From: Acidisarcina sp.
GTDB taxonomy: Bacteria; Acidobacteriota; Terriglobia; Terriglobales; Acidobacteriaceae
Direction of reading: 5' to 3'
DNA length: 64,000 nucleotides
Assembly (NCBI GenBank): GCA_035539175.1
Contig: DATLIY010000006.1
Span: forward strand, 62,001-126,000
This document shows, piece after piece, positions 1 through 64,000 of the stretch (position 1 is its first letter; the number at the start of each line of letters is the position of its first letter). The notes below the pieces were generated by a model. The model worked only from the letters and a program-made list of their open reading frames with translations. It did not search any database and was not told where the DNA came from. A program made the translations under genes and the position numbers.

Positions 1-875
1 TGGTAATCGCCAAAGACCCAGCGATCCATCCGCCGCAGCAGGGTTCTGGCTTCCTGCAGATCGCAATCGAGAATCAGAATGAATTCATCCCCACCCCATC
101 GTCCCAGGATGTCGGTGGACCGGCAGGAGTTGCGCAACTCTTCCGCGAACTGCTGCAGCATCTGATCGCCCGCCAGATGCCCATACATATCATTCACGTT
201 CTTGAAGTTATCGAGATCGATGACGACGAGCGAGAAAGGCGTTGGTTGCGTTACCCGGCGATCCAGGATCTTCTCAATCCCGCGGCGGTTGAAGAGATCG
301 GTCAGGCTATCCCGCAGCGTGCGCTCTTCGGTCTCCTGCAACTGCGTCTGATAGCCGGAAAGTAGCGACTGGAAGCGCTCGATGGTCCTGGCGTTCCCTT
401 CGACCATCTCGCGAACGTAGCCCCTCAACTGGGTTGCGCTGGCCAGTATCGAATCCTGCATGCGGGTGAGATCGTCCATCTGCGCGATGGCTTCCAGCGT
501 GTGCGAAACCTCAGACAACTTCGCGGCACAGCGTTGGTCTCGCTCGCCAACGGCTTCCGCTGTATTGGCCAGCTCAAGCAGGAGGCCTTTGACTCTTTTG
601 GCGGATTCCTTCATCCACCGGGCGGTATGGTGCCCCCATGCCTCCAATTGGTGGTTTGTCTCGCGTTCGGCGCTGGCGACGACCTCTGGCGTGAGCTGCT
701 GCTCCCCCAGGTTGGATTCGACCCCAAGCAAGGCTTGTTGCAGCTTTTCGCCGGTGGAGGGGTAGCTGGCAACCGACCATGTTCCCATGGCATGCAGAGC
801 GGAGCGATAGGCGGATACCGTGGAAGCGATTAACTTGTCGGAATCCTGGTCCAGATACTTCTTCAGAGAGATCAT
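1..875 (-). CDS. GGDEF diguanylate cyclase (partial, 3' end outside window)
   Basis: Translation of the minus strand from an ATG at 873-875 stays open to the window edge, giving 291 visible residues. The C-terminal half is a GGDEF domain: it reads RDSLTDLFNRRG near residue 190, then DNF, and the active-site motif RWGGDEF with GGDEF at about residues 261-265, so the cyclase site is canonical. The first ~180 residues are helical and charged, with no recognised sensor domain and no membrane segment, suggesting a soluble enzyme making cyclic di-GMP from two GTP. A purine-rich GAAAGAG precedes the start. The gene is divergent from serS. The missing end could include the I-site already passed or a further domain. 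Confidence 0.9.
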   Translation of the reverse strand, partial: MISLKKYLDQDSDKLIASTVSAYRSALHAMGTWSVASYPSTGEKLQQALLGVESNLGEQQLTPEVVASAERETNHQLEAWGHHTARWMKESAKRVKGLLLELANTAEAVGERDQRCAAKLSEVSHTLEAIAQMDDLTRMQDSILASATQLRGYVREMVEGNARTIERFQSLLSGYQTQLQETEERTLRDSLTDLFNRRGIEKILDRRVTQPTPFSLVVIDLDNFKNVNDMYGHLAGDQMLQQFAEELRNSCRSTDILGRWGGDEFILILDCDLQEARTLLRRMDRWVFGDY

Positions 876-1161
876 ATTGCGGCTCTTTCGGCCACTTCAG
901 GTAACGAAAAACTAAGAAAACTAAATGGCTGAATTCGTGCGCAAACATGCGGCGAAACCCACCATTGCAAGACCCGGGCGCAGATCCTCCTGCATAGAAA
1001 GGGCGATCCCGGAAAACACGGGTCCGTCTGGATTCATCGTGGGAGGTCTATGGTCTATCTACTCCTCCAGCGATATTGTTTGCAAGACTTTTAGTTCCGG
1101 CAAGCAGCAAGGATTCATGAAGATGCTGGCGGGGGAACGGGAAGTAGTAAGCTAGAGACTT
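876..1161. other. intergenic region between divergent cyclase gene and serS
   Basis: This 286-base stretch separates two divergent genes and must carry both promoters. I see no convincing -35/-10 pair, no hairpin and no T-box-like structure ahead of serS. A 76-codon open frame inside it has no recognisable protein character. Confidence 0.4.
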
Positions 1162-2451
1162 ATGCTTGATCTTGGATTTGTGAGAGCCAATCTGGCGCTG
1201 GTGGAAGACAAGCTGCGCGAGCGGGGGCAGAACCCGGCAGAGCTGCTGGGCGATTTTCGGCGTCTGGACGAAGAGCGCCGGGACACGATTACTCAACTGG
1301 AATCGCTGAAAAGTCTGCGGAATGAGTTGTCCGGGCAGGTCGGCAGCCTGAAGAAAGCCGGGCAGGACGCCACCGCCCTGATGGAGCGGGTGAGGGGCCT
1401 CAAGGAGTCGATCGAGGCGGATCAGGTGGCCGCGGACGCGATTGACGAGAAATTGCGGGCGATTCTGCAGCGGATTCCCAATATTCCCCAGGCCAGCGTG
1501 CCAGTCGGCCAGTCCGAACAGGACAACGTCCAGGTGAAGACATGGGGAGAGAAGCCACGGTTCGACTTCACACCCAAGCCTCACTGGGAGCTGGGGGAGG
1601 CGCTTGGCATTCTGGACCTGGAGCGGGCCGCCAAGCTCTCCGGGGCGCGCTTTGCCGTGTATTGGGCGCAGGGGGCGCGGCTGGAACGGGCGCTGGCAAG
1701 TTACATGCTCGACCTGCACACGGCGCAGCACGGATATACGGAGGTGCTGCCGCCCTATATGGTGAACAGCGCGTCCATGTATGGCACGGGGCAGTTGCCC
1801 AAGTTCGCAGAGGATCTGTTCAAGTGTGAGAACGGCGATTTCTGGCTGATTCCGACTGCCGAGGTTCCGGTAACCAACCTGTATCGGGATGAGGTGCTGG
1901 AAGAGGCTCAGTTGCCGGTATCGCTGACGGCGTACACGCCCTGTTTCCGCTCCGAGGCTGGTTCCTACGGCAAGGATGTACGGGGAATCATCCGCCAGCA
2001 TCAGTTCCAAAAGGTGGAGCTGGTGAAGTTCACGCGGCCGGAGGATTCCGACGCGGAGCATGAGAAGCTGACGGCCAATGCCGAGGCGATCCTGGAGTCG
2101 CTGGGCCTGCCCTACCGCAGGATGCTGCTGTGCACGGCGGATATGGGCTTTTCGTCCGCCAAGACCTATGACCTTGAAGTCTGGCTGCCGGGGCAGAATC
2201 TCTATCGGGAGATCTCTTCGTGCTCGAACTTTGAGGCATTCCAGGCACGGCGCGCAAACATTCGTTATCGCCCGGCGGGTAAGAGCAAGACGGAGTACCT
2301 GCATACCTTAAACGGCAGCGGGCTGGCGGTGGGCCGTACCTGGCTGGCGATCCTTGAGAATTACCAGCAGGAGGATGGCTCGGTACGCATTCCGGATGTG
2401 CTGGTGCCCTACATGGGTGGAGCGACAAAGATCGAGAAACGGGTTCTATAG
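1162..2451 (+). CDS. serS: seryl-tRNA synthetase
   Basis: This 429-residue class II aminoacyl-tRNA synthetase charges tRNA-Ser (and tRNA-Sec where present) in the cytoplasm. The N-terminal ~110 residues form the usual long antiparallel coiled coil ([11 protein letters not shown], then charged heptads), followed by the catalytic core. Motif 2 is visible as [16 protein letters not shown], followed by [10 protein letters not shown], and motif 3 as [19 protein letters not shown] near the C-terminus. Length matches the family (~420-430). It ends in the usual GG-x-x-x-I segment. The start ATG directly follows the intergenic region. Downstream genes on the same strand are spaced by 53 bases. Confidence 0.98.
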
Positions 2452-2504
2452 AGTCTGCGGCCCCCTGAAATGACGGAGTTGGCAGCAACGCGGAGACGCA
2501 AACG

Positions 2505-2867
2505 ATGTTTCGTATTCTGAAGAGCTATTTTTACTGGACGTACCCACGCGGCAGCTTTCACTACGACGTGATGGTGACGCTGATCCTGGCAATCATTTTT
2601 CTGTCGCCGCGGGTCATCAACTTTCACGATCAGCCGATGGATCGCGAACTGCATTCCACCGAAGTGCTGGTGAAGACCGAGGGCGCGAATGGCCTTTTCT
2701 ACCGGCTTAGCGAGGAGCGGGTCAAACAATTCTCCGGAGAGGATGAGACAGCGGCGTTGAAGGGCGCCATTCAGCCAATCTCCGGCGAAGTTGTGATCGA
2801 TCGCTACGAGGTCGTGAAGGACGAGAGCGGTCATACGACCGGCTATAAGGTCTGGGCTCACCGCTAG
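2505..2867 (+). CDS. small single-pass membrane protein of unknown function
   Basis: A 120-residue protein with a cytoplasmic N-terminus rich in aromatic and basic residues (MFRILKSYFYWTYPRG), one hydrophobic segment around residues 22-38 (VMVTLILAIIFLSP), and a polar C-terminal part that would lie outside the membrane. A GGAG stands about 8 bases before the ATG. It is followed 40 bases later by a LolA-like gene on the same strand, which suggests co-transcription and a possible envelope role. I do not recognise the family. The C-terminal region has no cysteines or catalytic motif that I can point to. Confidence 0.75.
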   Translation: MFRILKSYFYWTYPRGSFHYDVMVTLILAIIFLSPRVINFHDQPMDRELHSTEVLVKTEGANGLFYRLSEERVKQFSGEDETAALKGAIQPISGEVVIDRYEVVKDESGHTTGYKVWAHR

Positions 2868-2907
2868 GCGCACCATGTTGTTCCAGGAAGAAGACGCAGG
2901 ATTGAAA

Positions 2908-3618
2908 ATGAAGAATGCAAGAGTGCGGAGTTTTGTGATGGTGGCCCTGGCCGCGCTGGCGATAGCGCCGGTTGCGGGGCTCGCTCAAAATGGCGGTGAA
3001 TTGAACGGCGTTCTGCGCCAGATGGATACTGCTGCGAAGGCTTTCAAGAGCGCGCAGGCTGATTTTGAATGGGATCAGTACCAGGTAGTGGTGCAGGATA
3101 AGGATGTGCAGAAGGGCTCCGTCGCCTTTCAACGCCAGGGGAGCGAGATGGTGATGGGCTCCCGTATTCGCGAGTTCAATGGCAAACCGCAACTGAAGCA
3201 GTTGCTGTATCGCAATGGCAGCCTGGAGTTTTACGAGCCAGCCATCAAGCAGATGACGATCTTCTCCGCGGGAGCGAACCGCTCGCAGTATGAGAGCTTT
3301 TTGACCCTGGGCTTTGGCGGTAGCGGAACAGATCTCGAAAAGAACTGGATCGTCAGCTACAAGGGCAACGAGGTGATCGACGGAGTCAAGACGGCGAAGC
3401 TCGATCTGGTCCCGCGGCAGGCAAACGTAAAACAAACCTTTACCCATGTCACGATCTGGGTGGATCCGGAGCGCGCGATTTCGCTGCGGCAGCAGTTTTT
3501 TGAGCCTTCCGGCGATTATCGCCTGGCCAGCTACAGCAACATCCGCTACAACACGGCGATCAGCGCCGATGTCTTCACCATCAAGCCTGCGTCAGGCACG
3601 CAGACGGTGCGGAAGTAG
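2908..3618 (+). CDS. LolA-like outer-membrane lipoprotein carrier/sorting protein
   Basis: A 236-residue exported protein. It begins with a signal peptide (MKNARVRSFVMVALAALAIA, cleavage near VAGLAQ) and continues as a beta-rich domain typical of the LolA/LolB fold, with the pattern SAQADFEWDQYQ, KGSVAFQRQG, LYRNGSLEFYEP, KLDLVP and THVTIWVDPE. LolA shuttles lipoproteins across the periplasm; acidobacterial members of this superfamily are diverse, so the exact cargo is uncertain. I chose the ATG at 2908 because it is preceded by AGGA at good spacing and yields a clean signal peptide; an upstream ATG at 2875 would add 11 residues. Its last 38 bases overlap the 3' end of the convergent glycosyltransferase gene. 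Confidence 0.85.
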   Translation: MKNARVRSFVMVALAALAIAPVAGLAQNGGELNGVLRQMDTAAKAFKSAQADFEWDQYQVVVQDKDVQKGSVAFQRQGSEMVMGSRIREFNGKPQLKQLLYRNGSLEFYEPAIKQMTIFSAGANRSQYESFLTLGFGGSGTDLEKNWIVSYKGNEVIDGVKTAKLDLVPRQANVKQTFTHVTIWVDPERAISLRQQFFEPSGDYRLASYSNIRYNTAISADVFTIKPASGTQTVRK

Positions 3619-5029
3619 AGGTACCTCGCGCGTACCGCGAGAAGGCTATGGCCGCCAGCGCAAGGATCATCGGATAACACTCCAGTGTGTAACGTGTCTC
3701 CGGCGCTTCAATGGTAGCCAGCAGCAGGGAACGCAGCAGCATATAAGCCACCATCGCGGTGGCAAATGGAGGCCGGCGTAACAGGCCGGCCAGCGCGGCG
3801 ATGAGATAGCCCAGGTTCAGCGCGCCATAGGCGAAGGCGAAGTACGACTCATTGTGATGGAGCCAGTACTGCCACCAGCGCAGTTCGATGGGCAGCATCT
3901 CAACCCGTGGGCGCAGCCACATATTCGACACTCTCCCCAATGGAAGCACGACGTAGTAGCGCAAGGGATGCGTACGCACGCGCTCATCGGCAAGGGCCTG
4001 GAAGCGGGCATCCAGCTCCGGCGTGAGGGAGAGGCGGCGGTTGTATTCGTCGAAGAGCGACTGGGTGGTGGCGAACTGCTGCGAGGAGTCGAAGGCTCGC
4101 GATGGCAGGGCGTGAATATCCATGCGATCGTTTTCAACATTCCAGTAGATTTCGTAGGTGGACGAGAAATCGATACACCATGTTTTCATCCAGCGCTGGA
4201 AGCCGGGATTGACCGGTTCTCCGGGGTCAGTGGCGTAGCGCGGCGCGAGTGGTTGGAAGAGGTGGAAGGTGTGCCAGTTGCGCAGCGTCCACGGCACGAA
4301 AGGCAGGACGGCGAGAGAGCCGCAGAGGAGTGCATCGCGTAGCGAACGGCGGAACTCAACTGTGGTCCATCCGCGGCGGGCTCCGTGGAGAAGGATGGCT
4401 GGCCAGAAGGCAATCGCCAGCAAGGCTCCGTCGGGCCGGAGCAACGCAGCAAAGGAGAAGGCGAAGGCCGGCAGCCCGATTGCCAGAGCCGTTCTCTGGC
4501 GCGAGTCCGGCGCGTAGGGCTGCAATGTTGTGGCGGGTTGCAGGAGGACTGGCCGCAGAAGAGCCAGGGCATAGAGTGCCAAGGCAACGCAGAAGATCGA
4601 AAGCGTCTCCGGCATGGCGCTTGCGGTGTAGTTGGCGGTAAAGGGGCAGAGCGCGGCGAGGTAGAGCGCGATCCATGCCTGTCGCTCGCCGCTGATGCGG
4701 CGGACAAAGGCCGCGATGAGCAGGCAACTGAGCAGGTCGACGGCTGCCTGCACATAGAGAACGGCGTGGTAGTGCTCCATTCCGAAGACACGGAAGCAGG
4801 CCGCGAGAAAGAGCGGATAGCCGGGCAGGCGAATCAGTGTCGGCTGGATGCCCTCCGCCATTGTGCGGCCATAGATGCCATGCTGCAGCAGGTTTTTCGC
4901 CATGTCCCCGTAGACGAGGGGGTCGCCGTCAATCTCTGGGAAGGCGTGGATAAACCAGAGGCGGAGAGCAGCACCTGCAAGGAGTGCCAGTAGGAGGAAT
5001 GTGACCTTGCGGGATGTCGCGGCGTGCAT
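3581..5029 (-). CDS. GT-C family membrane glycosyltransferase (PMT/ArnT-like)
   Basis: A 482-residue polytopic membrane protein with about ten hydrophobic segments. After the first membrane helix it has an extracytoplasmic loop containing FPEIDGDPLVYGDMAKNLL, with the acidic residues expected for the catalytic Asp of GT-C enzymes that use polyprenyl-phosphate sugars (GT39/GT83/ArnT-like). A large periplasmic loop near residues 270-350 separates the later helices. Sugar donor and acceptor cannot be read from sequence. It is transcribed towards the LolA-like gene and overlaps its end by 38 bases. Its start lies 128 bases from the start of the tri-domain polysaccharide gene on the other strand, so the two may share a control region. 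Confidence 0.8.
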   Translation of the reverse strand: MHAATSRKVTFLLLALLAGAALRLWFIHAFPEIDGDPLVYGDMAKNLLQHGIYGRTMAEGIQPTLIRLPGYPLFLAACFRVFGMEHYHAVLYVQAAVDLLSCLLIAAFVRRISGERQAWIALYLAALCPFTANYTASAMPETLSIFCVALALYALALLRPVLLQPATTLQPYAPDSRQRTALAIGLPAFAFSFAALLRPDGALLAIAFWPAILLHGARRGWTTVEFRRSLRDALLCGSLAVLPFVPWTLRNWHTFHLFQPLAPRYATDPGEPVNPGFQRWMKTWCIDFSSTYEIYWNVENDRMDIHALPSRAFDSSQQFATTQSLFDEYNRRLSLTPELDARFQALADERVRTHPLRYYVVLPLGRVSNMWLRPRVEMLPIELRWWQYWLHHNESYFAFAYGALNLGYLIAALAGLLRRPPFATAMVAYMLLRSLLLATIEAPETRYTLECYPMILALAAIAFSRYARGTSTSAPSACLTQA

Positions 5030-5157
5030 GGAAATGAATCATACTAGAGTGGATCGGCCCGGCTGGCCGCGTTTGAGCATCAGGGCGGAGAACAGGGCAC
5101 GACAAGTAATATTGAGTTTCAACGTAGTTGCACCAGATTCCTGTATCTTCTGACAAG

Positions 5158-8100
5158 ATGAACCGGCAAATTTTTTACGATCCCGAGCGCAAACGCTGGA
5201 AGCGCCTTCGTCGCATCCTGGATATCACCGCGGTAGTTTCGACGCTGGTGCTGGGCGCATTCTTCCTCAGCGTGGTGCGCCGCCAGGCGTTGCCGGAGTT
5301 GCTGCTTCCCCAGCAGAAGCGAAACTATAAAGCTCTGCGGGAGACGGTCCAGCTGAAGAACAGGGGAGCGCGGCCATCGCGCCGCCGGACGAACCGCAAG
5401 CCCTCGGAGATTCCGCTGAATACCGGCGAAGGCTTGCGGGCTGCTTACTATGTGCAGGACGACCCTGCCAGCTATGCTTCCCTGAAGGAGCATGTTCATC
5501 AGATTGATCTGTTGTTTCCGGAGTGGCTCTTCGTTTCGCTGCCCTCGGGAAAGCTGCAGGGAGTGACTCTCGATAATCGCCCCTACAACATTGTGGACTC
5601 GCGCGGAGTGCACGACGTAGACCAGCAGGGGAACGTCAAGCGAGTCATCGCCGAAGCGAAGGAAGACACGGAAATCTTCCCGCTGATGAGCAACTACAAC
5701 ATCGCCAAGCAGAACTTCGATGGAGCCATCGGAGACATCCTGAAGGATGCCGGCAGGCGGCAGTCTCTGCTCGACGACACCATGAAGTTCCTGTCCGCCT
5801 TCCCTGCGTATCGCGGAATTTCGCTGGACCTTGAAGAGGTTCCCGACGATGCCGAAGATGGGTACCAGGCGTTTATCGGCGACCTGTACAGCCAACTGCA
5901 CGCGAAGAACCTGCGTCTCTACGTGAACACGGGCGTGGGAGCCTCCGACGACGAGCTGAAGTTTCTTGCGGCGAACAGCGATGCCATCCTGCTGATGAAT
6001 TACGACGAGCACGAGATGGAAAGCGAGCCAGGGCCGGTTGCGGGACAGGAGTGGTTTACCGCCAATCTGCAGCGTGTATTGAAGCTGGTGCCCAAGCAGC
6101 GGATTATCTGCGCGCTGGGCAACTATGGCTACGACTGGTCCATGTCCATACCGAAGGACAAGAAGACGAAGCCGAAGGTGCTGAATGTGGATGTGCTGAA
6201 CGTGCAGGATGCATGGCAGCTCGCCGCGGACGCCGATGCCGACATTACGCTCGAAGACAATAACCTCAACGCGCATTTCGCCTATGACGATGAGGACAGC
6301 AAGGTGCGCCACCAGGTCTGGTTTCTGGATGGCGTGACGACCCTGAATGAGCTGCGGGCTGCGCGTGATCTGGGGCTGCAGACATTCGCACTCTGGCGGC
6401 TGGGTTCAGAAGATCGTTCCCTGTGGGCGGTATGGGATAAACCCAGCAGCATAAGTTCCATAAAAGCGCTGACCGTAGTACCGCCGGGGCATGGCGTGGA
6501 TACCGAGGGCGACGGAGACATCATCCGCATTGTCCGCAGGCCTTCCCCTGGCACGCGCACAATTGAAATGGAGACTCCCGACAGCACCGTCACCAACGAT
6601 CATCAGGATCGCCGCCTGATCGTTGATGAGCACATGGACGTCTATCCTCACTCCTACACGGTGCAGCAATACGGTTACCAGTCGAAGAAGGTTGCCATCA
6701 CTTTCGATGACGGACCCGACCCCAAGTGGACTCCGAAGATTCTCGACATCCTGAAACGCGAGAACGTCAAGGGCGCCTTCATGATGATTGGGGCGCAGGC
6801 AGAGGAGAACGTTGGCCTGATCAAGCGTATCGTTCGGGAAGGCCATGAGATCGGCAACCACACCTTCACCCATCCGGACATCAGCGAAATTTCACAGCGT
6901 CAGCTTTACCTGGAGCTAAACCTCACAGAGCGGCTCTTTGCCAGCAAGCTGGGCGTGCAGCCACTCTACTTCCGGCCGCCGTATTCGATCGATCAGGAGC
7001 CCGATACGGACGATCAGGCCGAACCCGCCGATCGCATTCAGAGCTACGGCTACACCATCGTCGGCGACAAGATCGATACCAGCGACTGGGATGAACATCC
7101 GCGTAAGACGCCGGAAGAGATTACCACCAGCGTCCTGAACCAGCTCGCCCTGATGCAGACGAAGCCGCAGTTTCGCGGCAGCATCATCCTGATGCACGAT
7201 GGAGGGGGCGACCGGTCGTCCACCATTGCCGCCCTGCCCGTCCTGATCGACGCACTGCGCGCCAAGGGATATGAAATTGTTCCCGTCTCCAACCTGATGG
7301 GCAAGACGACGGCGCAGGTGATGCCACCCCTGTCGCAATCAGAGAAGTGGCAGGCGCGGGTCGATTCCGTGGCGTTCTTCTTTTTTGCGTTCTTCAGTCA
7401 CTTTGTCGTCTGGGTCTTCTTTGTCGGCGATGTATTGATGAGCGCAAGGCTGGTGCTGGTAGGAATTTTTGCATTGATCGATCGCTTCCGCACCCGCAGG
7501 TACCCCGATACGTCGCACTTTCATCCTCGCGTAGCGGTCTTGATTCCCGCCTACAACGAGGAGAAGGTAATCGTGCGTACGATCCGTTCGGTGCTCAACT
7601 CCGATTATCCCAACCTGCGTGTGATCGTGATCGACGACGGATCCAAAGATCGCACTTACGATACGGCGCGCGAGGCCTATGCAAAGGAGATTGCAGAGGG
7701 CAAGGTCACGGTGCTGCTCAAGCAGAATGCCGGGAAGGCGGAGGCGCTCAATTTCGCGCTCAACACACTGCAGGAGGAGTTCTATGTAGGCATCGATGCC
7801 GACACGGTGATCGCGCAGGATGCCATCTCCAAGCTGATGCCGCATTTCATCGATCCCGAGGTGGGGGCGGTTGCGGGAAACGCCAAGGTGGGCAACCGCG
7901 TCAATCTGTGGACCCGCTGGCAGGCGCTGGAGTACATCACCAGCCAGAACTTCGAACGGCGGGCGCTCGATCTGTTCGACGTAGTGACCGTGGTTCCCGG
8001 AGCCATTGGGGCATGGCGTACCGCGGCGGTTCTCCAGGGAGGCTGCTATCCGGTCAACACGGTTGCCGAGGATGCCGACCTGACGATGAACCTGCTGGAG

Positions 8101-8679
8101 CAGGGATACAAGGTGATTTACGAAGATCAGGCGCTGGCCTTTACCGAGGCTCCGGTTAGCGCCAATGGGCTGATGCGGCAGCGCTTTCGCTGGTCGTTCG
8201 GAACACTGCAGGCGATCTTCAAGCACCGGCGCGCCTTCCTGCGGCATCGTGCGATGGGGCTGTTTGCGCTGCCCAACATCCTCATCTTCCAGATGCTGCT
8301 GCCGCTGGTGTCACCCTTCATCGACCTGATGTTTGTGGCTGGCTGCATACACTTCGTCGTGGATCACTACTTCCATCCGGCAGCGGCGAGTGCGGCGAGC
8401 TTTCAGAAGCTGGTGCTCTACTTCCTGACCTTCCTGGTGATTGATTTCATCACCTCAAGCCTGGCGTTTTCACTGGAGCGGCGGCATCCGGCGAGCAAGG
8501 GAGACGGATGGCTACTCTTCCACATCTGGCTGCAGCGCTTTGCTTACCGTCAGCTATTTTCGGTGGTGCTCTTCAAGACTTTGAAGCGTGCCATCGATGG
8601 CCGGCCCTTTGCATGGGACAAACTGGAGCGCACGGCAAAGATGTCGCAGCAGACGGAAAAGATTACTGCGGGGTCCTGA
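5158..8679 (+). CDS. GH18-like / NodB polysaccharide deacetylase / GT2 glycosyltransferase fusion
   Basis: A 1173-residue membrane protein with three enzyme-like domains. A membrane helix lies near residues 18-39. Residues ~95-430 resemble a GH18 (chitinase-like) barrel, with the SLDLEE strand at 222-227 in the place of the catalytic DxE motif. Residues ~510-720 are a NodB deacetylase: TFDDGPDP at 515-522, HTFTHP at 568-573, RPPY at 606-609 and MHDGGG from 679. After a membrane segment comes a processive GT2 domain: DDGS 826-829, DAD 880-882, EDAD 971-974 and QRFRW 1008-1012, then two to three helices. The layout suggests synthesis, deacetylation and trimming of a beta-linked N-acetylhexosamine polymer, comparable to PgaC plus PgaB in one chain (inference). 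The ATG at 5158 was preferred over a codon at 5128. Confidence 0.92.
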   Translation: MNRQIFYDPERKRWKRLRRILDITAVVSTLVLGAFFLSVVRRQALPELLLPQQKRNYKALRETVQLKNRGARPSRRRTNRKPSEIPLNTGEGLRAAYYVQDDPASYASLKEHVHQIDLLFPEWLFVSLPSGKLQGVTLDNRPYNIVDSRGVHDVDQQGNVKRVIAEAKEDTEIFPLMSNYNIAKQNFDGAIGDILKDAGRRQSLLDDTMKFLSAFPAYRGISLDLEEVPDDAEDGYQAFIGDLYSQLHAKNLRLYVNTGVGASDDELKFLAANSDAILLMNYDEHEMESEPGPVAGQEWFTANLQRVLKLVPKQRIICALGNYGYDWSMSIPKDKKTKPKVLNVDVLNVQDAWQLAADADADITLEDNNLNAHFAYDDEDSKVRHQVWFLDGVTTLNELRAARDLGLQTFALWRLGSEDRSLWAVWDKPSSISSIKALTVVPPGHGVDTEGDGDIIRIVRRPSPGTRTIEMETPDSTVTNDHQDRRLIVDEHMDVYPHSYTVQQYGYQSKKVAITFDDGPDPKWTPKILDILKRENVKGAFMMIGAQAEENVGLIKRIVREGHEIGNHTFTHPDISEISQRQLYLELNLTERLFASKLGVQPLYFRPPYSIDQEPDTDDQAEPADRIQSYGYTIVGDKIDTSDWDEHPRKTPEEITTSVLNQLALMQTKPQFRGSIILMHDGGGDRSSTIAALPVLIDALRAKGYEIVPVSNLMGKTTAQVMPPLSQSEKWQARVDSVAFFFFAFFSHFVVWVFFVGDVLMSARLVLVGIFALIDRFRTRRYPDTSHFHPRVAVLIPAYNEEKVIVRTIRSVLNSDYPNLRVIVIDDGSKDRTYDTAREAYAKEIAEGKVTVLLKQNAGKAEALNFALNTLQEEFYVGIDADTVIAQDAISKLMPHFIDPEVGAVAGNAKVGNRVNLWTRWQALEYITSQNFERRALDLFDVVTVVPGAIGAWRTAAVLQGGCYPVNTVAEDADLTMNLLEQGYKVIYEDQALAFTEAPVSANGLMRQRFRWSFGTLQAIFKHRRAFLRHRAMGLFALPNILIFQMLLPLVSPFIDLMFVAGCIHFVVDHYFHPAAASAASFQKLVLYFLTFLVIDFITSSLAFSLERRHPASKGDGWLLFHIWLQRFAYRQLFSVVLFKTLKRAIDGRPFAWDKLERTAKMSQQTEKITAGS

Positions 8680-8785
8680 GACCGGGGAGACAAAGGGGTA
8701 GTTTTCCACGGAGACAGGCTCCGTAAGTATCGAAAATCATGGGTCTTGCGGTGCATGGTTGGCGGCAGCTTTCAGAGCTTCGCAA

Positions 8786-8814
8786 TTGTAGATGCACACA
8801 TCGGGCCTTATCTG
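8786..8814 (+). promoter_or_regulatory. possible sigma-70 type promoter of pruA
   Basis: TTGTAG at 8786-8791 and TATCTG at 8809-8814 are 17 bases apart, and the probable start ATG at 8833 follows closely. The match is only partial, so this is a weak call. It agrees with translation starting at 8833 rather than at an upstream codon at 8746. Confidence 0.25.
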
Positions 8815-8832
8815 GGCTACACTACGTGGGTT

Positions 8833-10428
8833 ATGGCTACTACGCAACCCAGCACCATGATTCTTCCTCGTTCGCCTAAGGGCGAGTTCCGCAACGAGCC
8901 GTTCACCAATTTTCACGACAATGAATCCATCCATGCCATGGAGCATGCGCTGGAGCATGTCGCGGAATTGCTGGGCCATGAGTACCAGCTCATCATTGGC
9001 GGCGAACGGCTGCACACGGCGGAAAAGATTCAGTCGCTGAATCCGGCGCGTCCGGCGCAGGTCGTCGGTATCCACCAGAAGGCTGGAGCCGAGCATGTCG
9101 AGATGGCCATGCAGGCTGCGTTGAAGGCATTCGAAACATGGAAGTACGTCGCAGCAGAAGAACGTGCCTCTCTGCTGCTGCGGGCCGCGGAGATTCTTCG
9201 CGAACGCAAATTCGAGTTTTGCGCCTGGCTCACCTATGAGGTGGGTAAGAACTGGGCCGAGGCAGATGCCGATGCAGGCGAGGCCATCGACTTCCTGGAG
9301 TTCTATGCCCGCGAAGCTCTACGCCTCTCCCACGCGAAGACCCCGATCCAATACCCCGGCGAGGTGAATGAGCTGCACTATATTCCGCTGGGAGTGGGTG
9401 CGGTCATTTCGCCATGGAATTTTCCCTTCGCCATTATGGCGGGGATGACTGCGGCCTCCATTGTCTGTGGCAATACGGTTGTGCTCAAGCCTTCGAGCGA
9501 CTCGCCGACGATTGCGGCCCGCTTTATGGATGTGCTGGAGGAGGCGGGGCTGCCTCCTGGTGTAGTCAACTTCTGTCCCGGCTCGGGCTCAAGCTTTGGC
9601 AATGCCATTGTTGAGCATCCGCAGACGCGCTTTATTGCGTTCACAGGATCGAAGAGCGTGGGGTTGGAGATCAACAGCCGCGCAGCGCAGACCAAACCAG
9701 GACAGATCTGGATCAAGCGGACGATTCTCGAGATGGGCGGCAAGGACTCGATCATTGTCTGCGCGGACGCGGACCTGGACTCCGCGGTTGAGGGAGTTGT
9801 GGCCTCGGCATTCGGGTTCAGCGGGCAAAAGTGCTCGGCATGCTCCCGCGCCATTGTGGAAGACGATATTTATGATGTTTTCGTAGAGCGAGTCCGCGAG
9901 CGCGTCAAGGCGCTCAAGGTCGGCGATCCGGCTACGAACGCCAGTGTTGGGCCGGTAATCAATAAGGCCGCGCTTGACTCGATACTGAAATATATTGAAG
10001 CAGGGAAGGCTGAGTCGCGGCTGGTTGCTGGCGGAAATACGGTAGCGACGAAGGAACAAGGTTATTACCTCGAGCCGACTGTCTTTGCCGATGTGGCGCC
10101 GAAGTCAAGGATCTCGCAGGAAGAGATCTTCGGTCCGGTGCTGGCGATCCTTCGGGCGCGAAATTTTGATGATGCGCTCGAGATTGCCAATAACACAGAG
10201 TATGGTCTTACCGGTTCTCTCTACTCGGTCTCGCACGAGCGAATGGAGCGGGCGCGGAAAGAGTTCCATGTAGGGAACCTCTACTTCAACCGGAAGTGCA
10301 CCGGCGCGATGGTCGGAGCGCATCCCTTTGGAGGATTCAACATGTCCGGGACGGACTCCAAGGCAGGTGGGCCGGATTACCTGTATCTCTTCACACAGGC
10401 GAAATCAGTTTCTGAAAAGCTGCCGTAG
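8833..10428 (+). CDS. pruA: L-glutamate gamma-semialdehyde (1-pyrroline-5-carboxylate) dehydrogenase
   Basis: A 531-residue aldehyde dehydrogenase of the RocA/PruA type, which oxidises L-glutamate-5-semialdehyde to glutamate with NAD+ as the second step of proline breakdown. Visible features are the Rossmann-fold PWNFP stretch, FTGSKSVGLEI, the general base in LEMGGKD (Glu 300) and the catalytic thiol in SGQKCSACSRA (Cys 334, with a second Cys at 337). The phrase PGQIWIKR between them is typical of the P5C dehydrogenase branch. Length fits RocA-like enzymes (~515-540), not the PutA fusion. I chose the ATG at 8833 because the upstream extension has no family character. No proline dehydrogenase gene is in this window. 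A receiver gene follows after 120 bases. Confidence 0.95.
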   Translation: MATTQPSTMILPRSPKGEFRNEPFTNFHDNESIHAMEHALEHVAELLGHEYQLIIGGERLHTAEKIQSLNPARPAQVVGIHQKAGAEHVEMAMQAALKAFETWKYVAAEERASLLLRAAEILRERKFEFCAWLTYEVGKNWAEADADAGEAIDFLEFYAREALRLSHAKTPIQYPGEVNELHYIPLGVGAVISPWNFPFAIMAGMTAASIVCGNTVVLKPSSDSPTIAARFMDVLEEAGLPPGVVNFCPGSGSSFGNAIVEHPQTRFIAFTGSKSVGLEINSRAAQTKPGQIWIKRTILEMGGKDSIIVCADADLDSAVEGVVASAFGFSGQKCSACSRAIVEDDIYDVFVERVRERVKALKVGDPATNASVGPVINKAALDSILKYIEAGKAESRLVAGGNTVATKEQGYYLEPTVFADVAPKSRISQEEIFGPVLAILRARNFDDALEIANNTEYGLTGSLYSVSHERMERARKEFHVGNLYFNRKCTGAMVGAHPFGGFNMSGTDSKAGGPDYLYLFTQAKSVSEKLP

Positions 10429-10548
10429 GATCTGGTGCTGCATTTCCGGAGACTGCGAAATACCTGGTAAGACTTCCTTGCAGATTGCACGGGTCGGTGT
10501 ATTCGTCGAGTTGTCCGTTCCAAGAGCATCAATCAGGGGAGTAGCGTA

Positions 10549-10926
10549 GTGGCAAGAATCCTTTGCGTGGATGATGAGCCGTTGGCCCGCTCGCTGAAGC
10601 TGGCGATTCTGGAGAGGGCAGGCCATGAAGTCGTGCTGAGTCACTCCTCGGAAGATGCCATCCTTCGGTTGAATCGCGAGACCTTCGATGCGATCGTCAC
10701 CGACTGGAAGATCGGGACGCAGGACGGCCGTTCGCTGCTGGAGGCAGCAAAGGGTGGCGCGGGCGTGCCTGTCGTGGTGGTCTCCGGCTATGTGGCCGAG
10801 GCGCTTCGCGGCTATGAGCCATTTGCAGATATTTATCTGGAAAAGCCTGTCGATCCCGACGAACTCCTGCAGATCCTCGACGCGCTGCTGCGGGACCGCC
10901 TCGGCTCCGGCGGCAACGAATCCTGA
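10549..10926 (+). CDS. stand-alone receiver-domain response regulator
   Basis: A 125-residue CheY-like protein consisting of a receiver domain only. It starts with a GTG preceded by an AGGGGAG ribosome binding site. The acidic pocket is intact (ILCVDDEP, Asp 8 and 9), the phosphoacceptor is in VTDWKIG (Asp 52), and the conserved Lys is in YLEKPVDPDE. There is no output domain, so it must act through a protein partner or in a phosphorelay. No histidine kinase is immediately adjacent: the upstream neighbour is pruA and the downstream gene is convergent. Asp-Trp at the phosphorylation site is a slightly unusual sequence. Confidence 0.9.
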   Translation: MARILCVDDEPLARSLKLAILERAGHEVVLSHSSEDAILRLNRETFDAIVTDWKIGTQDGRSLLEAAKGGAGVPVVVVSGYVAEALRGYEPFADIYLEKPVDPDELLQILDALLRDRLGSGGNES

Positions 10927-10962
10927 ACTCCCTGCCGCTGCTATAGACCTCACCACGCAGAC

Positions 10963-11622
10963 TTAAACGCTGAGCAGTTGCATGGAATTTACTGCCTTGG
11001 CTGCGGCTTCTGCCAGTACCCGATGGTGGATGGTAAATAGCGCAAGTTCGAGCCGGTCGGCGACGCCACTCTTATCGTAGATGCTGCGCAGATAGTTCTT
11101 GATGACCTGCTCGGTGGTTCCCAGGCGCATGGCGATTTCCTTGTTCTTGCAGCCCTGGACAATCAACGCGACGATTTTGAGCTCCTTCGGAGTCAGCCGG
11201 TCACGAACCCTCTCGCCGACCAGGTCGTCCTCGGCAGACTCCAGCGTCTCAGCGGTCGTTTGTACCCATAGTTTTCCGTCGATGACCCGGCGCAGACACT
11301 CGATCAGCCCGGTGCCGGTGATGTTCCGATAGACGACTCCATCGGCGCCCAGGGCGGCGTAGTCCTCGGCCAGTTCGTGGCTCTCGGCGATCACGACCAT
11401 GCGGGCATGCATCTGCCTCGCATGCTCCAGAACGGATAGGAAATCCGCCTTCATCGAAGTAGCCAGCAGGATGATCGCCGCTTCAGCGGACTCGATCGCG
11501 TGGTTCAGATGGTCCGTATCGGAGCATTGGGCTACGATGCGGAAGTCCGGTTCCATCGACAGAACCCTGGCTGCACCTGTACGGAAGATTGCTTGCGAGT
11601 CGCCTAGAATGATTGAATGCAT
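10963..11622 (-). CDS. NarL/FixJ-type regulator with a degenerate receiver
   Basis: A 219-residue protein with an N-terminal receiver-like fold and a C-terminal LuxR-type helix-turn-helix (RLTPKELKIVALIVQGCKNK, followed by EIAMRLGTTEQVIKNYLRSIYDKSG, residues ~145-190). The output domain is canonical. The receiver is not: the usual acidic pair is reduced to ILGDSQ (one Asp), and the position of the phosphoacceptor in IILLATSMK (Ala 54) is not acidic. It is therefore likely to act without phosphorylation, or to be a ligand- or partner-controlled pseudo-receiver. It is convergent with the stand-alone receiver gene (36-base gap) and divergent from the receiver-flavoprotein gene, whose control region it may share. 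Confidence 0.9.
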   Translation of the reverse strand: MHSIILGDSQAIFRTGAARVLSMEPDFRIVAQCSDTDHLNHAIESAEAAIILLATSMKADFLSVLEHARQMHARMVVIAESHELAEDYAALGADGVVYRNITGTGLIECLRRVIDGKLWVQTTAETLESAEDDLVGERVRDRLTPKELKIVALIVQGCKNKEIAMRLGTTEQVIKNYLRSIYDKSGVADRLELALFTIHHRVLAEAAAKAVNSMQLLSV

Positions 11623-11977
11623 TGCCGTCCCTCACGCCTGAGTCACGGGTCGCCATCGATGTTACGCCAAAACTGGCGAAAGTCTCTCGGAGTTACAACC
11701 CAGTCATTCCATCCATGGGTGAAATACGGCGGGTGAAACTCCCAAGGGGATGAAATGCCAGGTTGCAGGCAAGAGTTCGATGCCGGCCCATTTCCCGATG
11801 AGGGGTATATCGGCAGTCTCCAGCAAAATGTAACCAAGTGTTGCGATATAGGACATCGCAGTGCCGGTATTTCGCTTTCTGCGGTGTATTCTGGCGGGTT
11901 TTCGCGATCTCGCAAAGATCGTAGGATAGACCTTGCCGAAGCCTGCGAAGAGTGTTTCGGACCTACACTGGAGTGGC
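11623..11977. promoter_or_regulatory. divergent control region with short GGG(A)TGAAA repeats
   Basis: This 355-base region separates the LuxR-type regulator from the receiver-flavoprotein gene. It contains three similar short sequences: GGGTGAAA at 11717-11724, GGGTGAAA at 11731-11738 and GGGATGAAA at 11747-11755, spaced 14 and 16 bases start to start. They could be binding sites for the adjacent regulator, but nothing beyond the repetition supports that. No clear -35/-10 pair was seen. Confidence 0.3.
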
Positions 11978-13630
11978 ATGGGAAAACCGGTTCTTCTCGC
12001 CGTCGATGACGATATCAGCGTCCTGGAAGCAGTGGTTCAGGATCTGCGCCGCCAGTATGGCGCGACCTACCGTGTTCTACGCGCCGCGTCGGGGCAGGCT
12101 GCGCTGGATACCTGCGAGCAGTTGAAGCAGCGTGGCGAAGTGGTGGCTCTCATCCTCTCGGACCAGCGTATGCCGGGCATGTCGGGAGTGGAGTTTCTGG
12201 AGAAGGCCATCGCTATTTATCCGGAAGCCAAGCGGGTTCTGCTGACGGCTTATGCCGACACGGAGGCGGCGATCCGGGCGATCAACACGGCTCGCATCGA
12301 CTACTACCTGACCAAACCCTGGGATCCTCCGGAGCAGAAGCTGTATCCCGTCCTCGATGACCTGCTGGCGGATTGGAATCAGGACTACAAGCCGGCTTTT
12401 CAAGGAATCCGCGTCATCGGTCCGCGCTGGTCGCTGGGGGCGTATCAGGTTCGCGATTTTCTTTCCCGCAACCAGATTCCTTACATCTGGCTGAACCCGG
12501 AGGATAACGAAGAGGCGCGCTCGCTGCTGGCGCTGTACAAGCTCGATGACCGCAAACTTCCGGCGGTGCTGTTTGAAGATGGAAGCTCGCTGGTGCAGCC
12601 GACACAGACGGAGCTGGCGGCCAAGGTTGGCTTGCCGACCCAGGCCAAGAAGGAGTTCTACGATCTGCTGGTGGTGGGGGCCGGGCCTGCCGGGCTTGCG
12701 GCGGCTGTCTATGGCAGCTCGGAAGGGCTGCGTACCCTGGTGATTGAGACGGAGGCTCCCGGCGGGCAGGCCGGATCCAGCTCCATGATTGAGAATTACC
12801 TAGGCTTTCCCCGGGGGGTGAGCGGAGCAGACCTGGCGCGGAGAGCTTATGCCCAGGCCGCCCGCCTTGGCGCGGAGTTCCTGAACCAGCGCGCTACATG
12901 CATCCGCACGGAAAACCAGTATCACTACGTCAAGCTGGGCGATGGGCGCGAAGTTTCGAGCCATGCGGTGCTGCTTGCGATCGGAGTGGAGTATCGCCGG
13001 CTGGATGTGAGCGGGGTCGAAAGGCTGACCGGACGCGGCGTCTACTATGGCGCCGCGATGGAGGAAGCGCGCTCCTGCCGGGATGAGCTGGTATTTATCG
13101 TAGGCGGCGCCAACTCCGCGGGGCAGGCGGCGATGTACTTCTCCAAATACGCGAAGCAGGTAACGATGCTGGTGCGTGGCGATTCGCTCGAAAAGAGCAT
13201 GTCGAAATATTTGATCGATCAGGTTCGTGCCACATCGAATATCGAGGTGGAGGTGAATTCCCATGTGGTCGAGGCGATCGGCGAGGAGCGGCTGGTGAGT
13301 CTGCGGATCAGCACCCCTACGGGCGAGGTGACACGGCCTGCGTCGGGACTCTTCATCTTTATCGGCGCTGCGCCCAAGACGGAGTGGCTTCCTCCGCAGG
13401 TGTTGCGGGATGCGCACGGCTTCATCCTCTGCGGAGGCGATCTGAAGGTGGACGGCAGGATGCCCGGTTTCTGGAAAGAGGATCGCGAGCCTTACCTGCT
13501 GGAGACCAGTACACCCGGCGTATTTGCCGCGGGCGATGCCCGTCACGGCTCGGTGAAGAGGGTTGCTTCCGCTGTGGGAGAGGGATCGATCTGCGTGCAG
13601 TTTATTCATCAGTACCTCGCGAGGTTCTAA
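11978..13630 (+). CDS. response-regulator receiver fused to thioredoxin-reductase-like flavoprotein
   Basis: A 550-residue fusion. Residues 1-120 are a complete receiver: LAVDDD, phosphoacceptor Asp 62 in LSDQRMPGMSG, LTAYAD, and Lys 113 in YYLTKPW. Residues ~145-215 look like a thioredoxin/glutaredoxin-type fold without a CxxC. Residues ~225-550 match the thioredoxin reductase core, with FAD-binding GAGPAG at 234-239, EAPGGQAG, a second dinucleotide site GGANSAG at 376-382, and the C-terminal GVFAAGD FAD motif. The position of the redox-active CxxC of true thioredoxin reductases reads G358-A-A-M361, so classical disulfide reduction is not expected. The ATG at 11978 has a nearby GGAG and places the receiver at the N-terminus. 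The sensor kinase gene begins 5 bases after its stop. Confidence 0.9.
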   Translation: MGKPVLLAVDDDISVLEAVVQDLRRQYGATYRVLRAASGQAALDTCEQLKQRGEVVALILSDQRMPGMSGVEFLEKAIAIYPEAKRVLLTAYADTEAAIRAINTARIDYYLTKPWDPPEQKLYPVLDDLLADWNQDYKPAFQGIRVIGPRWSLGAYQVRDFLSRNQIPYIWLNPEDNEEARSLLALYKLDDRKLPAVLFEDGSSLVQPTQTELAAKVGLPTQAKKEFYDLLVVGAGPAGLAAAVYGSSEGLRTLVIETEAPGGQAGSSSMIENYLGFPRGVSGADLARRAYAQAARLGAEFLNQRATCIRTENQYHYVKLGDGREVSSHAVLLAIGVEYRRLDVSGVERLTGRGVYYGAAMEEARSCRDELVFIVGGANSAGQAAMYFSKYAKQVTMLVRGDSLEKSMSKYLIDQVRATSNIEVEVNSHVVEAIGEERLVSLRISTPTGEVTRPASGLFIFIGAAPKTEWLPPQVLRDAHGFILCGGDLKVDGRMPGFWKEDREPYLLETSTPGVFAAGDARHGSVKRVASAVGEGSICVQFIHQYLARF

Positions 13631-13635
13631 TTCAA

Positions 13636-15069
13636 ATGACAGGAAGCGGCCCCTCAATACGCATCACAAAGAAGAACGTCCAGGATATGTATCAGGATCT
13701 GTTACGTATCCCGATCTTTGCCAGGGAGCAGCCGCAGGATCTCGCGTGTCTGGATGAATTAGAGCTTGTAGAGGCCGATCCTGGAGTGCAACTTATTCGC
13801 AGGGGAGATGCTGTTCCGGCGTACTGGATTGTGATGGCGGGTGAGGTTCAGGCGGAGAAGTTCCTGCCGGATGGTACCCGCGTCATGTCCAATGTCTTCG
13901 GGGCGGGGGATGCCTTCGGCGAAGTTTTGCTTTTGATGGGGGGGAGCAGCAGTTACATCTGCACTGTGCTCAAGCCCAGTACCCTTATCCGGCTGGATGA
14001 AGACCGTTTCTGGAAGCTGATGTTCCATTGCCCGACAGCTCGCCGCGCAGTTCTCGGCACCATGGCGGAGCGCTTGCAGGCATACCAGGCGCAGGCGGTG
14101 CATCGCGAGAAGCTGATCTCGCTGGGAACGCTTGCGGCGGGACTGATGCACGAGCTGAACAACCCCGGTGCAGCGGCGAAGCGGGCAGCGTCGCAGATGC
14201 GGGAGAATCTCACGCAACTGCAGAAGCTCGGCCTGCGCTTTTGCGAGGAGACGCCGACTCACGAACAACTGGAATGCGTGCGCCAGCTTCAGGACCAGGC
14301 TCTCAGCGCCGCCAAGCCGAAGGCCGTCAGCTCACTGGAGGAGGCGGATGCGGAAGATGCTCTGCTGCAGTGGCTGGAAGCCGCAGGTGTCGAGAATGCG
14401 TGGAAGATCGCACCCACACTCAGCGCCAGCGGTCTGGATGCGCCCCAGTTGGAGTGCGCCCGCGCTGCCTTTGACCCGGCGAAGTTTTCCGATGCGCTGA
14501 ACTGGCTGGATTCGCTGGTTTCGAGCGTTCAACTGCTGGGCACGATCGAGGAGAGCATTACACGTATCTCCGCGTTGGTTGCGGCGGTGAAGAAGTTCTC
14601 CCGGCAGGATGAGGCTACGGTTCACGAAGTCGATGTGCATGACAACATCCAGAGTGCGCTGACGATTCTTGCCCACAAGTTCCACCTGAAAGACCTGCGC
14701 GTGGAGAAGGAGTTCCGCGCAACCACGGCCAGGCTGACGACCAGGGGAGCAGGCTTGAGCCAGGCCTGGACCAACCTGCTCGACAACGCGATCGACGCTT
14801 CGCCACTGAAAGGCGTGGTAACCATCCGCACATGGAATGAGGGTGACCGGATGCTGGTGGGGATTGCAGATCAGGGCAGCGGAATTCCGCGAGAGAACTG
14901 GTCGCAGATCTTTGAACCCTTCTTCACGACCAAGCCGGAGGGTGAAGGAACCGGGCTGGGTCTGGACATCGCTCATCGGATCGTGGTCGGACAATATGGG
15001 GGCGAGATCCGATTCAACTCCGGCGCTGAAGGCACGGAGTTCCTTGTTTCCCTGCCGATTACCAGCTAA
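13636..15069 (+). CDS. histidine kinase with N-terminal cyclic-nucleotide-binding-like domain
   Basis: A 477-residue soluble sensor kinase. Residues ~20-140 form a cNMP-binding-like beta roll (IRRGDAVPAYWIVMAGEVQ, then GAGDAFGEVLLL). The H-box is LAAGLMHELNNPGAAAK with phosphorylatable His 172. About 200 residues of helix with an acidic insertion follow, then the ATPase domain with LLDNAIDAS (Asn 384), DQGSGIP, IFEPFFTTK and GTGLGLDIAH. The HELNNP type of H-box is shared by kinases that follow a CAP-type domain. No membrane segment is visible, so it probably senses a cytoplasmic ligand or partner. The 5-base spacing from the receiver-flavoprotein gene strongly suggests one transcript and a cognate pair. 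Confidence 0.92.
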   Translation: MTGSGPSIRITKKNVQDMYQDLLRIPIFAREQPQDLACLDELELVEADPGVQLIRRGDAVPAYWIVMAGEVQAEKFLPDGTRVMSNVFGAGDAFGEVLLLMGGSSSYICTVLKPSTLIRLDEDRFWKLMFHCPTARRAVLGTMAERLQAYQAQAVHREKLISLGTLAAGLMHELNNPGAAAKRAASQMRENLTQLQKLGLRFCEETPTHEQLECVRQLQDQALSAAKPKAVSSLEEADAEDALLQWLEAAGVENAWKIAPTLSASGLDAPQLECARAAFDPAKFSDALNWLDSLVSSVQLLGTIEESITRISALVAAVKKFSRQDEATVHEVDVHDNIQSALTILAHKFHLKDLRVEKEFRATTARLTTRGAGLSQAWTNLLDNAIDASPLKGVVTIRTWNEGDRMLVGIADQGSGIPRENWSQIFEPFFTTKPEGEGTGLGLDIAHRIVVGQYGGEIRFNSGAEGTEFLVSLPITS

Positions 15070-15166
15070 GGCGCTCTGCCCGTTGGAGCGATACCTGGGT
15101 CGGTCCGGCTGTTGCGACCTTCGACTCACAAAAAACCACCCCACAAGCACCTGAGGTAGATCGTCC

Positions 15167-15186
15167 AGACCGTTCTGGAACGGTCT
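15167..15186. repeat. inverted repeat upstream of toxin-antitoxin locus
   Basis: Two 8-base arms, AGACCGTT at 15167-15174 and AACGGTCT at 15179-15186, are perfect inverted repeats around a 4-base centre. It lies about 98 bases past the kinase stop and about 50 bases before the probable -10 box of the toxin gene. It could be an operator for the helix-turn-helix antitoxin or a weak terminator of the kinase transcript. There is no T-run after it, which favours an operator. Confidence 0.45.
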
Positions 15187-15234
15187 AGGCAGAGAAAAAG
15201 GGAAAGCGCGGCGATGATCTATGGTTCTAAGAGC

Positions 15235-15249
15235 TATAATTATTTCTGA
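15235..15249 (+). promoter_or_regulatory. -10 box immediately before the toxin start codon
   Basis: A perfect TATAAT occupies 15235-15240 and the toxin-frame ATG is at 15249-15251. Transcription beginning 7-8 bases downstream of the -10 box would start on or just before the ATG, giving a leaderless mRNA, consistent with the lack of a ribosome binding site there. No good -35 element is visible, which is common where a regulator or extended contacts help. Confidence 0.45.
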
Positions 15250-15666
15250 TGTCCGTTCCCTCGAGCACGCTTCGGGTCTTCGCCTCCAAACCATTCATGC
15301 GTTTTGCGCGGCGATTTGGTATCAGCGACGCTGAGCTGTGGGCAGGCGGTGAATGAGGATTACGACGCTGATTTGGGCGGCGGGGTCTTCAAATTCCGGC
15401 TGGCACGACAGGGAGAGGGAACCAGCGGTGGAGCTCGCGCCATGGTTGCGATGAAAGTGGGCCAGCGAGTTGTGCTGATGTTTGGCTTTGAGAAGAAAGA
15501 TCAGGCCAGCATCAAAGCCGACGAGCTGCGGGCGTTCCGCAAGGCAGCCCGTGTCTACCTTGGTTACAGCGAAGAAGAGATGGTGGCTATTGTGCGGGAA
15601 AAGTCCCTTTCAGAAATTGCAAAAACAAACCTTGGGAGAGGAGAAAAACATGGCAAAAGCGTATAA
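15249..15666 (+). pseudogene. RelE/HigB-type toxin gene interrupted by a frameshift
   Basis: The frame opened by the ATG at 15249 reads MSVPSSTLRVFASKPFMRFA and then RRFGISDAELW, the expected N-terminus of RelE-like toxins paired with XRE antitoxins, but stops at 15354-15356. The rest of the family sequence continues in another frame (from about 15342) as AVNEDYDADLGGGVFKFRLA, GGARAMVAMKVGQ, LMFGFEKKDQASI and AFRKAARVYLGYS, stopping at 15666. One extra base near the GTGGG at 15339-15342 joins the two parts. Homologues I recall have a few more residues between AV and DADLGG, so a short deletion may have produced both changes. The antitoxin ATG lies inside its end (17-base overlap). Sequencing error or programmed shifting cannot be excluded. 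Confidence 0.75.
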
Positions 15667-15967
15667 GAGCGAAGCCCTTGCTGCGATACACGAGAGCATG
15701 GCGGATCTGCACAAGATCGGCATGCTCGGCTCGAAGACCATGAGGGAATTTGACCAGGCGTGCCTGACTCCGGTGCTGGAATTGTCGCCGGCAGCTATTC
15801 GTCGCATTCGCACGAAAGCGGCCGTGAGTCAGGCAGTCTTTGCCGCGCACTTGAATGTGACTACTGGCGTGGTCAGCAAATGGGAGCGTGGCGAAAAACA
15901 GCCGCGAGGGCCGGCGGCAAAGCTGCTCACCCTTGCTGCCAAGCACGGCCTCGAAGCCATTGCTTGA
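15650..15967 (+). CDS. XRE-family antitoxin of type II toxin-antitoxin pair
   Basis: A 105-residue DNA-binding antitoxin. The C-terminal half is an XRE helix-turn-helix: LSPAAIRRIRTKAAVSQAVF, then AAHLNVTTGVVSKWERGEKQ, ending with PRGPAAKLLTLAAKHG. The N-terminal ~45 residues (YKSEALAAIHESMADLHKIG) match the helical region that usually contacts the RelE-like toxin. A strong GGGAGAGGAG precedes the ATG. It overlaps the toxin frame by 17 bases, the usual coupling in such operons. It is intact even though the toxin frame is broken. It probably represses its own promoter, possibly through the inverted repeat upstream. Confidence 0.9.
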   Translation: MAKAYKSEALAAIHESMADLHKIGMLGSKTMREFDQACLTPVLELSPAAIRRIRTKAAVSQAVFAAHLNVTTGVVSKWERGEKQPRGPAAKLLTLAAKHGLEAIA

Positions 15968-16173
15968 GAAGGCGGATAAGCGTCACCAGCTGCGGATCGT
16001 CTCCTCAAAACGCCTTGCGTCGCTCAGGGGGCGGGAAGCTGATTCCTGAGGCATGGGAGGCCCTGTTGGGAGGTTGCTCTAACCCCGTTTCTCCGGAAAA
16101 GACTTCTGCAACCTTTGCCGCGCGATGCTGTTTATCTGCATAGGCGGTTCGGGCCGGAAGAGGGGGCAGAGAG

Positions 16174-16524
16174 ATGAAAAGAATCCTTGCAGGTGCGCTT
16201 GTTCTGTTTGCCAGCGGAGGGCTGCTTGGCTGCGTCGATCACCAGCAGTACATGATGTCCGCGCCTCCGCCTCCACCACCACCTCCGGGGATGGACTATC
16301 GCCAGCCACTGGTGGACACGGCAGAGCGCAATGGCTTTGCCGATGGCGCGAGAGATGGCCAGCGGGACCGCTACGAAGGCCACAGCTATCGTCCGACTCA
16401 CGGTGATCGCTATGAGGATGCTCCTGGATATTTTCGCGAGCTGGGCGGGGACCGGGATACCTATCGCTCCTATTACCGGGATGGCTATCTCCGCGGCTAC
16501 CATAGCGGCTATACCCGCGGCTAA
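16174..16524 (+). CDS. small proline- and glycine/tyrosine-rich lipoprotein
   Basis: A 116-residue putative lipoprotein. The signal peptide ends in the lipobox LLGC, with the acylated Cys at residue 20. It is followed by a run of eight prolines (residues ~31-38) and a region with GFADGARDGQRDRYEG and later GYLRGYHSGYTRG, a spaced Gly/Tyr/Asp pattern without a named domain. It should be anchored in a membrane facing the periplasm or outside. GGGGGCAGAGAG lies before the ATG. No function can be inferred. Flanking genes point the same way but are separated by more than 200 bases. Confidence 0.8.
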   Translation: MKRILAGALVLFASGGLLGCVDHQQYMMSAPPPPPPPPGMDYRQPLVDTAERNGFADGARDGQRDRYEGHSYRPTHGDRYEDAPGYFRELGGDRDTYRSYYRDGYLRGYHSGYTRG

Positions 16525-16785
16525 AACAACCCCATACCTGAGCCGCGGTACACAGCGGAACGAATAGATCCGCAGAAAGAAGTGGCGCCGCAAGAAGAGA
16601 ACGGCGAAGCAGGGTGCGGCGCGTTGTGAGCATTCGCAACTCCTAATAGTTCGGCTTCGAAATAGTCAGCGATGGCTTTCCCAGAGTCAAACAGTTTCGT
16701 AACTGTCTCAGGAGCCCCTGCCTGCTTCGCGTCAGCAGCATGAAGTTCTCCACTCCCTTGCCGATAGGGAGAGAGGAGGACTCGT

Positions 16786-17706
16786 ATGCTACAGCTCGAG
16801 GATGCAGCCATCTGCCGTGCGGTTATTGACAGCCTCGAGCTGGGAGTGCAGGTAGTGGACCGCAAGTTGCGGATTGGTTATTGGAGCCGCGGCGCGGAGA
16901 AGATCACCGGCTACTCCAGTGCCGAGGTTCTGGACCGCCAATGCTGTGACGACCTGTGTCTCCACTGCAATGCGGCCGTGCCGCAGGAGGCGCATTCCGC
17001 CGCGTGTCCGTTAAAGATGACGATGGAGGACGGCGAGGGCCGCTCCACCCATGTATATCTGCGACACAAACTAGGGCATACCGTGCCGGTGCGCAGCAGG
17101 ACACGCGTGCTGCGCGGTAGCAAAGGTGAAGTCGTCGGTGCGGTGGAATCCTTTCTGGAATTGCAGGCAGAGGTTGGGGAATCGTCCGACGGGATGCCCG
17201 CGTTGCAGGCAAGGCCACGATCGCGTGAGGAAGTGGAGTTGTGGCTGGAGCGGAGCCTGCAGATGCTGGCTTATGACCCACAGCCTTTTGGCGTGCTTCA
17301 GATTGAGGTGGATCAGCTCCCCCGGTTGCGGTTGACGCATGGCCATGATGCCACCGAGGCGCTAATGCGGGTGGTTACCCAGACGCTGGTCTGCACGTTG
17401 CATACTTCCGATGTTTTTGGCCGCGCTGGCGACAGCGGGTTTCTGGTGATTGCCCGTGACGCTAACGAGCGGGTGCTGGAGATGGATGCCGACTTTTTGC
17501 GCACTCTGGCCAAGTCGGTGGAGTTCCACTGGTGGGGCGATCGAATCCCTATCACAATTTCTGTGGGTGGCACGATGGCCGGTGCGGGCGATTGTCCACA
17601 GTCGGTCCTGGCCCGAGTGACGGCTGCCATTGATCGCAGCATCTCCGAGGGAGGAGATAAGGCTATCATCGTGGACAGCAGGGACAGTGGAAGGAATTCG
17701 GGCTAA
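16786..17706 (+). CDS. PAS sensor protein with cysteine cluster and degenerate GGDEF domain
   Basis: A 306-residue protein. Residues 1-130 form a PAS domain (VIDSLELGVQVVDRKLRIGY, ITGYSSAEVLDR) with a cysteine-rich insertion, CCDDLCLHCN followed by AACPL, a spacing often seen in PAS domains with a CxxC-like site. Residues ~140-300 follow the GGDEF fold, but the signature site reads RAGDSGF (residues 213-219), so cyclase activity is doubtful; it may bind GTP or act as a sensor only. GGAGGA precedes the ATG. Its stop codon is immediately followed by the motA ATG with no intervening base, so it is almost certainly co-transcribed with the stator genes and may regulate them. Confidence 0.88.
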   Translation: MLQLEDAAICRAVIDSLELGVQVVDRKLRIGYWSRGAEKITGYSSAEVLDRQCCDDLCLHCNAAVPQEAHSAACPLKMTMEDGEGRSTHVYLRHKLGHTVPVRSRTRVLRGSKGEVVGAVESFLELQAEVGESSDGMPALQARPRSREEVELWLERSLQMLAYDPQPFGVLQIEVDQLPRLRLTHGHDATEALMRVVTQTLVCTLHTSDVFGRAGDSGFLVIARDANERVLEMDADFLRTLAKSVEFHWWGDRIPITISVGGTMAGAGDCPQSVLARVTAAIDRSISEGGDKAIIVDSRDSGRNSG

Positions 17707-18597
17707 ATGTTCGCAATCGTTGGGCTTCTCGTTGTCTTCGGTGCGGTTCTCGGCGGCTTTCTCATGGAGAAGGGCCAGATCGCCGTGCTCCTGCAACCGG
17801 CGGAGTTGCTGATTATTGGTGGTGCGGCCGTGGGAACGCTGCTGGCCGCAAATCCGATGCACATTCTGAAGAGCATCGCGGGAGGTCTGAAGAACGTCTT
17901 CGGTGCGTCGCCATTCAGCAAGACACGCTATCTCGACACGCTGAAGATGATGTACGAATTTCTGAACAAGATTCGCCGGGAAGGGCTGCAGGCGGTAGAG
18001 GGCGATATCGAGACTCCGGAGGAGAGCAAGCTGTTTCAGCAATATCCGCTCTTCCTCAAGGAGCGGTATATCCGCGATTTTGTGTGCGACACGATGCGAA
18101 TGGCCATCACTGGCGGCGTGGAGCCCTTCGATATGGACCAGATGATGGAGCTTGACATGGATGTCCGCCATCACGGTGCGACCCAGCCGGTCAATGCCTT
18201 GTCCACGGTTGCGGATGCCTTGCCAGGTTTGGGGATTGTCGCAGCGGTGCTTGGGGTAGTGATCACCATGGGGGCGCTTGGTGGCCCTCCCGAGTTGATT
18301 GGCCACAAGGTGGCGTCAGCCTTGGTTGGCACATTTCTTGGCATCCTGTTGTGCTATGGGCTGGTGGGGCCATTGAGTTCGAACATGGCAAAATCCGCAG
18401 AAGAAGAGCGCGCCTTCCTCCACGTCTTTCGAGTGCTGATGCTCTCGTTCATCAAGGGGCTGCCTCCGATTCTCGCAGTGGAAATCGCGCGGCGTGCTAT
18501 TCCGTCGCACGTAAGGCCCTCGTTTGCCGAGATGGAGACCGCTTGCAAGAGCCAAGCTGCCGCTCCCGTGAAAACCGAGGAAGCGGTACACGCTTGA
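17707..18597 (+). CDS. motA: flagellar stator protein MotA
   Basis: A 296-residue inner-membrane protein of the MotA/TolQ/ExbB family, longer than TolQ-type members and matching MotA. It has membrane helices near the N-terminus (VGLLVVFGAVLGGFLMEKG; AELLIIGGAAVGTLL), a large cytoplasmic loop (residues ~55-175), and two C-terminal helices containing ADALPGLGIVAAVLGVVITM and VGTFLGILLCYGLVGPLS. These supply the proton-path residues of the helices facing MotB. It forms a complex with MotB that converts ion flow into torque. Its ATG abuts the previous stop codon, and motB starts 1 base after its own stop. No other flagellar genes are in the window. Confidence 0.95.
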   Translation: MFAIVGLLVVFGAVLGGFLMEKGQIAVLLQPAELLIIGGAAVGTLLAANPMHILKSIAGGLKNVFGASPFSKTRYLDTLKMMYEFLNKIRREGLQAVEGDIETPEESKLFQQYPLFLKERYIRDFVCDTMRMAITGGVEPFDMDQMMELDMDVRHHGATQPVNALSTVADALPGLGIVAAVLGVVITMGALGGPPELIGHKVASALVGTFLGILLCYGLVGPLSSNMAKSAEEERAFLHVFRVLMLSFIKGLPPILAVEIARRAIPSHVRPSFAEMETACKSQAAAPVKTEEAVHA

Positions 18598-18598
18598 C

Positions 18599-19378
18599 AT
18601 GGAAAAACAGCGGCCCATTTACCTTATTCGCAGGAGAGCCCTGCATGACAGCCCTCATGGCGGCGCGTGGAAGGTGGCGTATGCCGATTTTGTGACGGCG
18701 CTGATGGCGTTGTTCATCGTGCTATGGCTGATGAATACCAGCGAGCATGTCCGCAAGGCGGTGGCGGGATACTTTAACGATCCCCTCGGCAGATCCAGCC
18801 AGACGGGGACAGACCGCACAGGCGCCTCAGACAATGTGGCCATTACGAAGGACAACATCAGCCAATTGAAGGAGCAGTTGCAGAAGTCGATTCGGGAGAA
18901 GGTGGAGTTAAGAAAACTTTCGGACCAGATCGAAATTACCGTCACGCCCGAGGGGCTGCGGATCGAATTGCTTGAATCCAAGGACGGAACCTTCTTCGAG
19001 AGCGGAAGCAGTGAACTGAGCACGAATGGGCGGGAGATTCTCGCCCTTGTTTCGGGCGAGTTGAAGACGCTGCCCAACAAGCTATCCATCGAGGGCCACA
19101 CCGACTCCCAGGCATACGCACCGGGAAACACTTACGGTAACTGGGAGCTCTCCGTAGACCGTGCGAATTCGGCGCGTCGCAGTATGCAGGAGATGGGTAT
19201 CCGGCGGGACCAGGTAGCCCAGGTGCGTGGCTACGCGGATCAGCGACTGCGGGTGCCCAGCAATCCACTTGATCCCTCGAATCGGCGCATCTCGTTGATC
19301 GTGCAATACCTCGACGCCCCACCCGTACCGACTGGCTCGTTGCCAACGGCTCCTGCGGCGACAGTTCTCCATCACTAA
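18599..19378 (+). CDS. motB: flagellar stator protein MotB (OmpA-like)
   Basis: A 259-residue protein with a short cytoplasmic tail, one membrane helix and a periplasmic peptidoglycan-binding domain. The ion-binding aspartate is in VAYADFVTALMALF (about residue 30) at the start of the helix. The OmpA/MotB domain covers residues ~115-240 with FFESGSSELS, IEGHTDSQAY, LSVDRANSARR and RGYADQR. The linker (residues ~58-100) is the plug region. It anchors the MotA channel to peptidoglycan. The start ATG sits 1 base after the motA stop (TGACATG), showing tight coupling. The Pro/Ala-rich tail at the C-terminus is not part of the domain. Confidence 0.95.
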   Translation: MEKQRPIYLIRRRALHDSPHGGAWKVAYADFVTALMALFIVLWLMNTSEHVRKAVAGYFNDPLGRSSQTGTDRTGASDNVAITKDNISQLKEQLQKSIREKVELRKLSDQIEITVTPEGLRIELLESKDGTFFESGSSELSTNGREILALVSGELKTLPNKLSIEGHTDSQAYAPGNTYGNWELSVDRANSARRSMQEMGIRRDQVAQVRGYADQRLRVPSNPLDPSNRRISLIVQYLDAPPVPTGSLPTAPAATVLHH

Positions 19379-19451
19379 TGGCGTTGCAGCAGTCGCCTGC
19401 AGATTTGTGTTGATTCTCCGGCGCTGCCCGGCGCATCTATCGTAGAAGCCT

Positions 19452-20396
19452 ATGAAGCTTCCTGCAGGCACCGCCGCTGTGTTGAACAAGTTGGGCCAGT
19501 TCGGCAGGCTCGCTCGTGAATCCGCCTTTCACCCCATCAGCGGAGTTCCCCGCAAGCCTATCCTGCCGGCAAGTCCTGACGATCTGGGTGTGACTTTCAT
19601 CGGGCATTCCTCCTTCCTGCTGCATATCGGTGGCCATAACCTGCTGATCGATCCTGTGTTTACCTCGCGCCTGGTGCTTCTGCGCCGGTTGCGACACCCT
19701 GGCGTCCTGGTTCGGGATCTGCCGCGCATCGATCTGGTGCTGCTGACGCATGCACATATGGATCACCTGAACCGGAGCTCCCTGCGGATGGTTCTGAGGA
19801 ATGAGCGTGAGCGTCACGGGCATGCGCCGGTCGCGGTTGTTCCGGTGGGTGTGGATGACCTGGTGAACGATCTGGGCTTTGCGCGGGTGGAGACGATGGA
19901 GCTTTGGCAGACAAAGACGCTTGCCGGGCTGGAGATTACGCGCACCCCATCGAAGCACTGGGGAGCACGCTTCTTTCGCGATACTGACCGGGGCTTTGGC
20001 GGATATGTGCTCCGCAATGAAGCGCATTCGCTGTATCACTCGGGAGATACCGCATACTTTCACGGATTTGCGGAGATTGGCCGGCGTCTTGCTCCGAAGA
20101 TTGCTTTGCTGCCTATCGGCGCGTATCACCCGGAAAGTTTTCGCACCGTTCACACCAGCCCCGAAGACGCGCTGCAGGGCTTCATCGACCTCGGCTCGCG
20201 CTGGATGATCCCGATGCACTATGGAACGTTTCGTCTGTCGCGTGAGCCCATGGACGAGCCTCCACGGAGGCTGCGGGAGGCCGCTGCCCGCGCAGGGCTG
20301 CGCGATTCCATCCGCATACTCGCCGAGGGCGAGACTGCGCTGTTTCCTCCAGAGGCTTCGAGCCGACAGGCGACCGCAGGAGTGGTAACGCATTGA
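19452..20396 (+). CDS. metallo-beta-lactamase-fold hydrolase (NAPE-PLD/UlaG-like)
   Basis: A 314-residue cytoplasmic hydrolase. It has the metal-binding signature THAHMDHLN (His 100, His 102, Asp 104, His 105), a later HSGDTAYF supplying the bridging Asp, and MHYGTF near the C-terminus as the last His ligand. The early strand VTFIGHSSFLLHIGGHNLLI, followed by DPVF, is typical of the Lactamase_B_2 branch that includes N-acyl-phosphatidylethanolamine phospholipase D-like proteins. The natural substrate in bacteria is generally unknown, and a phosphodiester is only an inference. It follows motB by 73 bases on the same strand. Confidence 0.92.
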   Translation: MKLPAGTAAVLNKLGQFGRLARESAFHPISGVPRKPILPASPDDLGVTFIGHSSFLLHIGGHNLLIDPVFTSRLVLLRRLRHPGVLVRDLPRIDLVLLTHAHMDHLNRSSLRMVLRNERERHGHAPVAVVPVGVDDLVNDLGFARVETMELWQTKTLAGLEITRTPSKHWGARFFRDTDRGFGGYVLRNEAHSLYHSGDTAYFHGFAEIGRRLAPKIALLPIGAYHPESFRTVHTSPEDALQGFIDLGSRWMIPMHYGTFRLSREPMDEPPRRLREAAARAGLRDSIRILAEGETALFPPEASSRQATAGVVTH

Positions 20397-20633
20397 TGGA
20401 GCAACCGCATGCTTTGTCTGCTAAAAAGCCTTTTGTCTCGTGAATTTCGCAGAAACATTTTCTTGCCATGGCTGCATCTCTGCTTCTAGACTCCCAGCCT
20501 CGGGTTCTGAGCGGCACGGGTCGGATCGGGGAATCCGCTTCCCTTCCGCGGCTAGCGAGGAGTGACCAAAGTCGTAGCCGGGCCGATCGTGGCAATCTAT
20601 CGTGGACGCAAGGCAGAAGAGAGGGGTAAAAGA

Positions 20634-21209
20634 ATGGCGGTACAGATTGGAGCAAAGCTGGATAGCGGTTTTGACGATCCCATTGGTTTGCTCAAAGATT
20701 GCCATCGAAGGATCGAGAAGTTTTTAGGTATTCTTTCGCGCGTAGCCTCCACGGCTGCCGGACGCAGGCTGACCCCGGAAGAGGCGTCCGCCGTTGAGGT
20801 ATCGAGGCGCTACTTTCAGAAGTCTGGGCCGCGGCATAACGCCGATGAGGAAGATTCGCTCTTTCCGCGCTTGCGGGCTTTTGCCGGGCCTCACAGCCTG
20901 GAGAAGATTGCGCGCCTGGAGAGTCAGCACCATCTGACCAGTGGTCTTCACAACGAGGTGGACCGCCTCTTTGGGCTTTGGATTGCGGAAGGGTTTTTAA
21001 CGCCTCTGCAGCAGGACCTGCTCACATCCGATTGCCGCACGCTCGAACTCATCTACGCCGAACACATCGAGGCCGAAGAGAAGGCCGTGTTTCCGCTGGC
21101 TGCTGAGTTTCTGGATGCCAAGGCTATGGCGGATATTGGGGATGAGTTCCGCGTGCGGCGTACAGAATCGGCGACAGAACCGGCGGCAGAAACAGCGATG
21201 GTGAAGTAG
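20634..21209 (+). CDS. hemerythrin-domain protein
   Basis: A 191-residue four-helix protein with the spaced His/Glu set of the hemerythrin HHE family: LKDCHRRIEKFL, RHNADEEDSLFP, SQHHLTSGLHNEVDRL and YAEHIEAEEKAVFP. Such proteins carry a di-iron site and act in oxygen, nitric oxide or iron handling. The start at 20634 is preferred because GAGGGG lies upstream; the in-frame extension back to 20562 has no family character. A 237-base gap separates it from the metallo-hydrolase, so it probably has its own promoter. No membrane segment or signal peptide is visible. Confidence 0.9.
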   Translation: MAVQIGAKLDSGFDDPIGLLKDCHRRIEKFLGILSRVASTAAGRRLTPEEASAVEVSRRYFQKSGPRHNADEEDSLFPRLRAFAGPHSLEKIARLESQHHLTSGLHNEVDRLFGLWIAEGFLTPLQQDLLTSDCRTLELIYAEHIEAEEKAVFPLAAEFLDAKAMADIGDEFRVRRTESATEPAAETAMVK

Positions 21210-21391
21210 GTTTCCGCACTCGCAAAACACGGCATTCGCAAGGTATATATAGCCCTGCCCTGTGGGTGCCCATGCGGGGAGAACCCTCCGTGCGCCTCCC
21301 CTCCATGTAGGCCTGAGCCCTCCCACCAGCATAAGTTATGACTACTTCCATGATGTCCTGATAGTCTGGCTGGCAGAGTTTTCCTCTACAG

Positions 21392-22486
21392 ATGAAAGAT
21401 CGCCAGAATATCCGACGCGTGTTTCCGTGCCTGTTCGCGGCCCTGGTTGTGACAGCATGTGCTGCCAGCGCGAGTGAACTGAAGCCTCCAGCGCCTGCAC
21501 AACAGGTCTTTCTGGAGACACATCCCGCGATGGGGACCATCTTTTCGATCTATCTCTATGCGCCCTCCGAGCAAGCGGCGCGCACTTTGGCCGAGGCAGC
21601 GTTTGATGAAGTGGACCGGGTGGACGAGCTGCTGAGTAACTATCGTCCATCGAGCGAGCTCTCGCGCATCAATCGCGAAGCCGCACAGGGACCGGTGGTG
21701 ACGGACCGCGAGACCTTCAGCTTTCTGGCTACATCACTGGACTGGAGTGCGCGCACCGGGGGCGCATTCGACATCACTGTGGGAAGGCTGATGAAGGCCT
21801 GGGGATTCTTTCGAGCGAGCGGCCATGTTCCCAGTGAAGCTGAGCTGGCCGAGACAGGAAGACAGGTTGGATGGCAGAAGGTGATCCTGAATCCGCAGCA
21901 GCGGAGTGTGCGCTTTAATGTCAATGGCGTTGAACTCGATCCCGGCGGCATCGGCAAGGGCTATGTTGTGGACCGGATGGTGGATTTGCTGCGGGCGCAA
22001 CACGTTAGCGCAGCGTTGATCTCCGCAGGGGGAAGCACCATCTATGCCATTGGCGCACCTCCGGGCGAGCGTGGCTGGAAGGTACAGGTTCCCAACCCGG
22101 AAGACAAGCAGCGGCCGATCTCGACAGTTCTGTTGCGGGATACTTCATTGTCAACCTCTGCGTGCAGCGAGAAGTTTTTCGTGCTGGAAGGGCACAGGTA
22201 CTGCCACATCATGGATCCGCACACGCTAAGGCCGATAGAGAACATGGTGCAGACGACGGCCATTCATCCATCGGCGACGGCGAGCGATGCTCTGTCCTCC
22301 TCCCTGTTCGTACTTGGGCCGGAAGCCAGCGAGCGCTTGCTGAACGACATGCCGCAAGCCTCGGCACTTTTGTTGTCGGGCCATACACATGTGGAACACT
22401 GCACCTCTATTCGTTGGAATGATTCTTTGGACGGTGACGTCTGCCACCACACGGCAGCGAAGATACCCAGAAAGGAAGCACCATGA
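21392..22486 (+). CDS. apbE: FAD:protein FMN transferase (ApbE family)
   Basis: A 364-residue exported flavin transferase. The N-terminus is a signal peptide (VFPCLFAALVVTACAASASE); Cys 23 in VTAC could be a lipobox cysteine. Family motifs are THPAMGTIFSIYLYA, LLSNYRPSSELSRIN, GAFDITVGRLMKAWGF, the FAD/Mg region DPGGIGKGYVVDR, LISAGGSTIYAIG and HIMDPHTLRP, followed by ATASDALSSSLFVLG. ApbE proteins attach FMN covalently to Thr/Ser of periplasmic target proteins. No Rnf/Nqr or FMN-bind target is nearby. Its stop overlaps the ATG of the next gene (ATGA), so the two are translationally coupled, an uncommon pairing with a Gfo/Idh oxidoreductase. Confidence 0.95.
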   Translation: MKDRQNIRRVFPCLFAALVVTACAASASELKPPAPAQQVFLETHPAMGTIFSIYLYAPSEQAARTLAEAAFDEVDRVDELLSNYRPSSELSRINREAAQGPVVTDRETFSFLATSLDWSARTGGAFDITVGRLMKAWGFFRASGHVPSEAELAETGRQVGWQKVILNPQQRSVRFNVNGVELDPGGIGKGYVVDRMVDLLRAQHVSAALISAGGSTIYAIGAPPGERGWKVQVPNPEDKQRPISTVLLRDTSLSTSACSEKFFVLEGHRYCHIMDPHTLRPIENMVQTTAIHPSATASDALSSSLFVLGPEASERLLNDMPQASALLLSGHTHVEHCTSIRWNDSLDGDVCHHTAAKIPRKEAP

Positions 22487-23712
22487 ATCGCAGAAGTTTT
22501 CTTCGCGGAGCGTCGGCCTCTGTAATGGCCTCTGGCATGACACCCGTATTCGCACAAAGCCTGGAGAAGAGTCTTGCTCCAAGTGACACGGTTTCAGTGG
22601 GAGTGATCGGTCCGGGAAGCCGCGGACAGGAATTGATGCGGAAGCTGTTACGTACTCCGGGGGTGGGTATTACCGCGGCTTGCGATATCTACGAGCCGCG
22701 ATTCGCGGAGGTCGATCAACTGGTGGGGAGCGCTGTTCCTCGATACAAAGATTATCGCCAGTTGCTCGAACGCAAGGATCTGGACGCCATCGTTGTGGCG
22801 ACGCCGCTGTATCTTCACGCGGAGCACGTAAAGGCCGCTCTCAATAGCGGGCGGGCCGTCTATGGCGAGAAGTCGATGGGATTCACCGCAGAGGATTCGC
22901 AATCGATCCTGCAGACGGTGCAACAAAGCGGGAAGATCTTCCAGGTAGGCCATCAGTACCGTTATGCGGCATGGTTTCAGGATGCGGTAAGCCGTGCGCG
23001 GGATTTGCAGATTGGCCGCGTGACCCAGGTAGTTGCGTACTGGAATCGGAATAACGATTGGCGGCGACCGGTGGCGGATCCAAAGGATGAGCGGCTGATC
23101 AATTGGCGTCTTTACAAGGAGTACTCGGGAGGACTGCTGACAGAGCTGGGTTCACATCACATCGACCTGGCCAACTGGGTGTTTGGCGAGCAACCCACGG
23201 ACGTGATGGGTACAGGCAGCATAGCCGTGTATCACGATGGCAGGGAAGTGGACGACAACGTCCAGGTTGTCTTCGGCTACTCCGAAGGCCGGCGGCTTAC
23301 CTTCACGTCGATGACGAGTAATAGCCTGGTGGGTGAGCAAATCTGGATCTACGGAACCAACGGCAGCCTGCAACTTACGCTGCAGGATGCAACGTTCTAT
23401 TACGAGCCGCGGCCCGTTCACCCCGTCAGTCCACAGTCAGAGGTGATGCAGCATGGCGTGACCACAGGCGCTTCGTTCCGCGCAGGGGGCGAGATGCCCT
23501 ACCGTGGAAAGGGCACCCCGCTCGGCTCGGCGAACGGAGACGATCCAACGCAGCTTGCCTGCCAGTCTTTCATCGAGTGCGTGCGGGAGAAGAAGGCACC
23601 GATTGCGGATGTGCACGTGGGATATCGAGCGGCGATCGCTGCGACCTATGCGAACCGCTCGATCCAATCGGGTTGCAAAGAGACGATTCCGCCGGCACCT
23701 GCCGCGGGATAG
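22483..23712 (+). CDS. Tat-exported Gfo/Idh/MocA family oxidoreductase
   Basis: A 409-residue NAD(P)-dependent oxidoreductase. It starts with a twin-arginine signal (MNRRSFLRG), then a Rossmann domain (VGVIGPGSRGQELMRKLL, ACDIYEPR, AIVVATPLYLHAEHVKAALN) and the typical GRAVYGEKSMGF, corresponding to the EKP motif with Lys. The C-terminal substrate domain includes GGLLTELGSHHIDLANWVFG. Such periplasmic members in this phylum usually act on sugars or cyclitols, but the substrate is unknown. It overlaps the apbE stop by 4 bases. The convergent gene on the other strand is a second member of the same family. Confidence 0.93.
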   Translation: MNRRSFLRGASASVMASGMTPVFAQSLEKSLAPSDTVSVGVIGPGSRGQELMRKLLRTPGVGITAACDIYEPRFAEVDQLVGSAVPRYKDYRQLLERKDLDAIVVATPLYLHAEHVKAALNSGRAVYGEKSMGFTAEDSQSILQTVQQSGKIFQVGHQYRYAAWFQDAVSRARDLQIGRVTQVVAYWNRNNDWRRPVADPKDERLINWRLYKEYSGGLLTELGSHHIDLANWVFGEQPTDVMGTGSIAVYHDGREVDDNVQVVFGYSEGRRLTFTSMTSNSLVGEQIWIYGTNGSLQLTLQDATFYYEPRPVHPVSPQSEVMQHGVTTGASFRAGGEMPYRGKGTPLGSANGDDPTQLACQSFIECVREKKAPIADVHVGYRAAIAATYANRSIQSGCKETIPPAPAAG

Positions 23713-23818
23713 TGGCTTTGCGGTATCTCTGAATTGTGGCTCTCGAACGAATGCCCGATGCGAATCCTCCTGCTGAAGGACCGCACCAGGCATTCGGATG
23801 TAGCTTGCGAAATGACGC

Positions 23819-25093
23819 TTATCGAAACTGCGTCATTTCGATCTTTACCTGGTATACCTCGTCATGAGCCAGGAATTCCTCCCATGTGACTTCACGGCCC
23901 AGCCGCCCAGCCATACGTCCCAGCATGGCGCTGTGGGCGCTCTCCACTCCGGTTGCAATCTGATTGTGGAAGTGGCCTGAGACGATGCTTTGGATGAAGC
24001 CGCGATCTTTTTCCTGGTCGGCGTGCGCAAGGTTGTCTGAGAATGCGCCATTCGCGGCGAACCCGGCGGGCTCGCTGCCCTCCTTGGGAGGAGCATCGCC
24101 GGTCCATGTCCATGCATTCTGGCCAACGATTCTCACCGGGCCGGAGTAGGGAGACTCGGAAAGGCCCAGTGATCCAAAGACGCGCTCGGAGACATCGAAC
24201 CAGTTTGTCGAGCCGAATTGTGTGCTGGAAAAATTCACACGCACATTGTCTGGATAGGTGAAGACTACCTGGTAGTTGTCCCACGTATCGCCAAAATGGG
24301 TGAGGACGTTTCTTCCTCCGCTTGCGAATGCCTTGATTGGGTGGCCCTGAAGCATCCAGTTGCAGATATCGATGACGTGGATGTTCTGCTCGACAAGGAT
24401 GTCGCCGGAGAGTTGCCTATCCCACAACCAGTTTCGCAGGCGAAGCTCATCGGCTGAGACGCCGGGCCTGTCCGGATACTTTGAGGCGGGTGCATTGTAG
24501 TGTGCGTCAATCGATACGATCTTGCCGAGCGCACCGTCGTGAATGCGCCGTACCAGCTCGACATAAGGCGGTGCGCTGCGCAGTTGGAAGCCGACATCGA
24601 CGCTCACGCGGCCCTCGGCGCGCTTGCCGATCTCCAGCGCATGGCTGCTCTGCGCGATGTCGACGCCGACCGGCTTCTCGCAGTAGGCGTGTTTTCCAGC
24701 AGCGACAACTGCTTCCAGGTGCTGGACGTGAAACCAGGGTGGCGTAGAGATCTGTACCGCATCGATGCCCTTCGATGCTGCCAGCTCTTCATAAGCCTTG
24801 TAGCCACGGAACATCAAGGATGGATCGGGGCCCGCGTAGCCAAGGGAGGAATTCAGTTTGTCAAAATACGCTTTGCCCTTGTCGAGCTGATCGGGAAAGA
24901 TGTCCGCGAGCGCGACGATGCGTGCGCTCGTATTGTTGGCAAACGAGGTAGCCACCGCCGTTCCGCGTGAGCCGCATCCCAGCAGCCCAAGGCGTACGGC
25001 GGAGTTGGCTTCGTATCCAAAGGCCGTCTTCGGCTTGAGAATCAAAAGTCCCGACGCGGCCGCGGCGGTACTGAGGAACTGTCTTCTATCCAA
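23819..25093 (-). CDS. Tat-exported Gfo/Idh/MocA family oxidoreductase
   Basis: A 424-residue protein with a twin-arginine signal (MDRRQFLSTAAAASG), a Rossmann motif (LGLLGCGSRGTAVATSF), AVQISTPPWFHVQHLEAVVA and the family hallmark HAYCEKPVG. The C-terminal dehydrogenase domain shows SGDILVEQNIHVIDICNWM. It is distinct from the convergent paralogue: the nucleotide-binding and substrate loops differ at many positions, so this is not a recent duplication. It begins 9 bases after the stop of the TIM-barrel gene upstream, on the same strand, suggesting an operon for oxidation and isomerisation of a sugar-like compound in the periplasm. Confidence 0.93.
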   Translation of the reverse strand: MDRRQFLSTAAAASGLLILKPKTAFGYEANSAVRLGLLGCGSRGTAVATSFANNTSARIVALADIFPDQLDKGKAYFDKLNSSLGYAGPDPSLMFRGYKAYEELAASKGIDAVQISTPPWFHVQHLEAVVAAGKHAYCEKPVGVDIAQSSHALEIGKRAEGRVSVDVGFQLRSAPPYVELVRRIHDGALGKIVSIDAHYNAPASKYPDRPGVSADELRLRNWLWDRQLSGDILVEQNIHVIDICNWMLQGHPIKAFASGGRNVLTHFGDTWDNYQVVFTYPDNVRVNFSSTQFGSTNWFDVSERVFGSLGLSESPYSGPVRIVGQNAWTWTGDAPPKEGSEPAGFAANGAFSDNLAHADQEKDRGFIQSIVSGHFHNQIATGVESAHSAMLGRMAGRLGREVTWEEFLAHDEVYQVKIEMTQFR

Positions 25094-25102
25094 GGTTGCT
25101 CC

Positions 25103-26116
25103 TTATGCGCGATACGTAGCCGATTGAGCCTGCGCAATAATTTGTTCGAGATATATCTTCTCCTGCTTTACATCTTCGATCTGCTGCGGACCGGAGGTTT
25201 CCCGCTCAATGGTGATGGCGCCGCGATAGCCAAGTTCATGCAGCCGGGTGAAGACGCGCAGGAAATCGACGCGGCCCTTGCCGATGAGCACTTCCTCGCC
25301 GAGCTTCATCGGATCGGTTGGCCACATTCCATCCTTTGCGTGCACGCTCTTCACGTGCCTGCCGATGATCTCGACGGCATCGACAGGGTTGGCCTTGCCA
25401 TAGAGGATGAGGTTGGCGGTGTCGAGACCGACGCCGAGCGTTGGGACGTTGACATCCTTGATTGCACGCAGGAGAGTGGTCGGCGTCTCCTGTCCTGTCT
25501 CCATTAAAAAATTCTGTCCGTTGCCGGCGCAGTGCTGTGCCACTTGCCGGATGGCAAGAACAGTCTCCTCATAGAACGGATCTTTGGGATTTTCTGGAAT
25601 GAAGCCGCAATGCGTCTGAACTTGCGGGATGCCGATCAGCTTGGCGAAGTCCGAGGTCTGCTTCAGTGCGTCGATCCTCGCTTGCCGCGTCGCGCGAGGG
25701 ACAAGTCCGATGGTGGAGGGGCCTTCGAGAAAATCCCATACCAGCGGGCCGGGCTGCACGACTTCCGCACAGGTCGCGGTCACGCCATTCTTATCCAGCA
25801 ACCCGCTTAGCTGACGCGCAAGAGACGGGGTATATTTCCCCAGATATCCGTCGATGGAGAAAAAGCAGTTGGAGAACCCAAGATCCTTGACTCGTGAGAT
25901 GGTGGCTTCCGGTCCTTGCGAGGGCTGGATGAGCAGGCCGACTGCCATTGGCTTCAACGCCGCGAGTGCTGCAGCAGACTGCTCCTGGCCGGCTTCATTC
26001 TCCGACGAAGTCGACTTTGAATCTGTGAGGTGTTCGACGACGGCGGCTCTAGTAAAAGAGCTGGTTTGCATGACAGCAGCACCGATGGCCGCGCTCAAAA
26101 ATTCCCTCCGCTGCAT
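25103..26116 (-). CDS. Tat-exported sugar phosphate isomerase/epimerase-like TIM barrel
   Basis: A 337-residue protein with a twin-arginine type signal (MQRREFLSAAIGAAVMQTSS) and a xylose-isomerase-like TIM barrel. Metal-binding carboxylates and histidines are seen in VQTHCGFIP, NFLMETGQET, GVGLDTANLILYG, HVKSVHAKDG and AITIERETSG. The ATG at 26116 was chosen because GGAGGAG stands just upstream; a TTG six codons earlier lies before that ribosome binding site. It is followed 9 bases later by a Gfo/Idh/MocA gene. Members with Tat signals are common in Acidobacteriota and Planctomycetota gene sets for sugar modification; the specific substrate is unknown. Confidence 0.92.
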   Translation of the reverse strand: MQRREFLSAAIGAAVMQTSSFTRAAVVEHLTDSKSTSSENEAGQEQSAAALAALKPMAVGLLIQPSQGPEATISRVKDLGFSNCFFSIDGYLGKYTPSLARQLSGLLDKNGVTATCAEVVQPGPLVWDFLEGPSTIGLVPRATRQARIDALKQTSDFAKLIGIPQVQTHCGFIPENPKDPFYEETVLAIRQVAQHCAGNGQNFLMETGQETPTTLLRAIKDVNVPTLGVGLDTANLILYGKANPVDAVEIIGRHVKSVHAKDGMWPTDPMKLGEEVLIGKGRVDFLRVFTRLHELGYRGAITIERETSGPQQIEDVKQEKIYLEQIIAQAQSATYRA

Positions 26117-26291
26117 GTATCTCCTCCAATGCAAATAAGCCTACATGATCCTTCTTGCCTGGGCAGGAAGATCTCTATTTCCGATACGAAGCCATTCTAT
26201 CTGCGTCTGCAAGGTTGACTGTTTGCGCTGGGCTTCCGGCCTGCGCTGTTATCATGATGGGCAACAGAAAATTGATGTTTGGTGAGTTCAG

Positions 26292-28868
26292 ATGATGCTG
26301 TCCGTTTGCCACAGATTCCTTGTATCGTGCCTGGTTTTGCCAGGTATATTCAGCTTTGCAGCCGCTCAGACCGCGGCGTCTGTCTCTCCCCAGCCGCGGG
26401 TTGAGATCGAAGCAGTCACCAGCACCCAACCACTACGAGATGGCATACAGATTCAGGCGGGCGCGGCACAGATCCGCATCACAGCTCTCCGCGACGACAT
26501 TCTTCGCGTGCGCGTAGCTCCTGGCGCAGCGCTGCCGGAAGACGCCTCGTGGGCAGTTCTCCCCGATGTGCGTGGCAAGTCCATTGAGGTGCAGCCCACT
26601 GAAGATGCTGCCTCTGTTGGCTTCCGTACCGCATCTCTGGATGTTCGGGTGGAACGCAAGCCGCTGCGTCTGGTCATTCGTGATCTTGCCGGCAACATCA
26701 TCTCCGCCGATGCGGTTGGGCGCCCCACTGAGTTCAACCTGGGCGGCTTCTCGGTCTATAAGGAGATGCCTGCCGATGAGCACTTCTTCGGCCTGGGCGA
26801 TAAGTCCGGATCCTTCGATCGCAGGGCGCAGGCCTTTACACTCTGGAACACTGACGTTGGCCCGCAGGAGTCTACCGATCCTCTTTACAAGAGCATTCCT
26901 TTCTTTCTCGGCATCAGCGGTGGACGCAGCTATGGCATCTTTCTCGACAATACGTGGCGTACCTGGATTGACTTTGGCAAACAGGCGCGGGACGCGTATG
27001 CCTTCGGCGCGGAGGGCGGCCCGCTCGACTACTACCTGCTCTACGGACCAGCACCCAAGCAGGTTGTCGAGGGCTATGCGTACCTGACCGGGAAACCACC
27101 GCTACCTCCACTATGGTCGCTGGGCTTCCAGCAGTCCCGCTATAGCTATAGCCCCGAGTCCGAGCTGCGCAGTGTTGCCGACCGTCTGCGTGCGGACAAG
27201 ATTCCATCCGATGTGGTGTACCTCGATATCGACTATCAGTACAAGAATCGCCCCTTCACGGTGGATCCAGGGCGCTTTCCGAACTTTCCGGGGCTGGTTT
27301 CCGATCTCCAAAAGCAACACTTTCACCTGGTGACGATTACCGATCTGCATATCGCGCACGCAGTAAACCAGGGATATGCGCCCTATGACACGGGCCATGC
27401 GGGCGATCATTTTGTAAAGAATCCCGATGGAACGGAGTTCGTTGGCGTGGTGTGGCCGGGGCCAGCGGTCTTTCCTGACTTCACTCGCGCACAGACGCGC
27501 GAATGGTGGGGTGGCCTCTACAAACAATTCGTTCAGGATGGCGTTGCAGGATTCTGGAACGACATGAACGAGCCCTCTGTCTTCGACGGCCCAGGCAAGA
27601 CCATGCCTCTGAATACCGTGCATCGGATTCAGGAGCCGGGCTTCGCTACGCGCACCGCCACTCACGCGGAGATTCACAACATTGTGGGACTGGAGAACGC
27701 CCGCGCGACCTATGAGGGTCTTCTCAAGTTGCGCCCAGAGGAGCGTCCCTTTGTTCTCACGCGGGCTACCTTCGCCGGTGGTCAACGCTATGGCTTCACC
27801 TGGACGGGAGACAACTCCGCTACATGGAACCATCTTCGCCTTGCCACGCAGATGATAATGAATCTTGGCATCAGCGGCATCTCCTTTGTGGGCGATGACA
27901 TTGGCGGATTCAACGGCTCGCCGGAACCGAACCTGCTGACTCGCTGGATTGAAGTGGGTGCCTTCAATCCGCTGTACCGCGATCACACGACGCTTGGCTC
28001 TTTGCCGCAGGAAGTGTGGGTCCACGGACCAAAGCACGAGGACATCCGCCGCCGCTACATTGAGACGCGCTATCGGCTGCTGCCGTATATCTATACCCTG
28101 GCAGACGAAGCCTCGCGTACCGGCCTGCCCCTGGTGCGCCCTGTGTTCCTTGAGTTCCCGGAGGTCTTTGCTCCGCATGCTCCTTCATTCGACGCACTGG
28201 ACACGGAGTTTCTGCTTGGACCCAGCCTGCTGGTTGCTCCACCGCCGTTTGCGGAGACGCTCGATGACTACACGGTTTCGTTGCCAAAGGGTCAGTGGTA
28301 CGACTTTTGGACAGGGGCAAAGAAGTCCGCTCCTGCGCCGGGGCCATCCTTCGCCGAAGAGGTGACCGAGGAGGCAGCAGGGAAGAGCGAAAAGTCTGTT
28401 CCGCCTCCGACGATTCACCCCGTTTTGGAGACTCTGCCCGTCTATGTACGAGAGGGCAGCATCCTTCCGCTTCAGCCCCTGGTGCAGAGCACCGACGAGA
28501 CCCCGGTTGGGCCGCTGGAGCTTCGCGTGTATCCTGGGCCGCAGTGCAGCGGCTCTCTCTACCTGGACGACGGGCACACGCTGCGTTACCAGCATGGCGA
28601 TTTCCTGCGTCAGGCCTTTACCTGCAGGAGCGACGGAAATAATCTGCGCGTCAGCTTCGGTAGCCGACAGGGAGGGTATGCGCCCTGGTGGAAGAGTATC
28701 GAAGTGGTGATCTACGACTGGCCCTCGGCGCAGGCGGATGCCAGATTCGGGAACACTGCAACGTCGCTGAAGACAACCTATGATGCTAGTCTGCACGCGC
28801 TCCACGTGCTCATTCCGGATGTGGCGGGAGATGGCGAACTCAGCGTTGCGGGACGGACAGCACACTAG
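26292..28868 (+). CDS. secreted GH31 alpha-glucosidase-type glycoside hydrolase
   Basis: An 858-residue secreted enzyme with a signal peptide (LVSCLVLPGIFSFAAAQ). The N-terminal beta-sandwich includes EHFFGLGDKSGSFDRR. The catalytic barrel carries the nucleophile in GFWNDMNEPSVF (Asp 424) and the acid/base in WTGDNSATW (Asp 507); DIGGFNGSPEPNLLTRW follows. These match alpha-glucosidase-like GH31 enzymes, although alpha-xylosidase activity is not excluded. Near residues 680-705 there is an insertion rich in Ala, Glu, Lys and Pro between the YDFWTG strand and LPVYVREGSILP. It is divergent from the isomerase gene (175-base gap), consistent with a saccharide-use locus. Confidence 0.95.
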   Translation: MMLSVCHRFLVSCLVLPGIFSFAAAQTAASVSPQPRVEIEAVTSTQPLRDGIQIQAGAAQIRITALRDDILRVRVAPGAALPEDASWAVLPDVRGKSIEVQPTEDAASVGFRTASLDVRVERKPLRLVIRDLAGNIISADAVGRPTEFNLGGFSVYKEMPADEHFFGLGDKSGSFDRRAQAFTLWNTDVGPQESTDPLYKSIPFFLGISGGRSYGIFLDNTWRTWIDFGKQARDAYAFGAEGGPLDYYLLYGPAPKQVVEGYAYLTGKPPLPPLWSLGFQQSRYSYSPESELRSVADRLRADKIPSDVVYLDIDYQYKNRPFTVDPGRFPNFPGLVSDLQKQHFHLVTITDLHIAHAVNQGYAPYDTGHAGDHFVKNPDGTEFVGVVWPGPAVFPDFTRAQTREWWGGLYKQFVQDGVAGFWNDMNEPSVFDGPGKTMPLNTVHRIQEPGFATRTATHAEIHNIVGLENARATYEGLLKLRPEERPFVLTRATFAGGQRYGFTWTGDNSATWNHLRLATQMIMNLGISGISFVGDDIGGFNGSPEPNLLTRWIEVGAFNPLYRDHTTLGSLPQEVWVHGPKHEDIRRRYIETRYRLLPYIYTLADEASRTGLPLVRPVFLEFPEVFAPHAPSFDALDTEFLLGPSLLVAPPPFAETLDDYTVSLPKGQWYDFWTGAKKSAPAPGPSFAEEVTEEAAGKSEKSVPPPTIHPVLETLPVYVREGSILPLQPLVQSTDETPVGPLELRVYPGPQCSGSLYLDDGHTLRYQHGDFLRQAFTCRSDGNNLRVSFGSRQGGYAPWWKSIEVVIYDWPSAQADARFGNTATSLKTTYDASLHALHVLIPDVAGDGELSVAGRTAH

Positions 28869-28994
28869 TTTTACAACCACTACAATTAACTGGAATCTCA
28901 GGCGCGGCTATCCTTCATTGGAGGCCCCGCCTTTTGTATTTTAGGAAGCCGCACTTTTGTGTTTGAGGAGTTGCGTGGGTATATGCTGGCCTGG

Positions 28995-29300
28995 TTATCT
29001 GCCGCTCCAATGACTTGCGACATGCATCGTGAAGTGTGTCCCCATCGCGATCGCCCACAGCAGGATGCCAAGCGCGAATGGTCTTTTCTTCTGCCACAGA
29101 GCCACGGTAGCGAGCAGGGAAGTTGCTTCCGGCACGGCAAAGACCAGAAACCAGGCAGGCCAGGGCACTTGTCCCTTCCCCAGAGCGGGAAAGAGATGCT
29201 GCGAGAGCAGCAGGAGGCCGATTCCGCAGACGTTTAACGCAAGAGCAATGCCAACTCCTGACACGAATCCTGCGGTATTTCTCGCTAAGTGGTTCGGCAT
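28995..29300 (-). CDS. small three-helix membrane protein of unknown function
   Basis: A 101-residue protein with three hydrophobic segments: GFVSGVGIALALNVCGIGLL, WFLVFAVPEATSLLATVALW and ALGILLWAIAMGTHF. I use the ATG at 29300 because GCGAGGA precedes it at normal spacing; an ATG at 29336 would add 12 residues and begins 4 bases after the transporter stop. It follows the MFS exporter gene closely on the same strand and is probably co-transcribed with it. The family is not recognised. Confidence 0.65.
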   Translation of the reverse strand: MPNHLARNTAGFVSGVGIALALNVCGIGLLLLSQHLFPALGKGQVPWPAWFLVFAVPEATSLLATVALWQKKRPFALGILLWAIAMGTHFTMHVASHWSGR

Positions 29301-29339
29301 TTGTTCCTCGCATGCAACCATTTCCAGCGAATGCATCGC

Positions 29340-30635
29340 TTAAATGGCAGGGTCTGGAGGCGCCTTCGCCATTGGATCCTTTGACGCTTCCATAGTGGGA
29401 AGAGGAAGGCGTCCGGTCCAGTTTGCCCAGCCCCAAAAGATTGCGGTGGTGGAACTGAGCAATCCCGCAACTATGCCGATCGACCGCGGGCTGTAGCGTG
29501 TGGAAGCGATTCCGGCTCCCATCATCGATATCATCATCATGGTCCAGGTCAGCGTCTCGATGGTAGCGAAGACGCGTCCACGATATCGGTCGGCGACGGT
29601 GCGCAGGAGATACGAATAATTCAGAACAGAGTTCACGGCTATGCCACTGCGCGAAACGAAGATGAAGAGCAGGGCCATATCGAATCGTTGCGCACGGCTA
29701 AAGAGAACATACGCGCCTCCGTGAACGACATAGTCGATAAAGACGGTGAGCTTGTAGGCGTTGAAGGAAAGCCGCCTGCCGAGCCAGTTCGCCAGTGCTC
29801 CTCCGGCCAGCAGGCCCAGGCCGGCACAGCCCCAGATGATCCCAATGCCTGAAGCTCCGCGATTGAAGACTACCTCGCCAAAGAGCGTGAAGAGAATCTG
29901 CGCCGCGCCGCCGCCGGTGGCCCAACCAACAGCGAGCAATGCGATGGCCAGCACAAGTGGCACGGAGCGCATGTAACGAAGGCCCTCGCGGTATTCGTGC
30001 CAGGGGCGGATCACCTCTTCTTCAGCCAGCACCTTGTTCTTCGCACGAAAACCGGATGCATCCGGTGCGCACAGGTGCCAGATGCACCAGGCGGAAAAGA
30101 CAAACGAGCCGGCATTGAAAACGAAAGCCCACTTGTATCCGATGGCGACGACGGTGGCGCCCAGAAAGGTTCCGATTGTGAGCGTCATCCACTGCGTAGT
30201 CTGAGTCAGCGAGTTGGCGGTGTGGATCTCTTCCGGGTTGGCGATTGTCGGCAGGATTGCCGAACGACCCGCCGTGAAGAAGGGCGACGCGACCATGAGC
30301 AGAGCGCTGAAGAGATACAGCACCCAGATGCGGTGCGACGTGAGAGCAAAAATAAAGCCGAGTGCGACCAGTGCCCGCATCAGATCGCTGGCAATCATGA
30401 TTCGCTTGCGGTCGAACCGGTCCAGCAGCACACCTGCGAGCGGGCCCATCGTGATGGCGGGAACTGCACGGGCTAACAGGACTCCGGTGACGACCAGGCC
30501 GGAATGAGTGAGCGCCATGGCCAATGAGAAGACGGCGATATTGTTGAAATTGTCGCCAATCTCGCTGACAATCTGGCCCATCCACATAAAGCGGTAATTG
30601 CGGTTTCGGCTGAGTAGTTGGAGGAATTCGTGCAT
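29340..30635 (-). CDS. MFS transporter (EntS-like exporter family)
   Basis: A 431-residue transporter with about twelve membrane helices. The MFS loop signature is visible as GVLLDRFDRKRIMI (GxxxDRxxRKR) between helices 2 and 3. The opening MHEFLQLLSRNRNYRFMWMG is typical of the MFS_3/EntS-like exporters, which favours the ATG at 30635 over a codon at 30686. The substrate is unknown; EntS-like proteins export siderophores or other small molecules. The transcript continues into the small membrane protein. Upstream lies a 299-base gap with a large hairpin. Confidence 0.9.
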   Translation of the reverse strand: MHEFLQLLSRNRNYRFMWMGQIVSEIGDNFNNIAVFSLAMALTHSGLVVTGVLLARAVPAITMGPLAGVLLDRFDRKRIMIASDLMRALVALGFIFALTSHRIWVLYLFSALLMVASPFFTAGRSAILPTIANPEEIHTANSLTQTTQWMTLTIGTFLGATVVAIGYKWAFVFNAGSFVFSAWCIWHLCAPDASGFRAKNKVLAEEEVIRPWHEYREGLRYMRSVPLVLAIALLAVGWATGGGAAQILFTLFGEVVFNRGASGIGIIWGCAGLGLLAGGALANWLGRRLSFNAYKLTVFIDYVVHGGAYVLFSRAQRFDMALLFIFVSRSGIAVNSVLNYSYLLRTVADRYRGRVFATIETLTWTMMMISMMGAGIASTRYSPRSIGIVAGLLSSTTAIFWGWANWTGRLPLPTMEASKDPMAKAPPDPAI

Positions 30636-30795
30636 CAGCCGCGCTGACCTCTCTGACCTGCGCCCCCATCGCGCGCAGCAAGGCAAGCCTCTCTATTCTC
30701 AGCGCAGAGTTTAAAGACAATTCTGCGCATTAGTGGACCCCAGACTCAAAGAAACCATCCCCGCAGCTTTCTATCGAATGTTCTGAATTAGCCGA

Positions 30796-30836
30796 GTGGC
30801 GCGTCAACTCAGATGTTCTGAGTCGACGCTGGCCAC
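30796..30836. repeat. long imperfect hairpin between decarboxylase and transporter genes
   Basis: GTGGCGCGTCAACTCAG at 30796-30812 pairs with CTGAGTCGACGCTGGCCAC at 30818-30836 around the loop ATGTT, with one mismatch and a two-base bulge. It lies about 100 bases beyond the stop of the vdcD-like gene and may terminate that transcript, although no clear U-run follows on either strand. The 9-mer ATGTTCTGA occurs at 30778-30786 and again at 30813-30821 within the hairpin. Confidence 0.55.
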
Positions 30837-30934
30837 CAGCGAATAAGGATAGATGACCTTATTATGGTACTGCAGTCCACCCATCCTTCAACACTCGCAT
30901 CCAGCACCCGCATCCCGCCGCGGGCTTATCCGAA

Positions 30935-31180
30935 CTACTTCTTAATCAGTTCCGGCACCGTTGGCACGATCTGGAATGTATCCATATCTTCCGGAGCAAA
31001 TTTGAAGTTGGGGTTGTATTTTTTAGCATCCGTAATGAAGTCCGGCTCCGTGGATCGCCAGGCGAAGAAACAAACGGGGCATCGATAGACAACCCACACT
31101 CCCGGATCAGGAGATTTCGTCAGCACTTCGGTCTTGTCTGTTTCGCAACGTGGGCACATGGGATATTTCTCAGCGGTCAT
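30935..31180 (-). CDS. vdcD: hydroxyarylic acid decarboxylase subunit D (VdcD/BsdD)
   Basis: An 81-residue zinc-ribbon-like protein with CPRC at residues 9-12 and YRCPVCFFAWRSTEPDFITD near residues 33-52, followed by KKYNPNFKF, the signature of the small D subunit of non-oxidative hydroxyarylic acid decarboxylases. The role of subunit D is not settled; it is needed or helpful for activity in known systems. GGGAGG precedes the ATG, which overlaps the stop of the C-subunit gene (ATGA), so translation is coupled. This supports a two-gene vdcCD unit. Confidence 0.92.
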   Translation of the reverse strand: MTAEKYPMCPRCETDKTEVLTKSPDPGVWVVYRCPVCFFAWRSTEPDFITDAKKYNPNFKFAPEDMDTFQIVPTVPELIKK

Positions 31181-32610
31181 CGTGAACCTCCCTTTTGAGC
31201 AATCATGTCGGTTATCTTCTTCATCCATTCCTGGGTGCCGGATGGATCGCGAAGCTCCTGGCTGTAATGACCGTGAGTCTCAGGCGGAAGGGGAGTCGTC
31301 GCATCGATCACCATCTTGTAGGTCATCCCCTCTGGATCCGATCCTGGATCTAACGAAAGCACGGGCATGCCTGGAAGGACAACGAGATCAAACTGCGGAT
31401 TGAATTTGGTTGAAATTGCCCACATCACCTGCGGGAGATTGTAGGGATCGACCGTCTCATCCACAACGATGACGACCTTGGCATAGCCCATCCCGTGTGG
31501 AGTGGACAATACGCGCAGGCCGACCGACTTGGCGAATCCTCCAAAGCGCCGCTTGGTGGAGACGATCACCACTAGCCCATGCGTATAAAGAGCATTGACG
31601 GAGACAACCTCCGGGAAGGTCTCCTTGAGTTGCACGTAGAGCGGAGCTCCAGTATTAATGCCAAGCAGGTAGTCGATCTCTGTCCAGGGCATGCCCAGGT
31701 AGAGGTGTTCGAAGATCGGGTTCTTGCGGTGCGAGACTCGCTCGATCTCGATCACGGGCATGCGGCGCCCTCCGGAATAGTGACCGGTAAACTCGCCGAA
31801 TGGTCCTTCGGCCTCTCTTACCCTGGAAAGAATCTTTCCTTCGAGGACGAACTCGGATCCCCAGGGCGCATCGAGGCCCTTCAACTCGGTTGTGGTAACC
31901 GGATATGGAGCACCTTGCAAAGCGCTCGCCATCTTGTATTCCGACTGGTTGTACAGGATCGGCATGCCGGAGACAATGCTCATCAGCGGATCGTTGCCGA
32001 GGCAGATCGCAACTGGCAGATCCTTGCCTTGCTCTTCTGCTCGCGCAAGGTGAATCGCGATGTCATGTTCCGGAACAGGCTGAATGCCAATCCGATTGCG
32101 CCCCTTTACTTCGAGCCGGTACATTCCGCAATTCTGCGTGTCTACGTTGTCCCAGTCGTCGAGATCGCGCGACACGACCGTTGCCTTGTCGATATAAAAA
32201 CCGCCATCGCCGCTATTAATGCGGAGAAGAGGCATCAGGTCGTACAGGTTGATGTCCTTATCGACGACAACTTCCTTCCATGGCGCGTCGGTACGCTTCT
32301 CGATCGTTCCTGGATAGGTCTGGTATCTCCTCACGAACTCAAAGAACTGTTCCTTGAGAGGCGTGTCCTTGGGCATACCGATTGCGAGTGCATGATTGGG
32401 CCAGGACGCGTGCACGTTCATCGCAACCTTCGCCGTCTTATAGCCCTTGATGTTCTCGAAAAACAGCGCGGGCGATTGGTCGCCCAGTTTCGTTCCAGCA
32501 CACGCGGCAGAGCCGAGGTCAGGCTCGGGTAGAACAGGATCTGTGATCCTGAGCAATTGCCCATTCTTTTCCAGGACGCTGAGAAATTCGCGTAAATCCC
32601 TGTATGCCAT
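31177..32610 (-). CDS. vdcC: UbiD-family hydroxyarylic acid decarboxylase subunit C (VdcC/BsdC)
   Basis: A 477-residue prenylated-FMN-dependent decarboxylase. It shows the UbiD-family opening YRDLREFLSVLEKNGQLLRI, the flavin/metal-binding region NCGMYRLEVKGRNRIGIQP and HDIAIHLARAEEQG, the catalytic stretch REAEGPFGEFTGHYSGGRR with the conserved acidic residues, and KRRFGGFAKSVG near the C-terminal third. With subunit D it would decarboxylate, or in reverse carboxylate, phenolic acids such as vanillate or 4-hydroxybenzoate. The start ATG at 32610 has a GGAG upstream. No UbiX/VdcB-like prenyl-FMN synthase gene is adjacent, so the cofactor must come from elsewhere in the genome. Confidence 0.93.
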   Translation of the reverse strand: MAYRDLREFLSVLEKNGQLLRITDPVLPEPDLGSAACAGTKLGDQSPALFFENIKGYKTAKVAMNVHASWPNHALAIGMPKDTPLKEQFFEFVRRYQTYPGTIEKRTDAPWKEVVVDKDINLYDLMPLLRINSGDGGFYIDKATVVSRDLDDWDNVDTQNCGMYRLEVKGRNRIGIQPVPEHDIAIHLARAEEQGKDLPVAICLGNDPLMSIVSGMPILYNQSEYKMASALQGAPYPVTTTELKGLDAPWGSEFVLEGKILSRVREAEGPFGEFTGHYSGGRRMPVIEIERVSHRKNPIFEHLYLGMPWTEIDYLLGINTGAPLYVQLKETFPEVVSVNALYTHGLVVIVSTKRRFGGFAKSVGLRVLSTPHGMGYAKVVIVVDETVDPYNLPQVMWAISTKFNPQFDLVVLPGMPVLSLDPGSDPEGMTYKMVIDATTPLPPETHGHYSQELRDPSGTQEWMKKITDMIAQKGGSR

Positions 32611-33079
32611 ATACAAACTCCGTATCCCTTGCGCCGAATCCGTATGCTTCCATGATGCTCGACGCAGCTAGTTTACGATTCGTTATTTTTGTGGGGAGCT
32701 GGTCATGCGGGCTTCCGTGCTCGCGCCACCCATTCGCACTTGGTTGTTTAAGCAATGATGCTGAGCACCCGGTTTGCGAATTCTTCGACGAGGTTATTCG
32801 CCGCTATAAAAATGCTAGCGCTATTGGGAAGATGATGGCACCTGCTTCAGTACTGCGAGCTTGTTCTTAGTGATACTCAGCGAAGATTCTCGGACGCAGA
32901 GGATCAGCGGAACTCCCTCTTTTAATGTCACACATCCGTCGCCCTCTCGATAAGATCGATTGCCTCGTATGCGATGCGGGACAATGCTCAACTGCAAGGC
33001 GGCACTATAACGACGGCCGTCGTGGGGTAAGAGCCGCTTGTAATGGGAGAGGTCAAATCCTGATCTCAGGGATGAGGAG
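32611..33079. other. intergenic region upstream of vdcC
   Basis: This 469-base stretch lies between the vdcC start and the stop of the membrane-anchored regulator, both on the minus strand. It holds the vdcCD promoter by position. Open frames of about 90-100 codons occur on both strands, but none shows a ribosome binding site with family-like sequence. No strong hairpin or repeat was seen. Confidence 0.35.
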
Positions 33080-34303
33080 CTACCACACATGAACTGAGAC
33101 GAGCTGCGGGGGGCCTGCTTCGCCACCGATGACCTTCGTTTGGATAACTGCCTCTACATTCCGATCTTCCCAATGGGCGGGAAGCTTCGAAACTAGTTCC
33201 CGGAGCGACGATTCAGCCGTCAGAAATTCGGCTGCTGCCGAAGTGCCACTGCCTCCAATACCCGCTGCTATAAAGATGGGCTTCTCCGAAGTAGCATCAT
33301 GCAGTCGCGCGACGATGGCGTAATCCTGCTTGATCTGCGAGTGAGGGAGTGAAAAGTCTATATGCCATCCCGTATTCTCCGGATGTTGTCGATCCGCAAT
33401 CATGGCAAGCTTTGCCTCAGGAACAACTGCAAAATGGAACCGCAATGGATCGGTAATGTGCAGTGTCCAAGGATTATTGAGGCCGGCGACGAGCACCACA
33501 GGGCCACCGCGCAGATCGTTATAGGTGGTGGTTGCGGAAGAAAGCGTCCGGTAAGATTGCCCATGCATTGAGAGGAGAGAAGCAAATCTTTCCAACGCAA
33601 TCGCATCCACGAGCCCGACACGGTCCGATCGTCGGGTATCTTCGCCTGCGCTCTGAAGTTCCGGGGACGAAGGCGGTTGTGCTGGAACGGGGTTGCCTAT
33701 GATGCCCACTGCGAGAAGCACCGGTGAAGGAGAATGAAATGCCGGCTGCCACCATTTGTCGAGCGCGGCGTGACTTTGTGCTCGCCATTCAGCAGCTAAG
33801 GCAAGCAGAACAAGGATGGATAAAAGCCCCGCCAATGGAATAACGATCTTCTTCTTTATCCGTGGCTGGCGGATCGAAGGTAACTCGATCTCACCGTCAA
33901 TTACCGCCAACTCTTCCGCTTGTCGCGGTGTAGCGACGGGAAAGAATTCTGGCACATAGGAGCCTGGAGAGAGTTCGATCCGCAGTTCCTGCTCGTGCCC
34001 GTTCTCGTGGTAATACTGTGCGATTCGCCTTCGGACTTCCCCTGAGGTAACGCGAACGATGGGATCGTTGTTGGTGTCGTACAGGGGATCGCGCCCAAAA
34101 ACCTCGACACCTATCGTACGTTCCTTCAGAAAGTCTCTTTGTCCGGCAAGACTCTTCTCGACCACATAGCGGAGAAATGGTGAGTACCGTTTGCTGTGTT
34201 TGAACAGCGGACTTAGCAGAATCCGCTCGAGTTGCTCGGCGACCATCGCCCGGTCATTCGAGCTACTAGGGATCCAGTTGGTTGTGCTGGGCTCAGTCGA
34301 CAT
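33080..34303 (-). CDS. membrane-anchored putative regulator with conserved N-terminal acidobacterial domain
   Basis: A 407-residue protein. Residues ~20-120 form a compact alpha/beta domain (ILLSPLFKHSKRYSPFLRYV, KERTIGVEVFGRDPLYD, DPIVRVTSGEVRRRIAQYY, LSPGSYVPEF) that I recognise as recurrent in Acidobacteriota proteins with varied C-termini; the basic, helical character suggests DNA binding, but this is inference. A single membrane helix lies at ~152-172 (IVIPLAGLLSILVLLALAAEW) and a ~230-residue domain follows outside the membrane. The ATG at 34303 is preferred over a GTG at 34321. It is divergent from TonB receptor 1, so it may sense an envelope signal and control that receptor. Confidence 0.75.
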   Translation of the reverse strand: MSTEPSTTNWIPSSSNDRAMVAEQLERILLSPLFKHSKRYSPFLRYVVEKSLAGQRDFLKERTIGVEVFGRDPLYDTNNDPIVRVTSGEVRRRIAQYYHENGHEQELRIELSPGSYVPEFFPVATPRQAEELAVIDGEIELPSIRQPRIKKKIVIPLAGLLSILVLLALAAEWRAQSHAALDKWWQPAFHSPSPVLLAVGIIGNPVPAQPPSSPELQSAGEDTRRSDRVGLVDAIALERFASLLSMHGQSYRTLSSATTTYNDLRGGPVVLVAGLNNPWTLHITDPLRFHFAVVPEAKLAMIADRQHPENTGWHIDFSLPHSQIKQDYAIVARLHDATSEKPIFIAAGIGGSGTSAAAEFLTAESSLRELVSKLPAHWEDRNVEAVIQTKVIGGEAGPPQLVSVHVW

Positions 34304-34785
34304 TGTCACGTGTACCTGCACTGTCCATAAATAGAACCAAAAGGTACAGCTTCGCGCCGACGAATGTCAAAGGGGCAGTCCCCGGTAGTTTGTGGTTTGA
34401 CGACCGTATGATACGTGCCTTCCAGATTTGTATTACGTCAGTTTAAGCCCAACATACTAAAGCGGCTGCAGCCAGCACAGGCATCATACTCAGCGCACAT
34501 ACCGTAAGTAACTTCCCTCCTTCAAAAATGCTCAATATGGTCCCCTCCAATTCTATGCGGGACTCGTTCTCGAACCTTAGTTTCATTTCTCAGGCCAATT
34601 TCTTAAGGGCTGGAGGACGCTCCAGAGGGTCGCAGTCTTCAACGGACATGGGGGAGGCAATTGTCCGGCGGCTGATTGGTGATCTCCCAATACTAACCCG
34701 GCAAGAGGCAGCCTTCTCCCCGGATCGTTCAAACCATCGACACAAAAACTATTGCGCTCATTTGTAAACCTTTAAGGAGGGCACT
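34304..34785. other. divergent region between membrane regulator and TonB receptor 1
   Basis: This 482-base region is visibly AT-richer than most of the window. It must hold the promoters of both flanking genes. I could not identify a convincing promoter pair, operator palindrome or RNA structure. The last bases before the receptor contain a perfect AAGGAGG ribosome binding site at 34774-34780. Confidence 0.4.
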
Positions 34786-37700
34786 TTGATTAAGCACAAG
34801 ATATTCATCTGGTTCCTGGCAATTTTCTTTGTCAACTGGGCTGCGCCACTCTTCGGCCAGGCGGTAAGCGGAACGCTTTTGGGGACGGTCACAGACACGA
34901 CTGGTGCGTTCGTACCAAGCGCAAAGATTACTGCTACCGAAGAAAAGACTGGAGCTTTGCATCAATCTTTATCCAATGAGAGCGGAAACTATACCTTTCC
35001 TGATCTCTCCCCTGGTACATATGACGTCACTGCCGAGGCCGCAGGTTTTAAGAAGGTGACTCATCAGAAGATCGAGGTTATGATCAACTCCTCGATCCGC
35101 GTAGATCTTGCTCTGGCTCCGGGAAGTGTTTCCGAAACCGTTCTCGTGACAACGGCTCCGCCACTCCTTCAGACGGACCGCGCCGACATCAGTACAAAAA
35201 TTGAGTCGCGCGAAGTCACCAACTTACCTATTAGCGGCAATCGGAATTTCCAATCGCTACTGAATCTTGTTCCCGGGACTTCGCCTGCGACCTTCCAGCA
35301 CTCTCAATTCTTTAATGCGCAAAGTGCTCTGCAGACTCAGGTGAACGGTTTACCCCGAATCGGCAATCTATATCAGATTGAAGGTATCGATGATGATGAG
35401 CGCACCGGCCTGCTACAGATCATTATTCCTCCAGCAGAAGCAATCCAGAATGTAGACGTTTCCACCAACAACTTTGAGGCGGAGATGGGACGTGCCACCG
35501 GTGCCGTCACAAACGTTACCCTAAAGTCCGGGACAAATGCGTTCCACGGTTCTGCATTTGAGTTCATACAGAATAGCGCGACGAATGCACGCACCTATTT
35601 CGGTGGCCCCCTGGGGCATCTTGCCTATAACTACTTCGGTGGCAGCATCGGCGGCCCGATACTAAAAGACAAGTTCTTCTTTTTTGCCGATTACCTCCGC
35701 ACAACGGACCGCGAAGTTATCTCGAATACCTTCACGATTCCTCCGCCCCAGTTCTACACAGACAATGGCTCAGGCTTTATTGACCTGAGTGCGCCGCTGA
35801 ATACCGCAACCGGTGCGGGACAGGTATATGACCCCAACACCGGCAACTCCGACGGATCCGGACGAAGCAAATTTGCAGGTAATCTCATCCCGATCTCCAG
35901 GGTGAATCCCGTCTCCTTAACGATCCTTCAAGCTTTGGGGAAGGTTGCGCGGCCAAATCAAAACACATCGAATCTTGCCAACCCAACGAACAACTTTGCT
36001 ACGAAGCTTCCTTTCACCAAGACCACGGACAGTGTGGATGGCAAGCTCGATTACTCGATCAACGAGAAAAATCACCTCGGTGGACGTTATAGTTTTCAGC
36101 GCGTTCTTACCTTCCAGGCGCCTGCCTTTGGCGCGTTTCTAGGTGGTCCGCAGGGTGCAGGATTTCAGGGAACCGGCAATCAAAACGCATATAGTACGGG
36201 CCTGAACTACAACCATATTTTCTCCAATACCCTCTTCACTGAGGTCAGGTTCGGCGTCGCACATCTCCACAACAGCGCGCAGCCAAGCGATTACGGCACG
36301 AACGATGCAACCAAGATCGGCATCCCCGGGGTAAACATCGGCGGACAGCCTTTCACTAGCGGTCAGGTTGCCGTTACCGTCGGAAACTTCGGTCAAAGTG
36401 GCCAATCCTATCCTCTTATCGGTTATAGCGCTTCCATGCCGTGGATCCGCGCTGAGGCCAACATCGATCTGGTTAACAACTGGACTGAGGTGATTCGCAA
36501 CCATACTTTAAAGTTTGGCGTAGATCTTCGGCGCGTTCGGGACGATCTGCTGCAAGACCAGACCTTCAGCCCGCGGGGAGCTTTTACCTTTGGCGAGAAT
36601 CAAACTTCGACGATTGGTGCAACAACCAACGTCGCCAACGACATCGCCAGTTTTCTTCTTGATCTCCCAAGCCAGGTGGGACGCGATCTCAATACCTTCT
36701 TCCCGGCCTATAGACAATGGTGGTTCTTCACCTACTTCAGCGATAAATGGCAGATGTCGCCTAAGCTGACCGTAGACCTTGGCCTTCGCTGGGAATTCTA
36801 CCCACCAGCCTCCCCGAAGATTGCAGGTGGCTTCTCAAACTACGATCCAACAACGAACAATCTTGTCATCGCAGGCAAGGGTGGTAATCCATCGAACCTT
36901 GGCATGAAGACGCAATACAAGTACTTTGCGCCCAGGACCGGCTTTGCTTATCGCGCTACGGATAATACGGTCTTGCGTGGAGGCTTCGGGATCAGCTTCA
37001 CGGCTTATCCGGATAACCTCTATGCCTACAACTACCCGATCCGCGCCAATAACAGCTACCAGCCATTGAATAGTTATGGCCCGGCTTTGCTCAGCAATGG
37101 ACAGCCAGCTACATTCCAGGCGGGATTCCCCGCACCGGTTCCAGTCACCATTCCGGATAATGGAATCATTCCGGCAACCACCCCGACGCTGATCTCGCAG
37201 GCATATAGCGTGATCCCTCTCGACTATAGGAATCCATATGTTGAGGCATGGAATGTGGCTGTGCAGCAGGCGCTTCCTGCGAGCTTCTCGCTCCAGGTCG
37301 CCTATGTTGCCAATCATGGGGTGCATCAACCTGCTGGTCAGAATATTAATCTTCCGAGTACCTACGGTGGTGGAGCAGCATCCGATCCTGAATACAACTG
37401 CATTGGATGTCCCGCGGGGAAACATCGTACCGCAGCAACGAATCTGTACTTTCTCGGGACCTCTTCGAACTATCAGTCACTGCAGACTCAATTGAACCGC
37501 AGGTTTACAAATGGGCTTTCGGTCACGACGTCGTTCACATGGGCTAAGGGGCTTAACTATGCCACTAATTCCAGTGGAAACGATGATGGTGCTCTGTTGT
37601 TCTTCATTAACCGGCGTAGAAATTATGCTCCTACGGATTTCGACCGGACACTCAACTATGAACAGAGCTTTACCTATGCTTTGCCATTCGGCAATGGGCA

Positions 37701-38253
37701 TAGCCACTTCAGCTCAGGACTGGGGGCGGTAGCTCTCGGGGGCTGGAAACTCTCAGGGATCATCTCGGTGGTGTCTGGTCTCCCATTCACGGTCTATGCA
37801 AACCCAGGCTCTTTGAACACGCCCGGAACGGCGCAGACAGCAAGCCTGGCTCGTCCCTTCAAGGTGACGCATGGAATTGGCGCCAGCACGCATTGGTTCG
37901 ATCCAACTGTATTTACGCAGCCAAGGGGATGCTCTTCCTTACCTTGCACAGAACAGAATGTAGGCCTGGGTAACACGGGTAGAAATCAGTTCAGGGGGCC
38001 TGGTTATATTCAGGATAATTTTTCTCTCTTCAAGAGCTTTACTATCTTCCGCGAAATGGCTCTTGAAACTCGAATTGACGCTTTCCAGTTGAGCAATACT
38101 CCGCAATTCGCGAACCCGAATAGCAGCACCAGCAGCATCATCACATCGGCAAACTTTGGCCAGGTTACCAGCACACTGGGCAGCGGCCAGGGAAGTGTGA
38201 ATGGGGTTGGCGGAGGGCGTTCCTTGCAGGCATCGGCAAAGATCACGTTTTGA
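34786..38253 (+). CDS. Oar-like TonB-dependent receptor 1 with carboxypeptidase-regulatory-like domain
   Basis: A 1155-residue outer-membrane protein. After the signal peptide (IFIWFLAIFFVNWAAPLFGQ) comes a carboxypeptidase-regulatory-like beta-sandwich (residues ~28-105: LGTVTDTTGAFVPSAKI, ESGNYTFPDLSPGTYDV), then a plug domain (~115-240, including AIQNVDVSTNNFEAEMGRAT) and a large beta-barrel ending in ASAKITF with the terminal Phe of outer-membrane proteins. Such Oar-like receptors are numerous in this phylum and are associated with uptake of carbohydrate or other large substrates. Translation starts at TTG, placed 5 bases after a perfect AAGGAGG. A GH3 gene follows after 171 bases, suggesting oligosaccharide uptake. 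Confidence 0.95.
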   Translation: MIKHKIFIWFLAIFFVNWAAPLFGQAVSGTLLGTVTDTTGAFVPSAKITATEEKTGALHQSLSNESGNYTFPDLSPGTYDVTAEAAGFKKVTHQKIEVMINSSIRVDLALAPGSVSETVLVTTAPPLLQTDRADISTKIESREVTNLPISGNRNFQSLLNLVPGTSPATFQHSQFFNAQSALQTQVNGLPRIGNLYQIEGIDDDERTGLLQIIIPPAEAIQNVDVSTNNFEAEMGRATGAVTNVTLKSGTNAFHGSAFEFIQNSATNARTYFGGPLGHLAYNYFGGSIGGPILKDKFFFFADYLRTTDREVISNTFTIPPPQFYTDNGSGFIDLSAPLNTATGAGQVYDPNTGNSDGSGRSKFAGNLIPISRVNPVSLTILQALGKVARPNQNTSNLANPTNNFATKLPFTKTTDSVDGKLDYSINEKNHLGGRYSFQRVLTFQAPAFGAFLGGPQGAGFQGTGNQNAYSTGLNYNHIFSNTLFTEVRFGVAHLHNSAQPSDYGTNDATKIGIPGVNIGGQPFTSGQVAVTVGNFGQSGQSYPLIGYSASMPWIRAEANIDLVNNWTEVIRNHTLKFGVDLRRVRDDLLQDQTFSPRGAFTFGENQTSTIGATTNVANDIASFLLDLPSQVGRDLNTFFPAYRQWWFFTYFSDKWQMSPKLTVDLGLRWEFYPPASPKIAGGFSNYDPTTNNLVIAGKGGNPSNLGMKTQYKYFAPRTGFAYRATDNTVLRGGFGISFTAYPDNLYAYNYPIRANNSYQPLNSYGPALLSNGQPATFQAGFPAPVPVTIPDNGIIPATTPTLISQAYSVIPLDYRNPYVEAWNVAVQQALPASFSLQVAYVANHGVHQPAGQNINLPSTYGGGAASDPEYNCIGCPAGKHRTAATNLYFLGTSSNYQSLQTQLNRRFTNGLSVTTSFTWAKGLNYATNSSGNDDGALLFFINRRRNYAPTDFDRTLNYEQSFTYALPFGNGHSHFSSGLGAVALGGWKLSGIISVVSGLPFTVYANPGSLNTPGTAQTASLARPFKVTHGIGASTHWFDPTVFTQPRGCSSLPCTEQNVGLGNTGRNQFRGPGYIQDNFSLFKSFTIFREMALETRIDAFQLSNTPQFANPNSSTSSIITSANFGQVTSTLGSGQGSVNGVGGGRSLQASAKITF

Positions 38254-38302
38254 CGAAGCTCTTGTTTCAAGGAAACCGAATTTCTCATCGGTAATCGGGA
38301 TG

Positions 38303-38333
38303 GGCGGATCCGCCAGCTTGTTGGTGGTCCGCC
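38303..38333 (+). terminator. hairpin after TonB receptor 1
   Basis: GGCGGATCCGCCA at 38303-38315 can pair imperfectly with TGGTGGTCCGCC at 38322-38333 over a short loop. No T-run follows, so it is a weak or non-intrinsic terminator, or an RNA-stabilising stem between the receptor and the GH3 gene. Confidence 0.35.
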
Positions 38334-38424
38334 TATCCGCTGAAGGACTGCAGCCTTGAGTAGTTCGTTGTTAGAACGATTGATTCAGGCAAGTGTTGAA
38401 AAATTCGATCTTTAGAGGCTCATA

Positions 38425-40683
38425 ATGCATTATGCAAGGATGTCTCGCAGTCTCGTCCTACCACTCTTCCTGAGTGTGGTTTTTCTATTCAGTCAGGCTA
38501 TCGCTCAAGCCCAAACCCCGCCGTGGATGAATACGGCACTCTCCCCTGATCAACGGGCCTCGCTGCTTGTTGGTGCGATGACGCTTGATCAAAAAATAGA
38601 ACAGCTTCATGGAGCACCGGGGCCAATTCCAGAAGTTCCTTCGTGCGGCATTGGGTTTCGTCATATACCGGGGATTCCAAGTCTGCAGATTCCTACATTC
38701 CGAATCAGCAATGGCCCGGTGGGAATAGGGATGGGTGATTGCAACCCACAGGCGGCAGCGACAGGTGTTGTCTCCTCGCTGGGGCTTGCAGCCTCGTTCG
38801 ATGTAGCTCAGGCGCGGGCATATGGCGACCTGGTCGGACGAGAGGCTATCAATGTAGGAGTGCACGAGGTGGAAGGTCCTGGGATGGACATGTCGCGCGT
38901 GCAGCAGGGTGGACGCAACTTTGAATATCTTGGTGAAGATCCGATACTCGCCGGAACGCTGGCCATCCCGTACATCCGTGCGATGCAGAAGCATGGAATT
39001 ATAGGCATGTCGAAGCACTACGTTGCTAACGATCAGGAAACCAATCGGTTCACCTCCAACGAGATCATCTCTGACCGGGTTCTACATGAGATCAACTTAT
39101 TGCCCTTCGAAATGTCGGTCAAGGATGGCGATGTTGCCTCAATCATGTGCGCGTATCCCCTGGTTAATGGGACCTACAACTGCGAGAGTGCGCCACTGAT
39201 GAACGATGTGCTGCGCAATCAGTGGGGTTTCAAGGGCTATGTGCAGTCGGACTTCTTCGCGGCTCACAGTACGGCGCCGTCGATGCTGGCTGGGATGGAC
39301 CTTGAAATGCCATCTGGAAATTACTACACCAGCAGCAACATCAATGCCGCGCTTGCCGCAAATGCCATCACCATTGCGAATATCGATACAGCACTCAACC
39401 GGCGATATGCCCAGATGTTCCGGATGGGTCAGTTTGACCGGCCCATTACGCTGACTCCGATCGACGCTGCTGGGGATGGCCTGATCGCACGAAAGATTGC
39501 AGAAGACAGTGTCGTCCTGCTCAAGAACGCCAACCGACTGCTTCCGTTAAGTACAAAGAATCTTCGCAAGATCGCGTTAATCGGGCAGTCCACTTACACC
39601 AGTGCCGTGGTCAATGGGGGCGGTGGAAGTTCTCGGGTGCTCCCGTTGTACACCGTGACGCCACTTCAGGGTCTCCAAAATGTGTTGACTCAACTCGGTT
39701 CGACCGCAACGGTAACGATGCTGATTGCCGCCCCCGATGGTAGCAATAATGCTGCCGCGGCTTCGTTGGCCGCATCCTCCGACATAGCGATTGTCATGGC
39801 GGGTGTTGTGACATCGGAAGGTAAGGATAGGCCGAGCCTCTCGCTTCCCGATAACCAGGATGCGCTGATTGCTTCTGTTGCCACAGCCAATCCAGAGCAT
39901 ACAGTTCTTGTATTGAAGGACGGCGATGCTGTGCTTATGCCTTGGGTCAATCAGGTTCCAGCTATACTCGAGGCATGGTATCCGGGACAGGAGGATGGCA
40001 ATGTCGTCGCCGATCTTCTATTCGGAATTACAAATCCCTCGGGTAGATTGCCTATCACCTATCCGATGAATGCGAGTGATGTGCCCACAAGTACACCGGA
40101 GCAGTTTCCTGGAATCCTCGTGGGTGGTGTCCCAACGATCACCTACTCCGAGGGACTAAATAACGGCTATCGCTGGTATGAATCGCAGGGAATTACGCCA
40201 CTGTTTCCCTTTGGCTATGGCCTTTCGTATACGGACTTCAGAATCTCTGATCTCGCTGTGAGCCGAAAGGTAACGGACGGAACCAAGCCAATCAAAATGG
40301 AATTTTCTGTCCGCAATATTGGTAACGTCAGAGGCGCCGTGGTGCCGCAGGTTTATCTCGGCATGCCTACGTCCGCTGCCGAACCACCAAAGCGTCTTGT
40401 CGCTTTCAAAAAAGTAACCCTTGATCCAGGCGAAATAAAGGAGGTGCAGGTCTGCATCGATCCCAATGCGACGAGCCATCCGCTTGGGTATTGGGAGAGT
40501 CTGACGCAGAACTGGGTGATTGCTGACGGCGCCTACAAAATATACGTCGCTAACTCGTCAGCGGACACCGTCCTCTCCGATTCAATCGTCGTTCGTAAGA
40601 AGACCAACAGCCAGGAGAATACCGGAAGCGACGATAAGAGCGATGCGGCAGGCGAGTCCTGCCACGATCAGCAGCCAGACTAA
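38425..40683 (+). CDS. secreted GH3 beta-glucosidase-type glycoside hydrolase
   Basis: A 752-residue secreted enzyme. The signal peptide (LVLPLFLSVVFLFSQAIAQA) is followed by the GH3 barrel with GMSKHYVANDQETNR (the conserved KH region), SIMCAYPLVNGTYNCES and the nucleophile in GYVQSDFFAAHS (Asp 288 or nearby). Many GH3 enzymes have SDW here, so SDFF is a variant. The second domain carries DSVVLLKNANRLLPLS, and the C-terminal fibronectin-like domain begins near residue 610 (EFSVRNIGNVRG). It should release glucose or similar sugars from beta-linked oligosaccharides in the periplasm or outside. AGAGG stands 6 bases before the ATG. It lies directly downstream of TonB receptor 1. Confidence 0.95.
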   Translation: MHYARMSRSLVLPLFLSVVFLFSQAIAQAQTPPWMNTALSPDQRASLLVGAMTLDQKIEQLHGAPGPIPEVPSCGIGFRHIPGIPSLQIPTFRISNGPVGIGMGDCNPQAAATGVVSSLGLAASFDVAQARAYGDLVGREAINVGVHEVEGPGMDMSRVQQGGRNFEYLGEDPILAGTLAIPYIRAMQKHGIIGMSKHYVANDQETNRFTSNEIISDRVLHEINLLPFEMSVKDGDVASIMCAYPLVNGTYNCESAPLMNDVLRNQWGFKGYVQSDFFAAHSTAPSMLAGMDLEMPSGNYYTSSNINAALAANAITIANIDTALNRRYAQMFRMGQFDRPITLTPIDAAGDGLIARKIAEDSVVLLKNANRLLPLSTKNLRKIALIGQSTYTSAVVNGGGGSSRVLPLYTVTPLQGLQNVLTQLGSTATVTMLIAAPDGSNNAAAASLAASSDIAIVMAGVVTSEGKDRPSLSLPDNQDALIASVATANPEHTVLVLKDGDAVLMPWVNQVPAILEAWYPGQEDGNVVADLLFGITNPSGRLPITYPMNASDVPTSTPEQFPGILVGGVPTITYSEGLNNGYRWYESQGITPLFPFGYGLSYTDFRISDLAVSRKVTDGTKPIKMEFSVRNIGNVRGAVVPQVYLGMPTSAAEPPKRLVAFKKVTLDPGEIKEVQVCIDPNATSHPLGYWESLTQNWVIADGAYKIYVANSSADTVLSDSIVVRKKTNSQENTGSDDKSDAAGESCHDQQPD

Positions 40684-40712
40684 GTGCACGAATCTCGGGT
40701 TGCTAACCATGT

Positions 40713-40743
40713 ATGTGCCGGCTTGGCTGCATAAGGCCGGCAC
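40713..40743. terminator. hairpin after the GH3 gene
   Basis: ATGTGCCGG at 40713-40721 pairs with CCGGCACAT at 40735-40743, with further CTT/AAG pairing inside apart from a one-base bulge. It is located 30 bases after the GH3 stop in the convergent gap and is the first of two hairpins there. Confidence 0.5.
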
Positions 40744-40759
40744 ATCAAGGGCAAGAGGA

Positions 40760-40802
40760 AGAAAGCGCCATGACCTTTGGAGACCAGGCCATGGCGCTTT
40801 CT
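40760..40802. terminator. perfect 13-bp stem in convergent gap, probable bidirectional terminator
   Basis: AGAAAGCGCCATG at 40760-40772 and CATGGCGCTTTCT at 40790-40802 are perfectly complementary over a 17-base loop. T-rich sequence follows on the plus strand (CTATTCTC) and the stem's A-rich side gives a U-rich end on the minus strand. It sits between the GH3 gene and the mer-like cluster, so it can stop both transcripts. Confidence 0.6.
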
Positions 40803-40885
40803 CTATTCTCACTGGCCTTAATTTCTAAATTCTTAGCACTGAGCTTGCAAGAGGCAGATATGCGCGCAGTTGACGATTGGCGGCC

Positions 40886-41086
40886 TCAACTCTGCTGCTG
40901 CATTGGGGGACATTTTACCGAGCCAAAGGAGCAGAAGACACAGCAATCTCCCGGATTGGGACGTAGCACCGTCTTGCAATTATCACACTCATAGTAGAAC
41001 TGGCAGGCGTCGGTGGGCATCGTTTCTCGCTTAGCGATGCCGCAATGTGGGCAAGTAAGCACAGATTCCAGAACAATCCCGTTCAT
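40886..41086 (-). CDS. cysteine-rich small protein of mer-type clusters (GDCC protein)
   Basis: A 66-residue probable metal-binding protein with eight or nine cysteines: CPHC at 12-15, Cys 28, CDNC at 34-37, GDCCVFCS at 46-53 and Cys 59 in KCPP. I recognise this arrangement (CPHCG, PTDACQ-YYEC, GDCC-x-x-C) from small proteins encoded beside merT and merP in many mercury-related loci; its biochemical role is not established. It starts 8 bases after the merP stop on the same strand and is the last gene of the cluster. Zinc or soft-metal binding is an inference from the cysteine spacing. Confidence 0.85.
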   Translation of the reverse strand: MNGIVLESVLTCPHCGIAKRETMPTDACQFYYECDNCKTVLRPNPGDCCVFCSFGSVKCPPMQQQS

Positions 41087-41093
41087 CGCGATA

Positions 41094-41369
41094 TTACCTC
41101 CTTACCGTGGAGGGATAGCCTGCGTTTGTGGTTGCGCGAGTCAGTGCCTCGGGCTTGGTCTTGTCCGGATCGTAGGTTACGGTAGCTGTCTTTGTGCCAA
41201 AATCCACCTTCACAGCGCTTACACCGGGGATCTTCTCGATCGACTTCTTAACCGTAATGGGACAAACCTCACACGTCATGTTCTTGACGTCCAGGGTAAC
41301 CGTTTTAGGTGTAGCCGCCATTGCTATTTGAGAAAACATAGCAAGTGCGGCAATCAGTAGTTTGCGCAT
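41094..41369 (-). CDS. merP: periplasmic heavy-metal-binding protein MerP-like
   Basis: A 91-residue protein with a signal peptide (MRKLLIAALAMFSQIAMA) and an HMA domain. The metal-binding motif is NMTCEVCP with Cys 33 and Cys 36, followed by ITVKKSIEKIPGV and KVDFGTKTATVTYDPDKTKP, close to classical MerP. MerP scavenges Hg(II) in the periplasm and passes it to MerT. GAAGGGAG precedes the ATG at 41369; an open extension to 41489 overlaps merT and is not needed. It lies 11 bases after the merT stop. Other thiophilic metals cannot be excluded, since no mercuric reductase gene is present here. Confidence 0.92.
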   Translation of the reverse strand: MRKLLIAALAMFSQIAMAATPKTVTLDVKNMTCEVCPITVKKSIEKIPGVSAVKVDFGTKTATVTYDPDKTKPEALTRATTNAGYPSTVRR

Positions 41370-41380
41370 AGAATCTCCCT

Positions 41381-41725
41381 TCAATAGAAGAGTGGTGCGA
41401 ACCATGGTGCGGCCAATAGACCGACCAATAAGGCCGTAACAACCCAGAAAATGATACGTTGCCGTCGAAGTGTGCTGGGATTGGCGCATGGCATCTCAGG
41501 CGCGCACACTTGCGGAGCCAGGTAGAGTTTGTAGCCGGCCAGTCCGAGAAAGACAAGCGTCAGAGCAATGAAGATTGGCCGGAACGGCTGCATCACTGTC
41601 AGGCTCCCAACCCATGTACCGCCGATTCCCAAGGCGAGCAGCACAAGCGGTCCAACACAGCACACGGATGCACCTATGGCGGCTAAGGCGCCCGCAATCA
41701 ACGATCCTTTGTCAGTGAGATGCAC
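41381..41725 (-). CDS. merT: mercuric-type transport protein MerT-like
   Basis: A 114-residue inner-membrane protein with three hydrophobic segments. The first helix contains the vicinal pair ASVCCVGPLVLLALGIGG (Cys 22 and 23), and the cytoplasmic loop carries a second pair in VCAPEMPCANP (Cys 74 and 80), both as expected for MerT. The start is taken as the GTG at 41725, which has GAGGAG 8 bases upstream; a TTG at 41761 would add 12 residues. It precedes merP by 11 bases and follows the anti-sigma gene after 142 bases, which leaves room for a separate promoter. No merR is near. Confidence 0.9.
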   Translation of the reverse strand: MHLTDKGSLIAGALAAIGASVCCVGPLVLLALGIGGTWVGSLTVMQPFRPIFIALTLVFLGLAGYKLYLAPQVCAPEMPCANPSTLRRQRIIFWVVTALLVGLLAAPWFAPLFY

Positions 41726-41867
41726 CCTATCATTCTCCTCGACGCTAGCGCCAAAACGCAAATGGGCCGCGAATCATTCTGCCCGATCTTCCCGAGAAGG
41801 TTGATAGGCCTCTGTAGTTGTAGCGCATGCCGATTCATTTCCTGGATGGTCGATTGGGCCATCGAAT

Positions 41868-42113
41868 CTATTGTGCTTCGGAATTTGAGAGCATCGTTTT
41901 CAAAAAGCCGTGGAGCCGCTCTCCGTATCCCTCTGGAAGCTCGAAGACTCGCTCATCGCCTGTAATCACCAGCATCTTCCGCGTGCTGTCATAGACCGCG
42001 CTGCAGCGGCGGCAACCGCGCAGGTGCCTTTCAATCTTTTGTCGCATCTCGTCCGAAGCGTTTCCATCCAGGTATTCGGAGAGATGCGCGATTATCGTTT
42101 TGCAGCTAACCAT
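41868..42113 (-). CDS. zinc-finger anti-sigma factor
   Basis: An 81-residue soluble protein of the anti-sigma zinc-binding type: residues 28-37 read ERHLRGCRRC, giving His 30, Cys 34 and Cys 37 (H-x3-C-x2-C), with an extra Cys 4 near the N-terminus. No membrane helix is present, so it would sense a cytoplasmic signal, for example thiol oxidation or metal binding to the zinc site. The ATG at 42113 lies inside the end of the sigma gene (22-base overlap), a typical arrangement for a sigma/anti-sigma pair. It is followed by merT. Confidence 0.88.
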   Translation of the reverse strand: MVSCKTIIAHLSEYLDGNASDEMRQKIERHLRGCRRCSAVYDSTRKMLVITGDERVFELPEGYGERLHGFLKTMLSNSEAQ

Positions 42114-42775
42114 GGGTTCAATCCTTTCCAGCGTTCCCAAACCGAGATTCCAGGCTTCGCAAAAATTGGGGAGAGAGACTCGCGCAGCATGAGGCGAGCA
42201 CGATGTAACCGAGTCTTGACGGCGGATTCGCCAATTCCCAGCACTTCTACAGTTTCGGCGACATCGAGGTGCTGCATATCGCGAAGAACAAAGACCTCGC
42301 GGTAGATATCGGGTAGCTCCGCAAGCGCCCTGCCGATTGCCTCTCGCACTTCTTTCTTTTCGACCTCATCGCTTGGCAGGTCGCGCCAGTCCGCAAATTG
42401 CTTTGGGGAAAAGGGCTTTTCATCCGATGTTTCCGTCGCAACCTGATCGATGGACTCGTAAAGGTACTGACGCCTTTTTCGCCGGCACATTCTTGCCTCG
42501 TTTGCGATGACCCGCATGGCCCACTGCTTGAATTTATCGCGTTCCATTAGCTGTGCGAGGTTGCAAAATATCTTCATCATTGCCTGTTGTACGGATTCTT
42601 CAGCATCGTCATGATTGCGAACGATCGAATATGCCTGGAGGAAAAAGCCTCGTTCGTACGGGCGAATCAGATCGTGGAAGAGGTCCTTCTCTCCCGCCAG
42701 GATTCGCGGGATCAACGCGGCGGTTGCCGCTTCTTTCGCCTTCCGCTCTTGCGTCATCGCTATCAAGAAACTCAC
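42092..42775 (-). CDS. ECF-type RNA polymerase sigma factor
   Basis: A 227-residue group 4 sigma factor. Region 2 runs over residues ~35-105 (RPYERGFFLQAYSIVRNHDD, AEESVQQAMMKIF, FKQWAMRVIANEARMCRRKR) and region 4 over ~145-205 (ALAELPDIYREVFVLRDMQH, then ETVEVLGIGESAVKTRLHRA). The start is either GTG 42775 or ATG 42757; neither has a strong ribosome binding site. Its 3' end overlaps the anti-sigma gene. It lies between a membrane protein gene (40 bases upstream) and the anti-sigma/merTP genes, so it may drive the whole cluster, replacing the usual MerR control (inference). Confidence 0.93.
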   Translation of the reverse strand: MSFLIAMTQERKAKEAATAALIPRILAGEKDLFHDLIRPYERGFFLQAYSIVRNHDDAEESVQQAMMKIFCNLAQLMERDKFKQWAMRVIANEARMCRRKRRQYLYESIDQVATETSDEKPFSPKQFADWRDLPSDEVEKKEVREAIGRALAELPDIYREVFVLRDMQHLDVAETVEVLGIGESAVKTRLHRARLMLRESLSPIFAKPGISVWERWKGLNPWLAAKR

Positions 42776-42815
42776 CCTATGAGGACGATTCGCCAGAATC
42801 GATTACGTTACAGAT

Positions 42816-43502
42816 TCAATCGAGCGACCGATGCACGACGGAGCGGATTGGAAGACACGCCTGGAATACTCCGGCAAGGGGGCTATCAATGAAGCCGAGC
42901 CAGGCCATGGCAAGCCAGCCTAACGCAAGGCCAAAAGCCGCATGTGCAAGGGTGACGGTCACGGGGAATCCCTTGGAAAACTCCAGACCAAGAAAGCCTA
43001 CACCCAGTGACGCTACGACGGGACTCAACAGGAAGCCGAAGCCGAGGAGCACGCCAAAAGCCGCTCCGAGCCAGCGGCGGCAGGTTCCAAAGGCAAGCAC
43101 ATAAATCAGCCCAAAGCTGGCGCCGTTCCAAAAATGATAGAGCCACCCAGCAACATCTGACTTCATAGAAGGCCCGGAGGCGAACTGGTCGAGCAATAGC
43201 ACGCCCATCAATCGGGGAAGGTTACCGGGCATAAAACCAAGCCAAAAGCCTGGCAGTCGGACGGCCTCCAGCGCAATCGTGGCCACCGCTCCGGCTGCCA
43301 GGCCCAATGCGCTGATTCTTGCGAGCGAGCGATCAACACGGTACAGCAGGCCGATGGTGAGCAGCAGAAGTAGAGATGCCGGCAAAAGCGCGAACTTCGC
43401 CAGAATATCCATCGAGCTTCTGCCAGACTCTGCAATCGGAAAGATGAGCGGCGACACTGAGGCCGCCGCAAGCAATATAAGGATGGACAGTGTTCGTATC
43501 AT
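42816..43502 (-). CDS. polytopic membrane protein of unknown function
   Basis: A 228-residue protein with about six hydrophobic segments (for example TLSILILLAAASVSPLIF, LALLPASLLLLLTIG-like stretches, GFWLGFMPGNLPRLMGVLLL and AAFGVLLGFGFLLSP). I use the ATG at 43502, which is preceded by AGGAG. It sits between the DUF302 gene and the sigma gene on the same strand with gaps of 57 and 40 bases. I do not recognise the family. The position suggests an envelope role linked to the metal/sigma cluster. Confidence 0.8.
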   Translation of the reverse strand: MIRTLSILILLAAASVSPLIFPIAESGRSSMDILAKFALLPASLLLLLTIGLLYRVDRSLARISALGLAAGAVATIALEAVRLPGFWLGFMPGNLPRLMGVLLLDQFASGPSMKSDVAGWLYHFWNGASFGLIYVLAFGTCRRWLGAAFGVLLGFGFLLSPVVASLGVGFLGLEFSKGFPVTVTLAHAAFGLALGWLAMAWLGFIDSPLAGVFQACLPIRSVVHRSLD

Positions 43503-43559
43503 GGAGCACTCCTGGAAGGAGGGTTCGCAGTCCTCCTTCCTTGCCACTTTGCAGTTGTC

Positions 43560-44024
43560 CTACTGGGCGACCATGTGGGTCAGCATATCGAGCTTTTGAT
43601 CGAGCATGGTTGCGGTCTGATCGATGGTTCCATTGTCGAACTGCTTCAGCATCACCGATGGTTTGTCATAACTAAGGAAAGTTTTGCCGGCAGTGCTCTG
43701 GTAGATGTATACGCGGAGGGGAAGGTAGAGGCCGGCGGCAGGATCCTTTTCAAACACCTGCTTGCCGACATTGGGGTTGCCTACGAGAAACAAGGTCCCC
43801 TTCATACTGAGGCCGGTCATCTTGAGCATGTTGCCCTGATCCACGGTGCTCATCACCATCATGCCCCCTTTGCTAACGGCCATCTTGAAGGTCTCGACAG
43901 TTTGCTCGTAGGACTTGTTGCTGGGGACGCTCACACGTGTCTCTTGCGCGAAGGCCGCGGCGGCAAAAGCTGCGAATAGGGCAGCAGCAAGCGTGGTGCG
44001 GCGTAGAAGGCTATTCATGGTCAT
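43560..44024 (-). CDS. secreted DUF302-domain protein, methionine-rich
   Basis: A 154-residue exported protein with a signal peptide (RRTTLAAALFAAFAAAAFAQ) and a DUF302 domain, recognisable from KGTLFLVGNPNVGKQVFEKD and LPLRVYIYQS. Between residues ~52 and 75 it has a dense set of methionines (GGMMVMSTVDQGNMLKMTGL, then SMKG), which could suit soft-metal binding, although DUF302 proteins have no established activity. AGGAG precedes the ATG. It is the first gene of the minus-strand cluster that continues through the sigma factor to merTP, so the promoter of the set should lie just upstream. Confidence 0.88.
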   Translation of the reverse strand: MTMNSLLRRTTLAAALFAAFAAAAFAQETRVSVPSNKSYEQTVETFKMAVSKGGMMVMSTVDQGNMLKMTGLSMKGTLFLVGNPNVGKQVFEKDPAAGLYLPLRVYIYQSTAGKTFLSYDKPSVMLKQFDNGTIDQTATMLDQKLDMLTHMVAQ

Positions 44025-44360
44025 CGAAATACTCCTGGCGTTGAAATGAACTCAATACCCGCTGATGGTGCCTGCGGTTGGCTTTCTCGTCCGCAGCAGT
44101 TGCGAGCATTCATCACGAACGATTTCCAGGAGCAGGAAAAGTTACAGCGCTTCGAACCATCGTCTGAACCATCCCAAAATCTGGGAAGCCGGAAGCCGCG
44201 GGGATGGCAGCATCCTGCAGGTTGCGAATCGTTGCGTATCTCCAATGTTTGCCTAACTATACTTGCGACAGTCTATGCGTCGTACGCTGTGTTCAGCAGC
44301 GTCTTAGCATCTGTCGGAGGCTTCGGCAACACCAGCTAAATATAGGGTTCGATATTTTTC

Positions 44361-44390
44361 TTGACAGCGTTGCAAGGCGATGAATAAACT
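44361..44390 (+). promoter_or_regulatory. probable sigma-70 type promoter of TonB receptor 2
   Basis: A perfect TTGACA lies at 44361-44366 and TAAACT, a four-of-six match to TATAAT, at 44385-44390, with an 18-base spacer. The surrounding AT-rich sequence supports a promoter. The receptor start is about 250 bases further on, which leaves a long leader. Confidence 0.45.
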
Positions 44391-44397
44391 TTCGCTC

Positions 44398-44411
44398 AAC
44401 GTTATCGATAA
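44398..44411. promoter_or_regulatory. LacI-type operator-like palindrome
   Basis: AACGTTATCGATAA includes the perfect 10-base palindrome TTATCGATAA at 44402-44411. LacI/GalR-family operators have a central CG within such AT-flanked palindromes. It lies directly after the promoter-like pair, a good position for repression of the receptor. No LacI gene is in the window. Confidence 0.4.
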
Positions 44412-44638
44412 TATATTTTATCTTATTAAAGGTTACGTCTTGCTTCGCTTTTGCGCATTTGAAGGCCTCACCGCAGGCCAACATAAATCCAGGGAGAGGT
44501 ACGCGGTGCGGTCTTGTTCTCTCTTTTTTTGGCGGACAGCACACCACAAACTCGCATGCCTGGCGTCTTCTCGAAGCCTGGCAAGAGTTAACGACCCGTC
44601 ATGAATTCCCGTTTCACGATACTCAGGAGGCAGTAGAG

Positions 44639-47600
44639 GTGAGAATTCCATCTTTGCATCGCATCTTCGCAATCTTCGCAATGCTGGTTCTGGCGGCAGC
44701 GCTTATCCCGGCATCGTCCGCGCAGGAGACCCGAAGCATGATCTTCGGCCGCGTCCTCGACTCTTCGGGCGCAGTTGTTCCGTCCGCGCAGGTTACCGTC
44801 GTTGACAACGATACTAACTTCACCACCAAGCTCACAGCCAATGCCTCCGGCTACTACGAGGCTCCGCTGCTCATGGCCGGTAACTACAGCGTCATTGTTG
44901 AGGCTAAAGGTTTCAGGACAGAGACACAAGCGGGCATCAGCCTTCCGATCGCTACGCATCAGGAGGTGAATGTAACTCTTAAGGTGGGCGATACGGCGGA
45001 GACCGTGACCGTGACCGCCAGTTCCACGCTCATCGAGACTGACCCGCTCTCCAGCGGATACCTCATCGACAGCCGGAGCCTGCACAGTCTTCCAGTCCTT
45101 AACAACAACGTGACTCTGCTGGCCAAGGTTGCGCCAGGAATTCAGAGCAACGGTGGAGCGGATGGATACAGCAATCCCGCCTTTGGATATATAGGAACGT
45201 CCTATTCGACCGGCGGCAATGTCGGCGGCAACTCCTTCTCGATCGATGGAGTTCCCAACAACGGCAATATTCGCCGCGTCTCTTCTCAGCCGCCATCCGA
45301 TGCTGTATCCGAGTTCAAAGTCGAAACATCGAACTTCGATACTTCTGTGGGACACACTAGTGGAGCCAGCTTTTCGGTCAGCACCAAGTCCGGCACCAAC
45401 GACTTCCATGGTTCGCTCAGCGAGCAGCACTGGAGGAACGAGTGGAACGCGGCCAACTTTTTTGTAAAGGCACAGAACCGGGTCTCCATTGCGGCCGCCG
45501 AAGCGCAAGGCAACACATCCCTGGCCGACAGTCTGAGGAACAAGAAGCTCAATCCAGCTGGACACTCCAACAACTACACGGGCACCATCGGCGGACCGGT
45601 CAGAATTCCCGGTCTCTATAACGGCAAAGACAAGATGTTCTTCTTCTTCAGCTACAGCGGGCTAAACGATCGCGTGTCGGCCAATACGGTGTATTGGAAC
45701 CGCACAGTCCCGACACTCAAGGAGCGCGACGGCGACTTCTCCGATCTGCTGCAGGTGGACCCTGTCCTATATCAGCTCTACGATCCGCTTACAACGCGTC
45801 CCGATCCAACGCGTCCGGGCCACGTCATCCGCGATCCCTTTCCTGGGAACATCATTCCCAAGAGCCGCATGATCAATCCGGTCTATAACTACTACACCAG
45901 GCTGATGCCAAACCCGAACAACGCTCCTACCAACACAGCTCTGGCTCCCACAAACAATTACCTCGCCAGCAGAATGCCGTGGAAGTTCGACTATAAGAGC
46001 ATGTCGGGCAGAGTGGACTATCAGCTCTCCAGCAAAAATCGTTTCTTCGTACGCACGCAGTACTGGTCAAATAACGAAGCCAACCAGGACTGGCTCTATG
46101 AGACAGCCCCAGGTTACGGAGGACTTGTCGGGAACCGGCTTGGCATTAGCTCAGGCATGGACTGGGTCTGGACGCCGAGCAGTAGCTGGCTCTTCGATAT
46201 TTCCACCGGCTTCCAGCGTTTCACCGACGGTGTGCTCGATCAAGCACAGCGCAAGGTCGAGCCATCGAAGGTAGGACTGCCGTCTTACATCGATCAATAT
46301 GCTGGCGGTAATTACACTGCGCCGCTGATGAGGTTCGCAGGTTATGACTCGCTCAGTTGGAACTGGATGGGTAAGCCTGCCCGGTACGACAACATCATCG
46401 GAAAGGTCGATGGTTGGCGTACTTTGGGGATGCACACGATCCGTTTCGGCTTTGATCAGTACCAGCTAGCCAAGACGAATTATGGATTCAACTCCGGGAT
46501 CAACACCTCCGGCAACTTCAATTTTGATAACTCGTTCACCAGCAGGGACGACGACGGCAACGTGCCGGCCGGCTCTCTGGGCCATAGTTGGGCGGCATTC
46601 CTGATGGGGCTGCCGACCTCGTCTTCCATTGCTACCTCTCCCAGCGTTGCGCTGCGCAATGCACAATATGGCTGGTACGTCGAAGACGGATGGAAAGTGT
46701 CTCCGAAGTTGTCGGTGAACATCGGCCTACGCATGGAATATGAGACCGGAGCAACCGTGCGCCACAATCAGGCGCTTGGAACCTTTGATCCCAAACTAAG
46801 CGTGCCGATCGCCGCGGACGCGCAGACTGCCTATGCAGCAAACCCGATCCCGGAGCTCCCCGCAGCGCAGTTCCAGGTGACCGGAGGCACAACGTATGCC
46901 GGTCTCAATGGCGCTCCGCGGGCTTTGTGGAAGAACGAGCTGATGTTCCTTCCTCGCTTTGCAGCCGCATACTCCATCGACTCAAGGACGGTCGTGCGCG
47001 GAGGCTATGGTGTGTACTACGACACCCTGACCGTGCGTGACTTCAGCTATGGTCTCCCTAATCAGTTCGGCTATAGCCGTACAACAACCACAACATTCAG
47101 CACCGACTTTGGCCAGACCTGGGCCTCAGGCGATCCGAAGAACGGTATATCGCCGCTCACCGATCCCTTTCCTGTGCGCACGGATGGCAGTCGATTCGAT
47201 GTTCCCGTTGGGAATGCACTCGGCGCGGCAGTAACGGATGGACGCGGCTACTCCTATATCCCGTATGACCTTAACCGTGCGCGGCAACAACGCTGGCGCG
47301 GCGGTCTTGAACGCCAGTTCGGGAACGACATTCTGGCTGAGGTAGCCTATGTCGGCTCTTACTCGAGCGATGTATATGTTAACCAGGATATGGAACCGTT
47401 GCCTCAGCAGTACTGGGCGACCGGCAATGTACGGAATTCGGCCAATGCCAGCAACCTTACTAAGAACGTCACGAATCCATTCAACATCAATAACTTTGCC
47501 GATCTGAAGACAAGCAATCCAGTGGTCTATCAGGATATGAGCAGCAACTCCTTCTTCAAAAGCAAGACCATTCCAAAGTATCGCTTGCTTACGAAATACC

Positions 47601-48322
47601 CGCAGATCCCCGGTCTCTCTAACTCCTACTCGCCGCTCGGCAGGGTGAAAACGAATTCGATCGAGGCGCGCGTTTCAAAGCGCTTCTCGCGCGGATTCAA
47701 CCTGGACGTGGCTTACACCAGGATGTGGGGCGAGGCGAAGGATTACTTCTTCAACTCGTTCGACGCAACGCCGAGCTGGCGTGAGAATACACAGACGCGG
47801 CCGCAGCGCTGGACCGGAACCAGTGTCATTGAGCTACCGTGGGGCAAGGACAGGAAGTTCTGGAACAGCGGATGGCGAAGCAAGGTCTTTGGTGGATTCC
47901 AGATGGCCGGGACGTATGAGTATCAGCCTGGTCCTATGTTGAGCTTCCCGAACGCTTTCTATTACGGCAACCTCGGGGACATTCGTAAAGGCCCGCAAAG
48001 CATTCAGAAGTGGTTCAACACCGCAAACTTTGAGCGCTCTGCATCGAAAGCTCCAGCTTCGTTTCAGGCGCGAGCCTTCCCGCTCAACGTAGACGGGGTA
48101 CGTGCAGACAGCACAAACATATGGAACGGAGACTTGCAGCGCACCTTCCCGGTTACGGAGAAGGCAAATCTGATGTTCCGCTTCGATGTGTTAAACCTGT
48201 TCAATCACACAACCTTTTCCGGGCCGAGCACGAGTCCGACAGACTCGAACTTTGGGAGAGTCACCAGCGTCACCGGAACTCCTCCCAGGTACCTGCAGAT
48301 TATGGCGAAGCTTCAATTCTAA
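44639..48322 (+). CDS. Oar-like TonB-dependent receptor 2
   Basis: A 1227-residue outer-membrane protein. I start it at the GTG 44639, which has AGGAGG 8 bases upstream and gives a clean signal peptide (IFAIFAMLVLAAALIPASSA); the open frame extends back to 44459 but without signal-peptide character. The carboxypeptidase-regulatory-like domain (GRVLDSSGAVVPSAQVTV, ASGYYEAPLLMAGNYSV) is followed by the plug (SVGHTSGASFSVSTKSGTND region) and a barrel ending in IMAKLQF. A strong intrinsic terminator follows, so this gene is probably monocistronic. The substrate is unknown; no hydrolase is immediately adjacent, only a secreted beta-propeller downstream. Confidence 0.95.
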   Translation: MRIPSLHRIFAIFAMLVLAAALIPASSAQETRSMIFGRVLDSSGAVVPSAQVTVVDNDTNFTTKLTANASGYYEAPLLMAGNYSVIVEAKGFRTETQAGISLPIATHQEVNVTLKVGDTAETVTVTASSTLIETDPLSSGYLIDSRSLHSLPVLNNNVTLLAKVAPGIQSNGGADGYSNPAFGYIGTSYSTGGNVGGNSFSIDGVPNNGNIRRVSSQPPSDAVSEFKVETSNFDTSVGHTSGASFSVSTKSGTNDFHGSLSEQHWRNEWNAANFFVKAQNRVSIAAAEAQGNTSLADSLRNKKLNPAGHSNNYTGTIGGPVRIPGLYNGKDKMFFFFSYSGLNDRVSANTVYWNRTVPTLKERDGDFSDLLQVDPVLYQLYDPLTTRPDPTRPGHVIRDPFPGNIIPKSRMINPVYNYYTRLMPNPNNAPTNTALAPTNNYLASRMPWKFDYKSMSGRVDYQLSSKNRFFVRTQYWSNNEANQDWLYETAPGYGGLVGNRLGISSGMDWVWTPSSSWLFDISTGFQRFTDGVLDQAQRKVEPSKVGLPSYIDQYAGGNYTAPLMRFAGYDSLSWNWMGKPARYDNIIGKVDGWRTLGMHTIRFGFDQYQLAKTNYGFNSGINTSGNFNFDNSFTSRDDDGNVPAGSLGHSWAAFLMGLPTSSSIATSPSVALRNAQYGWYVEDGWKVSPKLSVNIGLRMEYETGATVRHNQALGTFDPKLSVPIAADAQTAYAANPIPELPAAQFQVTGGTTYAGLNGAPRALWKNELMFLPRFAAAYSIDSRTVVRGGYGVYYDTLTVRDFSYGLPNQFGYSRTTTTTFSTDFGQTWASGDPKNGISPLTDPFPVRTDGSRFDVPVGNALGAAVTDGRGYSYIPYDLNRARQQRWRGGLERQFGNDILAEVAYVGSYSSDVYVNQDMEPLPQQYWATGNVRNSANASNLTKNVTNPFNINNFADLKTSNPVVYQDMSSNSFFKSKTIPKYRLLTKYPQIPGLSNSYSPLGRVKTNSIEARVSKRFSRGFNLDVAYTRMWGEAKDYFFNSFDATPSWRENTQTRPQRWTGTSVIELPWGKDRKFWNSGWRSKVFGGFQMAGTYEYQPGPMLSFPNAFYYGNLGDIRKGPQSIQKWFNTANFERSASKAPASFQARAFPLNVDGVRADSTNIWNGDLQRTFPVTEKANLMFRFDVLNLFNHTTFSGPSTSPTDSNFGRVTSVTGTPPRYLQIMAKLQF

Positions 48323-48346
48323 ACGGCAATCTCCATCAACAATACG

Positions 48347-48386
48347 CAGCCGGCCACATGCAAATATGTGGCCGGCTGTTTTATTT
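48347..48386 (+). terminator. strong intrinsic terminator after TonB receptor 2
   Basis: CAGCCGGCCACAT at 48347-48359 and ATGTGGCCGGCTG at 48366-48378 form a perfect 13-bp GC-rich stem with a 6-base loop, followed by TTTTATTT at 48379-48386. It starts 24 bases after the receptor stop. Confidence 0.93.
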
Positions 48387-48551
48387 CGCCTCCCCCAATT
48401 GGCGCCGATTGGCTTATATCCCTATCAGCCTGTTGCAGCTTGAAGTCGACGATTCATCGGCTCTTAAGGTTCCGAGTGATATGGTTCAGTGGTGCGGATT
48501 ACTCCGCTCGTCTTTCCATGGCAACAGAACGCATCATCAGGGAGAAACCAC

Positions 48552-49574
48552 ATGCGAAAATCTCAATTTTTGAAAGTGTCATCAACTGCTCTGCTTCTGG
48601 CTGCGGCTCTTCTTCCCGCGTCTGCCCAGTCACAGTGGAAGGTTGAAAAAACGCTGCATATCGGCGGCGAAGGCGGATGGGATTATGTAACGGTGGATGC
48701 CATTCAGCATCGCCTTTTTGTCACGCGGACCACCCACACTATGATCCTCGACTCTCAAACCGGGAAAACGCTGGGTGATGTTCCAGGACAGAAGATTGCG
48801 CATGGTGTTGCGATCGTTCCGAAGCTCAATCGCGGGTTCATTACCGACGGTGGTGGAAAGGGTGCCATTCTTGTCTTTGATCTGAAGACGTATGCGGTGC
48901 TTGGTCGCCTGGCTGCACTCCCGGATGCGGACGGCATCATTTACGATGCTGGGACGGATGAAGTGCTTGCTGTGGCAGGCGACAGCAATGCTCTTATAAC
49001 CTTCAAGCCCGAGATCGATCCGAAGAACGGCAAGATCGACGAGCCTATTCAACTTGGCGGCGCGCCGGAATTTCTCGCAACCGATGGCGCAGGTAAGGCA
49101 TACATCAATCTGGAAGACAAAGATGTGGTCGCAGTGGTCGATCTGAAGACGCGGAAGGTCGTTGATCGCTGGCCCGTAGCTCCTGGAGGAAAACCGGTAG
49201 GTATGGCCATGGATCGCGCCACGCACCGGTTGTTTATCGGGTGCCGTAACCCGCAAAAGCTTGTGGTGATGAATGCGGAGAATGGCAAGGTAGAGGCTTC
49301 GTTGCCTATCGGTGCGGGCGTGGATGCCACTGCGTTCGATGATGGCCAGGCCTTCGCCAGCTGCCGCGATGGATCGCTCTCCGTTGTGGGAGAAAAGACA
49401 GGCATGTTTGCAGTCGAGCAGTCTGTGAAGACACCCGATGGCGCCCGCACGCTTGGCCTGGATGAAACCCATCACCGCTTATTTCTGCCGACAGCGGAGT
49501 TCGAACCAGCCACCACAGGGCGCCCAAAAGCAAAGCCCGGTACATTCATGATCGTTGTAGTGGATCGGCAATAG
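48552..49574 (+). CDS. secreted YVTN/YncE-like beta-propeller protein
   Basis: A 340-residue exported protein with a signal peptide (KVSSTALLLAAALLPASAQ) and repeated ~40-residue blades of the type found in YncE-like propellers: DYVTVDAIQHRLFVTRTTHT, GVAIVPKLNRGFITDGG, IYDAGTDEVLAVAGD, MAMDRATHRLFIGCRNP and LGLDETHHRLFLPTAEFEP. GGGAGAAACCAC precedes the ATG at 48552. Propellers of this type have binding rather than known catalytic roles. The gene lies behind a strong terminator, so it needs its own promoter in the 165 bases after it. No link to the receptor is proven. Confidence 0.9.
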   Translation: MRKSQFLKVSSTALLLAAALLPASAQSQWKVEKTLHIGGEGGWDYVTVDAIQHRLFVTRTTHTMILDSQTGKTLGDVPGQKIAHGVAIVPKLNRGFITDGGGKGAILVFDLKTYAVLGRLAALPDADGIIYDAGTDEVLAVAGDSNALITFKPEIDPKNGKIDEPIQLGGAPEFLATDGAGKAYINLEDKDVVAVVDLKTRKVVDRWPVAPGGKPVGMAMDRATHRLFIGCRNPQKLVVMNAENGKVEASLPIGAGVDATAFDDGQAFASCRDGSLSVVGEKTGMFAVEQSVKTPDGARTLGLDETHHRLFLPTAEFEPATTGRPKAKPGTFMIVVVDRQ

Positions 49575-49645
49575 CTGCTTGTAGCGGGAATCTTGCGTGC
49601 AAAGCACGAATGCCGCTTGATTCCTGCGAGAGCGCGCCCATTTTG

Positions 49646-50017
49646 CTAGCGCGGCATGATCTTGACGGTGGCGGTGCGGGCTCGTGTGGCGATCATCGGC
49701 TTTAGGTATGGGCTTCCTTTGTACTTCGCACGATAGGCATCGTCGATCTGGTCGTTGATTGCTTCGTCCGCGAGCTCGAAGGCGACCTCCTTCGTCATGC
49801 CGGCGGCAGTGATCCGCCCCGCCTTCTGCCGAACAGCCGCCTGATACCAGCGAGAATTCTTCCCGTTGTAGCCGCGCACATAAAGGTCCCCGTCGACCGC
49901 GACAGACCAAATCCAAGTGGGTGTTCCGTACGTCACCCCGTCCTCACGGAACGGTGAGATGTGCAGATCGTCGGTCTCAGCGATCTTATGTAGGTCATCT
50001 TCCGACCAAGTGGTCAT
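49646..50017 (-). CDS. DUF2255 family protein
   Basis: A 123-residue cytoplasmic protein with the DUF2255 pattern: an N-terminal WSEDDLHKIAETDDLHISPF, the strand GTPTWIWSVAVDGDLYVRGY with NGKNSRWYQAAV, and a C-terminal AYRAKYKGSPYL. AGAGGAGG precedes the ATG at 50017. These proteins resemble flavin-binding split-barrel folds in outline, but no function is established. An alcohol dehydrogenase remnant lies 44 bases upstream on the same strand, so this may be the surviving downstream gene of a former operon. Confidence 0.85.
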   Translation of the reverse strand: MTTWSEDDLHKIAETDDLHISPFREDGVTYGTPTWIWSVAVDGDLYVRGYNGKNSRWYQAAVRQKAGRITAAGMTKEVAFELADEAINDQIDDAYRAKYKGSPYLKPMIATRARTATVKIMPR

Positions 50018-50061
50018 TTTGGGTCCTCCTCTAAAACCTGCTGCCGAACTTATAGTACTGC

Positions 50062-50223
50062 TCATTCAGGGCGCAACAGAACCTTGATTGCGCGACGTTC
50101 GTCCATTGCGCAACAGCCGTCCGCCACTTGATCGAGGGGCAAAGTCAGGCCGAAGACCTCGCCAGGGTTGACTCCGTGCGGGACGCCAACGTAGCCGATT
50201 GATCTGCCCGGTCGCTTAACACA
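50062..50223 (-). pseudogene. C-terminal remnant of a zinc-type alcohol dehydrogenase
   Basis: The minus strand reads RPGRSIGYVGVPHGV, then directly NPGEVFGLTLPLDQVADG, CCAMDERRAIKVLLRPE and a stop at 50062-50064. The end PLDQVADG-x-x-AMDERRAIKVLLRP is the characteristic C-terminus of medium-chain zinc alcohol dehydrogenases, and GYVGVPHG is a piece of their NAD-binding domain. In intact enzymes these two pieces are separated by roughly 35 residues, and about 250 more precede them. The N-terminal catalytic domain is absent upstream, where the sequence is unrelated. This is therefore a decayed fragment with an internal deletion, next to the DUF2255 gene. Confidence 0.7.
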
Positions 50224-50398
50224 GTATGAACTCGCCTTCTCTATCCTTCGCAAAGAAACAACAAACGCTCCGGAACAAGGTGCGCGATGGCATTGAACAT
50301 CGGGTGTTATCCATTGGTTCGCGAATTGTTAACAGTTTGCAAATTGAGGGGCTGACTTCGGGAGATTGGGTCTTTCTAGACACTCCTTGTGTGTAGAG

Positions 50399-53272
50399 AT
50401 GCAGATATTCAGTTTTCAACCCAAGCAGGAGCAGCGCGCAAGGTTCGAGGATATTGTCCTCGCATACTATCCCCGTCTCTTGCAGTGGGCCCTGCAGCTC
50501 ACCCACGACCGTTCGGAGGCCGAGGACCTCGTACAGGAACTGTACCTGCGTGTTGCGCGCATCGATGCTGCGCCTGAGACCATTGAAAACATCGACAGTT
50601 ATCTGTTCTTCGTGCTTCGCAATCTGCACTATGAAAACTTGCGGCGGGCGCGGACCAGCGCAATCGACGACCTCGCGATCGTGGATCATGAATCTCTGGC
50701 GCGAGGACTGCGAGCGGTGGACCACAGCAAGCTACCGTTTGTCCGCGCCGAACTGGAACATGTTTGTGACTATCTCTGCGATCGAAAGATCACATCTCGC
50801 TCTGCAAGCATTCTGCTCCTCCGTTTCTTTCTTGGGTATTTCCCGGGAGAAGTGATGAAAGTCGCACAGATGAGCCGGACGGCGGTCGATAAGGCCGTAC
50901 GCCTGGCGCGACAAGAAGTGCGGCTGGACCTCGCTGCGAATACCGGCCCTCGAAGGACAGAGCGCGATCGGGAACGGAGAGTGGGAGCGCGCGATTCCAA
51001 GGGGGATCCGCAGGCTCTGTTCCTGGCACTCCGCGCACAGGTGTTTGATGGGTGCTCGGGACAGTGTTTCGCGCGTGGCTTCTTGCAGCGGCAGTATGCC
51101 AACCCGGGCCCTGGATTCACGACCGAGGAACTGGCGCACCTAGTCAGTTGCCGCAACTGTCTGGACAAGGCCAATGCGATCCTGGGACTCCCATTGCTTG
51201 CCGAACGATTTCTGGATGAGACCATCGGCCGCGACACGCCGCAAGGGCCAGACGGAGACTCCGGTGGCAGCGGCATGCCGACTCTTATTCGTGGTTGGGG
51301 TAAACGCCCGAAAGAGAATGTTGCTCAGATCCGCCGGCGAATGGAGAGGCGTGTTCTGGAGGCCATGCAGCACCGTCCGCAGCGTTTGCTTGTCGTAGTG
51401 GACGGGGATATTCGAGCCTCTCAACGGGTGACCGCGCCACTGAGCGAATTGCAGGTGGAATTGGGCCGACATGAAAAGCCCACTTACATTGAGATTCTGA
51501 GCGAACAAAATATTTGCATCGCATTCCTGATGGTGCGTACGCCAGACCTGAGCCAGGAACTCGATCAGCTCCGCGAGATTCAATTGAGCGATGACCGGAC
51601 GATAGAGTTGCTCATTTCTTTTGCCATGGAGACCCCGACGATTCAGGTAATTTATCGCGATCCGCTCGTGAGCCTGGATGGTGCTTTGGAGGAGCCGGGC
51701 GAAATGGCGATTCCCGTCACCCTGTCAGCGAGTTCCATGAACGCTACTCCTTCCAGGCCAGCCGCGGACGGATACGCATCTCTGCGCCATTGGGTCCGCT
51801 CCTGGTTCCCCCGAATTTCCCCTCCAAAGATGAGCCCTTTATTTGCAAGCGCAATGGTGCTTGGATTTGCCTCGATTCTCTGCTTCGTATTCTGGATGCG
51901 CAGTGGTCCCAACGTCTCGGCGAAAGAACTTCTCACACGCGCAGAAGCATGGGATGCTTCCGCTGCGAGTACGAGCAAGCCCGGGGTCATTTATCAAAGA
52001 ATCCGGATAAGCACACCGAACCGGAGCGTTGAGCGAACGATCTACCGCGATCCGGCAGGCAAGCGGAAACCTCGGCAACACGAATTGGACAACATCGACC
52101 AGCAACTCAAAATGCGCCTTGAATCCGCGGGAGTGAGTTGGGACGCGCCGCTCTCCGCCAGCAGCTTTCAGGCCTGGCATGATCGCCAGCGTTCCGTCCG
52201 TGACACAGTGACGCGCAGCGAGAATCTCCTTACACTCACCAGTTTCGCAAGTGACAGTGGGCCGATCATGCAGGAGACGCTGACTGTTCGCGAGAGCGAC
52301 TTCCATCCAGTGCGGCGCAGCATCGACATGCGCGGCGTTGGCAACATCGAAATTGCTGAGCTGAATTACGATGTGATGCCCTGGGGAGCGCTGGATGGCG
52401 ACTGGTTTGAACCGAGCGTTGCACCGCTTGTCAATCCCCATCGAGGCCCCGGCGTGCTTTCGCATCCTCTCATTCCATTGAGCGAGGATGAATTAGACGA
52501 GGCGGATCTGGGCGTGCGACTTGCGTTGAATCAGCTTGGCGCCGACACGGGTGAGAGGGTAACCATGGTGCGGACGCCTACCGGAATTCAGGTCAAGGGC
52601 ATTGTGGCCACCGAAGATCGGAAGCGTGAAATTGAAGCGCGGCTGTTTCTGATTCCGCATGTGACTCCGCTCATTTTTACCTTTAACGAGATTCAGAGTC
52701 GGCCGGAAGAGGGGGACTCGATCGCGAGTATTGCGTCGGTCTCCGACGCGGCACAAGCATCACCGTTCGAAAATTACCTGGTGGAGCACGGAAAGAGTCG
52801 CGAGTATGCGCGTCAGAGTTCTGCAGACCTGCTCGATAGCGCAATTTCGATCAAGCAGAGCAGCCTTGCCATCATGAAGCTGCTGCACGATTTCAGCGAT
52901 GGAAGGCCGATGACGCCTGCGGCTCAGATGTTACACAAGCAGCTTGTCGAACTGCACAGGGGCAAGCTGCACGCCGCGATCAGCAGGCAGGAGAGCCTCC
53001 TTGCAGCCATGGGTCTAAGCCATGCAGCGTCAGGAACTCCGTCCCCTCCGGACGGTGACCTTGAAGCAGTTGCTAATCGGAACCTTGCGTTGTGCAAGTT
53101 GCTAAGCCGGCAAGATGGCGGCTCAAAAGAATCCGCACAGCCTCTTCTGGAGGAGTTGGCCGATTCGGCGGCAAAGATCAATATTGTCGTCCAACGAATG
53201 GATGTGAATTCATCCTCATCCCACGCCAGTCTTGACGCAGGAAGATCCACTCAACCCGACCAACATCGATAG
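50399..53272 (+). CDS. ECF sigma factor fused to zinc site, membrane helix and large C-terminal domain
   Basis: A 957-residue fusion. Residues ~18-90 match sigma region 2 (LAYYPRLLQWALQLTHDRSE, AEDLVQELYLRV, SYLFFVLRNLHYENLRRAR) and ~125-185 match region 4 with a helix-turn-helix (KVAQMSRTAVDKAVRLARQE). A short site with H-x3-C-x2-C spacing, HLVSCRNC (His 247, Cys 251, Cys 254), resembles anti-sigma zinc fingers. After a further mixed region (LLVVVDGDIRAS, residues ~330-445) there is one membrane helix at ~481-501, then about 450 residues that should lie outside the cytoplasm, with no domain recognised. The ATG at 50399 replaces a TTG at 50366. TonB receptor 3 starts 13 bases after its stop, so the two are an operon and probably a signalling pair. 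Confidence 0.85.
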   Translation: MQIFSFQPKQEQRARFEDIVLAYYPRLLQWALQLTHDRSEAEDLVQELYLRVARIDAAPETIENIDSYLFFVLRNLHYENLRRARTSAIDDLAIVDHESLARGLRAVDHSKLPFVRAELEHVCDYLCDRKITSRSASILLLRFFLGYFPGEVMKVAQMSRTAVDKAVRLARQEVRLDLAANTGPRRTERDRERRVGARDSKGDPQALFLALRAQVFDGCSGQCFARGFLQRQYANPGPGFTTEELAHLVSCRNCLDKANAILGLPLLAERFLDETIGRDTPQGPDGDSGGSGMPTLIRGWGKRPKENVAQIRRRMERRVLEAMQHRPQRLLVVVDGDIRASQRVTAPLSELQVELGRHEKPTYIEILSEQNICIAFLMVRTPDLSQELDQLREIQLSDDRTIELLISFAMETPTIQVIYRDPLVSLDGALEEPGEMAIPVTLSASSMNATPSRPAADGYASLRHWVRSWFPRISPPKMSPLFASAMVLGFASILCFVFWMRSGPNVSAKELLTRAEAWDASAASTSKPGVIYQRIRISTPNRSVERTIYRDPAGKRKPRQHELDNIDQQLKMRLESAGVSWDAPLSASSFQAWHDRQRSVRDTVTRSENLLTLTSFASDSGPIMQETLTVRESDFHPVRRSIDMRGVGNIEIAELNYDVMPWGALDGDWFEPSVAPLVNPHRGPGVLSHPLIPLSEDELDEADLGVRLALNQLGADTGERVTMVRTPTGIQVKGIVATEDRKREIEARLFLIPHVTPLIFTFNEIQSRPEEGDSIASIASVSDAAQASPFENYLVEHGKSREYARQSSADLLDSAISIKQSSLAIMKLLHDFSDGRPMTPAAQMLHKQLVELHRGKLHAAISRQESLLAAMGLSHAASGTPSPPDGDLEAVANRNLALCKLLSRQDGGSKESAQPLLEELADSAAKINIVVQRMDVNSSSSHASLDAGRSTQPDQHR

Positions 53273-53285
53273 GAAGTGACGAATC

Positions 53286-56200
53286 ATGTCTCTAAGGTTT
53301 TTGAAACACTTGACGTGTGTCTGTGTCTTTCTTGGCGTCATGGCGCATGCGCAGACGGCACGATTTACAGGCCAGGTCACAGATCCGCAAAACGCCGCGA
53401 TTGCCAATGCCGAAGTACAGGTGGTCAATCAGGAAACCCTGGTGAGGGTGTCCACCAAGACGGACAACAGCGGTGCTTATGCCGTTCCTTACCTTACTGC
53501 TGGAAAATATCAGGTCATCGTTCGCGCAGACGGATTCAGCCAGTCTGCAAGCAGCAACTTATTCCTCCGCGTTGGAGAAGCACTCATCTATAACGTGCAG
53601 TTAAGCGTGGGCGCTGCGCAGGACTCCGTTACCGTTGACGGTGGAGCATCCTCGGTCGTGCAGGTAGATACCGCAAATGCGGAAGTCAGTGGCACGGTAA
53701 CCAGCAAAGAAGTGGCGGGGCTTCAACTGAACGGGCGCAACTTCACTCAGTTGATCAGCCTTGTGCCTGGAGTTAGCAATCAGACGCAACAGGATGAGGC
53801 GAAGGTCGGCGTGCTGGGAAGCGTCGCGTACTCCGTCAACGGTGGACGTACGGAGTACAACAGCTTTCAGGTCGACGGTTCAGAAACCCTCAACACCGGA
53901 ATCAACAAGGATCACAGCACGCTGTTGGTGTATCCCAGCGTGGATGCCATTCAGGAAATCAAGGTTCTGACCTCGAACTATGGGGCGCAGTATCCCAGCA
54001 CCGGCAATGCAACCACGCTGGTGACAACCAAGTCGGGTACCAACGAGTTTCACGGCAATGCGTACGAGTTCATTCGCAACGAAAACCTGAATGCTAAGGG
54101 GTACTTCGACGTCACGAACGGCGCGCCTCTGTACCGGCGCAATGACTTCGGCGGAACCATCGGCGGTCCGGTCCTCGCTCCACATCTCTACGATGGACGC
54201 AACAAGACGTACTTCTTCTTCTCGGAAGAAGCGCGCCTGGAGAAGAGTCCCACGGCCTACCGGCAAGCCGTGCCATCGCTGGCGGAAAGGGCGGGCGATT
54301 TTAGCGATGTATGTCCCTATTTGCCACCAGGCGGGACGAATGACTTTCCCGGTCCCGGCTATCCCGACTGTCCCAGCGGCCTGGGTATCATCAACAACAA
54401 CCTGGGTAACCTGGAGCCGTTGTCTCCGGCTTCGCTTGCCATTCTCAATACGGGCGTTATTCCCGCTCCCAATTCTTATACCGGATGCAATGGCGGCTCC
54501 AGTCCCACCGGATCCTGCTATCTGGCCGATATCTCTCTGCCGACCTACTATCGTGAAGAGCTTTTCCGCATCGACCACACGCTCAGCGATAAGACGCAGG
54601 CCAGCTTCCGTTACATCCACGATGAATGGGACACAACTACGCCTGTTCCCCAGTTCAGCAACATTACCAATAGCTTCCCAACCATTCAGAACCGGTTCTA
54701 CGGTCCGGGGCGCAGCCTGGTGGCGCGTGTGACCCACACCTTTAGTCCCACGCTTCTGAATGAATTTGTCACCAGCTATACGAATTCGTCTATCACCCTT
54801 GCGGATGTGCCAGCGCCCTTCGTCTCGCTGCGGCGGCCGGCAACGCTCGACGCCGCGCCATGCGCCTATGGAACTCCGGGCCAGGCTTGCGGAATGGGCT
54901 CCATTTTTAACAACGGCTTCGGGGGCAAGCTTCCCGCTATCGTAATCGGCGGTAACAATGCGGAGTATGGCGGTTACGGTTTCAGCGTCGATCCCAGCTA
55001 CATGCCCTGGAAGCACAGCAATCCGACTTACAGCTTTTCAGACAACCTGAACAAGATGCTCGGGAAGCACAGCTTCTCGTTCGGCGCGCAGTGGCTCATC
55101 TTTCAGCGCAACCAGATCAACGGTCCGATCGGCGCGGCCACGGGCGATGTCCAGGGAATCCTGACGTATAGCAACGAGCAGTCGGCTCACACAACAGGCA
55201 ATGCGTTTGCAGATTTTCTCCTGCAGCCAACATCGGTTCCGGAAGGGAACAACTTCCATCGATTCAGTTACGGCGGTCCCGCGAGCTTCCAGCAGGACAG
55301 CGCCCAGGCCAGGTACTATCAGCGGTTCCAGATTGTCGAGCCCTACTTTCAAGACGATTGGAAAGCAACCTCTCGCCTCACCGTTAATGCGGGCTTGCGT
55401 GTAAGTCTCTTCGGCACGTATCGCGAGAAGAACCATAGCGCCTATAACTGGCTTCCAACCGCTTTCAACCAGGCGGTATCGCGGACTCTCCACGTAGCCA
55501 ACAACGGCCAGCTGATCGACAATGCCAGCAGCACTCCGGTCCCGATCTACGGAGCCAATGGGGCACCCGATCCGCGTGTGATCAACGGCATCGTGCAATG
55601 TGGCGTGAACGGTGTTCCCGCTGGGTGCATGGCGGGTCACCTGTGGAACCCTGCGCCTCGTGTGGGCTTCGCATGGGATCCACTCGGCAACGGAAAGACC
55701 TCGATCCGCGCCGGCTACGGCATCTTCTTCGAGCACGGTACAGCCGACGAAGCCAATAGCGGGTCGCTCGAGGGCAGTGCTCCGATGGTGCTGAGTATGA
55801 CGCAGCTCAGTCCACTCGGTATCGGCTGCATCGGCAACAGCGCTCCGGGATGTTCAAGCACCGGATCGGGCGCGTTCCCGCTCAACGTTACAAAGATTCC
55901 CACCAAGGCGCAGTGGTCCTATGTGCAGCAGTGGAGCATGAGCGCAGAGCGCCAGTTGCCGCAGAACATGCTGGCCAGCTTTGCCTATGTGGGCAGCAAG
56001 GGAACGCACCTGACCACGGAGCGCGAATTGAACCAGTTGATTCCGATTCCGGCAGGTACTACGCCTTTCAAAAAGCACCAGCCCCTCACTAAGGCGGATT
56101 GCGGATCTGGTTCCAGTGCTGCAGGTTTCGACGGCTACTACTATCACCTCGAGAACCGCGCAACCATCGGACCTTCCGATCCCGGCTTCATCAACATGGA

Positions 56201-57224
56201 GGCAGCCTGTTATGGACAGGGCACCGGCGGCCAGATTGACCCCAACGCGCTTCGGGAATTCGCGCCGGGCATGGGCCAGATCTACTCGCTCGAGAACATC
56301 GCCAACTCGCATTACCATGCGTTTCAGGCAACACTGCGCAAGGTCACCGATAGCCTGACGCTAGGCGTCGCTTATACCTACAGCCACTCCATAGACGACG
56401 CATCGGATCGTTCGGACGCGACGTTCGTCAACTCGTTCGATCTGCGCTCCAATCGGTCCAGCTCCAACTTCGATCAGCGCCATCTGCTCCACATCAGCTA
56501 CATCGCCAATCTCAAGTTGTGGCAGTGGGCACAATCTTTCTGGAACGGAATCAACACCGATCCCAGCGGCGATGCAAGTTTGAACCCGCCGCACGCGGAC
56601 TTCGGAACATCGAAGATTGTCCGCGGTGTACTCGATGGCTGGCAGCTCTCTGGGTTGACACTCTTCGAATCCGGCATCCCCTTTACCGTGGTTAACGGCG
56701 GCAGCGCCAACGGCATCTCGTTCCTCGACAACGCAGGTGTGGATAACGGCGTTGGCTCGGGCTCCTATCCGGATCTGGTTGGTTCTGCCCACAGCCACGT
56801 TCCCGCCGGCGGCAACAACGGGAACAGCTTTGGACCCCTGTTGCTCAACCCCGGCGCATTTGCAGCTCCGCAGGGACTCACCTTTGGAAACGCAGGCCGC
56901 AATGTTCTAAACAACCCGCATCGCTGGAACTTCGACGCTGCTTTGCAGAGGCGCATTCCTCTGCCATTTGAAAGAACCTCTCTGGACTTCCGTGCGGAAG
57001 CCTTCAACGTCTTCAATCACACGCAGTTCCGCATCTACGATCCGACTCTCGGGAATCAGCCGCAGAACACCGCCAGTTGCTATGGTCCCACCAGTTATTC
57101 GGCCGGTGATCCAGGCGGAGAAGTCAAGGGGGATCCGGGGTGCCTGAATGGAAGCTCCTTCCTGCATCCGGTCGATGCGCACCGTCCACGCACCATTCAA
57201 TTCGGCGTGAAGCTGGCCTTTTAA
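53286..57224 (+). CDS. Oar-like TonB-dependent receptor 3
   Basis: A 1312-residue outer-membrane protein with a signal peptide (LKHLTCVCVFLGVMAHAQ), a carboxypeptidase-regulatory-like domain (residues ~22-100: GQVTDPQNAAIANAEVQV, SGAYAVPYLTAGKYQV), a plug (~110-240, ending with VTTKSGTNEFHGNAYEFIRN) and a long beta-barrel ending in QFGVKLAF with a terminal Phe. It begins 13 bases after the sigma fusion and is followed 18 bases later by a lipoprotein gene, so it is the core of an operon whose regulator, receptor and surface proteins are encoded together. The substrate cannot be read from sequence; the sigma fusion suggests induction by its ligand. Confidence 0.96.
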   Translation: MSLRFLKHLTCVCVFLGVMAHAQTARFTGQVTDPQNAAIANAEVQVVNQETLVRVSTKTDNSGAYAVPYLTAGKYQVIVRADGFSQSASSNLFLRVGEALIYNVQLSVGAAQDSVTVDGGASSVVQVDTANAEVSGTVTSKEVAGLQLNGRNFTQLISLVPGVSNQTQQDEAKVGVLGSVAYSVNGGRTEYNSFQVDGSETLNTGINKDHSTLLVYPSVDAIQEIKVLTSNYGAQYPSTGNATTLVTTKSGTNEFHGNAYEFIRNENLNAKGYFDVTNGAPLYRRNDFGGTIGGPVLAPHLYDGRNKTYFFFSEEARLEKSPTAYRQAVPSLAERAGDFSDVCPYLPPGGTNDFPGPGYPDCPSGLGIINNNLGNLEPLSPASLAILNTGVIPAPNSYTGCNGGSSPTGSCYLADISLPTYYREELFRIDHTLSDKTQASFRYIHDEWDTTTPVPQFSNITNSFPTIQNRFYGPGRSLVARVTHTFSPTLLNEFVTSYTNSSITLADVPAPFVSLRRPATLDAAPCAYGTPGQACGMGSIFNNGFGGKLPAIVIGGNNAEYGGYGFSVDPSYMPWKHSNPTYSFSDNLNKMLGKHSFSFGAQWLIFQRNQINGPIGAATGDVQGILTYSNEQSAHTTGNAFADFLLQPTSVPEGNNFHRFSYGGPASFQQDSAQARYYQRFQIVEPYFQDDWKATSRLTVNAGLRVSLFGTYREKNHSAYNWLPTAFNQAVSRTLHVANNGQLIDNASSTPVPIYGANGAPDPRVINGIVQCGVNGVPAGCMAGHLWNPAPRVGFAWDPLGNGKTSIRAGYGIFFEHGTADEANSGSLEGSAPMVLSMTQLSPLGIGCIGNSAPGCSSTGSGAFPLNVTKIPTKAQWSYVQQWSMSAERQLPQNMLASFAYVGSKGTHLTTERELNQLIPIPAGTTPFKKHQPLTKADCGSGSSAAGFDGYYYHLENRATIGPSDPGFINMEAACYGQGTGGQIDPNALREFAPGMGQIYSLENIANSHYHAFQATLRKVTDSLTLGVAYTYSHSIDDASDRSDATFVNSFDLRSNRSSSNFDQRHLLHISYIANLKLWQWAQSFWNGINTDPSGDASLNPPHADFGTSKIVRGVLDGWQLSGLTLFESGIPFTVVNGGSANGISFLDNAGVDNGVGSGSYPDLVGSAHSHVPAGGNNGNSFGPLLLNPGAFAAPQGLTFGNAGRNVLNNPHRWNFDAALQRRIPLPFERTSLDFRAEAFNVFNHTQFRIYDPTLGNQPQNTASCYGPTSYSAGDPGGEVKGDPGCLNGSSFLHPVDAHRPRTIQFGVKLAF

Positions 57225-57242
57225 CAGGGAAGAGATACCACG

Positions 57243-58616
57243 ATGAAACAACAAAACATACGAAAAAACAGGATGAAGAAGACGATCCTCGGTTATTTCC
57301 TGGCAATGGCTCTCTTTCCCGTCATTGGATGCGGAGGCGGGCAGGGAAGCGGTAGCTTACTGACTCCCCAGACGCCGGCAGGATCGCAGGGCAGCCAGTC
57401 GCATAACTATATTGGCACCCAGAGCATGGATGGAGGATCCCATAATGGCCTGCTCTTCCAGTACGGAGGCACCTGGGCGGTCACGCTGGATGACGCCACG
57501 AAGTATTTCTCCTACCAGAACATCGGCCACGAAGGGTATGAGGGAGAGACGCTGTTCAACGTAGGCAACCTTCCGATGCCCTTGCCACCTGCCATTCCTA
57601 CCGTGGGAGCGGTCGCCGGCAGCGGCTTTCTCAACTTGACGGCGAGCTCCAGCGGCGCGGCTCCCGGAGCAGCGGGGTATGCGATTGAGATCCCCGGAGA
57701 AGCGGCGCTCGTACGCCCGGGAAACAATACCATAGCGCCGGTCGTGTCGGTGATTACGAACGGCTGTCCCAATCTCAAGGGCAACGTCACCTATCAGTTC
57801 ATCGCTCTGGGCACGCCGCTACTGTACGACTCCAATCCGCATGGGGCGTATGGCAGCGTGCAGGCCAGCAACAGCGGGACGGTCTGGACCTTTAACAACC
57901 TCAATATGCACACCTTTGGCGGTGCATCGTTGACCCCGCCGCCGCTGCCCACCGGCAACTGCGGCTATACGCAACTGGGCTATGCGGTGAGCATCGCACC
58001 CAGCACGGCTACCAACGGCAATACCTTCACCACGGCTGTGAGCCCCAACGGCTTCTTCGTCATGGACCAGGGCCAGGGCGAGATCGCAAACGCATCCGCG
58101 CTCTCGTATCCCGGAGGCTTGAGCAATACCGGCCTGGTCGGGGTCGAACAGCCCTCGACCCCACTGAACACCGCAAACATCGTCGCAGGCAAATATCTCG
58201 GTTTCGAGTTCGATGGGGTCAACCTCAGCCTGGGAAGAGTTGGATCCATGCCGGTCGTCTTCGGGCAAACGGCCGGCTCCGGGACGGTGATGACCGGGGG
58301 CGCATTCCCCAAGGACGACGTCACTCAGGCCGCGCCCTCTAACATCACCATCGATCTTGGTCAGCAGGACTCGCAGAGCAACGGCCTCTACAAAAATGTG
58401 ACCGTCACTGTGCCCGATGTGTACGGGGGCTGCATTGGAGCGCCGTTTGGCGGCGTGGACGCCAAGGGAAATCCCACTTGCACCTTCCCTGGCGAAGCAG
58501 TGATCGGCAATCCGGGCGGCAAGTTCGCCATCTTCATCACCGTCAACGACCTCAGCCAGGCCGTCAGCCATTACACGGCGGATGCGGCTCTGGACTTCTT
58601 CCTCTATCAGCAATAG
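57243..58616 (+). CDS. large putative lipoprotein of unknown function
   Basis: A 457-residue protein with a lipoprotein signal ending in FPVIGC (Cys 30 counted from the ATG at 57243; an ATG at 57273 would give Cys 20). GGGAAGAG upstream supports the first ATG. The mature part is Gly/Ser/Asn/Thr-rich and beta-like, with no recognised domain; segments include GGTWAVTLDDATKYFSY, GYAIEIPGEAALVRPGN and FAIFITVNDLSQAVSHY. It lies 18 bases after receptor 3 and is probably an outer-membrane-anchored partner of it, comparable in position to surface lipoproteins beside TonB receptors in other bacteria (inference). Confidence 0.85.
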   Translation: MKQQNIRKNRMKKTILGYFLAMALFPVIGCGGGQGSGSLLTPQTPAGSQGSQSHNYIGTQSMDGGSHNGLLFQYGGTWAVTLDDATKYFSYQNIGHEGYEGETLFNVGNLPMPLPPAIPTVGAVAGSGFLNLTASSSGAAPGAAGYAIEIPGEAALVRPGNNTIAPVVSVITNGCPNLKGNVTYQFIALGTPLLYDSNPHGAYGSVQASNSGTVWTFNNLNMHTFGGASLTPPPLPTGNCGYTQLGYAVSIAPSTATNGNTFTTAVSPNGFFVMDQGQGEIANASALSYPGGLSNTGLVGVEQPSTPLNTANIVAGKYLGFEFDGVNLSLGRVGSMPVVFGQTAGSGTVMTGGAFPKDDVTQAAPSNITIDLGQQDSQSNGLYKNVTVTVPDVYGGCIGAPFGGVDAKGNPTCTFPGEAVIGNPGGKFAIFITVNDLSQAVSHYTADAALDFFLYQQ

Positions 58617-58632
58617 CGGCTCGTCTGTGCGC

Positions 58633-58655
58633 CGCGTTTTCAAACGCGCTTTTTG
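58633..58655 (+). terminator. intrinsic terminator after the lipoprotein gene
   Basis: CGCGTT at 58633-58638 and AACGCG at 58643-58648 form a short stem with a 4-base loop, extendable by inner T/A pairs, followed by CTTTTTG. It starts 16 bases after the lipoprotein stop and 53 bases before the next start, so it may reduce read-through into the giant surface-protein gene. Confidence 0.6.
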
Positions 58656-58685
58656 TCGGGACCAAAACATTTCGAGAGGGGCTTT

Positions 58686-61600
58686 ATGCCGTATCGCACT
58701 GCTTCACACGCACATCGTTTGTTCTGCTTATTGGCTCTGTTGCTCCTGTCGTTCGTGGCTACAGGAGCAGCCACGGCACAGACCCTGGCGTTCACTCCCG
58801 GCCAGTACGAGATCTATGCGGGCAATCCCGTACCTCCGGGTGGCGGAGGTCCCAGCCTGTCGTCGTCAGGTTATACCGGCACCGCGGGGAATTTAGTCTT
58901 GGCCGGACCCGGCAATATCGCCTATGACACCGCCGGGAATCTATACATCATGGATCAGGTGGACAACATCCTGCGCGTGGTGGCGGCCAGCAACAACGCC
59001 ATTCCCACGCTGCCCGGTATCTCGGTACAGTCTGGCCATGTCTATACCGTGGCGGGAACCACGAATCCTCCGGGTAGCAGCATTCCATGCTCCGGCGGAG
59101 CCGATGTGCAGGGCAATGGCTGTCCGGCGACTGTGGCCTCATTCCAGAACGTATGGGGCATCGCTGTGGACAAGAACGGCAACGTATACTTCGCCGACTA
59201 CTGGAACAATCAGATTCGCGCGATCTACGGCGGGGCCGGTGGGCTGCCAGGTATCTCGAGCCCTCAACAAGGTTACATGTACGCGTTGACCAACACGGCC
59301 AATGACACGACCGGCACATTAAGAGGCGAGAATGGGCCTGCTGGCAGCGCGGTGGTTCCATATCCGGCGAACCTTGCGGCAGACAGCAAGGGCAACATCT
59401 ACTTCACCAGTGCGAACGATAGAGGCCTGCGTTTCATCTATAACGGCGGCAACCTGCCTTCCGGCTTCTTTCCGAGTGGAACAACACCGACCCAGGGCAA
59501 TGAGTACCTGTTGACCAACGGTAGGGGAACATGCCCAAACCCCACTCATACAAGAACCATAGGGACACGTACGATCCTTCTGTCCGGTGCCTGCGACGGC
59601 TTTCCAGCGAGCGAAGCCTTCTTCCTGAGCACAGGCATTGCGATTGCTATCGATGCCTCCGACAATATTTATTTGCAGGACCGATCCAGTTCTCTGGTTC
59701 ACGCCATTTATCTTGGTGGAAAGCTGCCCGGTCTTGATTCCTCCACGTTGACCATCGGGAACCTCTACGCGGTCGCAGGGAACGAGACGCAGGGGGTTCC
59801 AATATTGGGAGGCCTCGCCCTGCAGAGTCCGCTGTTCATCAGCGGAAACTACGCAGGCAGCAACCAGGCGATCGCTGTTGGCGCAGATGGAAGTCTCTAC
59901 TTCAATGGTTCCGTAGGTTACGGAGTCGGCCAGGACAAGATTTTCCGTGTGGATCCATCTGGCATCTTGACGGTTGTCTTTGGCGGCAACACGAGTTGCG
60001 CAGTCGCGCTCAATACTGCATCGGGTGCTCCTCCTGTGGACCAGCAGCTTGCGGGTTGCGCATCCACTTCTGTTCCCGACCTGACTGCCTACGGTCTCGC
60101 CGTGACTTCCGGTGGGAATCTTTATATAGCCAACCAGGTGAACGCTGGCGCCAATATCATTATGGAGTCGAATGTCGCGACTTCGGCTATTGCTTATACC
60201 GGCACTATCGGGCTGCCGATCCAAAACCAGACCGTCACTATTTCCAACCTCGGTACGCAGTCTCTGCAACTGAACAACGTGGACTTCACGGGTCCATTTA
60301 GCCAGGTGACGACTGGCGGATCGAACGACTGCTCGGCCTCGACCAGCCTGGCTAGTGGAGCAAGCTGCCAGATCGGCGTCAGCTTTCTGCCCACAAGCGC
60401 GGGTACGCAGAGCGGAACCCTCAAAGTTACCAGCAATGCTCTGAATGCTACGGGCGGCTCAAACATCGTGAGCTTCAGCGGCGTGGCAGCGCAAGCCAGC
60501 AGCAGCACGAAGCTGATCGCATCACCCGGTGGTTCCGTCATCGCCAATGCCGGCCAGGCTGTTACGCTGACTGCGACGGTATCGCCGCAACCAGCGGATA
60601 CTCTCAGCCCAGGCGGGACCGTCATGTTTATGGACGGAAATACGAGCCTCGGTTCGGGTACCGTGAATAACGGCGTGGCGACCCTGACGGTCACCAGCCT
60701 CGCAGCCGGAACACATGCGATCACAGCGGTGTATCAAGGCGAGACCAACTTCAGCGGCAGCACGTCAGCGCCGGTCAATGTGACTGTTTCCGCCACGCCG
60801 GTTGCGCTGGTGACGGTCAGCGGTTCGGCTTCTTCGATCAACAGCGGGCATAGCGTCACCTTTACCGCAAATGTAGCCGCCTTCTCCAGCGCGGGCGTGC
60901 CCACCGGGACGGTCAGCTTCCAGGATGGAGCCAATCCGCTGCCTAACAGCACGGTGACCCTGAGCGGCGGCACGGCAACCTACACAACGTCCATACTTCC
61001 TGCGGGCAACAACCAGATTCGTGCCGTTTATAGCGGAGACAGCCAGTTTGGAGCCAACAGTTCGGAGCCAGTATCGGTTCAGGTGAACGCGCCGGGACTT
61101 CTGCAATTCACACCAGGCGTCATCTCTCTAGTCACAGGAAGCTACTTCACCAATAACGGCGCACCGGCCAACGGAACCGCGGCCAACATCGCCCAATTCC
61201 GACCGGGCAACCTGGCTGTGGATAGCTATGGCAATACCTACGTCATTGGTCCGAATGCGGGCGGTGTCTACGGTGGATCCTCGGTGTGGGTCACTGCTTC
61301 CGGCAATGGTCCCATTCCTGGAATCAACAGCCCTCAAAAGGGAAACATCTATCTCCTCGGCAATGCAACACCTTGCGCTAACTACTCAACGGCGCCATGC
61401 GGCGACGGCGGACCAGTCACTCAGGCGTTTTTCCTTAGTCCCTCTACGCTGGCCGTCGACGCGCTCAACAACATCTACGTTGTCGACCGCTACGAAATCC
61501 GCAAGATTTCAGCGTTGAGCGGTACGGTGACCGATATCGGCGGCACCTATGGCACGTATGGTTATGGTGGAGACAACGGTCCTGCGACCGCCGCAACAGT

Positions 61601-64000
61601 GAGAGTTGCGGGCATGTTTGCAGATCTGGGCGGCAACATCTATATTGCGGATGGCTCGGATGCCCTGGTGCGCAGGATTGACGGACAGACCGGCATCATC
61701 AGCACCATCGCCGGACAGCCTCCCATCGATCTAAACACTCCTACGCAGTGCGCTGCGGTGCCTTGTGGGGACGGCGGCTTGGCCACCGCCGCAGGCTTAA
61801 TCAACCCAGTGGGCATCTTCGTGGACCAGGCCAACAACGTGTACTTCGGGGAAGATGGCAACGATAGTAATCTTCACGACACCAAACATGTGATCCGCAA
61901 GATTGATGGTCAGAGCGGCATCATCTCTCTCTATGCGGGTATGTACAATAGTCCGAACCAGACCTATTTCAACCAATGCGATCCACAGGAGCAGATGCCT
62001 TGCGGGGACGGCGGTCTGGCCACCAGCGCCAGTCTCAACAACGTCAGCGCGATCACTGGCGACGTAGCCGGAAATGTCTACGTTGCCGACAATAATACGG
62101 TCACAGTTCGCCGGATCGATGCCAGGACCGGCATCATCGATACCGTTGCAGGCAACATGGCGCTGGCGGGCAACTCCTATGACCCGCTGAGCAATGCATG
62201 CGCCACGTCCAATGTGACCTCTCAAAATCCGCCCTGCGGCGATGGTCTCGCGGCCACCGCGGCTTTCCTCAATAATCCCAGTTCCATCGCAATCGATCCC
62301 CAAGGCAATCTCTACATCGCTGACAAGGGAACCGATGTTGTCCGCGAAGTCAGCGGCGCCAGTTCTGCCATGGCCTTCGGCAGCCAGACGCTGGGCACGT
62401 TCACTCCGCTGACGGTCACGCTGACGAATTCCGGCTCTCAACCGCTGACCCTCAGCGACATCAATGTCCCCATGAATTACGTGCAGCAGGCCAGCGGCAG
62501 CAGCGACTGCACTGGCTCCATGACGCTCACCCCGGGCGGTGCATGCGCCCTGGACATCGCCTTCTTCCCCACGGCAACCGGCTCACTACTGGCGACATTG
62601 ACCATCACCAGCAACGCGGCGAATGCCACCAACGGCCAGAACGTTATTGCGCTGTCCGGCACGGGCGTGAGCCCTGGCGGAACCACTGCCCAGACCATTA
62701 CCTTCAACCCGCCCGCGGGACCCTTCTATGAAGGCGAACAGATTCCGTTGACCGCAACCGCCACCTCCGGATTGAATGTCGATTACCTGGTGACCAGCGG
62801 CTCGGGAATCATCCTCAACAATGGAACCGCAAGCGCTGCATTAAAGATCACCGGAGCCGGCAATGTCACCGTTACTGCCTATCAGTTCGGCGACAGCCAA
62901 TATGCCCAGGCGACGCCGGTTGCAGTCAGCCTATTAGCCACGCAACCCGTACTGACCATCACCGCGACGAGTCCGTCCCTGGTGGTGGGATCGGCTCTGC
63001 CGGTTTTCACCGGCTCGGCATACTTCACGGTCAGCGGACTGATCCCCGGCGATGCCGCATCGGTGGTCATCGGCCAACCGGCCTTCACCGTGCAAAACGC
63101 CTCCGGCGCAACCGTCCCAGTGGGAGCGACGCTCGAAGCCGGTACCTACACCGTGGTCATCGCGCAGGGTACGCTGAGCTTCCCGTCCTACTACAAGCCC
63201 AGTTTTGTCAACGGCACGTTGACGGTGACAGGCACAAACCGCCAGACTGTCAGCTTCACCGGTCTGCCCGCCACCGCCACCTATAATGCCGCAACCACTT
63301 ACTCGCTGATTGCCACCGCTCTGGACGCCACAACCGGACAGGCTGATGGTCTTCCCATCACCTATTCGGTGACCGGCCCAGCCACGGTGAGCGGCGACGT
63401 GCTAACCGTCAATGGCGCGGGCACGGTGACCGTAACCGCGACGCAGGCGGGCAGCGGTAACTACTCTTCCGCCTCGGCCAGCCAAACCATTCAAGTGGCA
63501 AAGGCCACGCTCACGGTAACCGCAGTCAGCCTCACCTACGCGCAGGGAGTTGCGCTGCCTGCGCTTACATCGTCCTCGAACTACACGATTACCGGTCTAG
63601 CCCCTGGGGACAATCTCACCGCCATCACCGGTCAACCCGCGCTTTCTATCGTGGACACCAAGGGGATCACCGGCACGCCCGGCGCAATTCTGGCAGCGGG
63701 AGCGATGCCTCCGGCTGGCGTCTACACCATCAACATCAGCGCGGGTTTCCTTGCCGCTACCAACTACAACTTCAACTTCGTGCCCGGCACCCTTACTGTG
63801 GGTAACGGTACCGCGCAGACCATCAATTTCCCGCCGATTCCAAACGTGGTGTATGGTGCGGCGCCCATCACGCTGGGAGCAACCGCCAGCTCCGGACTCG
63901 CGGTTAGCTATTCGGTCTCTCCGTCGAACCTTGCCATGCTCTCCGGCAACGTTCTTACAATCACCGGAGCAGGCAGCGTAACCCTAACCGCAACGCAGGT
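58686..64000 (+). CDS. giant secreted NHL / Ig-like / MBG-repeat protein (partial, 3' end outside window)
   Basis: The frame from ATG 58686 (GAGAGGGG upstream) stays open to the window end: 1771 complete codons. A signal peptide (LFCLLALLLLSFVATGAATA) leads into NHL-type propeller segments at ~50-490 (NIAYDTAGNLYIMDQVDNIL, GIAVDKNGNVYFADYWNNQI). A choice-of-anchor/Hydin-like domain follows at ~499-600 (FSQVTTGGSNDCSA-type Cys), then two bacterial Ig-like domains (~602-805: TLTATVSPQPADT, SGHSVTFTANVAAFSSAGVP), a second NHL block (~818-1219), another anchor-type domain (~1225-1330), and MBG-type repeats from ~1338 on (TITGAGSVTLTATQ). Such proteins are surface or secreted, repetitive and probably adhesive or polymer-binding. 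It is the last gene seen of the receptor 3 operon. Confidence 0.9.
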   Translation, partial: MPYRTASHAHRLFCLLALLLLSFVATGAATAQTLAFTPGQYEIYAGNPVPPGGGGPSLSSSGYTGTAGNLVLAGPGNIAYDTAGNLYIMDQVDNILRVVAASNNAIPTLPGISVQSGHVYTVAGTTNPPGSSIPCSGGADVQGNGCPATVASFQNVWGIAVDKNGNVYFADYWNNQIRAIYGGAGGLPGISSPQQGYMYALTNTANDTTGTLRGENGPAGSAVVPYPANLAADSKGNIYFTSANDRGLRFIYNGGNLPSGFFPSGTTPTQGNEYLLTNGRGTCPNPTHTRTIGTRTILLSGACDGFPASEAFFLSTGIAIAIDASDNIYLQDRSSSLVHAIYLGGKLPGLDSSTLTIGNLYAVAGNETQGVPILGGLALQSPLFISGNYAGSNQAIAVGADGSLYFNGSVGYGVGQDKIFRVDPSGILTVVFGGNTSCAVALNTASGAPPVDQQLAGCASTSVPDLTAYGLAVTSGGNLYIANQVNAGANIIMESNVATSAIAYTGTIGLPIQNQTVTISNLGTQSLQLNNVDFTGPFSQVTTGGSNDCSASTSLASGASCQIGVSFLPTSAGTQSGTLKVTSNALNATGGSNIVSFSGVAAQASSSTKLIASPGGSVIANAGQAVTLTATVSPQPADTLSPGGTVMFMDGNTSLGSGTVNNGVATLTVTSLAAGTHAITAVYQGETNFSGSTSAPVNVTVSATPVALVTVSGSASSINSGHSVTFTANVAAFSSAGVPTGTVSFQDGANPLPNSTVTLSGGTATYTTSILPAGNNQIRAVYSGDSQFGANSSEPVSVQVNAPGLLQFTPGVISLVTGSYFTNNGAPANGTAANIAQFRPGNLAVDSYGNTYVIGPNAGGVYGGSSVWVTASGNGPIPGINSPQKGNIYLLGNATPCANYSTAPCGDGGPVTQAFFLSPSTLAVDALNNIYVVDRYEIRKISALSGTVTDIGGTYGTYGYGGDNGPATAATVRVAGMFADLGGNIYIADGSDALVRRIDGQTGIISTIAGQPPIDLNTPTQCAAVPCGDGGLATAAGLINPVGIFVDQANNVYFGEDGNDSNLHDTKHVIRKIDGQSGIISLYAGMYNSPNQTYFNQCDPQEQMPCGDGGLATSASLNNVSAITGDVAGNVYVADNNTVTVRRIDARTGIIDTVAGNMALAGNSYDPLSNACATSNVTSQNPPCGDGLAATAAFLNNPSSIAIDPQGNLYIADKGTDVVREVSGASSAMAFGSQTLGTFTPLTVTLTNSGSQPLTLSDINVPMNYVQQASGSSDCTGSMTLTPGGACALDIAFFPTATGSLLATLTITSNAANATNGQNVIALSGTGVSPGGTTAQTITFNPPAGPFYEGEQIPLTATATSGLNVDYLVTSGSGIILNNGTASAALKITGAGNVTVTAYQFGDSQYAQATPVAVSLLATQPVLTITATSPSLVVGSALPVFTGSAYFTVSGLIPGDAASVVIGQPAFTVQNASGATVPVGATLEAGTYTVVIAQGTLSFPSYYKPSFVNGTLTVTGTNRQTVSFTGLPATATYNAATTYSLIATALDATTGQADGLPITYSVTGPATVSGDVLTVNGAGTVTVTATQAGSGNYSSASASQTIQVAKATLTVTAVSLTYAQGVALPALTSSSNYTITGLAPGDNLTAITGQPALSIVDTKGITGTPGAILAAGAMPPAGVYTINISAGFLAATNYNFNFVPGTLTVGNGTAQTINFPPIPNVVYGAAPITLGATASSGLAVSYSVSPSNLAMLSGNVLTITGAGSVTLTATQ

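Follow-up and report, generated by a model that had tools for sequence, protein, structure and literature searches.

A putative single-chain ECF sigma/anti-sigma/periplasmic sensor switch encoded beside an Oar-like outer-membrane receptor in Acidobacteriota

Results

Gene organization and the cytoplasmic head of the fused protein

The window, by which we mean the whole 64,000-nucleotide stretch of Acidisarcina sp. DNA that was analysed, carries the gene for a fused protein, followed on the same strand by genes for an Oar-like outer-membrane receptor, a lipoprotein and a giant NHL/Ig-like protein (Table 1). The initial annotation had placed an ECF sigma factor, an H-x3-C-x2-C site and one transmembrane (TM) helix in a single chain, and this is borne out by the open reading frame (ORF), for which a longer form is possible from a TTG start at 50366, by matches to PF04542 and TIGR02937, by H247, C251 and C254, and by a hydropathy scan that found one TM stretch, at about residues 478-503. 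As also described there, the receptor ORF begins 13 bases past the stop codon of the fused gene.

Table 1. Positions of the fused gene, its parts and the neighbouring features in the window.
Feature	Position	Strand	Basis
Promoter-like element (weak candidate), GCAAATTG-N16-AGATTGGG	50339..50370	+	Gibbs motif, 10 related loci
Fused ECF sigma / ZAS anti-sigma / TM / periplasmic sensor, 957 aa	50399..53272	+	Intact ORF, ATG 50399 to stop 53272
ECF sigma domain, residues ~16-177	50444..50929	+	PF04542, TIGR02937
ZAS-type zinc site, residues ~218-259 (C223, H247, C251, C254)	51050..51175	+	Motif conservation
Cytoplasmic strand-rich region, residues ~296-477, no assigned family	51284..51829	+	HMM, low-confidence model
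TM helix, residues ~480-501	51836..51901	+	Hydropathy, model, sliding comparison
LolA/RseB-like periplasmic domain (predicted), residues ~506-655	51914..52363	+	AF2 block, Foldseek, VIA
BON-like module (predicted), residues ~695-762	52481..52684	+	VIA fold match, sub-threshold sequence matches
Helical C-terminal tail, residues ~789-942	52763..53224	+	Secondary structure of low-confidence full-length model
Oar-like outer-membrane receptor, 1312 aa, TonB-type by family	53286..57224	+	PF13620 (CarboxypepD_reg) and PF25183 (OMP_b-brl_4)
Lipoprotein, 457 aa, third gene	57243..58616	+	Lipobox-like VIGC (by eye); homologues at related loci
Giant NHL / Big_3 Ig-like protein, at least 1782 aa	58653..63998	+	Runs past window end

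The same annotation assigned sigma regions 2 and 4. Region 2 matched PF04542 above cut-off (2.3e-9, residues 20-85), and the ECF superfamily model TIGR02937 was likewise above cut-off (44.8 versus 42.9 bits, residues 16-175), whereas region 4 is divergent and has no Pfam match in the window protein; among the 12 rows of A1, five matched Sigma70_r4_2 at E ≤ 5, the best of them at 0.00096. The Casas-Pastor 2021 reclassification may already list the sigma head among its numbered ECF groups.

The zinc site of the window protein reads H247-x3-C251-x2-C254, and C223 is nearly invariant too. The pattern [H/C]x3CxxC was kept in all 42 fused and all 59 split rows examined, a count that also leaves out L133. 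The spacing is C-x23-H-x3-C-x2-C in the fused proteins as compared with H-x24-H-x3-C-x2-C in the split ones; H, C and C were invariant in 37 fused rows, with C at -24 in at least 90% of them, and H, H, C and C were invariant in 39 split rows. Of 39 split relatives, 33 matched zf-HC2 at E ≤ 0.1, and the ZAS profile of the split forms matched solved anti-sigma factors (ChrR at 7e-8, RsiW at 1e-4, and also DdvA). Against solved anti-sigma factors the fused profile gave a weak match, 3hug_B at E 0.23 only, and its alignment to the split profile by hhalign had an E value of 4e-4 but a probability of 35%. Judged from the sequence pattern, the fused head appears to carry a ZAS-type brake: the [H/C]-x23-24-H-x3-C-x2-C site is present, and the profile similarity is weak.

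The roughly 180 cytoplasmic residues that separate the zinc site from the membrane contain a strand-rich domain, which was absent from the initial description. Its HMM was matched in 40 of 42 fused rows as compared with none of 64 split rows, and library searches gave no consistent Pfam or PDB match. The full-length AF2 model (mean pLDDT 47.6) was too poor for a fold search and was therefore used for secondary structure only; at this low confidence it shows strands in residues ~296-477.

The periplasmic sensor and the receptor

The outside part had been described as some 450 residues with no recognised domain. This holds for sequence searches with Pfam, in which the outer ~455 residues matched no family in the window protein or in the 12 rows of A1, but the predicted structure has recognisable folds. 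The AF2 block covering residues ~506-655 had pLDDT values of 59-91, and a Foldseek search with the sensor model matched LolA at 1.6e-6; this model was built on 3 sequences with a mean pLDDT of 68, and its Foldseek TM-scores were mostly 0.2-0.5. The VIA Z scores of the predicted sensor were 11.7 for a LolA-like protein, 9.6 for RseB and 9.3 for MucB, and those of the following module were 7.7 for BonA and 7.1 for DolP. Sequence searches for a solved relative of the sensor gave sub-threshold matches only, BON among them (best BON 0.032), and, among the 25 of 31 families listed, Pfam BON was matched by four out of 88 members, at best with 0.015. The outside part is thus predicted, from these models, to consist of a LolA/RseB-like fold and a BON-like module.

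The initial annotation had raised FecR as a possible identity of the sensor. Pfam profiles gave no FecR match in the chain, at E ≤ 1 for the window protein or at E ≤ 5 for the 12 rows of A1, and homology to FecR, STN or secretin was rejected, none being among the Pfam families listed (25 of 31 in one search). PupR-like structures were also absent from the 50 VIA matches listed, an absence that carries no weight. We liken the chain to sigmaE, RseA and RseB rather than to FecI-FecR because of the predicted LolA/RseB-like and BON-like folds. LolA and RseB share a common fold and do different jobs, so that an RseB-like role of the sensor is what we infer from the fold.

Neither STN nor Plug was found among the Pfam families listed for the window receptor (7 at E ≤ 1; 12 at E ≤ 0.1). 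Among 36 related receptors, Plug was present in 21 and CarboxypepD_reg lay at the N-terminus of all 36 scanned, and STN was not among the 25 of 43 families listed. A homologue of the lipoprotein gene occurs downstream in all 12 other fused loci whose receptor identity is at least about 0.60, and in 0 of the 29 remaining listed fused loci, some of which end soon after the receptor. The lipoprotein and giant NHL/Ig genes are conserved with the window's receptor subfamily.

Fused and split relatives

With the window's genome counted, intact fused proteins came to at least 51 across 31 sampled genomes, which rules out the frameshift or fused-annotation artefact that the initial annotation had allowed for. 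The genome survey it had suggested found the fusion together with an Oar-like outer-membrane protein (OMP) gene in many genomes: such a gene is next, on the same strand, in 51 of 51 fused proteins, and within 150 bp in 50 of them. Paracidobacterium acidisoli, a cultured member of the Acidobacteriaceae, has at least six intact fused copies. Family totals are lower bounds, since at most 5 or at most 9 candidates were scored in each genome. The fused count leaves out L155 (contig end) and L156 (fragment), and the duplicates L039 (= L036) and L055 (= L037) were removed beforehand. In L037/L055, from a lichen MAG, a break divides the fused gene into two ORFs, and this locus was tallied separately; L037, L143 (fragment) and L088 (interrupted gene, two pieces) were kept out of the trees, and three more rows with fewer than 200 matched residues were removed from the sensor tree (102 to 99).

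In the split relatives, the sigma factor and a ZAS anti-sigma factor with the same sensor are encoded by adjacent genes, and the sensor belongs to the anti-sigma chain in both fused and split forms rather than being a separate protein. Within one genome (G035), six fused and three split loci bear the sensor, nine in all. At one locus (L147) a fused-type head occurs unfused, as two genes, and its sigma factor groups with 51 fused sigmas (SH-aLRT 100). When the fused sigmas were held together in a tree test, with L090 and L095 left aside (40 sigmas), this arrangement was not rejected (p-AU 0.267). The gene after the split pair (n = 60) is a large lipoprotein-like gene in 16 rows and another non-OMP gene in 10, so the sensor is not bound to a TonB receptor as such.

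Modular inheritance of the fused protein

Evolutionary distances were compared at 36 loci, leaving out L090 and L095, and also L040, L044, L057 and L131, whose receptor ORFs are shorter than 700 aa. Receptor and sensor distances covaried (partial r 0.495, a value reached in 0 of 999 permutations), whereas receptor and sigma distances did not (partial r -0.012, 561/999); sensor and sigma distances still covaried to some extent given the receptor (0.22, 0/999). The receptor-sensor link was weaker outside the cassette subfamily (partial r 0.25, 23/999). A sliding comparison placed the switch of shared inheritance near the TM helix. The fused protein is modular: residues 1-450 share their history with the sigma factor, and those from ~480 onward with the receptor.

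Discussion

We consider it fairly likely that the fused protein unites a switch of the sigmaE-RseA-RseB type in a single chain. In it, the ZAS brake would keep the N-terminal ECF sigma of its own chain on the inner side of the cytoplasmic membrane and would be linked through the TM helix to the periplasmic LolA/RseB-like and BON-like sensor. The sensor would detect a signal linked to the outer-membrane cassette, either a substrate or a lipid or protein transiting the Oar-like transporter. The periplasmic part would then be cut, and intramembrane proteolysis of the RseP/M50 type would free the head; M50 and S41 protease genes are present in the window's genome. Degradation of the ZAS/strand-rich part would allow the sigma to transcribe its own operon, comprising the switch, the Oar-like transporter, the lipoprotein and the giant NHL/Ig protein. 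The fused protein probably controls the adjacent transporter gene, and it may also contact the receptor physically.

One alternative, which we regard as doubtful, is classical cell-surface signalling (CSS), in which the N-terminal domain of the receptor would contact the fused protein on its periplasmic side and substrate binding at the receptor would trigger Prc/RseP cleavage. The covarying receptor and sensor distances fit it, and CarboxypepD_reg, at 36/36 receptor N-termini, offers a possible contact; IutY-IutA also has the same general plan and gene neighbourhood (PMC5411451). However, STN is found neither in the window receptor nor among the 25 of 43 families listed for the 36 receptors, the window protein has no FecR family, and some homologous sensors adjoin lipoprotein-like genes instead. 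It also seems rather unlikely that the receptor is a mere target gene and that the sensor responds, like RseB, to envelope stress in general (lipid or misfolded OMP). The predicted LolA/RseB and BON-like folds would suit such a role, and MucB is described as sensing lipids in its hydrophobic cavity (PMC7400510), but sensor and receptor are inherited together, apart from the sigma, which suggests a matched pair, although transfer as one block could also explain it. That the sensor reshapes the chain so that the sigma is active while membrane-tethered is improbable: the strand-rich domain (40/42 fused, 0/64 split) could be a hinge and ECF41-type extensions are thought to work by conformation (PMC8999054), but IutY requires cleavage (PMC5411451) and SCO4117 is proposed to (PMC8999054).

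The single-chain sigmaE-RseA-RseB-type switch may be extended, tentatively, to a history in which a conserved sigma/ZAS/strand-rich head was joined repeatedly, at the TM helix, to different LolA/RseB-BON sensors travelling with their own outer-membrane cassettes; for the subfamily of the window, the sensor could be reporting on the lipoprotein or the giant NHL/Ig protein as cargo that passes an Oar-type exporter. If so, secretion itself would control transcription. Oar is needed for PopC secretion in Myxococcus (PMC6434023).

The architecture and gene order described by the initial annotation for a receptor-coupled one-piece switch stand and are conserved in many genomes, and the idea itself is not new, because IutY is already known. 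IutY has a CSS-type (FecR-like) periplasmic domain. The window protein differs from it in its ZAS, strand-rich cytoplasmic domain and LolA/RseB-like and BON-like domains, and IutY/IutA has a typical CSS receptor, whereas the window has an Oar-like receptor without a detected STN. IutY (Pseudomonas putida, ECF243) likewise joins a sigma to a membrane-bound anti-sigma in a single chain with one TM segment and has an adjacent TonB-dependent receptor gene, it is activated through Prc and RseP, and its proteolytic release was demonstrated (PMC5411451).

The sigmaE-RseA-RseB and AlgU-MucA-MucB systems share with the window protein an ECF sigma, a TM anti-sigma and a periplasmic regulator of the RseB fold, but consist of three separate proteins rather than one chain; neither is known to include a receptor gene. 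Dma3 (Bacteroides) differs in that members of the Dma family carry a disordered tether and, at the C-terminus, a beta-barrel domain of their own. ECF52 (SCO4117), ECF48 and ECF53 belong to Actinobacteria, unlike the acidobacterial window protein, and are not known to have an outer-membrane receptor. They too combine an ECF sigma and a zinc finger with one or two TM helices, and SCO4117 has an outside part, which differs in its carbohydrate-binding domain (PMC8999054). We found no paper or experiment on the fused family of Acidobacteriota, judged by titles and the beginnings of abstracts, and the part of the Solibacter paper available mentions no such fusion (PMC3174227).

In this lineage of soil bacteria, a single gene, next to that of the likely target transporter, encodes a whole envelope-signalling chain (sigma, brake, TM helix and RseB-like sensor). 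Head/sensor swaps at the TM helix and split forms both occur naturally, which allows tests of what a sigma switch must be fused with and of how outer-membrane receptors acquire matched regulators.

The element upstream of the fused gene is a weak candidate for an autoregulated promoter, the window copy being 3 bases off GCGAATAT. Gibbs motif scores exceeded those of four letter-shuffled sets for clades c16 (130.6 versus 105.8-112.2) and c12 (176.3 versus 121.2-128.6), and barely so for c8 (98.7 versus 86.3-93.9) and c7 (89.4 versus 77.5-86.0); the comparison favours the real sets, which had 6 restarts versus 2 for each shuffled set. A pair search at the four closest loci found 2/4, no more than in shuffles, and in larger sets gave a modest excess over them. 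The window's genome has no exact copy of the pattern. When one mismatch is allowed, a genome contains 7-13 occurrences as compared with 0-4 for a reversed control, and in three genomes (G035, G181 and G121) the sole exact copy of the pattern lies just upstream of a fused gene.

Architecture of the fused switch

The initial annotation had described a single chain of 957 residues carrying an ECF sigma domain, an H-x3-C-x2-C site, one membrane helix and about 450 outer residues, followed 13 bases later by an Oar-like receptor of 1312 residues. All parts of the chain were found within one open reading frame (ORF), and the 1312-codon receptor ORF begins 13 bases past its stop. The zinc-type site, C223...H247-x3-C251-x2-C254, is conserved, a strand-rich stretch occupies residues ~330-420, and about 455 residues lie beyond the single transmembrane (TM) helix. 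The genome also encodes a paralogue at another place (L038; 986 aa), which lies 48 bp upstream of an outer-membrane protein (OMP) gene.

Features of the window and of related loci (L-numbers)
Feature	Coordinates	Strand	Description
Fused switch ORF	window:50399-53272	+	intact, 957 codons
Lipoprotein gene			457 aa; after the receptor
Giant NHL/Ig-like protein gene			after the lipoprotein; runs past the window edge
ORF upstream of the switch gene	window:49646-50065	-	139 aa; presumably a DUF2255-type protein
Second Oar-like OMP gene, then YncE-like beta-propeller gene	window:44459-49574		OMP of 1287 aa
Close relative from a lichen MAG	L037:8001-10420		two overlapping ORFs instead of one; assembly error or pseudogene
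Oar-like receptor and lipoprotein homologue	L044:3-5477		directly upstream of a fused gene, an unusual order; receptor 47% to the window's
Large ORF	L043:7786-11715		no Pfam match at E<=0.01
Unfused head relative	L147:4739-6732		anti-sigma before sigma, reversed relative to the fusion; 991-aa ORF downstream
Simpler fusion	L095:4343-6964		873 aa, without the strand-rich domain
Subtilase (Peptidase_S8) gene	L112:6824-10258		after a split sigma/anti-sigma pair

Distribution of fused and split systems

A sensor profile matched 57 of the 398 genomes of the family, the window's genome counted. Ninety regions were added to the earlier ones and classified, and the removal of two duplicates left 42 fused rows and 64 split rows, in which sigma and anti-sigma/sensor are adjacent genes; these totals are lower bounds from the best five candidates a genome (best nine in the strand-rich searches). 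An OMP-profile gene is next on the same strand in all 42 fused rows, at 60 bp or less in 41. The strand-rich domain was detected by HMM in 40 of the fused rows and in 0 of the 64 split rows; in 62 of the latter an ECF sigma gene immediately precedes, and the ZAS profile is matched by 58. When the strand-rich domain itself served as query, 30/398 family genomes and 9/396 phylum genomes (three of these nine from other families) gave a match, which added nine intact fused proteins, all with an OMP gene as the next one. The fusion followed by a receptor, for which a survey had been proposed, recurs: an OMP is next to all 51 intact fused proteins, in 31 genomes, within 150 bp in 50 of them (329 in L059), some of the OMP ORFs being incomplete at contig ends. 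One genome, G035, holds six intact fused and three split copies.

The split anti-sigma opens with a canonical H-x24-H-x3-C-x2-C zinc site, followed by a TM helix and the same sensor, and therefore shows the components of the fused chain. Its ZAS matches the solved structures ChrR, DdvA, RsiW and 3hug, and zf-HC2 was matched at E<=0.1 by 33 of 39 split anti-sigmas. L147 comes from a different family of the phylum; there, a 458-aa ORF combines the zinc motif, strand-rich domain and TM helix, with a separate 195-aa sigma gene just downstream; this sigma shares one side of a branch with 51 fused sigmas (support 100). L095 is an independent, simpler sigma/ZAS/sensor fusion lying within the split sigma group.

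Receptors and downstream genes

CarboxypepD_reg was found in all 36 receptor N-termini scanned, and Plug in 21 of the 36; since the Pfam scan matched no Plug in the window's receptor, its TonB dependence rests on family resemblance. Among the fused loci besides the window's, all 12 whose receptor identity is about 0.60 or higher have a lipoprotein homologue downstream, and 10 of these also show the giant gene; the homologue is downstream in 0 of the 29 remaining listed fused loci, some of which end soon after the receptor. A group of split sensors near the window's has instead a large ORF of 1306-1374 aa, directly downstream in 16 loci; homologues of the L043 large ORF occur in 17 loci, and those of L043, L060, L074 and L082 have a lipoprotein-like start, as judged by eye. 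Since split sensors precede such ORFs, the neighbours of this sensor class are envelope or secreted proteins generally; an Oar-like OMP is frequent among them but not universal.

Modular inheritance

Of the 42 fused sigmas in the 102-row sigma tree, 41 fall on one side of a branch with SH-aLRT 100; on the 99-row sensor tree, the fused label requires eight changes, and the starred branches force at least four. Over 36 loci, receptor distance correlated with sensor distance given sigma and the middle part (partial rank correlation 0.495, 0/999 permutations as high), and showed no correlation with sigma distance given the sensor (-0.012, 561/999). When the receptor was controlled for, sensor and sigma were still linked to each other, though more weakly (0.22, 0/999). 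In a sliding comparison, segments up to residue 451 correlated at 0.47-0.89 with sigma and 0.02-0.24 with the receptor, and those from 481 on at 0.29-0.58 with all thirds of the receptor and 0.17-0.27 with sigma. Individual loci vary likewise against the window: receptor identity is 0.79 and sigma identity only 0.34 in L066, and 0.30 and 0.62, respectively, in L056. Simple distance along the DNA does not explain this pattern, as sigma lies closer to the sensor than does the final third of the receptor. Transfer of sensor and receptor as one block would explain their covariation. The link was kept among the 13 loci of the window's receptor subfamily (partial 0.52, 6/999) and was weaker outside it (0.25, 23/999).

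Predicted sensor fold and relation to known systems

No Pfam family covers the sensor of the window protein, which bears out, for sequence, the description of an outer part lacking a recognised domain. Structure prediction had been proposed for this part, and a model of residues 506-780, built from three sequences (mean pLDDT 68), gave a LolA/RseB-type fold and a BON-like module. Foldseek retrieved LolA (1.6e-6), and VIA aligned a LolA-like protein (Z 11.7, 134 aligned, 3.4 A), RseB (Z 9.6, 132, 4.3 A) and MucB (Z 9.3, 132, 3.3 A). The second module resembles BonA (Z 7.7, 73 aligned, 3.2 A) and DolP (7.1, 67 aligned, 2.7 A), and sub-threshold BON sequence matches agree; this assignment is less sure, because VIA Z values under 8 can, per the tool's note, reflect a common arrangement.

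Membrane-tethered ECF fusions are a known class, to which the window protein adds a new variant. IutY of P. putida joins a cytosolic sigma and a periplasmic anti-sigma domain beside the iutA receptor gene and is processed by Prc and RseP (PMC5411451); ECF48, 52 and 53 have C-terminal fusions with a zinc finger and TM helices, for which proteolysis is expected (PMC8999054); and Dma3 is said to have an N-terminal sigma domain (PMC13088901). The profile tests place the window protein outside the FecI-FecR family. In CSS, receptor and anti-sigma make contact through their STN-type domains (PMC11637429), whereas Pfam profiles found none in the window protein or its receptor. The window protein most likely works like a fused sigmaE-RseA-RseB set. 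We infer that it would be cleaved, would respond to a signal and may contact its receptor. The MucB cavity senses lipid (PMC7400510), and PopC secretion requires Oar (PMC6434023).

A promoter-like element

Ten loci whose sigma is related to the window's have a two-block element upstream; the window's own copy is degenerate. In five (L057, L040, L058, L068 and L081) the element closely fits GxGAATAx-N16-xGATT and lies 35-38 bp ahead of the estimated start. Genome pattern searches found the exact GCGAATAT-N16-WGATT absent from the window's genome. G035, G181 and G121 have one copy apiece, which the coordinates place immediately upstream of the fused genes L040, L058 and L068; G112 has two, one of them upstream of L081; and G350 has one, away from the upstream region of L073, the fused gene of that contig. 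Because the motif was derived from those same loci, only its rarity elsewhere is informative. With one mismatch allowed, it occurred 7-13 times per genome, more often than the reversed control, at 0-4.
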